Part shown: piece by piece, positions 1 to 35,776 of the stretch
Layout: each line of letters starts with the position of its first letter
How positions within the stretch are numbered: position 1 is the stretch's first letter
IMG/VR virus record: IMGVR_UViG_3300021354_000017
Location: 1-35,776 of that record
Strand: one strand, 5' to 3'
From: a virus
Length of the DNA: 35,776 nucleotides
Notes under the pieces: model-generated
Told to the model about the DNA's origin: nothing
Seen by the model: only the letters and a program-made list of their open reading frames with translations
Database searches by the model: none
Program-made: the position numbers and the translations under genes

Positions 1-57
1 GTTACCGAAGTTTGTTACCAGTAGTGTTATCGGAGAAAAGAAAGAGAGAAAAAGATA
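1..57. repeat. Iteron-like repeats at left end (probable origin, left half)
   Basis: Three copies of a GTTACC-type motif occur: GTTACCGAA at 1-9, GTTACCA at 14-20 and GTTATCGG at 26-33. The same motif is tandemly repeated at the right end of the window (35652-35678) and downstream of the primase/helicase gene. If the molecule is circular, the two clusters are contiguous and form one iteron array. This is inference from motif recurrence; circularity cannot be proven here. Confidence 0.5.
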
Positions 58-159
58 ATGTTAAAAGCAATCGAAACGCACTACAACGGGTATAGATTTA
101 GAAGTCGGTTGGAAGCTAGATGGGCGCCGGCGAACAAATCAAGCGCGGTATGGTGCTAG
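58..159 (+). pseudogene. Truncated RSRLEARW-type phage protein
   Basis: A 33-residue reading frame begins at ATG 58 behind a purine-rich stretch. Residues 5-22 read ETHYNGYRFRSRLEARWA, the hallmark start of a protein family common in phages and plasmids, whose members usually continue for more than 100 residues (typically AVFFDAL... after RSRLEARW). Here the match stops after the Trp-Ala pair and the frame closes 11 residues later at TAG. The break falls at the octamer GCGCCGGC (124-131), which is also where the amidase fragment at 26713 breaks. Most likely a remnant after deletion or recombination. Family recognition is from memory of the motif. Confidence 0.55.
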
Positions 160-242
160 TAATCAATTCACAAGAGCCATCGCAAGTAAAGCTATACGAG
201 ACGTTCTATGACGAAGTTCTTATGGCTAGTGAGTTTTGCTAG
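120..242 (+). CDS. Possible 40-residue hypothetical protein
   Basis: ATG at 120 opens a frame overlapping the broken gene at 58 in another frame, preceded by GGAAG at a usable distance. The product is small and charged (EQIKRG near the start, KLYETFYDEV near the end) and ends just before the terminator at 269. I do not recognise it. It may be the 3' end of another gene joined here at the GCGCCGGC breakpoint rather than a gene in its own right. Confidence 0.25.
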   Translation: MGAGEQIKRGMVLVINSQEPSQVKLYETFYDEVLMASEFC

Positions 243-268
243 GGTTATAGCCTTAAAGGGCGCTGTAG

Positions 269-303
269 ATACCCGCGTTGCTTGCAGCATACGCGGGTAT
301 TTT
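269..303 (+). terminator. Intrinsic terminator upstream of the ParB-like gene
   Basis: Perfect 9-bp stem ATACCCGCG (269-277) / CGCGGGTAT (292-300), followed by TTT. It insulates the packaging operon from transcription arriving through the origin region. Confidence 0.7.
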
Positions 304-328
304 CATTCTCGCAGAGAGTTGGTATAAT
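300..328 (+). promoter_or_regulatory. Promoter of the packaging operon, leaderless type
   Basis: TTTTCA (300-305), a 17-bp spacer and a perfect TATAAT (323-328) preceded by TGG, giving an extended -10. The expected start point, about seven bases after the -10, coincides with the A of the ATG at 335. No Shine-Dalgarno lies between, so the message is probably leaderless. The same geometry recurs at 31185-31220. Confidence 0.6.
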
Positions 329-334
329 TAGATT

Positions 335-850
335 ATGACAAAAGAAAACTGGAAAAATCGAATAGTCGGATATGGTGAAGAAAAGCCCGACCAGCTTTTA
401 GCTAATCCGCTTAACTTTAGGGTACACCCTGCAAACCAGCAAAGCGCGTTAGAGGGCGTGTTGAATGAAGTCGGTTGGGTTACTGAGGTAATCGTAAACC
501 AAACCACTAACACCTTGATTGATGGTCACTTGCGAGTGGCGTTAGCGATGCGCCGTAACGAGAAAACTATACCCGTCAAGTATGTTGAGTTGTCGCCAGA
601 AGAAGAAAAGCTAATCCTAGCAACCTTTGACCCGATTAGCGCACTAGCCACCACCGATAATACAAAGCTAGACGAACTGTTACAAGATATAAGCAGCAGT
701 GAGCAGGGCGTACAAGAGTTGTTAGCTAAAATGGCTGAGGATGCGGGAATTGTGCCGCCGGATGTTGACTTCAAAGAATACGATGAAACGGTAGAAAACG
801 AAGTTGAATATAACGAATGTCCAGAATGCGGGCATAAGTGGGCTAAGTAA
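335..850 (+). CDS. ParB-like nuclease-domain protein with C-terminal Cys pair
   Basis: 171 residues. The N-terminal two thirds has the ParB/sulfiredoxin-fold pattern of phage 'ParB N-terminal domain' proteins: an LxxNPxN-like segment near residue 25, a VGWVTEVIVN strand and the IDGHLRVALA motif around residues 63-72. The C-terminus has a CPECGHKWAK half zinc ribbon. In phages such proteins sit beside DNA methyltransferases and terminases, as here, and act in DNA modification or packaging rather than plasmid partition; no ParA is present. The start is ATG 335, directly under the extended -10 promoter and without a ribosome binding site. The gene overlaps the methyltransferase frame, suggesting coupled translation. 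Confidence 0.8.
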   Translation: MTKENWKNRIVGYGEEKPDQLLANPLNFRVHPANQQSALEGVLNEVGWVTEVIVNQTTNTLIDGHLRVALAMRRNEKTIPVKYVELSPEEEKLILATFDPISALATTDNTKLDELLQDISSSEQGVQELLAKMAEDAGIVPPDVDFKEYDETVENEVEYNECPECGHKWAK

Positions 851-1886
851 ATATCAGCAAATTTTAGAGGATGCGTGGCAAAAGCATTTATCACCTCGCG
901 ATGAAAACGCGCCAACCGTGATTAGCACTTTTGCCGGGTGTGGCGGTAGTTCGCTTGGTTATAGCATATCCGGGTTTAGGGAGGTGTTGGCGGTAGAATG
1001 GGATGATAACGCAGTAGCAACCTTTAAGCTAAATTTCCCGGATGTGCCTGTTTATCACGGTGATATTGCTAAATTATCGGTTGGACAGGTTCTACAGATG
1101 ACCGGATTAAAAGTTGGTGAGCTTGATGTATTTGACGGTTCTCCACCTTGTCAGGGATTTAGCACATCCGGGAAAAGGCAAATGGACGATCCGCGTAACC
1201 AGCTTTTTAGGGAGTATGTAAGATTGCTCAGAGGATTACAGCCTAAAGTATTCGTAATGGAAAACGTTTCAGGGATGGTCAAGGGTAAGATGAAATTAGT
1301 CTTTGCTGAAATACTCCGGGAATTAAAAGCAAGTGGGTATAGGGTATCTGCAAGGCTACTAAACGCAATGTATTTTAATGTTCCGCAATCAAGAGAACGA
1401 ATGATATTTATCGGAGTTAGAGAGGATTTAGGGATTGAACCGAGTCATCCGAGAGCGGTTAGTAAACCTCTCACACCAAAAGAGGCTTTTATAAATGTTG
1501 TTTTTGAGGAACCTGTAAAATTATCAGAATGGATGTATAACGCGGCACATTTAATGCACGCGGGTAATTATAGCCAAATTCATGCTGGCAAAGCTTTTTT
1601 GAAAGAAAAAGGCAATTTAAGCGGGCATATGAATACCAAATTATTATCTAATGACAGGGTAAGTTGTACTATTCCAAAAACGGAATTACCCACTAGCTTA
1701 ATCATACATCCAGATAAAGATAGGAGATTGACTATACCAGAGATAATGAGGCTATTCAGTTTCCCCGATTCCTTTTCAATGTACGGTTTGCGTAACGATA
1801 AATTTATGAGACTAGGCAACAGCGTACCGCCATTATTAATGGCTTCTATATCCGGGCATATCCGAAAAGAAATACTAAGCAAATGA
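804..1886 (+). CDS. C5 cytosine DNA methyltransferase
   Basis: Transfers methyl groups from S-adenosylmethionine to cytosine C5 in DNA, probably shielding phage DNA from host restriction. Visible motifs in order: motif I FAGCGGSSLGY (about residue 43), motif IV PPCQGFS with the catalytic Cys (about 114), motif VI ENV, motif VIII QSRERMIFIG and motif X GNSVPP near the C-terminus. Length (360 residues) is normal for a compact phage enzyme. The start is uncertain: TTG 804 overlaps the previous gene by 47 bases with no clear ribosome site; GTG 918 would begin just before motif I. The 3' end overlaps the next ATG (ATGA), so it is translated as part of the packaging operon. No cognate restriction endonuclease is present. 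Confidence 0.93.
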   Translation: MNITNVQNAGISGLSKYQQILEDAWQKHLSPRDENAPTVISTFAGCGGSSLGYSISGFREVLAVEWDDNAVATFKLNFPDVPVYHGDIAKLSVGQVLQMTGLKVGELDVFDGSPPCQGFSTSGKRQMDDPRNQLFREYVRLLRGLQPKVFVMENVSGMVKGKMKLVFAEILRELKASGYRVSARLLNAMYFNVPQSRERMIFIGVREDLGIEPSHPRAVSKPLTPKEAFINVVFEEPVKLSEWMYNAAHLMHAGNYSQIHAGKAFLKEKGNLSGHMNTKLLSNDRVSCTIPKTELPTSLIIHPDKDRRLTIPEIMRLFSFPDSFSMYGLRNDKFMRLGNSVPPLLMASISGHIRKEILSK

Positions 1887-2302
1887 TTAAAAATAAATCT
1901 GACAAGGTAGAATCGGCAAAACGAGTACAAGCGGTTTACTACTTAATCTTGACCGGATATACCTATAGTCAGATTGTTCAAAATGCTTCATCGCAATGGA
2001 AAATAACCGAACGGCAAGCTGCTGATTACATAGCCAAAGCAAGGGCATTGATAAACGCAGCTGCTAATCAGGATATGGCAGAAGCGTGGGCGGAAACTGT
2101 GCAACGCCTCCGAGAGCTTCAAAAAGACGCTGCAAAAGAAAAGGATAGAAAAGGCGAAGTCGAGATATTAAAAGAGACTAGCAAGCTAAGAGGGCTTTAC
2201 CCTGCAGAAAAGCGCGATGTAAAAGTATCATTCGAGAAAATGACAGATGCTGAAATTATCCAATTTATCACGCGAAAAGTTGATAGCGATAGCGGAGCTT
2301 AA
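1883..2302 (+). CDS. terS: Terminase small subunit (probable)
   Basis: 139 residues beginning at an ATGA overlap with the methyltransferase. The N-terminal half looks helical with an HTH-like stretch (TYSQIVQNAS...ITERQAADYI), followed by a long charged helical region (residues 60-100) typical of the oligomerisation core of small terminases. Its position directly before the large subunit, with a 56-base overlap, supports the role: recognising packaging sites on concatemeric DNA and regulating the large subunit. Sequence similarity is weak, so the call rests mostly on position, size and helical pattern. Confidence 0.7.
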   Translation: MIKNKSDKVESAKRVQAVYYLILTGYTYSQIVQNASSQWKITERQAADYIAKARALINAAANQDMAEAWAETVQRLRELQKDAAKEKDRKGEVEILKETSKLRGLYPAEKRDVKVSFEKMTDAEIIQFITRKVDSDSGA

Positions 2303-3695
2303 AAAACGGGGTGTAGATATTACCCCGTTTTTAGAGCCTGAAAAGCCTGTCATTACCGACCCTGTGGAATGGATTGAAACAAACTTCCTAATCCCCGAAG
2401 GCGATGGAAGGCTGCATCTTGACGGTGATTATCGGTCGCGTTGCTTATGCGAAATACTAGCAACAGATAGCGAAGGTAATTTTAAATATTCGACTGTGCT
2501 TTGGGGAGACATAAAAAAGTCAGCTAAGTCCACAATCGCTGGAGCGGTAGCAGCGTGGTTTTGCAATCGTCAAGAGTGGGCGAGTGTTAAGGTTGTAGCG
2601 AACGACCTAAAGCAAGCCGATAGCCGAGAGGCTTATTACTTGCGCCGGGCTATCCAACTCAATCCCGAATGGGCTGCTACCACCACACAACGGGGCTATA
2701 CAATCGAGTGGTCTAACGGTAGTCGGATTGAAGCTATACCAGTTGACCCCAAAGGGGAGGCTGGTGGTAATGATGATTTGGTAATCTTTACCGAGTTATG
2801 GGCGGCTAAGCATCAAGCGGCTCAGCAAATGTGGACAGAGCTTACATTGAGTCCGACAAAGTTCGGTAAATCTATGCGTTGGGTTGAAACATACGCCGGG
2901 TTTGTGGGCGAGTCGCCGCTACTCGAAAGATTGTATAAACAGGGCGTTGTCGAGGGGCGTAAACTGTGGGATGATCTGCCCGTTTGGGTAAACGATAGCG
3001 CGAGACTTTTTTGCCTGTGGAACGAAGAACCTAGATTAAGCTGGCAAACTGAGGAGTACTACAACCAAGAAGCCGCAACTCTAATCCCTGAAGAATTCGA
3101 TAGAGTGCATCGTAACCGATGGGGTCAATCAACAAGCGCGTTTGTATCTGCTCAGTGGTGGCAAGATTGCAAGGTTGATGCCCTGCCCGAAATGCGCCCT
3201 AACGAAAAGATGGTAATCGGGGTTGATGCGGCGGTATCAGGCGACTGCTTTGCAATCGTTGGAGTTTCGAGAATGGCAGATAAACGCTTCGCTATTCGAT
3301 TTGTTGAAGTGATATATCCCCCTAAAGGTGGTAAGATTGACTTCGATATACCAAAGCAAATATTGATAGACCAGAAGCCTAAGACGTGGGAATTTGTTTA
3401 TGACCCTTACCAGTTACACAGTATGGCAACTGATCTTTACAAAAAGGGATATAACATCAATCCATTTGAGCAGGGTGCAAAGCGGTTAGTAGGAGACAAG
3501 CTACTACACGACTTAATCCGCAATCAGCAAATCGTTTATGACAATACCTATCCTGAACTATCAAAACACATTTTAGCGGCAAACAAAAAAGAAGAGGGCG
3601 ACCAAAAGCTACGCATAGTCAAGCGTGGTGACGGCTCGCATATTGACGCGGCGGTAGCTTGTGCTATGGCTTGCTTAACGCTATCGGAGTATTAA
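2247..3695 (+). CDS. terL: Terminase large subunit (packaging ATPase/nuclease)
   Basis: 482 residues. The ATPase domain has a deviant Walker A (GDIKKSAKS, about residue 87), a Walker B with catalytic acid (DDLVIFTELW, about 175) and a coupling motif region (VETYAGFVGES, about 215). The nuclease domain starts near 322 with VIGVDAAVSGDC; acidic residues in FVYDPYQ (about 385) and SHIDAAVA (about 464) fit the RNase H-fold metal site. The enzyme pumps DNA into the prohead at the portal and cuts the concatemer. The start at ATG 2247 lies inside the small subunit gene; an internal start is possible, but the N-terminal sequence appears genuine. Confidence 0.92.
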   Translation: MLKLSNLSREKLIAIAELKKRGVDITPFLEPEKPVITDPVEWIETNFLIPEGDGRLHLDGDYRSRCLCEILATDSEGNFKYSTVLWGDIKKSAKSTIAGAVAAWFCNRQEWASVKVVANDLKQADSREAYYLRRAIQLNPEWAATTTQRGYTIEWSNGSRIEAIPVDPKGEAGGNDDLVIFTELWAAKHQAAQQMWTELTLSPTKFGKSMRWVETYAGFVGESPLLERLYKQGVVEGRKLWDDLPVWVNDSARLFCLWNEEPRLSWQTEEYYNQEAATLIPEEFDRVHRNRWGQSTSAFVSAQWWQDCKVDALPEMRPNEKMVIGVDAAVSGDCFAIVGVSRMADKRFAIRFVEVIYPPKGGKIDFDIPKQILIDQKPKTWEFVYDPYQLHSMATDLYKKGYNINPFEQGAKRLVGDKLLHDLIRNQQIVYDNTYPELSKHILAANKKEEGDQKLRIVKRGDGSHIDAAVACAMACLTLSEY

Positions 3696-3698
3696 AAA

Positions 3699-5141
3699 AT
3701 GAATGAGGGATTATACACCGCCACAAAAACTGTGACGGAGGGAGACAAACCGGGCAGCATTTATTATCTAGCAGTACGAACCGCACCCGCCTTGTTTGGT
3801 GGTAGACCATACTTATTACCCGGTTTACTACCGCCTTCAATACCTTCGTTTTGGACCCCCCTATCTGACTTTGTGCTGTATGAAACAACCAAGTTTGATA
3901 GCCTCTGGGCGAGTGCAATCAGGATAGCGGTAGCTAAAATCCAATCGGCAGCGTGGGAAATTGGCGGTGATAAATCAAATGTAAAGAACCGTTATCATGA
4001 GTTATTGACGCACCCATCCCGCAACCAGACGTGGCGGTCTTTTATCTCAAGAGTAGCGCGGGATTATATGCTTACAGATAACGGCGCGTTTGTCGAAGTA
4101 GAGCGGGCGAGTACCGCCAGTGGCAGCCGGATAACAGGTCTGTACAATTTGGATAGTCGGCGATGTACAAGAACAGGCGACCCAGATGTCCCCATATTGT
4201 ACATGGATAGCCGTAACGAGATGCACGAGCTGAAGGATTATCAAGTCATAGATTTATCAGATAACCCCGACACAGGGCAGCAAGCGTTTGGTGTTGGCGA
4301 GTGTGCCGCGAGGCGGGCATACCCTACAATCCGGCGTATGAATGCTATGAATCAGTTTCTGGTAGAAAAGCTAACAGGGGCGAAACCGCTGGCAATAGAT
4401 TTCATAACTGGCATAGCAGAGGACCAATTACAAAACGCTTTATCTAGTCATCAAAACGAGAAGGCGGCGGAAGGAGCAGTCAGTTACATGGGTACAATCG
4501 TTGTGCCATTTATGCAGCGTGACGGCATTGGGCATACCAGAATACCGCTTGCCGAACTACCCGAACGTTTCGAGAGAAAAACAGAATGGGATATAGCGGT
4601 TCTGGAGTATTGCGCGGCGGTTGGCTTAGATACTCAAGATTTGCAACCAATGTCAGGGCAAGCGTTAGGCGCAGGGGCGCAATCGGCTATCTTAGATGAC
4701 AAGGAAAAGGGCAAAGGGGTAGAAGTACTAAAGCTCTCCATCGCTGATTTGATGCAGCATTACATTATGCCGGATGGCGTGACGTTCAACTTTACTGAAA
4801 CTGACCTGCGTGACCGCAAAGCCGAGTCCGAGATATATGCCACTTATGCCAATGCAAACTCGGCATTAGTGCAAAACGCGGGACTACCACTTGATAAGGC
4901 ACTAAACATTATGGTTGATGCAAACGTACTACCGCGTGAGTATTTGACCGGGGCGGACGCAACCAGCTTTGACACGGTTTCGGATACTGAAAAGCCGATG
5001 GACCTGCCAGCGCTTGATACCTCGACTGAGTTTGTCACTGCATTAGACCAAGTAGCAAGCAAGGCGCAAGGCAACGCTAAAACGCTGGTGGAAACCGAAC
5101 TTGATAAAGCAAAGGCACTGTTTGAAAGTCTTAAGCAATGA
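3699..5141 (+). CDS. Portal protein
   Basis: 480 residues, ATG 3699 three bases after the TerL stop. Portal-like features include the early segment about a pair of termini used at random (SLWASAIRIAVAKIQSAAWEI, 66-86), NRYHELLTHPSRNQTW (about 97-112), a middle part with DNGAFVEVERA and LYNLDSRRCTRTGDP, and a helical C-terminus. It forms the twelve-subunit ring at the head vertex used for DNA entry and tail attachment. The gene ends in an ATGA overlap with the minor head gene, the usual portal-MuF order. Confidence 0.88.
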   Translation: MNEGLYTATKTVTEGDKPGSIYYLAVRTAPALFGGRPYLLPGLLPPSIPSFWTPLSDFVLYETTKFDSLWASAIRIAVAKIQSAAWEIGGDKSNVKNRYHELLTHPSRNQTWRSFISRVARDYMLTDNGAFVEVERASTASGSRITGLYNLDSRRCTRTGDPDVPILYMDSRNEMHELKDYQVIDLSDNPDTGQQAFGVGECAARRAYPTIRRMNAMNQFLVEKLTGAKPLAIDFITGIAEDQLQNALSSHQNEKAAEGAVSYMGTIVVPFMQRDGIGHTRIPLAELPERFERKTEWDIAVLEYCAAVGLDTQDLQPMSGQALGAGAQSAILDDKEKGKGVEVLKLSIADLMQHYIMPDGVTFNFTETDLRDRKAESEIYATYANANSALVQNAGLPLDKALNIMVDANVLPREYLTGADATSFDTVSDTEKPMDLPALDTSTEFVTALDQVASKAQGNAKTLVETELDKAKALFESLKQ

Positions 5142-5689
5142 TTGACGACTTAATCACTCAACTAGCAAGCAAAATCAACGCGGCAAGCAAAGCACTAATG
5201 ACCGCGGGCATAGGCGCACTTCCGGGTTGGCAATCAGCGATTGAAGTCTTACTCGCGCGGTACTCACTTGCCGCAATGATGGTTGGCTTTGACCGCTCTG
5301 AGTTAAACCCGTTGGAAGTAGCGGCGGTTACAAAAGATGTTCAGGTGCAACTAAAATTCCTAGAGAACTTCAGGCTAGATATTCAGGAGTTGGGCGATTT
5401 CAAGGAAGGTTGGCTAGCACGGGCTGAGATGTATGCAGAAAGCATCGGGCTACCTTACGAACGCGGGAAGACCATGATGCTGCCGTTACCCGCCTTACCG
5501 CACGATGGAACTAGTCAATGCTTGACCCGATGCCGATGCAAGTTTGACATCGTCACGTTTGACGACACAGCCGGAAATTACGATGCTTACTGGAGGCTGG
5601 GAGCAACGGAAACACATTGTCAGCAATGTAAGCAAAGGGCGGTTGATTGGTCTCCAATCAAAATACGTGGCGGGGAGTTGCAATTATGA
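5138..5689 (+). CDS. Minor head protein, MuF-like
   Basis: 183 residues with a helical N-terminal half and a C-terminal module in which PALPHDGTSQCLTRCRC is followed by YWRLGATETHCQQCK and a final RGGEL. This Cys-rich ending, with C-x3-C-x-C then H-C-x2-C, is characteristic of minor head proteins encoded right after the portal in many actinophages and Chloroflexota prophages. It is expected to sit inside the head near the portal and assist assembly. Overlaps both neighbours by four bases. Confidence 0.75.
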   Translation: MIDDLITQLASKINAASKALMTAGIGALPGWQSAIEVLLARYSLAAMMVGFDRSELNPLEVAAVTKDVQVQLKFLENFRLDIQELGDFKEGWLARAEMYAESIGLPYERGKTMMLPLPALPHDGTSQCLTRCRCKFDIVTFDDTAGNYDAYWRLGATETHCQQCKQRAVDWSPIKIRGGELQL

Positions 5690-6162
5690 ACATAACAGCA
5701 AAAGTTGACATACCAAAAGACTTGCTGGGAACAGCGGAGATGAAAACCGCTATTAGCAATGCGCTAAAAGGGGCTGCGTTAGGGGTGCAGAACGATATGC
5801 GGGTTACTACTCAAACATGGAATCACAAGCCCGACTTTAAGATTACCAAAGATAGCGACTGGAAATACACCGTTGGCACAGATGACACGATTTACGGATA
5901 TGTGAATAATGGAACACCACCTCATAAAATCTACCCGGTACACGCCAAGATGCTACGTTTTATGACGGGCGGGTTTCAAGCGAAAACGCAACCTGGCGTG
6001 ATAGGCAGTACAGCAGGAAGTCAGGGCAGCACAGAGGTAATGGCACATGCGGTAAATCATCCCGGTACTGAGGCACGTAAGTTTGACGAGGTGATTTTAA
6101 AGAAGTGGGATGACGAACTGCCTAAAATCTTGCAACGGGCGGTAGATAGTTTGATGAAATGA
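5686..6162 (+). CDS. HK97 gp10-like neck/tail completion protein
   Basis: 158 residues from ATG 5686, chosen because it overlaps the previous stop (ATGA) and follows GGGGAG at 5672-5677. Upstream in-frame codons exist but lack support. The pattern GTPPHKIYPVHAKMLRF in the middle and HPGTEARKFDEVI near the end is the recurring signature of HK97-gp10 and related tail-completion proteins, which join head to tail or cap the tail. The gene is small and basic, as usual for this family. Confidence 0.72.
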   Translation: MNITAKVDIPKDLLGTAEMKTAISNALKGAALGVQNDMRVTTQTWNHKPDFKITKDSDWKYTVGTDDTIYGYVNNGTPPHKIYPVHAKMLRFMTGGFQAKTQPGVIGSTAGSQGSTEVMAHAVNHPGTEARKFDEVILKKWDDELPKILQRAVDSLMK

Positions 6163-6371
6163 TTAATATAATTCTTACAAACGCTGAAAAGGCTATGCTA
6201 CTACTCCGGGAGTTTTTATCTAGTTGCGGATATGCCACTATGCTTGCAGACCGCTATTACTGTATTTTTTGTGGTCAGCGGATTGAAGCAGACGACTTGA
6301 ACACACCGAACGAAATACATCCTCCGGAGTGTTTCGTTGGAAAGGCTAGGGACATTTGCCAATCGAATTGA
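6159..6371 (+). CDS. Small zinc-ribbon-like protein
   Basis: 70 residues, ATGA overlap with the gp10-like gene. It carries a CIFCGQRIEADDL knuckle and a PPECFVGKARDIC segment, giving two Cys pairs that could bind one zinc ion. No family recognised. Reading-frame coupling and codon use like its neighbours support expression. Confidence 0.55.
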   Translation: MINIILTNAEKAMLLLREFLSSCGYATMLADRYYCIFCGQRIEADDLNTPNEIHPPECFVGKARDICQSN

Positions 6372-6538
6372 AGGAAGTCAGGTGTAAGCATTGCCAAACC
6401 CTGCTTTGCTACTACTGTGATGATGGGCTTTGTTTGGGAAATGTTTTGATTGAGAAAACTGTAACTATTACTTGCCTATGTTGCGGATATGTTTTGACTT
6501 GGTATTCTTGTGTATCTAAAATTAATGTGCTAAAATAA
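6356..6538 (+). CDS. Com-like zinc finger miniprotein
   Basis: 60 residues with a TTG start at 6356 behind GGGA, overlapping the previous gene. The layout ELKEVRCKHCQTLLC ... VTITCLCCGYVL is that of the Mu Com family: an RCxxC knuckle, a short insert and a TxxCxxCG knuckle. Mu Com is an RNA-binding activator of translation of the mom modification gene. Here no mom gene is visible, so any target is unknown; the adjacent DNA methyltransferase could be one. An alternative start is TTG 6368. Confidence 0.55.
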   Translation: MPIELKEVRCKHCQTLLCYYCDDGLCLGNVLIEKTVTITCLCCGYVLTWYSCVSKINVLK

Positions 6539-6543
6539 AAAGG

Positions 6544-6573
6544 TATCAGGCGATGCAGTCAACATCCCTGATA
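6544..6573. other. Stem-loop after the Com-like gene
   Basis: TATCAGG plus GATG (6544-6555, one bulged C) pairs with CATC plus CCTGATA (6563-6573). There is no T run, so it is either a Rho-dependent end, a processing site or an mRNA-protecting hairpin at the end of the packaging operon. The rest of the 170-base gap is AT-rich with no recognisable gene. Confidence 0.4.
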
Positions 6574-6708
6574 GCGGCAATTCCCTTAATTCGCAGGTCA
6601 GGGCGATTACAAAATGATTATACCACGTAACCAATCCCAACAAAATCATAAAAAGAATAATCGCAACTTAACCGCAAACGCGGGTATTTTTTTGTTAGGA
6701 GAAAAGCA

Positions 6709-7062
6709 ATGGAGCAATTAGAGTTAGATGAAACAGGACAATTACTTGCATGTGAGCAGGTTATTGAGCGCGGCTTACAAACCTTTTACGCGGTTGGGGA
6801 TGCCTTAGCCCATATCCGAGAGAGTAGGCTTTATCGGGCTAAATATGCCACTTTTGAAGAATATTGTCAGGATAGATGGTGCTCGGCGGCGGTTCGCGGT
6901 GCAGGTAAAACTCTATCGCCTTTTAGCTCTAACCATTGTTCGCAAATCCGTAAGCTTTACGGCACGGGCAAATGGTCACAAGAAAAGCTGGCTAAGAAGT
7001 TTAGGACTGACCAATCACAAATTAGCCGGGTGGTTAATCATGTAATTCATAAAGCGGGGTGA
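6709..7062 (+). CDS. Chimeric DNA-binding protein (DUF3102-like N-terminus, HTH C-terminus)
   Basis: 117 residues with a good ribosome site (AGGAG at 6698-6702). Residues 15-57 (CEQVIERGLQTFYAVGDALA... FEEYCQDRW) match a region found in longer plasmid and phage replication or partition proteins. The second half (KLYGTGKWSQEKLAKKFRTD then QSQISRVVNH) is a helix-turn-helix of the kind found at the end of HNH or AP2-type phage proteins. The joint lies at DRWCSAAVRG. It probably binds DNA and could regulate the capsid operon that follows. Function not established. Confidence 0.6.
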   Translation: MEQLELDETGQLLACEQVIERGLQTFYAVGDALAHIRESRLYRAKYATFEEYCQDRWCSAAVRGAGKTLSPFSSNHCSQIRKLYGTGKWSQEKLAKKFRTDQSQISRVVNHVIHKAG

Positions 7063-7083
7063 GCATGTCAATGACCTCCTCGA

Positions 7084-7112
7084 TTGCAACGAAAAAGATA
7101 ATATGATAGTAT
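7084..7112 (+). promoter_or_regulatory. Candidate promoter of capsid operon
   Basis: TTGCAA (7084-7089), a 17-bp spacer and TAGTAT (7107-7112). The expected start point is near 7119, giving a leader of about 100 bases that contains two hairpins and a terminator before the gene at 7221. Confidence 0.4.
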
Positions 7113-7118
7113 TATGTT

Positions 7119-7220
7119 GAAATGAAATAAACATTGCTGAGGCAAGCACTACGCTTGCGTTTCCGAGATGAGCATCCGGTCAGATTGACCAATGGGTGCT
7201 TTTTTAATACAAGGTTTGCA
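7119..7220 (+). promoter_or_regulatory. Structured leader with attenuator-like architecture
   Basis: First hairpin GCAAGC/GCTTGC at 7142-7158 with loop ACTAC. Then a terminator hairpin at 7172-7199 with T run, then AAGG (7211-7214) and ATG 7221. The order promoter, hairpin, terminator, ribosome site is that of riboswitches and attenuators. I do not recognise a known riboswitch class. A plain terminator for upstream read-through is the simpler alternative. Confidence 0.4.
7172..7205 (+). terminator. Intrinsic terminator before the protease-scaffold gene
   Basis: GCATCC pairs with GGGTGC (7172-7177 / 7194-7199, with a G-T pair) and the inner GGTCA pairs with TGACC around a three-base loop. Six T residues follow. 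It ends only 15 bases before the next start codon. Confidence 0.65.
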
Positions 7221-8675
7221 ATGCTAGCAATAAAGTATGTAACAGCAGAAGAAAAGCGGAACACACCTCCAGAGGACTTCGCGGGTCCAAACAAATCCTT
7301 CCCGATTACATCCCAAGAAAAACTAAATTCTGCGGCAAGGTTGGCTGGGCATGCTGGCGACCCTAACAGCGTTCGAAATGCCATTATCCGAATTGCCCAC
7401 CGTAAGGGGTATCGCTTGCCCAAAAAGTGGGAAAAGAAAACGCGTGATAGAAATACGCACGTCTTGAATATATACAAAGACATCAACAACGATTGGAGAT
7501 GGATAACCTTTTCATCTTCAAGTTACGTTGACCGCGATGGCGAGATTTGTTCACAACAAGCGCAAATAGATGATGTTGCCAGAATGAACGCTACCAAAGA
7601 TTTTGGCGCGTTGTGTTGGTGGCACTTAAACGGCATAAGCGACAAAATGGCAGTCAAACTAGGCACTTGCGATTATGCCGAAATGGTGGGCAGAATACGG
7701 GTTGAGTCTGGTACTTTTGTAAACGACCTAGTCGCCAAAGCGATAAATGATAATGCTGCAGAATTGGGCGTATCGATTGGATATAGTCACAATTCCCCTA
7801 ACCGTGGCGTGGGTACTGTTTTTGATTTTATGGTAACGCGGGAAAGGTCTTTGTTGCCTATTGGCACAGAAAGTAACCCGCTAACTCAAGTGTTTGTAAA
7901 GGAGACTAATCAAATGTCAAAACTAGCAGGGCTAAAAGCCTTGTTCGGCGGAGGCAAAGAGGCAGATGCGCTTGTGGCGGCTCTTGTCTCCGAAGCCGCC
8001 ACAAAAGAACAGCAAGCACAAGATTTGAAATTGGCTTACAAGGCGGCACCGCCGCCCCCTGTACAAGCCGCTACTGCTGCTGCCCCTGCCACTTTAGCGA
8101 CTTGCCCTGAATGTGGCGCACCAATTACCAAAGGGGCAACCGCTTGCAAAGGATGCGGAAAAGCGTTAAAAGCTGATGGGATGCTAGACCCAACTGAGAT
8201 TTCAGACGAAATTGATGGCGAGACTGAATCTAGCGATTACGCAGCGGAACTCAGTATCGAGGCGTTTCACCAAGAACTTGATAAAGTCATTACGCAAGCT
8301 ATACAGAGCAATGTACTACAACCGCTGATTGATGCAATTGGCGCGACTTTATCTCAAACGCAAGTTGCGGCTACCAAAGAGCGTGACGCTTTAACCAGTA
8401 TGATGAGCAATGTGGTAGATGCTTTGAAAGAACACGGCATTGCTGTGAACACCGCATTCAAGGAACGCGATAACCGAATTGTCGCGCTGGAGAAGGAATT
8501 GGCGAGCTTGAAGGGGGAGCAACCCATCGCTCAAAAGTACAGGGCAAGCTTAAATGGCACGGTAGTAGAGAAAGCGGTAAGCAAGCCAACTGCATCAAGT
8601 CAAAATAGCGATGCAGACCTTGACCCTTACAAACTTGCAGCACAAGGCATGTGGTCTGGGATTAATAAATATTAG
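7221..8675 (+). CDS. Fused prohead protease, zinc ribbon and scaffold protein
   Basis: 484 residues from ATG 7221 (AAGG six bases upstream; the longer frame would cross the terminator). Domains: residues 10-62, a PPEDFAGPNKSFPITSQEKL module common at the front of phage prohead proteases; residues 75-230, an S78-like protease with TFSSSSYVDRDGE, CWWHL (candidate His), GTFVNDLVAKAI and GVSIGYSH (candidate Ser); an Ala/Pro linker; a zinc ribbon CPECGAP...CKGCGKAL (about 295-315); and a helical region with a coiled coil (about 350-440) that fits a scaffold. It would template capsid assembly and then cleave itself and possibly the capsid protein. The fusion is known in several phage lineages; the internal zinc ribbon is unusual. 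Confidence 0.78.
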   Translation: MLAIKYVTAEEKRNTPPEDFAGPNKSFPITSQEKLNSAARLAGHAGDPNSVRNAIIRIAHRKGYRLPKKWEKKTRDRNTHVLNIYKDINNDWRWITFSSSSYVDRDGEICSQQAQIDDVARMNATKDFGALCWWHLNGISDKMAVKLGTCDYAEMVGRIRVESGTFVNDLVAKAINDNAAELGVSIGYSHNSPNRGVGTVFDFMVTRERSLLPIGTESNPLTQVFVKETNQMSKLAGLKALFGGGKEADALVAALVSEAATKEQQAQDLKLAYKAAPPPPVQAATAAAPATLATCPECGAPITKGATACKGCGKALKADGMLDPTEISDEIDGETESSDYAAELSIEAFHQELDKVITQAIQSNVLQPLIDAIGATLSQTQVAATKERDALTSMMSNVVDALKEHGIAVNTAFKERDNRIVALEKELASLKGEQPIAQKYRASLNGTVVEKAVSKPTASSQNSDADLDPYKLAAQGMWSGINKY

Positions 8676-8678
8676 TAG

Positions 8679-8691
8679 CCAGTCTAACTGG
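8679..8691. other. Small hairpin in front of the major capsid gene
   Basis: CCAGT-CTA-ACTGG lies immediately after the scaffold stop and before the GAGG ribosome site of the capsid gene. It may tune the different expression of scaffold and capsid protein or stabilise the capsid mRNA after cleavage. Confidence 0.35.
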
Positions 8692-8709
8692 TAAAAACGA
8701 GGTAACAAA

Positions 8710-10356
8710 ATGTTTGGAGAGGATACCAATAGACTGGATAACGCGCTTGACGAATTGGGCAACGTGTACGCCAGCAAAGCGGGCGAGGTGCAAGATATTA
8801 GCAAAGGGCAACTTGGGTACAAGTCCGCTATTTATGCTATGAAAGAAACCAAGAATGCTCTAAATCTTAATCGCGTATTGAATGGTATGCGGATAAAGGG
8901 CATTGCCGAAGTCGCTATTAAAGCGTTTGCCGAAAAGATTACTACAGGAAGTACAGGATTTGGTCACGGGTATGTATCGCCGGGAGTGGCGGGGTTGTTT
9001 TATGAGACCATGGACCCGAACATAGTCAACGCTCTTCAACTTCCTTTGCCGGGTCTGGATGCCATCTTGCCTGAAATCCCCGTAGTAGAAACCCACCCCT
9101 TGTATGGCATTATCACCGGGCAGACCGCAGGCAGCGGTAGCGCCCCATCTACCGAATGCTCTCCTTGGGGAGAGGCGGGGCTGACTAAGATTTGCCGCCA
9201 AGTGAACACCCTCGGTAGGGTCGGCATTTCAAGTCGTTCCGTTAATCTTGAGAGAATGGGAAACCGCTTAGACCGCAGCGACTTTGTAGACTATCGCTTG
9301 GTTGGCGACCCTGTCGGCGCAAGCACTATCGGAGACGTGCCTACCGGGTTGGCAGGTATTGGGCAGGCAAACAATTTCTTGAACGATGAGTTTGCTAAAG
9401 TCATGCGAGAATTGGAAGTAGAAGCTATTCGCCGTTTTGCGGGGGACATTTGGACAAGTAATCCCTCCAGCGGTGCCGATGCTTGGCATACCGCTTGGTA
9501 TCGGGGATTGGACATTTTGGTAAATACCGGACAAACCGATAGCATTACCAATATCGCTTGTCCTAAGTCCGATAGCAAAATCATCAACTTTGCAACGGTG
9601 GCAACGGGCGGGAATAATATTTCCACTACCGCGAGTGCCGCCTCAACCATCGTTGATATTGTGGCTGACCTCTGGTACGTGCTAAACCGAGAAGCACGAG
9701 AAGAAGGCTTAGACCCTATCGAGTGGGTTTTCGTTGGTACTCCTGAACTGTTCCGAGAATTAACTGCCGCATGGCCATGTTCGTATCTCACCAATCGTTG
9801 CTTGAGCGCAAGTTCCAATAACCCTAATCAGGTTGAAGCTTCACAGCAAGTAGCGATGCGTGAGGAGATGCGCAAGGGTAACTTTTTGTGGATTGACGCA
9901 CAGCAAGTGCCATTTATTCAGGACTCAAGCATTAGCCAAACTCAAGGCTCAGGCGCAAGCGGGGCAGGTACTTTTACCAGCACCCTTTACCTTTTGCCCT
10001 TGACCGTTCGGGGGCGTTTCCCTGTGCTTACCAAAACATACTTTGATAATAACGCACCCGGCGCAGCCGCTGATGTGCTACGCCGTTTGGGTAACTTGTC
10101 TTACGGTATGAGCGTTTCGCCAGATGGTAAATTCGTGCATAACCTCGAAAAGACTGGCACGTGTTTCCAGATTTCGGCTACTAAACGACCGGGCTTAGTT
10201 TTACGCACTCCATATCTGGCTGCGCGTGTGACCAATATCGCCTATAAGCCACGCTTGGTAACTAATAGCTGGAATCCGGGCGCAGCAAGCTTCTATGCCA
10301 ATGGCGGTAGCACTAGTGGAAGTGGGCCGTCGTTCTGGGACCCGCAGGGCAGATAA
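8710..10356 (+). CDS. Major capsid protein, HK97-fold family
   Basis: 548 residues following the scaffold/protease gene with a 34-base gap and a GAGG ribosome site. The N-terminal 60 residues are helical and charged, as in the delta-domain scaffold of HK97-type proteins. The rest includes VNTLGRVGISSRSVNLERMG, ELEVEAIRRFAGDIW and a C-terminal part with RFPVLTKTYFDN, consistent with strand and helix order of capsid proteins. It is larger than HK97 gp5 (385 residues), so extra insertion domains are likely. Position is the strongest evidence; motif similarity is weak. Confidence 0.82.
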   Translation: MFGEDTNRLDNALDELGNVYASKAGEVQDISKGQLGYKSAIYAMKETKNALNLNRVLNGMRIKGIAEVAIKAFAEKITTGSTGFGHGYVSPGVAGLFYETMDPNIVNALQLPLPGLDAILPEIPVVETHPLYGIITGQTAGSGSAPSTECSPWGEAGLTKICRQVNTLGRVGISSRSVNLERMGNRLDRSDFVDYRLVGDPVGASTIGDVPTGLAGIGQANNFLNDEFAKVMRELEVEAIRRFAGDIWTSNPSSGADAWHTAWYRGLDILVNTGQTDSITNIACPKSDSKIINFATVATGGNNISTTASAASTIVDIVADLWYVLNREAREEGLDPIEWVFVGTPELFRELTAAWPCSYLTNRCLSASSNNPNQVEASQQVAMREEMRKGNFLWIDAQQVPFIQDSSISQTQGSGASGAGTFTSTLYLLPLTVRGRFPVLTKTYFDNNAPGAAADVLRRLGNLSYGMSVSPDGKFVHNLEKTGTCFQISATKRPGLVLRTPYLAARVTNIAYKPRLVTNSWNPGAASFYANGGSTSGSGPSFWDPQGR

Positions 10357-10367
10357 TTAGTTCAATC

Positions 10368-10389
10368 GGGCGGGTGTAAAAGCCCGCCC
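10368..10389. other. Strong GC hairpin after the capsid gene
   Basis: GGGCGGG (10368-10374) pairs with CCCGCCC (10383-10389). Only AAAGGATTTT follows, so it is not a classic terminator. It probably protects the abundant capsid mRNA or reduces transcription into the methyltransferase and glycosyltransferase genes. Confidence 0.6.
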
Positions 10390-10400
10390 TAAAGGATTTT

Positions 10401-11018
10401 ATGACAGTAGCAATTGACTACAAAAACGCTAAAGGTTGGCTAACGAGTGAAGAAACTGAGTGGTTATTCCAAGCCGCTCAGTCTTTACCAGATAACGCAA
10501 CCATCCTGAATATCGGGGTTGAGTATGGCAAATCTTTAGCTTGCTTACGTGCGGGCAACCTCACCTCTAGGATAATCGGTGTGGACTTGGACATAAATAA
10601 GGTGCTTGGAAACGGGTATGACTGTGCGTTAGTGCAAATTGACAGCGCGTTATATTTCGAGGCTTGGCACGACCCGATTGATTTAATCTTTGTTGACGGT
10701 GACCACGGCTATAACGGAGTAATGCTTGATAGCCGCTTTGCACAGTGGCTACCCGTTGGCGGGGTAATCGCTTTTCAGGACTGTTTTGACTGGGAGGATT
10801 ACACCAAAATCCACGCGCTATGTCCGGGTGTGAATGTAGCGGTGCAGGATTGGTTTGACGCGCATAGGTTTGAATTTGATGAGCTTGAGAGTGTAGGCAC
10901 AACAAGAATATCCAGGAGAGTTTCTAATGTCGTTGCCGAAAGTAGCGTACTTAATCCCGACATTCAACCGGGGCGAGTTGTTAGCAAACAACCTGCGAAG
11001 GCTAAGACAAAACGTTAA
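10401..11018 (+). CDS. Class I SAM-dependent methyltransferase
   Basis: 205 residues. GWLTSEETEWLFQAAQSLP leads into the SAM-binding strand ATILNIGVEYGKS (motif I variant, about residue 34). The acidic end of strand 2 is RIIGVDLD, DLIFVDGDHGYNGVMLD (about 93-109) is the strand-4 motif, and PVGGVIAFQDCF follows. This is the Methyltransf_24 pattern found beside glycosyltransferases in surface-sugar clusters. A likely role is methylation of a sugar added to the virion; other small-molecule substrates are possible. Its last 92 bases overlap the next gene, which has its own AGGAG site. Confidence 0.8.
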   Translation: MTVAIDYKNAKGWLTSEETEWLFQAAQSLPDNATILNIGVEYGKSLACLRAGNLTSRIIGVDLDINKVLGNGYDCALVQIDSALYFEAWHDPIDLIFVDGDHGYNGVMLDSRFAQWLPVGGVIAFQDCFDWEDYTKIHALCPGVNVAVQDWFDAHRFEFDELESVGTTRISRRVSNVVAESSVLNPDIQPGRVVSKQPAKAKTKR

Positions 11019-11604
11019 ATACGCAGGGGAAATTGTTCTATTCGTTGGTGATGATAGCGATGACGATTCGCTGGCTTTTGATGCAAACGATTCTCCTTTT
11101 CCGATTTTTTACAAAAGAAACAAACCGCGCTTAGGCTTAGGCGCAAACCTGAACTACTTGATTGACGAGGCAAAACGGCAAGGCTTTACGATAGCGATGC
11201 AGTCAGATGACGACCATGTACTGCTTAGACCCTTAGACCTAACACCGCACGTTGAAAGACTGGAAAAGGAAACGGCTTGGATTCGTTTGATGGGAGTTGG
11301 GTCACACAAGCTAAAAGCAAATCTGGATGAAACATATTGGCGCGTGAACTGGCATAGTGACGAATTGTACATCACGTCCAACCGGGCGCATATCAAGTCG
11401 CTAAAGTGGCATGACATTTACGGCTATTACCCGGAGGGTTTAAAGCTTGGCGGTACAGAAGATGGCTTTTGCCACTTGAATATTGACTACGCGAGGTCAC
11501 AAATAGAAGCGGGGCGCATAGTCCCACAGGTGTTAATCCCACTAAGTCACGATGACACGGCGTTCTCGGAAAGCGGTCATAGTTTGCAGTTGCAAGGCTA
11601 CTAA
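10927..11604 (+). CDS. GT2-type (GT-A fold) glycosyltransferase
   Basis: 225 residues. VAYLIPTFNRGELLANNLRRL is the classic N-terminal nucleotide-sugar binding strand and helix. DDSDDDS (about residue 42) follows, and QSDDDHVLL (about 94-102) holds the acidic DxD-like metal site. AGGAG lies eight bases before the ATG, inside the methyltransferase gene. It probably adds one sugar to a phage structural protein; a host-surface target cannot be excluded. Confidence 0.82.
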   Translation: MSLPKVAYLIPTFNRGELLANNLRRLRQNVKYAGEIVLFVGDDSDDDSLAFDANDSPFPIFYKRNKPRLGLGANLNYLIDEAKRQGFTIAMQSDDDHVLLRPLDLTPHVERLEKETAWIRLMGVGSHKLKANLDETYWRVNWHSDELYITSNRAHIKSLKWHDIYGYYPEGLKLGGTEDGFCHLNIDYARSQIEAGRIVPQVLIPLSHDDTAFSESGHSLQLQGY

Positions 11605-14165
11605 TGAAACTATACCTAACCCCTTCGCCTGAACAGGCGAATACCAACAACGGAATAGGGCAGATTATCAGGGCGCAACATAAATACTTGCCAGAGTTTG
11701 GTATTGAGCTTGTGGATAGCCTTGATAAAGCTGACCTAACCGCTTGCCATGTGCAAGGGGTTAATCTGCCTGAAGTTGGCGTTCAGCACATAGCCGGGCT
11801 TGAGTGGGATGGGGATGGTATATCAGGTTACACCTTGCAGCATAGTGCGGTTAACCGTGCGATTATTGACACCGCTAAAAGAGCAACCTTCGTGACCGTA
11901 CCGAGCGCGTGGGTAGCAATGCCTTTTCAGCGCGATATGCGTTTCACGCCCAAAGTCATAGGTCACGGTATAGAACTTGACGAATGGAAACCGTTACCGG
12001 AAAACGAGCGCAAGGGTTACATCTTGTGGAACAAAAACCGCATAGATGTTTCTTGCCCGGTAGAACCAGCGTTGCAACTGGCGCGTAGAAAGCTTCCAGT
12101 TGTTTCAACTTTTGGTGACAGTTCGATTATGCAGGTAATCGGGCTAGTCAGCTTTGAGCAAATGCGCGAGTACGTAAAACGCGCCAGCATCTATTTAGCT
12201 ACTACCAAAGAAACATTTGGCATTGGCACGCTTGAGGCAATGGCAGCGGGCGTACCGGTACTTGGGTATAGACACGGTGGCACGGCTGATTTAATCGAAC
12301 ATAAAGTCACTGGCTACTTAGTAGAACCGGGGGACATTGCGGGGCTAGTCGAGGGCTACGCTTGGATTATGGTTAATTGGCAAGCGGTCAGTCAGGCTTG
12401 TATTCAAAAAGCGCAATCTTATTCGTGGGAATCCATAATCGGTAAGTATGCAGAGCTTTATAAAGCGGCGTTAATCGAGAAGAACCGCGCAAAGACTACC
12501 GCAATAATCATCACGAATTACAACTATGAAAAATATCTTAAGGACTCAATTGAATCTGCTATCAATCAAACAGAACGATGCGAAGTCGTGGTTGTGGATG
12601 ATTGCAGCACTGATAATAGTGCAAGTATTCTTGACCATTACGAAAAAGCTGGCTATATCAAAGTTATTCACCAACCCAAGAACTTGGGAGTGGCATTTGC
12701 TAGAAACGCGGGAATAGCCTCAGTCAAATTGGACTATATTATTTGCTTAGATGCTGACGACTGGCTACACCCTGAGTATGTCGCTACCCTTAAGCCACAT
12801 TTTGACCGCGATAAATCTTTAGGTATTGGTTATTCCGGATTGATGATGCATTTTGAAAACGGAGATAGCGCGTTAAGTAATTTCCCGCCAGAATACAATT
12901 TCGAGAATATGATTATCGTCAGCAATCCGCCTTCCAACTGCGTACCTAGCGCGGCAATGTTTAGGCGTGATATGTGGTTAAGGTCTGGTGGCTATAGACA
13001 GGAACACGCGCCAGCAGAAGATGCAGAGTTTTGGGTACGCGGCGCGAGTATTGGATTTTATGGCAAGCGGGTAACTCAAGAACCGATGTTTAACTACCGC
13101 TTGCATGGAGGTAGCCACAGCCGGGTAAAGCAGTACAAACCGATAGACCGTTGGCATCCGTTCATGCGCGACAAGATATATCCCATTGGCGCACCAACCC
13201 TAAACCAAGCTCTTGTACACAGCTACAGCAAGCCCGTAATTAGCGTAATTATTCCGGTTGGCAAAGGGCATATCAAATACTTGCCCGAGGCAATCAATAG
13301 CGTAGTTGCTCAGTCATTTCGCGAATGGGAAGTCTTAGTCATAAACGATAGTGGCGAGAAAGTAGACCTGCCAGAATACCCGTTTATCCAGCTTTACCAG
13401 ACTAAGAAAAAGACAAGCGGGGCAGCTATAGCGCGTCAAATCGGACTAGAAAACGCAAAAGGTAATCTAGTATTATATCTCGACGCAGACGACATCTTAC
13501 ACCCTGACGCTTTGCTCAAGATGTTGCGGCTATACGCAAAAGCGGGTGGGCGTTATGTCTATACCGACTGGGTAGCCAGCGACACAAATCAGATTATAGC
13601 TTGCCTTGATTACTCTCCTGAATTGGTAGTTGAAAAAAGGGGTATTCACGCGGTAACAGTTTTGATGGCACGTGATGAGGCTTTACGGGTTGGGTGGGAT
13701 AAATCAAAAGATTTACCCGCGTGGGAAGATAACGATTATTTTATCCGGTGTGCAATAGCAGGAGTTCAAGGGGTTAGGCTACCTGAGACGCTATTTACAT
13801 ATCGAATTGAGAGTAGCACAAGAAGAATAAAAGCGGTCAATCAACCGTTAGGGGATAAATTACTAATCGAACTTGATAAATACAAGGGGGAAACAATGGC
13901 GAGTTGTTGCGGTGGTAACGCTAATCAAAATACTGCTTATGCCGAATGGGCGCAATCTATTTACGGCAAACAAGCGGCGCAAGCGCAAGGAGCAGAGTCC
14001 GGGCAAATCCAAATGCTTTATACTGGAATAAATATTGCGGCTGTGACCTACACCATAAACGGGCATCCATATGTAGTAGGCGATAACGATAACGAACGTT
14101 ACGTATGGGCGTACCCGCAGGATGTAGATAAACTCTTGCAACTTGGGAAGTTCCAGTTAGCGTGA
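11604..14165 (+). CDS. Three-domain glycosyltransferase fusion (GT4-GT2-GT2)
   Basis: 853 residues starting at an A-base overlap with the previous stop. Residues 1-285 form a GT-B type GT4 domain with ETFGIGTLEAMAAGVPVLGY and HGGTADLIEH, the donor-binding E-x7-E region. Residues 290-525 form a GT2 domain (AIIITNYNYEKYL, VVVDDCSTDN, CLDADDWL). Residues 541-760 form a second GT2 domain (ISVIIPVGKGH, YLDADDILHP near 624). Residues 765-853 are unlike any transferase and correspond to a nested gene. One polypeptide could build a short glycan by three successive transfers. Its position between capsid and tail genes suggests the acceptor is a virion protein, as known for some mycobacteriophages. Confidence 0.85.
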   Translation: MKLYLTPSPEQANTNNGIGQIIRAQHKYLPEFGIELVDSLDKADLTACHVQGVNLPEVGVQHIAGLEWDGDGISGYTLQHSAVNRAIIDTAKRATFVTVPSAWVAMPFQRDMRFTPKVIGHGIELDEWKPLPENERKGYILWNKNRIDVSCPVEPALQLARRKLPVVSTFGDSSIMQVIGLVSFEQMREYVKRASIYLATTKETFGIGTLEAMAAGVPVLGYRHGGTADLIEHKVTGYLVEPGDIAGLVEGYAWIMVNWQAVSQACIQKAQSYSWESIIGKYAELYKAALIEKNRAKTTAIIITNYNYEKYLKDSIESAINQTERCEVVVVDDCSTDNSASILDHYEKAGYIKVIHQPKNLGVAFARNAGIASVKLDYIICLDADDWLHPEYVATLKPHFDRDKSLGIGYSGLMMHFENGDSALSNFPPEYNFENMIIVSNPPSNCVPSAAMFRRDMWLRSGGYRQEHAPAEDAEFWVRGASIGFYGKRVTQEPMFNYRLHGGSHSRVKQYKPIDRWHPFMRDKIYPIGAPTLNQALVHSYSKPVISVIIPVGKGHIKYLPEAINSVVAQSFREWEVLVINDSGEKVDLPEYPFIQLYQTKKKTSGAAIARQIGLENAKGNLVLYLDADDILHPDALLKMLRLYAKAGGRYVYTDWVASDTNQIIACLDYSPELVVEKRGIHAVTVLMARDEALRVGWDKSKDLPAWEDNDYFIRCAIAGVQGVRLPETLFTYRIESSTRRIKAVNQPLGDKLLIELDKYKGETMASCCGGNANQNTAYAEWAQSIYGKQAAQAQGAESGQIQMLYTGINIAAVTYTINGHPYVVGDNDNERYVWAYPQDVDKLLQLGKFQLA
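13896..14165 (+). CDS. Nested in-frame gene: 89-residue structural-type protein
   Basis: ATG 13896 is in frame inside the glycosyltransferase gene and is preceded by AAGGGGGA at 13884-13891, a stronger ribosome site than many in this genome. The product starts MASCCGGNANQN and ends with a small beta-rich module (YTINGHPYVVGDNDNERYVW, then PQDVDKLLQLGKFQLA) resembling short head or connector-region phage proteins that are normally separate genes. It could be made alone from the internal start and also as the tail of the transferase. Alternatively an ancestral stop codon was lost. Confidence 0.55.
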   Translation: MASCCGGNANQNTAYAEWAQSIYGKQAAQAQGAESGQIQMLYTGINIAAVTYTINGHPYVVGDNDNERYVWAYPQDVDKLLQLGKFQLA

Positions 14166-14431
14166 TGGACTTAATAATTATTGCTTTAGCTAGTTACAGA
14201 GCGGCTCGAATGATAGCGCAAGAGGAAGGTCCGTTTAGCCTTTTCTCAAAAGTGCGGTATCGAGTAGACCCCAAACAAGACACTTGGGTAGGACGCGGTA
14301 TAAATTGTCCGCTGTGCATTGGGATATATAGCTCAATCGCGTTATGGGGACTATACCAATGCTTGCCAATACTCGTTTTTATTCTTGCGATTGCAGGGCT
14401 TCAAACAATTTTGCAGAGGATTAGTAGTTAA
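14165..14431 (+). CDS. DUF1360-type small membrane protein
   Basis: 88 residues. ATG 14165 overlaps the preceding TGA, preferred to GTG 14162. ALASYRAARMIAQEEGPFSLF then TWVGRGINCPLCIGIYSS is the recognised pattern of DUF1360 proteins, found in many phages and Bacillus. Two hydrophobic segments (about 1-12 and 52-80) predict membrane insertion; CPLC could bind metal. Function unknown in the family. Confidence 0.75.
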   Translation: MDLIIIALASYRAARMIAQEEGPFSLFSKVRYRVDPKQDTWVGRGINCPLCIGIYSSIALWGLYQCLPILVFILAIAGLQTILQRISS

Positions 14432-14432
14432 A

Positions 14433-15641
14433 ATGCCAACGCCTACTCTTTTACCTTTAGACACTTTTCGGGACATAATCGGGTATAATCCCTACCACTT
14501 TTGGCAGCAGGCAAATAGCCTTGTACCTCTAAATTCAGCGTGCAATACTTTGTTGCGGGAAACGGCATGGCTATCTGCCCAGTCAGCCGGACGCGAGGAA
14601 ATAAGAAAAGCGATTGCAGAAGCTGAAAAGCAACTACAAAAACAGCTTAGATACGATGTAGCAACGGTTTACAATCAGGAAGTAATTGGGGTTGGCTACC
14701 TACGCACAGTTAGTAGTGGCAATCGTTTCCCGCTCCAGTGGTGGCAAAATGGCGGTTGGAATAGAGAGTCTGCACTCGCCCGATTAAAACTTGGCAAGGT
14801 TTCACGAATTGCCACTATGACACTAACCTACTTATCCGATTTAGCAGTAGTGTTTTCAGACGAAGATGGGGACGGTATTACTGATACTTTTACCGTTTCG
14901 TGGGCAGATGCAGTCACTAGCCTTAATGATTTTGAGGCGTATTTTGTAGCTACCGATAGACCCGCAAACACTGATTTAGCCGAGTGGAAAATAGCACCCA
15001 TTAGCTTTGCGCGAGTGGGCGGTAATATCTTTGCAAGCGGGGCGAGTTGGCTACTACTCAAGCCACTAAATCTCAAAAAGACAATCGCGTTTCCCGGCAG
15101 CGATATTAATAGCTATGGGGTGGATACCTCTGGCGAATATGACCCTAACAACGCGCTAAATTTTGTCACGGATATAGCGATTTATCAAAAAGTGTACACC
15201 AAAGAAAACATTGCTTATGTGGACTTGGATTGTTGCGGCACGGTTAGTACGATTGAGGTTTGCGCGACTATCATTAGCAGCGAGACGGGCGAAGTACAAC
15301 TAGCTTTCGATGCATGCCAGTTTAGCTATTGCGGTTGTGGTGGTCCTAGCGTGCAATCGGTCCGCACCAATTATGAGGCAGGAGACGATTTAGAACTGTG
15401 GCAAGTCACAGTTGCCAGATTCGCTTTAGCCGAATTAAGGCGAGGTATTTGTAGTTGTTCAGAAGCAAATAGGGAGGCGGCGGAATGGCAAGCCAATCTC
15501 GCTAGTGTTGGTAATCAAATGCTAGAAAGTTTTAGAGTGCCGGACGAGGTTCTTACCAATCCGTTTGGCACCAAGGCTGGCGCGATTTATGCGTGGCAGC
15601 GTGTTAAAGATAAACGTTTAATCAGGGGTTTCGCCCTGTAA
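14433..15641 (+). CDS. Virion connector-region protein (hypothetical) with calcium-loop motif
   Basis: 402 residues from ATG 14433, one base after the previous stop; the longer TTG-initiated frame is unlikely. Its place, between head genes and tail tube, suggests a head-tail connector or large minor structural protein. A DEDGDGITD loop (about residue 143-151) looks like an EF-hand/thrombospondin type 3 calcium site. A Cys cluster (DCCGTVSTIEVC, then CQFSYCGCGG, about 266-305) may be a disulphide or metal site. The C-terminal 80 residues are helical with FALAELRRGICSC. No family recognised with confidence. Confidence 0.5.
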   Translation: MPTPTLLPLDTFRDIIGYNPYHFWQQANSLVPLNSACNTLLRETAWLSAQSAGREEIRKAIAEAEKQLQKQLRYDVATVYNQEVIGVGYLRTVSSGNRFPLQWWQNGGWNRESALARLKLGKVSRIATMTLTYLSDLAVVFSDEDGDGITDTFTVSWADAVTSLNDFEAYFVATDRPANTDLAEWKIAPISFARVGGNIFASGASWLLLKPLNLKKTIAFPGSDINSYGVDTSGEYDPNNALNFVTDIAIYQKVYTKENIAYVDLDCCGTVSTIEVCATIISSETGEVQLAFDACQFSYCGCGGPSVQSVRTNYEAGDDLELWQVTVARFALAELRRGICSCSEANREAAEWQANLASVGNQMLESFRVPDEVLTNPFGTKAGAIYAWQRVKDKRLIRGFAL

Positions 15642-15653
15642 GGAGTTTCAAAA

Positions 15654-17207
15654 ATGGCAGATATTAAAAGCGTTTCCACTCGTAAACAGTTGCGAGTATT
15701 CCTACAACCGGGCGGTGCAAATATTCAAAATGGGTTGATTTTCTCTGGCTTAAACGGGGGGCAAGTCCAAATTACGGGAGTTTCACATCCCCTTGTAGGC
15801 GGGCGCGACCCGATTACTGTATTCAATCCAGCAAAAGCAGGGGAGTATTCAATCGTTGGCGAGACTATTAGTCCTCCGGGATTTCCTGAAATGTCGCTTG
15901 AGATTTACGAACTGTTGCAGGGCGTTCCGCTACCGGACGTGCTTGGCACTTGCCCCATCAACATTTATGAAATCAAGGGTAATTGTGCCGACCTGACTGA
16001 CCACCTAAACGGTTGGAAGGGCGGTAACGTTCGGGTATATTCCAATTTCAAGCCAAATAATGTTGACCCCGGCGATAGAACATCGTGGGGGGACGATGCG
16101 CCCTTATCTTTCAAAATGGACGGACCTGTCTTAACTCAATATTCGGTAGGCTCGCTAGGCTTTCAAACTCAGGGCTTAACCCTTACCGGGGCGCAATATG
16201 GGAACGATGTAACCTACGCTACATCTGAAGTTTGTGGCAATTGCGGGACTGCTAATGATGGTACTAAATTAATCTATGTAGCATTAGCCGCATCGACTAC
16301 CTCGCCGGGCGCAAAGCCAAACGTAGCATACACCCTAAACGGTGGCGCGACTTGGTTGACCTCGCAAGTATCTAGCGCGGCGGTCGCAGAAGATTTGAAC
16401 ACAATTAAAGTAATCGGCAACTACTTAGTTGTAACCTCTAAAACAGGTGGCGGTTCTTCTACCTCAGCACTCCACTATGCCACTATCGGATTAACAGGCG
16501 CACCCGGCACTTGGACTAAAGTTGTTACTGGTTTTGTGGGTGGTAGTGGTGTAAACGATGTTTATGTAGCAGCACCAAACGAGATTTACATGGTGGGGGA
16601 CGCTGGTTACATATACAAATCTACCGATATTACCGCGGGCGTATCTGTAATCAATGCGGGGGCTACTACCGCTAACGCCCTTAGTCGGGTTTTCGGCAGG
16701 CAAGGCGTGATTTATACAGGTGGCGCAAGTAGCACTATCATCAAATCCAGTAACGGCGGTCAAACTTGGGCTGCTACAACTACCGCGCCAACCGCAGGGG
16801 CTGTGACCTATAACGCTGTCGAAGTCCTGAGCGACTTGATTTGTTGGATAGGGACTAGCACTGGCAAGCTGTTTAGCACAGTAAACGGGGGGGAGAGTTG
16901 GAACGAGTTTACCGCGCTAGCTGGCGTAACCGCGATTGACGATGTCTATTTTGCAACGCCTGAAGTCGGATACGTTTCCGGCACACTGGCGGGCGCGGCT
17001 TATCTGTTCGCAACCTTCACGGGCGGGGTATCTTGGACTAATACACAACCTCGTTTGGTTGGTCTTGGGACAGCCGCTCAGTACAAACGCATTACCGCGC
17101 CGGACGCAGGGCGTGAAACTATCCAAGCTAACAACTTGGCGATTGCGGGTATCTTGACCGCTTCGACTACTGGGGTGGTGAGTTTGGGCAAGGCTCAGAT
17201 TATCTAG
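15654..17207 (+). CDS. Major tail tube protein with C-terminal BNR/Ycf48-like propeller
   Basis: 517 residues with an excellent AAGGAG site. The first ~195 residues (ITGVSHPLVGGRDPITVFNP, then SLEIYELLQG) fit a tail tube subunit, and the gene lies where the major tail gene is expected. Residues ~200-500 contain repeats with Asp-box-like turns: NGGATW (about 228), NGGQTW (about 366), NGGESW (about 411) and TGGVSW (about 456), with DVYVAAPNEIYMVGDAGYIYKS between, resembling Ycf48/BNR propellers. If the tube is a polymer of this protein, propellers would stud the whole tail surface and could bind host sugars or envelope. A tail-tip role for the protein is the alternative. Confidence 0.65.
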   Translation: MADIKSVSTRKQLRVFLQPGGANIQNGLIFSGLNGGQVQITGVSHPLVGGRDPITVFNPAKAGEYSIVGETISPPGFPEMSLEIYELLQGVPLPDVLGTCPINIYEIKGNCADLTDHLNGWKGGNVRVYSNFKPNNVDPGDRTSWGDDAPLSFKMDGPVLTQYSVGSLGFQTQGLTLTGAQYGNDVTYATSEVCGNCGTANDGTKLIYVALAASTTSPGAKPNVAYTLNGGATWLTSQVSSAAVAEDLNTIKVIGNYLVVTSKTGGGSSTSALHYATIGLTGAPGTWTKVVTGFVGGSGVNDVYVAAPNEIYMVGDAGYIYKSTDITAGVSVINAGATTANALSRVFGRQGVIYTGGASSTIIKSSNGGQTWAATTTAPTAGAVTYNAVEVLSDLICWIGTSTGKLFSTVNGGESWNEFTALAGVTAIDDVYFATPEVGYVSGTLAGAAYLFATFTGGVSWTNTQPRLVGLGTAAQYKRITAPDAGRETIQANNLAIAGILTASTTGVVSLGKAQII

Positions 17208-17221
17208 ACAAAAATGTAATT

Positions 17222-17306
17222 GTAACTGGAGTAACTGAAGAAAGTACCTTTTCTCTATATTAATTTCTGGTATTAAAAAGGGTAAACCTCCAGTTACGAC
17301 AGTTAC
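17222..17306. repeat. Long inverted repeat between tail tube and chaperone genes
   Basis: GTAACTGGAG (17222-17231) matches CTCCAGTTAC (17288-17297). A second GTAACTG (17231-17237) matches CAGTTAC (17300-17306). The 50-base AT-rich interior has no gene. It may act as terminator-like mRNA structure after the abundant tube gene or as a two-site operator. A weak promoter (TTACGA 17294-17299, TATATT 17318-17323) overlaps its right arm. Confidence 0.5.
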
Positions 17307-17347
17307 AAAATAGATAATATATTTGTAAAGGGAAAGAGGAGGAAACA

Positions 17348-17809
17348 ATGTCTGTATTCGAACTAAAAAATGGAATGCTGCTTGAGATACTACCTGTCAA
17401 CAAGATGTTATTACTACCTATTCGAGAAAAGTTTCAAGACCCACCAAAACCACCAGCGCCAATTAACCACACAGCACAAGGTGACTTTGAGAACCCGGAT
17501 GACCCTGAGTACGAGAAAATATTAGCTTTGTGGGAACTGCAAAAGCAAGAAGTTATTCAAGATGTTTATGTCGAGTTCGGTATAGAAGATTTTGACTTTG
17601 ACTTAAGCAAGGTTGAAAAGCATCGCGCTAAATTCAAAAAGCTTTTTGATACCGAACTAACTAAATCGGACAAGCGCGTGTTCTTGGAATTTATCGCTTG
17701 TCAGGATGAGGACGAGTACAGCCGATTATTGACTGAGATTACCAAAGTATCCGAGCCAACCGCCGCTTTAGGAGAGACGGCGCGGGAAATGTTTCCAGCT
17801 AACGTATAG
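17348..17809 (+). CDS. Tail assembly chaperone, short form (gpG-like)
   Basis: 153 residues behind a near-perfect GAGGAGG site. Acidic and helical, with a Pro-rich insert (DPPKPPAPI, about residue 35), it lies between tail tube and tape measure, the fixed place of the lambda G/T type chaperones. These hold the tape measure protein during tail assembly and are absent from the virion. The following frame at 17772-18017 has no convincing start of its own, which supports frameshift expression as in most tailed phages. Confidence 0.7.
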   Translation: MSVFELKNGMLLEILPVNKMLLLPIREKFQDPPKPPAPINHTAQGDFENPDDPEYEKILALWELQKQEVIQDVYVEFGIEDFDFDLSKVEKHRAKFKKLFDTELTKSDKRVFLEFIACQDEDEYSRLLTEITKVSEPTAALGETAREMFPANV

Positions 17810-18017
17810 GGGCAGGGATATATTCAGCTACCGCTTGCCGGATGAAGGGTTCTTGGCAAGCAATCTGTATATGGAATTTAACGCCGCGATAGCTGCCGGC
17901 TATAAGCCACATGAATTTTATGAACTATCTATCCAGTGGCAAGCGGCGGTAATAGGTTGGTATCAAGCGAAAAATCAAGTCGAAGGTGTTCAGCACTATT
18001 TACCGGCTAAGAGGTAA
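17772..18017 (+). CDS. Tail assembly chaperone frameshift extension (gpGT-like)
   Basis: This frame is open from 17772 and encodes a segment with SYRLPDEGFLASNLYMEF, SIQWQAAVIGWYQAKNQ and a basic end, ending 3 bases before the tape measure start. Moving from the first frame needs a +1 (or -2) shift between 17772 and 17809. The best site is TTTC at 17792-17795, where tRNA-Phe on TTT could re-pair with TTC before CAG. The fused product would be about 222 residues. A separate start (TTG 17835 or ATG 17871) lacks a good ribosome site. Confidence 0.6.
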   Translation, partial: ERRRGKCFQLTYRGRDIFSYRLPDEGFLASNLYMEFNAAIAAGYKPHEFYELSIQWQAAVIGWYQAKNQVEGVQHYLPAKR

Positions 18018-18020
18018 AGA

Positions 18021-21000
18021 ATGGCGAGTAATAGCGTAGTAGTCCAATTAGCAATAGACGGGCAACAAAAGGTTGAAAGCGCATTAAAGTCAGTCCAAAA
18101 CTCAGTCAAGGACACGGGTAGCGCGGTTGACTATCTTAATTCTAAAGCCTCCGGAATTAACAAGCTTGGTGATAGTTTCGCCTCGGTTGGAAGTGCGGCG
18201 GGTAACGCTCTAAAGAATATAGCGCAAGTTGGCATAGCCGCAACTGCCGCTGGTGCGGCGGCGGCAGGTGCTTTTCTTTTTAAGGGTGTTCAGGGAGTTG
18301 CACAATTTGAAGATTACAACGTTCAATTCACCACCCTCATTAAAAACTCGGCTGATTTTAAGGCTAGAAACGCTGGGGTAACCGATGCGTTAAAGCTAAA
18401 TGCAGAAGCATCAAAAGACGCTGCTAAAGAAATGGAAAACCTATCCACCTTTGCCGCGACTACTCCGTTTGAATTGCCTCAAGTTGTTGATGCTGCAAAG
18501 ACTTTGCGTGGCTTTGGTTTAGCCGCAGATGATACCGCTGCAAGGTTTGGGTTTTCCAAAGACGAAATACTCCGAATAACGGGCGATGTTTCCGCTGGTA
18601 CTGGCGCTGACTTTCAAGAGATGTCTGTCAATATTGGCAAGTTTTCTAGCGGTGCAACGGGCGAGGCTATAGCACGTTTTCAAGAGTTGGGTATAGTCAC
18701 CAAAAATGAACTTGAGGGGATGGGGTTAAACTTTGATAAGGGCGGCTCACTTATCATCAACTCCCAACAAGATTTGGATAACGCTACAGGCGTTGTACTT
18801 GAAGCCATGAAGGGCAAGTATGGCGGTCTAATGGATGCACAATCCCAAACCTTTAACGGCATGTTATCCAACGTGCAGGACTTTATCGGGCAAGCGGGTA
18901 GAACCTTATCACAGCCTATTTTTGACAAGCTTAAAGACGGACTAAAATCCGCAATGGATTTTATCGCATCGCCCGTTGGTAAAGTCGCAATCGCTGACCT
19001 TGCTACCAAAGTCGGGCAAGCGGTTGATTTTATGGTAGCGGCATTTAACAAGATTGCGCCCATAGTTGGCGCGGCGGTTGGCACTGTCATAGAGTGGATT
19101 GGGACGATTGTAACAGCTATTCAAACTAATATGCCGGGCATTGAAGATTTAGGAACGGTAATCGGTAATGTATTTAGTGGTATAAGCACAGTAATTGGGG
19201 AGGTTGTCGGGTTTATCTCGGATAACCTTGATACCGTTATAGCAGCTTTAACCAGTTTCGGGCAGATAGCAGCCCAAATAATTCAAGGTGTAATCTCAAT
19301 CTTTCAATCGATGGAAGGAACGCTTGGCGGTATTCTTGACGTAATAGCCTTTGCGCTTGGTAAGACTAACGAGGCTATCAAGATATTTGGGGTGGCGTGG
19401 GAACGGGCGGGGAAAACCGTTATGCAGATGTCGTTTCTAATCGAGATGGCATTTACTCAGATGCAGAATTGGATTATTGACGGGATAAACGGAATAATTC
19501 GGGCTGTTAATTTCTTAATAGATGGGTTTAACGCCGTGGCGGGTGTGGTTGGTATAGAAGCAATACCAAAGATAGGGGAATTAGGTCAAGTATCTTTTAA
19601 CAGTGCCGAGGCTTTAGACCGCTTAGGATTAGCTGGCGATGGCGCGGCAAGCGGTCTAGCAAACGCGGGAAACGAAGGTGCTGGTGCGGTAGTTGGGATA
19701 GATGCAGCGGGGGCAGCGGCTGATAGAAACTTTGCAAAATTAACCGCCTTGCGAGATGCCTTAGGGGGCTTTGCCGCTGAGGGTACTTTGTTTGGAAACG
19801 TATTAGGCGCGGCGCAAGATAAGCAAAAAGGTATATCGGATTTATCTAAAAGTGCCTCAGATGCCGCATCTCAAACGGGCGAGTTAATGACTTCAAAATC
19901 AGTCGCTACAATGCCAAAAATAATAAAGCCCGTATCAACAGGCGGGGGAGGCGGTGGAGGCGGTGCTAAAGAAGAAAAGCCTGTTGACCCACTCCAAGCG
20001 GCTCTTGACCTTGCATCGAAGTTAAGCGCGGCGGGCAAAGCCCTAACCGAAATAAACGTTTACAAGTCAATCAGTATGGAAGCCCTGACCGCTTTTAACA
20101 ACGACATGACCGCACTAGTCAAGATGTTTGTAGCGGCGGCTTCCAAGTTTACAACAGAGGCGATTAAGGGTAGCGGTGAGTATATTGACGCGGCGGGCAA
20201 GATTGCCGATGCCGCTGGAAAAATGGTTGGAGTTCTCGGAAAGATAAAGGACTACAAATCCATAGCGGTAGAAAACCTAACCGCTTTTATGGAGGATACC
20301 GTCTCACTGAGCAAAGCCTTTATGCAAGCGGGTCAACAGTTTTCAATTGAGATGTTGCAAGCGGGAATCTTGTACTCGCAAACCGTTTCGGCTATTGGCG
20401 ATGGCTTAGGCAAGATGGCAGATGGTCTAATCAAAATAAAAGACTACGCACAACTAAGCAAATCCAGCATTGACGGCTTTGTAGCCGATATGCGAATTAT
20501 GACTGAGGCTTTTGGTAGGGCGGGTCAAGAATTTCCTAGCGCAATGCTAGATTCCGCTTCCAAGTTTGCAACCGCTACAAATCCGCTTGGCGAAACAATC
20601 GGTAAGTTTGTTGATGGGCTAGTCAAGATGAAAGACTACGCCGGGCTGTCACAGCGTAGCATAGATATGTTCGTTCGCGACATGCGAATAATGGTAGAGG
20701 CGTTCTATCGTGCGGGGCAGGAAATACCAAACGAACTACAGAAAGCGGCAGAAGAGTTTGCTAAATCGGCGGGAACAGTTGGAGACACTTTAAGTAAATC
20801 AGTAGATGCTTTTGTAAAGATACAGGACTTAAAAGACATCCCGGCGCAAAAGATACAAATGTTGGTTGACGGTATCAAGCTGGCAGTCAGTTTGACGCAA
20901 GTAGCGGCAAGCACAATGGAAAACGAGATGCTAGAAAAGGTCGGGCTGTTTGGCGAGGCGACCGGAAAGCTTTTTGACGGCTTCTCAAAAGCTATGACAG

Positions 21001-21710
21001 TTTTTGAGGGCTTGCAAAAGTATGTTGCAGTTGCGCCAAATGTTATTCAATCTTTTGTTGATAATATCATCTTTACTGTGACCATTACCGATGGCTTGGT
21101 GCAAAAAACCGATAAAGATTTAATAGAGCGCGTTTCAAAGTTTGGTGACGCGGTTGGCAAGATATTCGATAACCTGAAAAAGGCGATGGATACCTTCGCC
21201 GGGCTATCCGGGATGAAAAACAACCCTGCGGACGGTATCAAAACCTTGATTGATGGTATTGCAAACGCAATTATTCAGATGGGCGGGGCGCAAACTAAAG
21301 CAGATGCTTTCTTGACCGCAGCCACCAACTTTGCCAATACTATGAAACAAGCATCGGATAAAATTCAGGAAGGCTTGCAATCCAGCGGAGCGGCTAGTGG
21401 TGCTACCAATTCCAGCACGGGCGGCACGAATAGTAATAGTACACCAAAGTATGCCAGTGGAACATCGTTTCATCCCGGTGGCGTGGCGTTAGTTGGTGAG
21501 CGGGGTGCTGAGCTAATCAGTATGCCCCGCGGTACTCAAGTAATACCATCTTGGACTACCGCCGCAATCTTAAACACCTTGCGCCCTAATCAGTCCAATA
21601 ATAACTATACCAATTCTAACGCTAACAACTACAACCTAACCATCAATGCGCCCGTGTCTGTGGATAACTCTTCGGCAAGCTTTGAATTTATGAGGGCAAT
21701 GGCAAGATGA
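18021..21710 (+). CDS. Tape measure protein
   Basis: 1229 residues. It sets tail length and forms part of the DNA ejection channel; by the usual rule of about 0.15 nm per residue the tail would be near 185 nm. The N-terminal third is Ala/Gly-rich with helical segments (SVGSAAGNALKNIAQVGIAA, then AAGAFLFKGV). Hydrophobic stretches lie around 330-460, a Gly-rich linker at 641-650, seven 64-residue helical repeats at 681-1128, and a C-terminal PGGVALVGERGAELISMPRG (about 1151-1170) typical of siphovirus tape measures. No lysozyme or peptidase motif was seen, so peptidoglycan cutting must come from another tail protein. It follows the chaperones by 3 bases. Confidence 0.9.
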   Translation: MASNSVVVQLAIDGQQKVESALKSVQNSVKDTGSAVDYLNSKASGINKLGDSFASVGSAAGNALKNIAQVGIAATAAGAAAAGAFLFKGVQGVAQFEDYNVQFTTLIKNSADFKARNAGVTDALKLNAEASKDAAKEMENLSTFAATTPFELPQVVDAAKTLRGFGLAADDTAARFGFSKDEILRITGDVSAGTGADFQEMSVNIGKFSSGATGEAIARFQELGIVTKNELEGMGLNFDKGGSLIINSQQDLDNATGVVLEAMKGKYGGLMDAQSQTFNGMLSNVQDFIGQAGRTLSQPIFDKLKDGLKSAMDFIASPVGKVAIADLATKVGQAVDFMVAAFNKIAPIVGAAVGTVIEWIGTIVTAIQTNMPGIEDLGTVIGNVFSGISTVIGEVVGFISDNLDTVIAALTSFGQIAAQIIQGVISIFQSMEGTLGGILDVIAFALGKTNEAIKIFGVAWERAGKTVMQMSFLIEMAFTQMQNWIIDGINGIIRAVNFLIDGFNAVAGVVGIEAIPKIGELGQVSFNSAEALDRLGLAGDGAASGLANAGNEGAGAVVGIDAAGAAADRNFAKLTALRDALGGFAAEGTLFGNVLGAAQDKQKGISDLSKSASDAASQTGELMTSKSVATMPKIIKPVSTGGGGGGGGAKEEKPVDPLQAALDLASKLSAAGKALTEINVYKSISMEALTAFNNDMTALVKMFVAAASKFTTEAIKGSGEYIDAAGKIADAAGKMVGVLGKIKDYKSIAVENLTAFMEDTVSLSKAFMQAGQQFSIEMLQAGILYSQTVSAIGDGLGKMADGLIKIKDYAQLSKSSIDGFVADMRIMTEAFGRAGQEFPSAMLDSASKFATATNPLGETIGKFVDGLVKMKDYAGLSQRSIDMFVRDMRIMVEAFYRAGQEIPNELQKAAEEFAKSAGTVGDTLSKSVDAFVKIQDLKDIPAQKIQMLVDGIKLAVSLTQVAASTMENEMLEKVGLFGEATGKLFDGFSKAMTVFEGLQKYVAVAPNVIQSFVDNIIFTVTITDGLVQKTDKDLIERVSKFGDAVGKIFDNLKKAMDTFAGLSGMKNNPADGIKTLIDGIANAIIQMGGAQTKADAFLTAATNFANTMKQASDKIQEGLQSSGAASGATNSSTGGTNSNSTPKYASGTSFHPGGVALVGERGAELISMPRGTQVIPSWTTAAILNTLRPNQSNNNYTNSNANNYNLTINAPVSVDNSSASFEFMRAMAR
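20061..21404 (+). repeat. Seven 192-bp (64-residue) repeats in the tape measure gene
   Basis: Equivalent codons occur at 20061, 20253, 20445, 20637, 20829, 21021 and 21213, always exactly 192 bp apart. At the protein level the repeat start reads K(I)xDY or a variant, followed by a Ser/Pro step, I/L-x-x-F/L, then a long amphipathic helix (for example KSIAVENLTAF, AQLSKSSIDGF, AGLSQRSIDMF). Copies 3 and 4 are closest. DNA identity between most copies is low, so the period is kept by selection and not by recent duplication. Confidence 0.85.
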
Positions 21711-24121
21711 GAAATCAAGCAAGGCGTATACTACCGCCGATAAAAAATGGGTACGAACTGACAGAAGGAAGGTGGCTATTAATCTCGCCACAAGCAACTA
21801 CAAATCTACTAGTCAATCCCTCTTGGGAAAATGCCCCCAATGGTTCCGAGATAGTAGTCACATCGAATGGGACGGCATCCCGCGTTACGACTGTGCAAAC
21901 GCAAGGGTCAACAAGTCTTAAACTTGTGCCAACTACAGCCGCTTTAAGCTACGTTGGTTTGGTAGTAAAGAATACTTCGTTAGGTTTAGTGGGGGCTACT
22001 TTCTATAGCTGGTCTTTTGATATAAAAGGTAATCCGGGAGAGATATTTAACTTCGAAGCCCTTTCAGGTTCAGGGGGGAGTGCAGGGGGGACTATGGGGG
22101 GCATATATCTTTATCGACTGGAGGGCGGTTGGCAAAGAATAGAAGTCCCCTTCAATACTTTATCGGCAGTCTCGCTTGACTATGAATTTAGAATTACTAA
22201 GACTAGTGCAACCACACAACTATATTATACCGATGCGTGGCAGGTTGAAGCAGGCAAAGCAACTACTTACATCGATGGCGATATGCCTGCGGGGCAATGG
22301 CAAGGCACGATACACAATTCGCAAACCTACCGCCCTTACGATATTGATGGCGTATCAGATATGGGCGGTAGGGCGTACAACTTAACGGCGGACTTGGGAT
22401 TTAGGGTCAAAGCTATACATGGCGCAGGGATGCCACAACTGGAAAATGTAGCCACGCCTTACGGGGGATTGTCGGGCGCACTCTACCAACGCACACTTGC
22501 AAAACCACGCGTGATAACCTTAGGTGGTCGATTAGAAGCTAATAGTCTGTTTGAGTTGCAAACCAAAAGACAAAATCTAATCTCGTTACTGGCTCCAGAT
22601 AACGCTATGCAGCAAGCCAATAAATTAACGCTACGTTACAAAGTGGAGGGCGGGGGTAATTGGGTTGAGACGCAAGTATATTATTCCAGTGGCATGGAGG
22701 GCATGACTGACAATATAAATGCAGAAGATATTGCCCTGAATTTTATCGAGATGATACCCCAACAATGGCGGGAACTTTACGCAACTAGAAAGAGCTGTGG
22801 GAAGGGCGTTTTGTTAAACGCTAATGGGTTATGTAAACGTACCCCCTCGAAGGGGTGGGTTGGTATGGGCGGCGGCGGGCAGGCTAGGTACATAGCCCGC
22901 GGCGTGGACAATAAAATATATACCGCTCCAACGCTCAATAGTCCGGTATACTCGTTTGATGGTACAACCGCCACTGCAATAGGCGCGAATGTAAATGCGG
23001 ATGCTTATTGTATCCTGCCGGGCAGCACTGCGGGTACTTTTTATCTAGGGGGGGACTTTACAAATTTAGTAGTAGCAAGCCCACGCCTTGTATATTATGA
23101 TGGTGCTTCTTATACCGCGATGTCGACCGGGGCGGACGGCATCGTTACCGAAATGGTACGCGCGAATAATGGTGATATATATATGACTGGATATTTTACA
23201 ACTATTGGGGGTGTTGCTTGCAACCGAATAGCAAAATATTCAGGTGGTGTTTTTACTCCGCTTGGTACTGGATTAAACCAAGCGGGGAGAGGATTGCTGA
23301 TTGGAAAAGATGGGTATCTTTATGTTGTTGGAAATTTTACTACCGCTAACGGGGTAGCTGTGACCGGCGTAGCAAAATGGACGGGGGCAACGTTTACAAG
23401 CTTTCCATACGGAGGTTGGTCGTATCCTTTGTCCGGTATTTTCCAAGACGCGGGTGTTTTCATATATGTCACAACGGGTGGCGGGCTGGTTAAATATAAC
23501 GGCACGTCCTGGGAAAATATTACTTACAGCAGCTCTGGCGGTAATACGCAAGGACTTGCCCGCGATAGTAATAATAGTATATATAGTGTGGCTGTTGCGA
23601 CTAGTCTGTTTTCTGGCATACTAATGCAATATTTAGGTAACTCATGGATACCAGGAGACATGGTAAATCAGGGGGGGGCTAACAGTTCGCTGTATATAGA
23701 AAATAATATTATATACCTGGGAGGTGCCGGGACGGCGGCGGAGACAACTGACATACCGTACCACGGTACCTCAAATGCATATCCGCAAATTGTTATCACA
23801 GGTCCCGGCAGGATTTTACGGATAGATAATCTTAATACAGGCAAGCTACTTGCATTTAATTACACGCTTTTAGCGGGGGAGGTCGCAACCTTAGACCTGA
23901 CACCCGCTAACCTGAAGTTTACATCCAACCTGTTAGGCAATGTAATCGGTAATATCTTGTCGGGTAGTGACTTGACCGGATTTAGTCTTGTGCCAAATAA
24001 TGACCCTCTAGCAAATGGCGCGAATAAAATCAGCGTATTAATGACAGGTACTTCCGCCGCGAGTAAGGTTGAGATGATTTACAAACCAACCTATCAGGGC
24101 GTGGAAGGTAGTGTGTACTAA
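21707..24121 (+). CDS. Distal tail protein (Dit-like) with CBM-like and propeller insertions
   Basis: 804 residues, ATGA overlap with the tape measure gene. The Dit core is split: residues 1-30, about 195-375 (QWQGTIHNSQTYRPYDIDGV, TLGGRLEANSLFELQTKRQN, FIEMIPQQWREL) and 700-804 (PGRILRIDNLNTGKLLAFNY onward, the usual C-terminal galectin-like part). Inserted at about 34-190 is a jelly-roll carbohydrate-binding-like module (NLLVNPSWENAPNG near its start, TDAWQVEAGKATTYIDGD at its end). At about 380-695 there is a propeller of repeats such as FDGTTATAIG and YFTTIGGVACNRIAKYSGG. This hexameric tail-tip protein could bind cell-wall sugars through both inserts. Confidence 0.75.
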   Translation: MRNQARRILPPIKNGYELTEGRWLLISPQATTNLLVNPSWENAPNGSEIVVTSNGTASRVTTVQTQGSTSLKLVPTTAALSYVGLVVKNTSLGLVGATFYSWSFDIKGNPGEIFNFEALSGSGGSAGGTMGGIYLYRLEGGWQRIEVPFNTLSAVSLDYEFRITKTSATTQLYYTDAWQVEAGKATTYIDGDMPAGQWQGTIHNSQTYRPYDIDGVSDMGGRAYNLTADLGFRVKAIHGAGMPQLENVATPYGGLSGALYQRTLAKPRVITLGGRLEANSLFELQTKRQNLISLLAPDNAMQQANKLTLRYKVEGGGNWVETQVYYSSGMEGMTDNINAEDIALNFIEMIPQQWRELYATRKSCGKGVLLNANGLCKRTPSKGWVGMGGGGQARYIARGVDNKIYTAPTLNSPVYSFDGTTATAIGANVNADAYCILPGSTAGTFYLGGDFTNLVVASPRLVYYDGASYTAMSTGADGIVTEMVRANNGDIYMTGYFTTIGGVACNRIAKYSGGVFTPLGTGLNQAGRGLLIGKDGYLYVVGNFTTANGVAVTGVAKWTGATFTSFPYGGWSYPLSGIFQDAGVFIYVTTGGGLVKYNGTSWENITYSSSGGNTQGLARDSNNSIYSVAVATSLFSGILMQYLGNSWIPGDMVNQGGANSSLYIENNIIYLGGAGTAAETTDIPYHGTSNAYPQIVITGPGRILRIDNLNTGKLLAFNYTLLAGEVATLDLTPANLKFTSNLLGNVIGNILSGSDLTGFSLVPNNDPLANGANKISVLMTGTSAASKVEMIYKPTYQGVEGSVY

Positions 24122-25227
24122 TGCCGTCAGCTTATCAGGTAAAAATCCTTACACCTTACGGAGTTCAACTCGCGGCAGTAGACGACTTTATTAAGCTACA
24201 AATGACCCGCAAGATAAACGATGTTGGCGCGTTTAGTATGACTCTGCCACAGAAATATAACGACCTCGCCAACGCTGACAATATGATTGAGATTTGGCGC
24301 AAGGCAGAGCGAGGGACTTGGAAACTATGGGGCGACACTCGTTTCTTCTTGCAAAATAAAAAACTTTACTCAGGCTCAAACAGTGAAAAACTGCTTGATA
24401 TTAGTGGGCAAGATGCAATCGGGTTACTGGCAAGGCGTGGCGTGTCTTACTATTCCGGTTCAGCGCAATCCGAAAAAGTAGCGGTCGCGGCGGACAACCT
24501 TTTGAAAGATATTGTGGATGAAAACTTTGGCGCAAGTGCAACGGACACTGCCAGAAGTATAGCTACTTACTTAACAATACAGCCTGATTTTACACTAGCG
24601 CCCGTGCTAAGCAAAGATTTTGCGTGGCGAAATGTGCTTGAAGTGCTACGGGAAATTGCCCAAACCTCGACAGGGGCGGGGACTTACCTTGCGTTCGATG
24701 TAGTTGCAACCGAAAACAGCATGTTTGAGTTCCGCACCTACACCGGGCAACGTGGTATAGATAAACGTTTTTCAGGCACGAATCAGCAAGTAGTAATCTT
24801 ATCGGAAGATAATGGAAGTTTGGGCAGCGCTGCGCTGGAAGAAAACTACCTTGACGAAAAGACTTTTGTGTATGCACTTGGGCAAGGCGAGGGCGCGGCA
24901 CGTGCCTATTCCTCCTCCAGCGATGCCGCCCGCATTGGTATCAGCCCGTTTGGTAGGATTGAGATTATGCGTGATAGCCGCAGTACTGGGGATACCACTT
25001 CACTGACGGGGGAAGCGTTTGCAGCACTAAAAGAATATAAATTTAAGCGCATCTTTTCAGGCAAGTTTCTTGACACCCTCGCTTACCGTTACGGAGTAGA
25101 GGTTGAATGGGGAGATAGGGTAACAGCGCAATACGCCAACCAGACTTTTGATGTGCTTTTAGACATTGTAAGTATTACGATGCAAGCGGGGAAAGAGACA
25201 ATCGAGATGGCGGTACGGAATGAATGA
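24121..25227 (+). CDS. Tail hub protein, siphovirus ReqiPepy6 Gp37-like
   Basis: 368 residues starting at a TAATG overlap. The protein matches the plan of the Gp37-like/Tal family: an N-terminal DFIKLQMTRKINDVGAFSMT, IWRKAERGTWKLWGDTRFF, SGQDAIGLLARRGVSYY, a middle helical part with FAWRNVLEVLREIAQ, and a late VEVEWGDRVTAQYANQTFD. In siphoviruses it forms the trimeric hub under the Dit hexamer that plugs the tail. No enzymatic motif is evident. Confidence 0.8.
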   Translation: MPSAYQVKILTPYGVQLAAVDDFIKLQMTRKINDVGAFSMTLPQKYNDLANADNMIEIWRKAERGTWKLWGDTRFFLQNKKLYSGSNSEKLLDISGQDAIGLLARRGVSYYSGSAQSEKVAVAADNLLKDIVDENFGASATDTARSIATYLTIQPDFTLAPVLSKDFAWRNVLEVLREIAQTSTGAGTYLAFDVVATENSMFEFRTYTGQRGIDKRFSGTNQQVVILSEDNGSLGSAALEENYLDEKTFVYALGQGEGAARAYSSSSDAARIGISPFGRIEIMRDSRSTGDTTSLTGEAFAALKEYKFKRIFSGKFLDTLAYRYGVEVEWGDRVTAQYANQTFDVLLDIVSITMQAGKETIEMAVRNE

Positions 25228-25714
25228 TGATTTGATGATGCAACTGCTCAGGGATAACGCTGATTTGGTGCGTAGGGTGGCGAGGCTTGAAAGTTGGGAA
25301 ACTGGGGACGGTATGATTACTATTCCCATCCCAAATACCTTTACAGGAGTACAACCCTTCCCACAAGCCGCCCAATATTTTGGTACTAATATCCCAATAC
25401 GCGGTGGTATTGGGGTAAATTTTAAGGGCTTGTCTATCTCGTTTTACCCAAATACTAATCAAAGCGCAGTAAATTTTTATACGGCTTCCGTTATTGCGGT
25501 AGCGCCGGGAGCGGTATATACTGGTTTAACCATAACTGGCACTACCAATACAAAAACGTTTGTAACCGCGGGTAGATGGTACGAAATGCCAATAACTATA
25601 ACCAGCGGCACACTTCCAACCACTAATTTTCAAATAAATTTAACTCTTACCCCATCGGGTGCGCCGGGTACTTTTTACACATCCGCAACCTTATATTATA
25701 AAAAAGTTGGCTAG
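25220..25714 (+). CDS. Tail tip / receptor-binding candidate
   Basis: 164 residues overlapping the hub gene by 8 bases. A short N-terminal coiled coil (LMMQLLRDNADLVRRVARLE, residues 5-24) is followed by an all-beta, Thr/Ser/Gly-rich domain without Cys. The arrangement of trimerisation helix plus beta head is that of small receptor-binding or tail-fibre proteins. No family recognised. Confidence 0.55.
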   Translation: MNDDLMMQLLRDNADLVRRVARLESWETGDGMITIPIPNTFTGVQPFPQAAQYFGTNIPIRGGIGVNFKGLSISFYPNTNQSAVNFYTASVIAVAPGAVYTGLTITGTTNTKTFVTAGRWYEMPITITSGTLPTTNFQINLTLTPSGAPGTFYTSATLYYKKVG

Positions 25715-25726
25715 AAAGGAATAAAA

Positions 25727-26035
25727 ATGGCGGGGAATAAAACAGCAAAAAGGCAAACGCTTATACGTAATGCGACTATCTCAGCGGGAGATGTAGTCAG
25801 CGCGGTTGTATCTCTAATTGAGGCATGGGATGCCTTATCCCAAAATTCTTTTACTGCTGGTACTGATAAATATGTCGATGCGGATTTAACCGCAGCGGTA
25901 GGTCTTGATTACCTGAGCATCGCGGATTTGGACAACCTTAATGGTGTAGTTACGCGATTAAAAACATTTGCTGCAAATGCGGGTACTTTGTCCGCGGGAG
26001 ATTTTACTAAGTTGACGGTGGTAAAACAAGTATAA
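25727..26035 (+). CDS. Hypothetical tail-region protein
   Basis: 102 residues with an AAAGGAATAAAA leader. The sequence is helical and acidic (SAGDVVSAVVSLIEAWDALS, then a LSIADLDNLNGVVTRLKTF helix) after a basic start. It could be a chaperone or minor tail protein. No family recognised. Confidence 0.6.
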   Translation: MAGNKTAKRQTLIRNATISAGDVVSAVVSLIEAWDALSQNSFTAGTDKYVDADLTAAVGLDYLSIADLDNLNGVVTRLKTFAANAGTLSAGDFTKLTVVKQV

Positions 26036-26036
26036 A

Positions 26037-26414
26037 ATGGACATTTTTAAGCTCCTCTTTACCGATAGTGCCGATTTTGCTCAATTCCTGTTCGGCGCGA
26101 TTGGCGGGTGTCTTGGAGAGTTGGTGAGGAATAGCCGCAATGGGCAGCAAGGTTGGAAGAAGATAATATTTAATATCGTGGTGTGGACACTATGTGGAGC
26201 GTTTTTCTCGCTTGCCGTAGATTTGGTGAGTAGCCAAGCTTTTTTCGCAGGTATGTTTGCCCCACTGGTATACGAAGCGTTCGATAAACTTGCGCCGAGC
26301 TTTATCGGCAAAATAACCACAATGTTTGGAGTAAAAACAAATGGAAACAGTATTGCCGCTAATAGCAATGTTTCTGTTGGCGGGGATATTAGCCAGCAAG
26401 CGGACGGTAAATAG
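26037..26414 (+). CDS. Holin-like membrane protein
   Basis: 125 residues, ATG one base after the preceding stop. The N-terminal half has hydrophobic segments (about 15-28 and 42-66) with an NSRNGQQGWKK basic turn between them. A third stretch (AFFAGMFAPLVYEAFDKLA) may be membrane associated. The C-terminal tail is polar and Asn/Ser-rich. Its position just before the endolysin and after the tail genes supports a holin. It shares 74 bases with the next membrane gene in another frame, an arrangement seen for holin and antiholin pairs. Confidence 0.6.
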   Translation: MDIFKLLFTDSADFAQFLFGAIGGCLGELVRNSRNGQQGWKKIIFNIVVWTLCGAFFSLAVDLVSSQAFFAGMFAPLVYEAFDKLAPSFIGKITTMFGVKTNGNSIAANSNVSVGGDISQQADGK

Positions 26415-26643
26415 ATTCACCGCTATATCTCTACTGCTTGTACTGGCTGTGAGTTCGGTCAGGCAATTTGCAGCATCGCAAGGTGACGTTGGCTTAGTGG
26501 ATTTGATACACTCGTCTTATATACGCATCCCGATGTATTGCGTGCTGATAACCGCCCTGCTAGTGGAAATGGCGCGTGAACCTGGTCGCGTTTTTCCTCG
26601 TAAAGCATTACGCACGAAAGACATGAAAGACATGAATATATGA
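26341..26643 (+). CDS. Second small membrane protein (antiholin or spanin-like candidate)
   Basis: 100 residues, ATG 26341 inside the end of the holin-like gene. Three hydrophobic segments: METVLPLIAMFLLAGILA (1-18), FTAISLLLVLAVSSV (about 26-40) and IPMYCVLITALLVEM (about 63-77), then a basic tail KALRTKDMKDMNI. It may modulate lysis timing. Out-of-frame overlap with the gene before and ATGA with the next frame suggest tight coupling. Confidence 0.6.
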   Translation: METVLPLIAMFLLAGILASKRTVNRFTAISLLLVLAVSSVRQFAASQGDVGLVDLIHSSYIRIPMYCVLITALLVEMAREPGRVFPRKALRTKDMKDMNI

Positions 26644-26720
26644 GCGCGGCAGTATTTAATTGGATGACTACCCACCAAGCCGAGATTGGCGGTTGGCTTA
26701 GCGGTGGTGGCAATGCTTGA
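26640..26720 (+). CDS. Possible 26-residue microprotein
   Basis: ATG 26640 overlaps the previous TGA and the frame ends 8 bases into the endolysin remnant. The product has one Trp-rich amphipathic stretch (FNWMTTHQAEIGGWLSGGG). It may be a translational coupler to the endolysin and not a functional protein. Confidence 0.3.
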   Translation: MSAAVFNWMTTHQAEIGGWLSGGGNA

Positions 26721-26814
26721 GGTTGACTACACGCACGTAAGCCCTAATTTTTGGATAGATTCTCACCAACCGGAATTGATTTGTCTGCATGGTACGGCAG
26801 GGAGCGCCGGCTAG
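26713..26814 (+). pseudogene. N-acetylmuramoyl-L-alanine amidase, truncated N-terminus
   Basis: 33 residues before TAG. VSPNFWIDSHQPELICLHGT (9-28) is the start of Amidase_2 endolysins, where the LHGTAGS histidine is a zinc ligand; family members continue for at least 120 more residues (SAHYLI, and later His and Cys or Asp ligands). None of that follows. The frame closes at GCC GGC TAG, in the octamer GCGCCGGC (26804-26811). This is the only lysin-like sequence in the window, so lysis by a phage-encoded amidase looks disabled unless the gene is reassembled or supplied elsewhere. Confidence 0.7.
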
Positions 26815-26815
26815 G

Positions 26816-26846
26816 TATACCACCCGCTGGGTGCGTCAGTGGTATA
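26816..26846. other. Nested hairpins at the left edge of the inserted segment
   Basis: TATACCAC (26816-26823) pairs with GTGGTATA (26839-26846); within it, CACCC-GCT-GGGTG (26821-26833) can form a competing hairpin. It begins two bases after the premature stop of the amidase, so it may mark the end of an inserted element. Confidence 0.5.
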
Positions 26847-26883
26847 GTGTTATTTATAAAGGTGCAAGCCCCCCACCAGGCAG

Positions 26884-26950
26884 TTGCGTCACTACTTTTT
26901 ACTTGCTTGTATATATAGAAAAGTAGTGACGCAATAGTAGTGACGCAATA
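26884..26950. repeat. Inverted plus tandem repeats TAGTGACGCAA (operator or origin-like)
   Basis: TTGCGTCACTACTTTT (26884-26899) is the exact inverted complement of 26919-26934. GTAGTGACGCAATA then repeats in tandem at 26923-26936 and 26937-26950, so the core TAGTGACGCAA occurs three times in two orientations around an AT-rich TATATATAG spacer. No gene lies in this 270-base stretch (26815-27084). The structure could be a hairpin terminator for the minus-strand gene, an operator, or a replication signal. Confidence 0.6.
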
Positions 26951-27060
26951 CTAGTGCTTCTTAGCTTTGCGCTTACTTTGGTTGCTTGGGGTCCCGGCAT
27001 CTCGCCGGCTCTTAATGCAATGTTCACACAACCTTAACGCAATCTTAACTATGTCCACCA

Positions 27061-27081
27061 GGTGCAAAATAACCTTGCACC
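27061..27081 (-). terminator. Hairpin after the minus-strand 132-residue gene
   Basis: GGTGCAA (27061-27067) pairs with TTGCACC (27075-27081), four bases beyond the minus-strand stop at 27085. There is no clear T run on the minus strand, so termination may be weak or Rho-dependent. Confidence 0.4.
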
Positions 27082-27084
27082 CAG

Positions 27085-27483
27085 CTACCGGGACATCATG
27101 TAGGTTAGCAATGCGGAGATGGCATCCTCAAGCAACATGCCCTCCACATCCACCTGCTGCATTGCATCAGCAATCTCACCCTTCGAGTAACCCAACTTCC
27201 TAAGCACCCCGTTGAGGGCAGGGGTATACTTAGTGTCCTGCACCTTGCTAGCAGTCTCCTGTTGCTTGAGCTGTTTAGCAGTTAGTGGCACTGCATTTAG
27301 GTCAATGGCTTCACTACTACCCACTACAAGGGGAAACTCCCACGTTACCACACCATGTATTGAGTCTGCCCAAATCTTAATTACATCGGGCTTAGCCCTA
27401 CTTATAAATAGTATGGTATTAACATCCGAGGGTTCAAATGGGGTATCTCTTTGTCCCCAAGCTAACCGGGTCTCATCACACAT
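27085..27483 (-). CDS. Hypothetical protein with RuvA C-terminal/UBA-like helices
   Basis: 132 residues, ATG at 27483 with AAGGAG seven bases upstream on the minus strand. The N-terminal ~70 residues are beta-rich (VNTILFISRAKPDVIKIWAD, GVVTWEFPLVVG). After a Gln/Lys linker the end reads ALNGVLRKLGYSKGEIADAM then EGMLLEDAISALLTYM, a three-helix pattern like RuvA domain III, which binds the RuvB motor. It is the main gene of a minus-strand cassette sitting between the amidase fragments. No clear family; no nuclease or transposase motifs. Confidence 0.6.
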   Translation of the reverse strand: MCDETRLAWGQRDTPFEPSDVNTILFISRAKPDVIKIWADSIHGVVTWEFPLVVGSSEAIDLNAVPLTAKQLKQQETASKVQDTKYTPALNGVLRKLGYSKGEIADAMQQVDVEGMLLEDAISALLTYMMSR

Positions 27484-27501
27484 TTTACTTCTCCTTATTA
27501 T

Positions 27502-27606
27502 TCAGCACTTGTAGTGGAGGTGCAACTTAACACCATCCACCTCCAGTCTGATGTGCCGGGCGTGACCCTCCTGCACTATCCTCTCACACTTATCACAAAC
27601 CCACAT
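27502..27606 (-). CDS. 34-residue Cys/His miniprotein
   Basis: ATG at 27606 on the minus strand with GGGAGG about nine bases upstream; it ends 18 bases before the start of the 132-residue gene, so the two form an operon. The sequence begins MWVCDKCERIVQEGHARHI and ends LHLHYKC: a CxxC knuckle plus His and Cys residues near the end that could close a zinc site. No family recognised. Confidence 0.55.
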   Translation of the reverse strand: MWVCDKCERIVQEGHARHIRLEVDGVKLHLHYKC

Positions 27607-27632
27607 AGTTGCATACCTCCCTTCCATTATAT

Positions 27633-27647
27633 GGGGCAAGACGCCCC
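27633..27647. other. Hairpin near the right edge of the inserted segment
   Basis: GGGGC-AAGAC-GCCCC lies just before the open frame of the C-terminal fragment at 27650 and mirrors the hairpin at 26821-26833. It may be one end of the element or the terminus of an overlapping transcript. Confidence 0.4.
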
Positions 27648-27649
27648 AC

Positions 27650-27805
27650 GTCCATAGTCATTTAGTCACCGGGCGCTGGCTTTACTATTCGCCCAACTCA
27701 GGGGCAAAGGGCAGTCAGATTAGCTTTGCAACGGGTAAATCTGGTAATATCTATGTTGCGTACGAAGCGGAGCAATGGAAGGTGCGGGTTTTTAACTCCA
27801 GCTAA
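27650..27805 (+). pseudogene. Orphan C-terminal fragment, probably of the endolysin
   Basis: An open plus-strand frame with no start signal encodes a beta-rich end: GRWLYYSPNSGAKGSQ, ISFATGKSGNIYVAYEAEQ, WKVRVFNSS, then TAA. The composition and Trp/Tyr/Gly pattern suit the last part of a lytic enzyme or tail protein, and no other gene nearby lacks its end. With the truncated amidase 840 bases upstream on the same strand, the simplest reading is one gene split by an insertion plus deletion of the middle. Frame is open further upstream, but those codons overlap the minus-strand miniprotein. Confidence 0.45.
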
Positions 27806-27893
27806 GGCTTTACACCCTCATTGTTTTCTCCTTTTCCTCGGGGGCGGCTTCTCCCGCCCCTTGCACTTATCTTCCTTCCTATTTTATTCAACA

Positions 27894-27925
27894 AAAAAAG
27901 ACTCCCCGCAACGAGAGTCTTTTTT
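27894..27925 (-). terminator. Bidirectional terminator
   Basis: AAAAAAGACTC (27894-27904) pairs with GAGTCTTTTTT (27915-27925) around a ten-base loop, giving T runs on both strands. It ends the minus-strand operon (stop at 27930) and any plus-strand read-through from the endolysin region. The gap 27806-27893 shows no gene. Confidence 0.85.
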
Positions 27926-27929
27926 CTTA

Positions 27930-28124
27930 TCATTTATAGACGGCGCTCATTATCTTGAGCCGCCGCTTCCAGAAAGCCTGCGCTTCTACTGGCAGGTCTG
28001 GGCGATTGGCGAGAGACTCAACAGTTCTGATTACCGCGTTTATCCCGCATATCATAGCGGGATTCTCGCCCCGAAGGGCTTTTAGTTCCGCTCTGATTTT
28101 AGCGGCTTGTGTTGGCTTTCCCAT
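27930..28124 (-). CDS. Hypothetical protein, minus operon gene 3
   Basis: 64 residues, ATG with AGGAG six bases upstream, overlapping the end of the preceding gene by 43 bases. Basic and helical, with ICGINAVIRTVESLANRPDL and VEAQAFWKRRLKIM. No family recognised. Confidence 0.6.
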   Translation of the reverse strand: MGKPTQAAKIRAELKALRGENPAMICGINAVIRTVESLANRPDLPVEAQAFWKRRLKIMSAVYK

Positions 28125-28330
28125 TGGTATCTCCTCATTTTTATCCTGCCGATGAGTTCGGTTATCTCATCGTTCAGGTTCTCGTATGCGGCTGTTAACT
28201 CGCCATACACAGCCATTGGTACGTCTTTGGTCTCCATTGCAGACCAATGCTCACCAATGACTATACGGGCTTCCTCAAGCCCTCGTATGCGCCCTTCCAA
28301 GAGGGCGCGTTCTAGTTCTACTGTCTCCAC
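28082..28330 (-). CDS. Hypothetical protein, minus operon gene 2
   Basis: 82 residues. GTG at 28330 is preferred because GGAGAG precedes it by five bases and it starts two bases after the previous stop; GTG 28357 would overlap that gene. Mostly helical and charged (TVELERALLEGRIRGLEEA; ENLNDEITELIGRIKMRRYQ), suggesting a coiled coil. No family recognised. Confidence 0.6.
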   Translation of the reverse strand: METVELERALLEGRIRGLEEARIVIGEHWSAMETKDVPMAVYGELTAAYENLNDEITELIGRIKMRRYQWESQHKPLKSERN

Positions 28331-28332
28331 TG

Positions 28333-28545
28333 CTACTCTCCGGTATGGCGCGACCACGCCATATCGTCATCAAGTATTTCCTGCAAGTAGCGATAGGTCT
28401 GCTCGTCAATCGCTATCTCGCATTCAACTATCAGCTTGGACAGCAACTCTTGTTGGGTAGTAGTACCCTCAAGTTCCGACATCCATTTCAGGAGGCGGTC
28501 TATTTCCGCGTCCAGCTCGCGGTCACTCAGTGTATCCAATGTCAT
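28333..28545 (-). CDS. Hypothetical acidic helical protein, minus operon gene 1
   Basis: 70 residues, ATG at 28545 with AAGGAAA upstream. Acidic and helical (LSDRELDAEIDRLLKWMSEL; AIDEQTYRYLQEILDDD). The first gene of a three-gene minus operon (28545 to 27930) whose start lies back to back with the ribbon-helix-helix gene on the plus strand; the three are probably controlled from the region 28546-28690. Small acidic helical proteins of phages are often host-takeover or anti-repressor factors, but nothing here identifies this one. Confidence 0.6.
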   Translation of the reverse strand: MTLDTLSDRELDAEIDRLLKWMSELEGTTTQQELLSKLIVECEIAIDEQTYRYLQEILDDDMAWSRHTGE

Positions 28546-28619
28546 TGTCTTTTCCTTTCCGTTAATTTGTTTGTCTTATCTGTTATTATCTTACAATAGT
28601 AACACCGCTAATAATAGGG

Positions 28620-28649
28620 TATTTTGTTCTATTTTGTTCTATTTTGTAA
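28620..28649. repeat. Three tandem 10-bp repeats (operator candidate)
   Basis: TATTTTGTTC, TATTTTGTTC, TATTTTGTAA at 28620-28629, 28630-28639 and 28640-28649. A 10-bp period places equal faces on one side of the helix, as in cooperative operator arrays for ribbon-helix-helix repressors. They end 12 bases before a TATAAT. Confidence 0.6.
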
Positions 28650-28658
28650 TCAATTTTA

Positions 28659-28667
28659 TGATATAAT
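28659..28667 (+). promoter_or_regulatory. Extended -10 promoter for the RHH gene
   Basis: TGA followed by TATAAT (28662-28667) makes an extended -10; no good -35 at the normal distance, the tandem repeats taking its place. Start point expected near 28674, just before the AAAGGG site of the gene at 28691. Confidence 0.55.
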
Positions 28668-28690
28668 GTATGTAGAAAGGGATGGGAAAC

Positions 28691-28888
28691 ATGATTAAAA
28701 AAGGCACAAAAACAAAAATCGGTGGCAGGCGCACAGCTATTTATACAGCGCGGCTATTGCCTGAAACTCTAAACCGATTGCAGACGCACGCAAGCAAAAC
28801 GCTATTATCCGCATCTGCTTGCGTTGAGCTTGCCCTCAGGGAGTGGCTAGAAAAACAAGAAGAAAAGGGGAAATTAGGAGATGACTAA
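28691..28888 (+). CDS. Ribbon-helix-helix (CopG/Arc-type) DNA-binding protein
   Basis: 65 residues. ATG 28691 is favoured over ATG 28682, which touches the AAAGGG site. A basic arm (KKGTKTKIGGRR) precedes the strand RTAIYTARL and two helices (PETLNRLQTHASKTLL; SASACVELALREWLEKQ), the RHH plan. The adjacent tandem repeats suggest it represses its own promoter. It overlaps the membrane gene that follows by 8 bases. Confidence 0.7.
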   Translation: MIKKGTKTKIGGRRTAIYTARLLPETLNRLQTHASKTLLSASACVELALREWLEKQEEKGKLGDD

Positions 28889-29492
28889 AAAGACTTTTGC
28901 TCATACGATGTTGTGGATTGCAGCAGTACCGCTTATCGCGTTTATGGCGTGGCGGACTATTATGCTGGTGAATTTATCCCTTCCGGGGGATGCTTGGTAC
29001 TTCGGGATTGCGGCGGTGGGCGCAATTGAAATGGGTGTTTTTGTTTGGGCGATGTTGTACAGGTGGTACGCGCTAGATAATCCCGCACAGCGTGTTATAT
29101 GTATCCTGATGATGTTTGTTTCGATGCTTGGCAGTGTAACGGCTTTCTTTACCGAGACATTTATTCAAGCGTCACGTAACGGCAACAGCGCAAAAGTAGA
29201 TGCAGCGCTTATTACGATTGCAATTTGGGTTGTATCTTCGGTAATTGCACTAAACGCCATCGCGGGGGTACTCTTTTTCGTGCTGGAAATTACCGAACAC
29301 GCACCCAAACAACCGGACATGCAGTACCGCATCAAAGACGTAACACCAGAACAACCATCACAGATTGGAACACAAAAAGAGATAAGTACCAGCCACCAAC
29401 TGCCACCAATTGATAGAGAGCGGTATAAAGATTTTTTTACTTTAACCGCACTGCGCCAACCAGTGCGGCTGCGGAAAACAAACAAAAAATAA
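28881..29492 (+). CDS. Four-helix membrane protein, possible frameshift donor
   Basis: 203 residues. Hydrophobic segments at about 10-30, 38-60, 72-92 and 107-135 predict four membrane passes; the last 65 residues are cytoplasmic and polar (DVTPEQPSQIGTQKEISTSH). The gene ends AAA AAA TAA at 29484-29492. In the -1 frame the reading is open until 29668 and encodes a zinc-ribbon tail, so a longer fusion is possible. It is coupled to the RHH gene. The membrane part is not recognised; superinfection exclusion is one speculative role. Confidence 0.65.
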   Translation: MTKKTFAHTMLWIAAVPLIAFMAWRTIMLVNLSLPGDAWYFGIAAVGAIEMGVFVWAMLYRWYALDNPAQRVICILMMFVSMLGSVTAFFTETFIQASRNGNSAKVDAALITIAIWVVSSVIALNAIAGVLFFVLEITEHAPKQPDMQYRIKDVTPEQPSQIGTQKEISTSHQLPPIDRERYKDFFTLTALRQPVRLRKTNKK

Positions 29493-29539
29493 CCGCAACT
29501 GTTACGGATACAGGCACAAGTTCACGAATTTCCAACCGA

Positions 29540-29668
29540 TTGGAAGACAACAGATGCGGTTGTGGTTGCGGTAAATCAATGTTTGGAAAACGGGAAAATG
29601 CGGATTACTTTAGCGCGGCGTGTCGGGTTAGGGCAAGTCGCGAAAGACGGCAAATTGTAAAAATATGA
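29540..29668 (+). CDS. Zinc-ribbon peptide or -1 frameshift extension of the membrane protein
   Basis: The frame contains RCGCGCGKSMFGKRENADYF then SAACRVRASRERR, a C-x-C-x-CGK ... SAACR ending common at the C-terminus of plasmid and phage replication or zinc-ribbon proteins. The stop overlaps the next start as ATGA, which supports translation. No good start exists: TTG 29540 and ATG 29579 lack ribosome sites, while the frame is open back to about 29429, through the A6 run (29484-29489) at the end of the membrane gene. A -1 shift there, or an uncorrected homopolymer indel in the sequence, would join the two. Confidence 0.5.
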   Translation: MEDNRCGCGCGKSMFGKRENADYFSAACRVRASRERRQIVKI

Positions 29669-29973
29669 TACGACTAGAAACAGTATTGGCGAAACTCTTT
29701 CGGGGCGTATCATACGCCCTGCTGATAAATGGCAAGTGGTGCGGATTAGCGGTTGAGGACATCTGGGCTTATATCGTGAGCAAAGGTATTGAGTACAACC
29801 GTGCTTACGACAAGTTGACCGAGTTGGGCGTGCCACTCAAGCAGCAAAGGGTGGTCAGACCACAGTCGAAAAATATCGGGGAGATATTTGTCGTGGCTCG
29901 TGTTAAAAAACCTTTTGGCTACCGTGCCATCATAAAAGATAATGTAGATTTTCAAAAATGGCAGGGGTTTTGA
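29665..29973 (+). CDS. Hypothetical protein
   Basis: 102 residues at an ATGA overlap. A mixed helical/strand protein (YALLINGKWCGLAVEDIWAY, then EIFVVARVKKPFGYRAIIKD). The helix-rich centre (AYDKLTELGVPLKQQRVV) could be a winged-helix variant, but no HTH is clear. It is the last gene before a bidirectional terminator. Confidence 0.55.
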   Translation: MIRLETVLAKLFRGVSYALLINGKWCGLAVEDIWAYIVSKGIEYNRAYDKLTELGVPLKQQRVVRPQSKNIGEIFVVARVKKPFGYRAIIKDNVDFQKWQGF

Positions 29974-29988
29974 AAATTCTTTGCAAAG

Positions 29989-30020
29989 AAAAAGACCGGT
30001 CTACTGCGACCGGTCTTTTT
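29989..30020. terminator. Bidirectional terminator between convergent operons
   Basis: AAAAAGACCGGTC (29989-30001) pairs with GACCGGTCTTTTT (30008-30020), a 13-bp stem with T runs on each strand. It overlaps the stop codon of the minus-strand gene at 30001, so it serves the plus operon ending at 29973 and the minus operon ending at 30001. Confidence 0.9.
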
Positions 30021-30246
30021 CTATCAATTTGCGGATGTACTCGCCACCGCCGTGCGCTTCTACCCACGCCTTGGCTTCAGGCGTGACTAGCGTTACAAGG
30101 CGGCTGGTAAGGTTTGGCGGCTTGCGTGTGCCGATTGGTCTGCCCCTCCGCTTCTTGCGGCGAGGGGCGTTGAACCACCTCTCCCAACTCTCCGGGTCGT
30201 CTGCCAACGCGCCCGGCTCATAAGGTTTTAGCTCATCTTCAGTCAT
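30001..30246 (-). CDS. Small basic protein with RHH-like C-terminus
   Basis: 81 residues from ATG 30246, two bases after the previous stop; the longer GTG start at 30285 overlaps that gene. A basic patch with an AT-hook-like core (RRKKRRGRPIGTRKPP, about 37-52) precedes LTSRLVTLVTPEAKAWVEAH and GGGEYIRKLIEKD, a pattern seen in small DNA-binding phage proteins. Likely a regulator of this operon. Confidence 0.6.
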   Translation of the reverse strand: MTEDELKPYEPGALADDPESWERWFNAPRRKKRRGRPIGTRKPPNLTSRLVTLVTPEAKAWVEAHGGGEYIRKLIEKDRSQ

Positions 30247-30248
30247 CT

Positions 30249-30509
30249 CTACCACCGGCTGGCGCGGAAGCGGGAAATCCCCCACTCCGCTTTCATCTGA
30301 GCAACTTGCTCAGTGGTTGCATCATCCTCGCGGGAGTAGATGCAAGTTTCAGTTCCCGTTACTTCGTTGCGGACGAAGTAACGGATATTTCCGGTTACGC
30401 AATCCCAAGACCCGGTGTAAGTGCCGGGCTGCTTGCGGGGTTCGGTGGGTTCGGTGGGTTGAGCGATTACTTCGCGCACGCGGCGCGGTTTTCGAGTAGT
30501 TTCAGTCAT
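30249..30509 (-). CDS. Nested internal-start product
   Basis: ATG 30509 is preceded by AAGGAG (30516-30521 on the minus strand) and the hairpin at 30522-30540. The 86-residue product (MTETTRKPRRVREVIAQ at the start, EWGISRFRASRW at the end) would be the C-terminal half of the longer frame. It contains WDCVTGNIRYFVRNEVTGTE, a beta-strand motif of unknown meaning. Expression as a separate protein is inferred from the signals. Confidence 0.5.
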   Translation of the reverse strand: MTETTRKPRRVREVIAQPTEPTEPRKQPGTYTGSWDCVTGNIRYFVRNEVTGTETCIYSREDDATTEQVAQMKAEWGISRFRASRW

Positions 30510-30767
30510 CTCAGTCTCCTTGCCAGCATTCCCGGCTGGCGGCGGGGTTGGGTTGGGTTGGTTTTCGTTTTCGCTGGCAATTTTTAGCAGCGCTTCCCAC
30601 GCTGCTGCCGCGAATTCCGCGTCAAACTCGGTTTCGGCGGCGTAACATTCGGCATTGACCGCTGCCTCAATGTGAGCTTCGGTTATGCCTACTTCGGTTA
30701 TGCCTACATCGCCAGCGGCAGCGATGTAGTCGCTGGCGAACTGGCGCGGGTTAGTTTTCATTGTCAT
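30249..30767 (-). CDS. Hypothetical protein, apparent in-frame fusion of two small proteins
   Basis: 172 residues from ATG 30767, chosen because AAGGAG lies seven bases upstream. Residues 1-70 are acidic and Ala-rich (SDYIAAAGDVGITEVGITEA; TEFDAEFAAAAWEALLKIAS). A Pro-rich joint (NPTPPPAGNAG) follows, then a basic segment and a small domain with GTYTGSWDCVTGNIRYFVR. At residue 87 an internal ATG with its own strong ribosome site and leader hairpin begins the second part. Probably two genes whose separating stop codon was lost, or one gene with an internal start. Confidence 0.55.
   Translation of the reverse strand: MTMKTNPRQFASDYIAAAGDVGITEVGITEAHIEAAVNAECYAAETEFDAEFAAAAWEALLKIASENENQPNPTPPPAGNAGKETEMTETTRKPRRVREVIAQPTEPTEPRKQPGTYTGSWDCVTGNIRYFVRNEVTGTETCIYSREDDATTEQVAQMKAEWGISRFRASRW
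30522..30540 (-). promoter_or_regulatory. Leader hairpin cassette, copy 2
   Basis: GCCAGC (30522-30527) pairs with GCTGGC (30535-30540); on the minus strand it is followed directly by AAGGAG and the ATG at 30509. Nearly identical in stem and position to the hairpin at 30783-30802. Confidence 0.55.
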
Positions 30768-30782
30768 TTCGATTCTCCTTGT

Positions 30783-30802
30783 GCCAGCTTTACCCGGCTG
30801 GC
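30783..30802 (-). promoter_or_regulatory. Leader hairpin cassette, copy 1
   Basis: GCCAGC (30783-30788) pairs with GCTGGC (30797-30802), two bases before AAGGAG and about ten before ATG 30767 on the minus strand. A 12-base block CCGGCTGGCGCG is also shared with 30255-30266 in front of ATG 30246, so all three downstream starts in the operon carry a copy of the same element. Possible shared translational control or RNA cleavage site. Confidence 0.55.
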
Positions 30803-30816
30803 GCGGGGTGTAGATT

Positions 30817-31050
30817 TTATTGGTCAATGTACTGGGTGCTACCCTGACGGGTGTAATATTCTTCGGTATTTTTGTTAGGCTTGCTACCGTCAGTGGTGTA
30901 AACTACTTCGCCACCATCGGTAGTAACTACCGCAAAGCCCGTGTACATCTTCGCCCAATCGCGGGCGGATTTGGAAGCCTTAGCTTTTGTTTCGTGGGTT
31001 ACTTTAGTTACGGTGCTGTTTGAGTTTTGGGTAAAGGTCATTGTGAACAT
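30817..31050 (-). CDS. Hypothetical protein, first gene of the minus operon
   Basis: 77 residues, ATG 31050 with GAGGAG eight bases upstream and a strong promoter at 31097-31125. Thr-rich, basic first half, with a beta-type second half (YTGFAVVTTDGGEVVYTT, about 37-54). No family recognised. As the first product from a well-formed promoter in a switch-like region, it is a candidate early regulator. Confidence 0.65.
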   Translation of the reverse strand: MFTMTFTQNSNSTVTKVTHETKAKASKSARDWAKMYTGFAVVTTDGGEVVYTTDGSKPNKNTEEYYTRQGSTQYIDQ

Positions 31051-31096
31051 TGCTTTTCTCCTCGATGACTTGTTTTTTTTTTGTTCTTACACTTAT

Positions 31097-31125
31097 ATAA
31101 TACAATATATACATGTATATGTCAA
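31097..31125 (-). promoter_or_regulatory. Consensus promoter of the minus operon with internal palindrome
   Basis: Read on the minus strand: perfect TTGACA (31125-31120), 17-bp spacer, TATTAT (31102-31097). A 14-bp perfect palindrome ATATACATGTATAT fills the spacer and the edge of the -35 (31107-31120), the classical position for a repressor operator. Confidence 0.8.
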
Positions 31126-31169
31126 TATATTATTATATAAGAGTTTTACTTATTTTTACCTACATGCAC

Positions 31170-31213
31170 ATAAGAAAATCTTATTTGCAACTGAACACAT
31201 TTGTAGCTACAAT
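31170..31213 (+). promoter_or_regulatory. Promoter and operator of the leaderless RHH gene
   Basis: TTGCAA (31185-31190), a 17-bp spacer and TACAAT (31208-31213) place transcription start at about 31220, the A of the ATG. The inverted repeat ATAAGA-AAA-TCTTAT (31170-31184) abuts the -35 hexamer. Divergent to the minus operon promoter 60 bases away. Confidence 0.65.
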
Positions 31214-31219
31214 TACAGT

Positions 31220-31420
31220 ATGCGAAAAGATACTGAGATAAGATTAAGAATAGATAGCGCAACTAAAAGCACGCTCCGGTATATCGCCAGCAGTCGCGAT
31301 ATATCATTATCAAGATTGTTGCGAGATGCGGTAACGGAGGTACTGGCGAGGTACGGCGAGCAAGCAGCAGCCGGACGGCGCGTAGTTCCCCAGCCGTCAT
31401 CTACTTCCGATGACTTTTGA
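31220..31420 (+). CDS. Leaderless RHH-type regulator
   Basis: 66 residues from ATG 31220; longer frames upstream would run through the promoter region. KDTEIRLRIDSATKSTLRYI then SSRDISLSRLLRDAVTEVLA gives a strand and two helices with the S-x-S-x-L turn of Arc/CopG repressors; the tail is Ser/Pro-rich. There is no ribosome site, but the promoter geometry makes the mRNA leaderless. The gene lies beside two palindromic operators and opposite the minus operon, so it is the best candidate for the repressor of a switch. Confidence 0.7.
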   Translation: MRKDTEIRLRIDSATKSTLRYIASSRDISLSRLLRDAVTEVLARYGEQAAAGRRVVPQPSSTSDDF

Positions 31421-31449
31421 GCAGACAACAGAGGAGCGTTCACGCGCTT

Positions 31450-31494
31450 CTACTCAGTCGCATCAAGATGTTACTGAGTAGTGGCGAGTGCCAC
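31450..31494. other. Tandem hairpins downstream of the regulator
   Basis: CTACTCAGT...ACTGAGTAG (31450-31458 / 31473-31481), with inner CATC/GATG around two A residues, is followed at once by GTGGC-GAGT-GCCAC (31481-31494). No T run. The gap 31421-31712 has no convincing gene; these hairpins and two terminators are its main content. Could be a small RNA, a replication hairpin or an mRNA end. Confidence 0.45.
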
Positions 31495-31573
31495 TAGCAC
31501 AAGGTCGATAGTTAAATTTTATTTATCTTTCGCCTGTATTTTCAAAGTTACTGTATTTTGTGGAAAAAAAAAC

Positions 31574-31600
31574 AAAAGGGGCGAGCAGTCGCCCTTTTCT
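31574..31600 (+). terminator. Intrinsic terminator 1 in the 31421-31712 gap
   Basis: AAAAGGG(G)CGA pairs with TCGCCCTTTT (31574-31584 / 31589-31598) with a bulged G and four-base loop; T run follows. Ends transcription from the leaderless regulator. Confidence 0.75.
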
Positions 31601-31670
31601 ATCCCCTAAGAAAGGAGTACGCGTCTTTTAAGATTTTACTAAACTCATGTAAACCCATTAGAAGTCAACT

Positions 31671-31694
31671 AAGGGCGTTAGTTAGCGCCCTTTT
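31671..31694 (+). terminator. Intrinsic terminator 2, just before the replication operon
   Basis: AAGGGCG (31671-31677) pairs with CGCCCTT (31686-31692), T run TTTT; it lies 19 bases before ATG 31713. Between the two terminators (31600-31670) there is an AAAGGAG without a start codon and no gene that I can support. Could be an attenuator for the replication operon. Confidence 0.65.
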
Positions 31695-31712
31695 ATCGAA
31701 AAGGAGAAGCAA

Positions 31713-31802
31713 ATGGAGAATTTAAGCGGATTAATGTTTGTACTGCTGATTTGGGGAGCGTTAGGCGGAGGGTATCTTATCTCCAAGTCGGGAAAGAAAT
31801 AA
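31713..31802 (+). CDS. 29-residue single-pass membrane microprotein
   Basis: AAGGAG sits six bases before ATG 31713. Residues 5-23 (SGLMFVLLIWGALGGGYLI) form one membrane segment, followed by SKSGKK. The stop is directly followed by the RusA start (TAAATG). Sub-30-residue membrane proteins are common in phage early operons; function unknown. Confidence 0.6.
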   Translation: MENLSGLMFVLLIWGALGGGYLISKSGKK

Positions 31803-32153
31803 ATGCTGCTGGACATCGTGATTCCCGCCTTGCCGCCAAACACCAATCATGCGTACGGGATACATCGGAGCCGCATGTACAAGACCAAAGCGGCTCAGGA
31901 CTATCAAGAATTTGTGAGCTATGCGGTGTTAGTGTTGGCAATACCCGCCAGAACGCCGCTTGGAGTCAGCTTTGACTTTACAATGCTGGCGGGCGACATC
32001 AACCGCAGCGACTTGGACGGGCGTATTAAACTCCTGCTGGACGCAATCTTTCAGCAGGGGAAAGGCAATGACGCGTGGGTCAGGGTATTAAATTGCAGTA
32101 AGTCGGTGGGGGGGGAAGAACAGGTCAGGGTGAAATTATGGATTATATCGTAA
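31803..32153 (+). CDS. rusA: RusA-family Holliday junction resolvase
   Basis: 116 residues, close to E. coli RusA (120). N-terminal IPALPPNTNHAYGIHRSRMY leads to SDLDGRIKLLLDAIFQQGKG, with the two catalytic Asp residues of the D-x-D motif, and NDAWV, carrying the third acidic residue (family usually DD-x-x-V). The dimeric endonuclease resolves four-way junctions that arise in replication and recombination, often before packaging. It starts right after the microprotein stop. Confidence 0.88.
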   Translation: MLLDIVIPALPPNTNHAYGIHRSRMYKTKAAQDYQEFVSYAVLVLAIPARTPLGVSFDFTMLAGDINRSDLDGRIKLLLDAIFQQGKGNDAWVRVLNCSKSVGGEEQVRVKLWIIS

Positions 32154-32215
32154 TCGGGTTGGCTATGCTGTTTATGACGCTGGCATGGCTATATCTATTT
32201 AGAGACGGGAGATGA
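32138..32215 (+). CDS. 25-residue membrane microprotein
   Basis: ATG 32138 overlaps the end of rusA in another frame, with CAGGG eight bases upstream. MDYIVIGLAMLFMTLAWLYL is one hydrophobic helix followed by FRDGR. It ends in ATGA with the next frame. A second tiny membrane protein in this operon. Confidence 0.5.
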   Translation: MDYIVIGLAMLFMTLAWLYLFRDGR

Positions 32216-32217
32216 GA

Positions 32218-32403
32218 ATGGAAGACCCTAAATATATTAAAGAAATTAAGGAATTGATAGCGGTAGAACGGTCGAATGACCCCCACCACAGCGATAAAAG
32301 CGAGATACTGGAACGCTGGCGCGATGTGGAAACGGCACAGGTCGAAAAAGCGCGTACCGAATCCGCATGGATTCGATTCAAGTTGCGCGTATTTGGGCGA
32401 TGA
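32218..32403 (+). CDS. Hypothetical charged protein
   Basis: 61 residues from ATG 32218, six bases after GGGAG; ATG 32212 has no spacing to that site. Highly charged and helical (DPKYIKEIKELIAVERSND; SEILERWRDVETAQVEKA). No family recognised. Ends in ATGA overlap with the zinc-ribbon gene. Confidence 0.55.
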   Translation: MEDPKYIKEIKELIAVERSNDPHHSDKSEILERWRDVETAQVEKARTESAWIRFKLRVFGR

Positions 32404-32549
32404 GACTAAAACGATTGAAAACCCCTAGTTGCCCAAAATGCCTTTCTACCAACCGTGTTTCTAGACTTGCCCCGTTGGGTATGTGGTTCTGCACTCCTTG
32501 CCAAAAACATTTTTTGTATGGCGAGGGGAGGCACAAAGTAGATTTGTGA
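32400..32549 (+). CDS. Zinc-ribbon miniprotein
   Basis: 49 residues. CPKCLSTNRVSRL then MWFCTPCQKHFLYG is a four-Cys zinc ribbon of the transposase/TFIIB-like type, with a basic N-terminus. ATG overlaps the previous stop; the end overlaps the next GTG. No catalytic part, so it is a stand-alone nucleic-acid or protein adaptor. Confidence 0.65.
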   Translation: MRLKRLKTPSCPKCLSTNRVSRLAPLGMWFCTPCQKHFLYGEGRHKVDL

Positions 32550-32728
32550 AAATCATAAAAAAATGCGACTGGTGCGGGAAAGACTTGAAAAATAGCGATG
32601 ACTACCGCACACTCGCTAAGCAAAGCGGGGAAATTGCCCGATTTCACGAGGAATGTCACCGCAGGTATGCTAATGACCTGTTCCGGCAAAAAGAGAAGGA
32701 GCGGCAAGATGCACACCCCTATTTTTAG
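32546..32728 (+). CDS. Small zinc-finger protein
   Basis: 60 residues with a GTG start overlapping the previous stop (GTGA). KKCDWCGKDLKNSDDYRTL and RFHEECHRRY supply a CxxC and an HxxxC zinc site; the end is a charged helix. No family recognised beyond treble-clef-like pattern. Overlaps the next gene by 20 bases. Confidence 0.6.
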   Translation: MKIIKKCDWCGKDLKNSDDYRTLAKQSGEIARFHEECHRRYANDLFRQKEKERQDAHPYF

Positions 32729-33218
32729 CGGACACAACTTAATGATTGCTTGGGAGAACTCCAAAGCGGCAGGGATGTCAGAAGGGTGGGCTTTCACGTT
32801 ATACAAAAACTTCGTCTTCGCCAAAGACGAGGGCGAGATATTATCAGCTTACCACCACGCACGGCGTACCACTACCTTGCTTTGGTGGGCGGCAAACCGC
32901 CACAAGCTGGCGGGACTAATCGCCGGGAAGGGTTTTATGAAAGACGAGGGGAAAAGCAAACAAATACTAATTGATACTTTCAAAAAGATGCCGACCAACG
33001 CGAATGAATTTATTCTCGCGCTTGTGGCATTGGAAAACCGCCTTGATGCTGGCGAGGCTGTTCTTGCGCGTAACAAGGCGGAAAAAGCATCACAAAACAT
33101 AGGCGAGTTGGAAACTAAATGGATTAGTATTCTTCACGCTTATGAATATACGTGCGATTTAGCACAACAACATGGCGTTAATATAGCCAATTACCGTTCT
33201 GAAAAGAACGGAGCATAA
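32709..33218 (+). CDS. Hypothetical replication-operon protein
   Basis: 169 residues from ATG 32709, seven bases after AAGGAG, which lies in the previous gene; the longer frame has no such site. All-helical: EGWAFTLYKNFVFAKDEGEI, HHARRTTTLLWWAANRHKLA, NEFILALVALENRLDAGEAV, a coiled-coil-like KAEKASQNIGELETKW. Its position before a DUF669-like gene suggests a replication accessory or helicase loader role, but no family is recognised. Confidence 0.55.
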   Translation: MHTPIFSGHNLMIAWENSKAAGMSEGWAFTLYKNFVFAKDEGEILSAYHHARRTTTLLWWAANRHKLAGLIAGKGFMKDEGKSKQILIDTFKKMPTNANEFILALVALENRLDAGEAVLARNKAEKASQNIGELETKWISILHAYEYTCDLAQQHGVNIANYRSEKNGA

Positions 33219-33230
33219 GGAGAATTTATT

Positions 33231-33743
33231 ATGACTATCGAACTATCTTACGATTTTACCCCTCAAGAAATGCCCGCGATGTCGGCAACTGTCCCCGAAA
33301 ACACCTACTTTGCAAAGCTGGTAAAAATTGGTGAAAAGCGCGAGGAAATTAACCGCTTTGCCGAACTCGGTAAAGATGACAAGCGCGTAGTACAAGATTA
33401 TTTTTTCTCTATTCTTCCAGACGAAGAAAACGGCGAGGCGTTTGCGGGGAAAGAACTCCGGTACACCGTTAATCCTAACGTCAATATGGGGTACTTGGAT
33501 GCAGCGCGTAAGTCTAAGCTGTACAAGATGCTAACCGCTATCCTCGGCGCACCAGTGGAGACGGTCGGCAAGTTTGGCAGTGCCGACATTATGGGGCGGC
33601 AAGTCAAGCTGGTGATCAAAAACACTTCTAAGACTACCGAAAAGGGCGAACGGGTCTACTCCAACATCTCGGACTTTTTGAAAGTCTCTGAAAAGAGACA
33701 AGTCACGTTTGTAGCAAAGGTGAAAGAAAACAACGATTTTTAA
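33231..33743 (+). CDS. Possible ssDNA-binding protein (DUF669-like)
   Basis: 170 residues with AAGGAG nine bases upstream. The plan resembles phage DUF669 or related single-strand binding proteins: beta-rich N-terminal half (TYFAKLVKIGEKREEINRFA; QDYFFSILPDEENGEAFAGK), a central helix (ARKSKLYKMLTAILGAPVET) and a late strand pair (ADIMGRQVKLVIKNTSKTTE), then SEKRQVTFVAKVKE. It precedes the primase/helicase. Assignment is from arrangement and weak motifs. Confidence 0.5.
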   Translation: MTIELSYDFTPQEMPAMSATVPENTYFAKLVKIGEKREEINRFAELGKDDKRVVQDYFFSILPDEENGEAFAGKELRYTVNPNVNMGYLDAARKSKLYKMLTAILGAPVETVGKFGSADIMGRQVKLVIKNTSKTTEKGERVYSNISDFLKVSEKRQVTFVAKVKENNDF

Positions 33744-33751
33744 TCAACGAC

Positions 33752-33782
33752 AAGGGGTGGGTAATTCCCGCCCCTTCTTTTT
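33752..33782 (+). terminator. Intrinsic terminator in front of the primase/helicase gene
   Basis: AAGGGGTGGG (33752-33761) pairs with CCCGCCCCTT (33767-33776) using one G-T pair, followed by CTTTTT. It ends 16 bases before ATG 33798, so the Rep gene may be attenuated from the operon. Confidence 0.75.
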
Positions 33783-33797
33783 ACGTCTAAGGAAACA

Positions 33798-35699
33798 ATG
33801 GGTATGAGCATGCCAGTCAAGCAATATAACAGATTCACCAAATCTAATCCCTGTCCGATTTGCACCGGTCATAAAAGCATGCCGCACGGGAATGGTGAGC
33901 GGTGTTACGGGTATATCTCAGATGACGGGCAGTTTGTACATTGCACTAGAGAGCAATACGCGGGAAATTTATCACAACATGAAAATAGTGGCACATTCGC
34001 CCATCGCTGGCACGGTAAATGCGGCTGCGGCATAACCCATAACCCGGATAACATAAGTTACTTGGAATTACGCCCGCTAGAAATCGGTAACAACGGTAAC
34101 ACTAACGGTAACAATACCACTGTTACCGATAAACCAAAGCCACAACCAATTAAATATTATGACTTCGTTGACCTTGATGGGGCTATAAGACACCAAACAA
34201 TCAGGTATGAACCAAAAGACTTCAGGCAACGTGTTCCCGCTTGTAACGGTGAGTGGGTTTGGTCGCTTGATGGCATTGAAACTGTTCTATACAAACTGCC
34301 TGAGTTGGTAGCAGCCAACTCAAACGAAACAGTCTATATAGTCGAGGGGGAGAAAGACGTTGATACCCTGCTCTCTTATGGGTTTGTAGCAACGTGCAAC
34401 CCTATGGGTGCTAAGAAGTGGAAAGATACTTATAACCAGTACCTGAAGGGGCGTAAGGTAGTTGTTATACCAGATAACGATAAACCCGGTCACGAACACG
34501 CCGCAATGGTTATTAGTAGTATCAGGTCAGTAGTTAAATCTGTAAATCTGGTAATTCTTGACGGCGGCAAAGATGTTACTGAGTGGTTTGCTAAAGGGCA
34601 TACCTATAACGAGTTTCTTAAACTAACAACTCCCAAAAAACGGTTATACACCGTTGACGAATTAGACCAAATACCAGACCCGGTATGGCTATTTGAACCT
34701 TACTTCTTCTCAAGTTCCACCGCTATGGTAATCGGGCCTTCTCAAGCCAAGAAAACATTTTTCCTGTTGGATATAGCATTGAGGTTATCAGAAACTATGC
34801 CCGTTATTTATGCAGCCGGGGAGGGTGCGCCGGGTATTAAGCGTAGGGTAAAAGGTTGGCGCAAGAGGTTTGGTATAAAACCTAAAAATTTTTATCTGTG
34901 GCCCGGCTCTATTACCCCGCAAAACCCAGAAGCTAGAGAAATATTCTTAAAAGAAATAGAACATATCAAACCAGTAATGCTTGTAATTGATACCTTAGCG
35001 CGTAATAGCGAAGGGTTAGACGAAAACAAAGCAGGGGATATACAAATATATCTTTCCGCTTGTGAACTGGTAAAAGAGGCTACAGGGGCTTGTGTGGTCA
35101 CTGTACATCATACCGGGTGGGATACCACGCGGGAAAAGGGCAGCAGTTCGATGCGTAACTGGGTAGATTCTCAAATTCATTTATCGGTTGAAGGGGATTT
35201 AACTAAAGTAACCTGCGTTAAAGCTAAAGATGAAGAACTATTCGAGCCTCGTTACATAAAGTGGGAATCTATTTTAATCGGGTATGACGAGGAACGCAAA
35301 AAGGATATTACTACCCTTGTACCAGTGTACACCAACGCTGACGACATCATACAAGAACGCCCTGCATTAAGTCATAAAATTAAACAAGTGCTTGAGGTGT
35401 TTGATAATGACCTGTTTAGAACCTCTGGCGCGGGCTGGAAGTCTGTAGCCGAGGCTTTGGGTATAGAAGCTAATGCAAGTGCTAAATCGTCACTCATAAG
35501 AACTATGGGCGGGTTAGTAAAACAGGAATATCTTAAGAAAATAAAAGAGGGAATATACACAATAACTGATAAAGGTTTTAGGGCATTAGCCCCCGAAAAG
35601 TCGGTTATTGATATGACCCCTGCATCGGTAACAACTGTAATGCAGCGAAATGTTACCGATGTTACCGATGTTACCGATTTACCAGAAAACCGATTTTGA
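33798..35699 (+). CDS. Zinc finger-TOPRIM-RepA-type primase/helicase
   Basis: 633 residues, AAGGAAACA leader. A zinc finger near the N-terminus (NPCPICTGHK, then C-x-C-G pair; about 17-95) is followed by a low-complexity Asn/Thr linker (about 96-113). TOPRIM-like part: VYIVEGEKDVDTLLSYG (about 181-197), VVVIPDNDKPGHEHA and GGKDVTEWF. RepA-type RecA-fold ATPase from about 310: GPSQAKKTFF Walker A, VIDTLARNSEG Walker B, CVVTVHHTGW sensor strand. The C-terminus is a winged helix (LIRTMGGLVKQEYLKKIKEG). It should prime and open the origin; this plan is typical of phage and plasmid Rep proteins. Iterons are encoded in its linker and its VTDVTDVTD tail. Confidence 0.85.
   Translation: MGMSMPVKQYNRFTKSNPCPICTGHKSMPHGNGERCYGYISDDGQFVHCTREQYAGNLSQHENSGTFAHRWHGKCGCGITHNPDNISYLELRPLEIGNNGNTNGNNTTVTDKPKPQPIKYYDFVDLDGAIRHQTIRYEPKDFRQRVPACNGEWVWSLDGIETVLYKLPELVAANSNETVYIVEGEKDVDTLLSYGFVATCNPMGAKKWKDTYNQYLKGRKVVVIPDNDKPGHEHAAMVISSIRSVVKSVNLVILDGGKDVTEWFAKGHTYNEFLKLTTPKKRLYTVDELDQIPDPVWLFEPYFFSSSTAMVIGPSQAKKTFFLLDIALRLSETMPVIYAAGEGAPGIKRRVKGWRKRFGIKPKNFYLWPGSITPQNPEAREIFLKEIEHIKPVMLVIDTLARNSEGLDENKAGDIQIYLSACELVKEATGACVVTVHHTGWDTTREKGSSSMRNWVDSQIHLSVEGDLTKVTCVKAKDEELFEPRYIKWESILIGYDEERKKDITTLVPVYTNADDIIQERPALSHKIKQVLEVFDNDLFRTSGAGWKSVAEALGIEANASAKSSLIRTMGGLVKQEYLKKIKEGIYTITDKGFRALAPEKSVIDMTPASVTTVMQRNVTDVTDVTDLPENRF
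34083..34130. repeat. Iterons inside the primase linker coding region
   Basis: ATCGGTAAC (34083-34091), AACGGTAAC (34092-34100), AACGGTAAC (34104-34112) and inverted GTTACCGAT (34122-34130). They encode the Asn/Gly/Thr linker. The same 9-mer recurs at the 3' end of the gene and across the window ends. Confidence 0.65.
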
Positions 35700-35776
35700 A
35701 CTCAAAAAGTAGTTAGCTATGCTAACTATCGGTAACAAATGGCATTGTTACCGTGTAGCATGATGCTAACTATCGG
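35652..35776. repeat. Iteron array and repeats at right end (probable replication origin)
   Basis: Three perfect tandem GTTACCGAT copies (35652-35678), then ATCGGTAAC (35728-35736) and GTTACCG (35747-35753). GTTAGC-TAT-GCTAAC (35712-35726) and TAGCAT-G-ATGCTA (35756-35768) are hairpins; GCTAACTATCGG occurs twice (35721-35732 and 35765-35776). With the motifs at 1-33 this makes an array of at least seven sites directly after a Rep-type gene, the usual place for an iteron origin. No DnaA box was found. Confidence 0.65.

Follow-up and report, generated by a model that had tools for sequence, protein, structure and literature searches.

How has a tailed phage come to carry only the first 33 residues of its apparent endolysin, followed by two small genes on the opposite strand? 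The window analysed here is a whole IMG/VR virus record of 35,776 bases from an uncultured phage. It encodes the gene set of a tailed siphophage, comprising TerL (PF20441), tape measure, Dit and Gp37-like minor tail proteins, along with RusA and a primase/helicase, and a terminal repeat is absent from the 35,776 bases, which makes the record an open-ended contig. The TerL has a relative with 46% identity (E 1e-101) in a Chloroflexota genome (the phylum of Thermanaerothrix daxensis, locus L086), where its neighbours are portal-, MuF-, protease- and capsid-like genes; this relationship points to Chloroflexota as the likely host. Two glycosyltransferase genes lie within the structural region of the window (10927-14165), one of them 853 aa long with a GT4 and two GT2 domains, and in L093, the Chloroflexota relative, the capsid gene is likewise followed by a glycosyltransferase-like match. 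The features of the lysis region and of the contig start are collected in Table 1.

Table 1. Features around the truncated endolysin and at the start of the contig.
Position	Strand	Feature	Basis or remark
61..126	+	Second broken gene; N-terminal remnant of a PD-(D/E)XK / Holliday-junction-resolvase-like nuclease	Homology
26037..26414	+	Putative holin-like small protein with hydrophobic stretches, late/lysis operon	ORF
26341..26643	+	Second small lysis-operon protein with hydrophobic stretches	ORF, sequence; overlaps next start (ATGA)
26641..26719	+	26-residue ORF, translationally coupled on both sides	Sequence; stop overlaps lysin ATG
26713..26814	+	Very probable 5' remnant of an Amidase_2 endolysin, 33 aa	Same SPNFW and LHGTAG as in L004 and L011
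26804..26811	+	8-mer GCGCCGGC, where lysin homology ends	Only other window copy at 124-131
26815..27084	.	Non-coding, hairpin-rich stretch of 270 bases between convergent ends, downstream of p132	Folding, coding scan
27085..27483	-	p132, 132 aa, with a C-terminal three-helix RuvA-III/UBA-like domain (predicted)	Coding signal, Pfam, AlphaFold, Foldseek
27505..27606	-	p34, zinc-ribbon-like Cys/His protein of 34 aa that opens the minus operon	Weak, below-cut-off match to DUF7569 (E 1e-4)
27626..27654	-	Promoter-like TGGACG-17-TATAAT, just upstream of p34	Sequence
27650..27805	+	Orphan open frame ending ...WKVRVFNSS and a stop, lacking a start codon	Coding-like composition
27894..27926	.	Strong bidirectional intrinsic terminator (AAAAAAAGACTC...GAGAGTCTTTTTT)	Sequence

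The lysin remnant belongs to what looks like a lysis operon, where it is preceded by two genes with hydrophobic stretches and the 26-residue ORF, each overlapping the start of the next. The product of the first can be called holin-like on just its hydrophobic stretches and position, and it had no match in Pfam or PHROG. The remnant itself reads MLEVDYTHVSPNFWIDSHQPELICLHGTAGSAG and then meets a TAG stop. When the two-motif DNA pattern SPNFW...HGTAG was used to find full-length lysins in other viral contigs, it gave two, L004 and L011, both of them Amidase_2 (PF01510; E about 1e-25). The remnant shares 12 invariant columns with these proteins at near-identical motif spacing and at the same place, the very N-terminus, and it retains the first predicted zinc-ligand histidine (in HGTAG). 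We are highly confident that the ORF is what is left of an Amidase_2 endolysin. In contrast to the two complete enzymes, however, it keeps the first 33 residues only, with the other zinc ligands and the remaining fold lost; its tblastn match to them stops at HGTAG, base 26802. The Amidase_2 profile, which was positive in 6 of 14 control genomes, matched nothing in any of the six frames of the window, and a complete domain with the remaining zinc ligands is nowhere to be found in it. The truncation and the missing amidase middle, both proposed in a preliminary description of this DNA, are thereby confirmed. Its further statement that no other lysin is visible holds for Amidase_2 domains in every frame of the window, and its reach is limited because the record is an open-ended contig with a broken gene at its start.

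The sequence that follows the remnant contains a self-contained unit on the minus strand. The two-gene operon described earlier is well supported: both genes have ribosome-binding sites (a good one, GGGAGG, for p34 and AAGGAG for p132), a promoter-like site precedes them, and the codon usage of p132 is strongly coding, at 0.25 bits/codon against a mean of 0.21 for in-frame genes and of -0.24 for out-of-frame stretches; p34 is too short for such a judgement. The promoter-like site scores 10/12, in a region where the number of such sites does not exceed that of shuffled sequences. Between its two hexamers, at the right edge of the cassette, lies an operator-like palindrome, GGGGC-GTCTT-GCCCC. 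The unit may be expressed independently. p132 probably ends in the RuvA-III-like helices previously ascribed to it, as a three-helix bundle. The last ~45 residues are weakly alike to RuvA domain III (Pfam RuvA_C, PF07499; E 0.005 and 17.7 bits, below the curated cut-off of 24), the AlphaFold model of the C-terminal third (residues 84-132) has pLDDT values mostly above 80, and Foldseek superimposes this part on 7pbm_H with an rmsd of 1.3 Å over 44 columns and a TMt of 0.77, but at E 4.9. Unlike RuvA, p132 lacks domains I and II, and its N-terminal ~85 residues are unassigned to any domain. Searches of viral contigs, phages and 400 Chloroflexota genomes gave no convincing relative of p132. We infer that p34 and p132 form a small regulatory or host-interaction pair, with the RuvA-III-like tail of p132 as a possible docking site for RuvB or some comparable partner.

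Between the two convergent ends, the hairpin-rich stretch folds better than shuffled versions of itself, with z -3.5 and -3.3 for the two strands. It contains, at 26884-26934, an inverted repeat with perfectly matching 16-nt arms, one of which recurs as a third arm at 26935-26948. Within this repeat (26880-26950) the alternative right arms are AAAAGTAGTGACGCAA and AATAGTAGTGACGCAA, so that two mutually exclusive hairpins are possible. With the inverted repeat on the left and the palindrome on the right, hairpins do lie near both cassette edges, as had been noticed before. No Rfam family matched the stretch; as candidate mobile DNA it was searched for in 331 Chloroflexota genomes, which gave only chance matches of 23-27 bases. 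Nor does a simple target-site duplication account for the edges. An imperfect copy, GCGCTGGC, exists at the right edge (27673), but the frames to either side of it do not line up, and a duplication would leave the amidase without its middle. A search for tRNA and tmRNA genes at the joint found none.

To the right of the promoter-like site the plus strand resumes with a short piece that had been taken for the C-terminus of the same lysin, the whole gene being thought split by the cassette. This part of the preliminary description is not confirmed. The piece is an open frame of coding-like composition, its 0.09 bits/codon exceeding the 95th percentile for out-of-frame stretches; the coding-like character runs from about 27670 to 27802. 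It has no significant match in phage records, Pfam or viral contigs, and none when compared with 30 Chloroflexota amidase loci and the two viral lysins. A likeness to metallophosphatases (purple-acid-phosphatase-like; 35-37% over 43 residues) was rejected, since E values of 0.001-0.01 per genome are at chance level across 400 genomes. The strong terminator just beyond is probably the end of the late operon, and a coding-like piece followed by such a terminator is what one would expect at the 3' end of the final late-operon gene, of which 27650..27805 is the probable remnant. The evidence thus supports a truncated lysin together with a probable late-gene remnant, and does not support a split lysin. 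Further along, at 29665-29973, a short protein resembles part of PAPS reductase (PHROG 2302, residues 207-264 of 381) and is possibly another gene fragment.

Based on this anatomy, we propose that the late operon (structural and lysis genes) of a Chloroflexota-type siphophage would have lost most of its endolysin gene as well as the front of its last late gene. In their place would stand the self-contained minus-strand unit, that is, the promoter with its operator-like palindrome, p34, p132 and the hairpin-rich end. Illegitimate recombination would have put, or left, this antisense accessory ("moron") unit inside the late operon, truncating the operon and giving a defective or variant genome. 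We hold this reading, as a whole, with about even confidence. The 5' remnant of the lysin, the absence of its remainder and the self-contained layout of the minus-strand unit are direct observations, whereas the order of events, in which the unit arrived by insertion and did not predate the loss of the lysin, is our inference. Searches of viral contigs and phage records gave no relative at the lysis region, and none was found in which the site is vacant or this cassette is present. The insertion with deletion envisaged in the preliminary description therefore stands on anatomy, as a truncation and a self-contained unit between two remnants. Since the phage would lack its lysin and a second gene is broken at the contig start, the record most likely describes a defective or minority genome variant instead of a fit phage that lyses its host in a new way.

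The proposed arrangement has a described counterpart. Accessory loci that lie antisense to prophage lytic genes and carry their own promoter are known, STMMW_20121 being an example (PMC7067206). The likeness extends to a small self-contained unit with a promoter-like site and a hairpin-rich end, antisense to late genes. The present unit differs in that it coincides with the loss of most of an endolysin, and its autonomous expression and function are putative. A mechanism of this already known kind, or a defective or variant copy of the genome, is most likely, rather than a new kind of system.

The broken gene at the contig start bears on a different explanation, namely that assembly or amplification produced a chimera in which the joints at 26804 and 126 link molecules that are not adjacent in the living phage, whose real lysin would be intact. 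The broken gene reads MLKAIETHYNGYRFRSRLEARWA, which shares 77-87% identity with a family of phage nucleases partly annotated as Holliday junction resolvase, and this homology ends at base 126, at the same residue in every match listed. It is followed, out of frame, by an open frame at 126-243, AGEQIKRGMVLVINSQEPSQVKLYETFYDEVLMASEFC and a stop, which looks like the C-terminal fragment of some protein and has no relative among phages; a terminator-like hairpin lies after it, around 270-305. The distance of exactly 126 bases from the first base looks like a k-1 overlap left by an assembly-graph fork at a presumed k=127. This match makes a fork between intact and altered sequence a likelier origin of the first break than a separate biological event, and it makes a variant or chimeric record more probable beforehand. 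In addition, GCGCCGGC is present only twice in the window, once at each break. For two random ±12-base windows of the genome the chance of a shared 8-mer is 0.006, a coincidence that is suggestive and, having been spotted after the fact, not compelling. The joint at 26804 is another matter, however: it lies deep within the contig, where a k-mer assembler requires reads across it, the eight shared bases are too few to mislead an assembler, and three successive coupled small ORFs run normally into the lysin remnant. On balance we regard a chimera as unlikely, though serious enough to be kept in view. At both contig ends we also observed clusters of an iteron-like repeat, GTTACCG/CGGTAAC (35623-35776 and 1-30, with another at 34081-34101), a possible replication origin which broke the assembly.

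A simple deletion would dispense with insertion altogether: the lysin would have been lost, and p34, p132 and the hairpin-rich stretch would be resident convergent early genes beyond the late operon. The GC content and codon usage of the cassette, p132 included, are equal to the phage's own, so that it may be long resident; this counts against the insertion reading. More minus-strand genes follow nearby, at 27930-28545, so that convergent early genes may be normal here, and hairpins are expected between convergent operons. Against this account stand the coding-like plus-strand remnant and the strong terminator to the right of p34, which place the minus-strand pair inside apparent late-operon territory. 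We therefore consider deletion on its own rather improbable.

The shared 8-mer could be given a more active role, with sequence-guided recombination at GCGCCGGC-type sites recurrently cutting conserved genes, here the lysin at 26804 together with the nuclease at 124, and dropping new modules there. If this were true, one rare 8-mer would mark module joints in this phage group; we think it very unlikely. A reciprocal exchange between both broken genes was rejected: in a six-frame search of the window with full-length nuclease relatives and the two lysins, only chance-level matches appeared beyond the N-terminal pieces. Least credible of all is a self-splicing intron or other removable element whose excision would restore the lysin, for although group I introns can occur in lysin genes, as in S. 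thermophilus phages (Foley et al. 2000, J Virol 74:611, as cited in PMC11878797), and here too a lysin is interrupted in a conserved catalytic codon block by sequence that is unusually structured over its first 290 nt, the window has no intron core and no Rfam intron match up to E 1, let alone at gathering score, the candidate 3' exon is unlike lysins, and no more than about 85 residues can be read from the two flanks combined, so that with most of the lysin coding sequence, including its catalytic middle, missing, splicing could not restore the enzyme. The earlier view that this is not a simple intron is upheld.

What the truncated late operon means depends on the nature of the genome that carries it. 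If the record is a variant or contains an assembly joint, it calls for caution in inferring the lysis strategy of a phage from single metagenomic contigs. If it represents a real virus, accessory genes would here be seen to replace an essential lysis gene, and a siphophage without an endolysin of its own would raise the question of how exit from the cell occurs.
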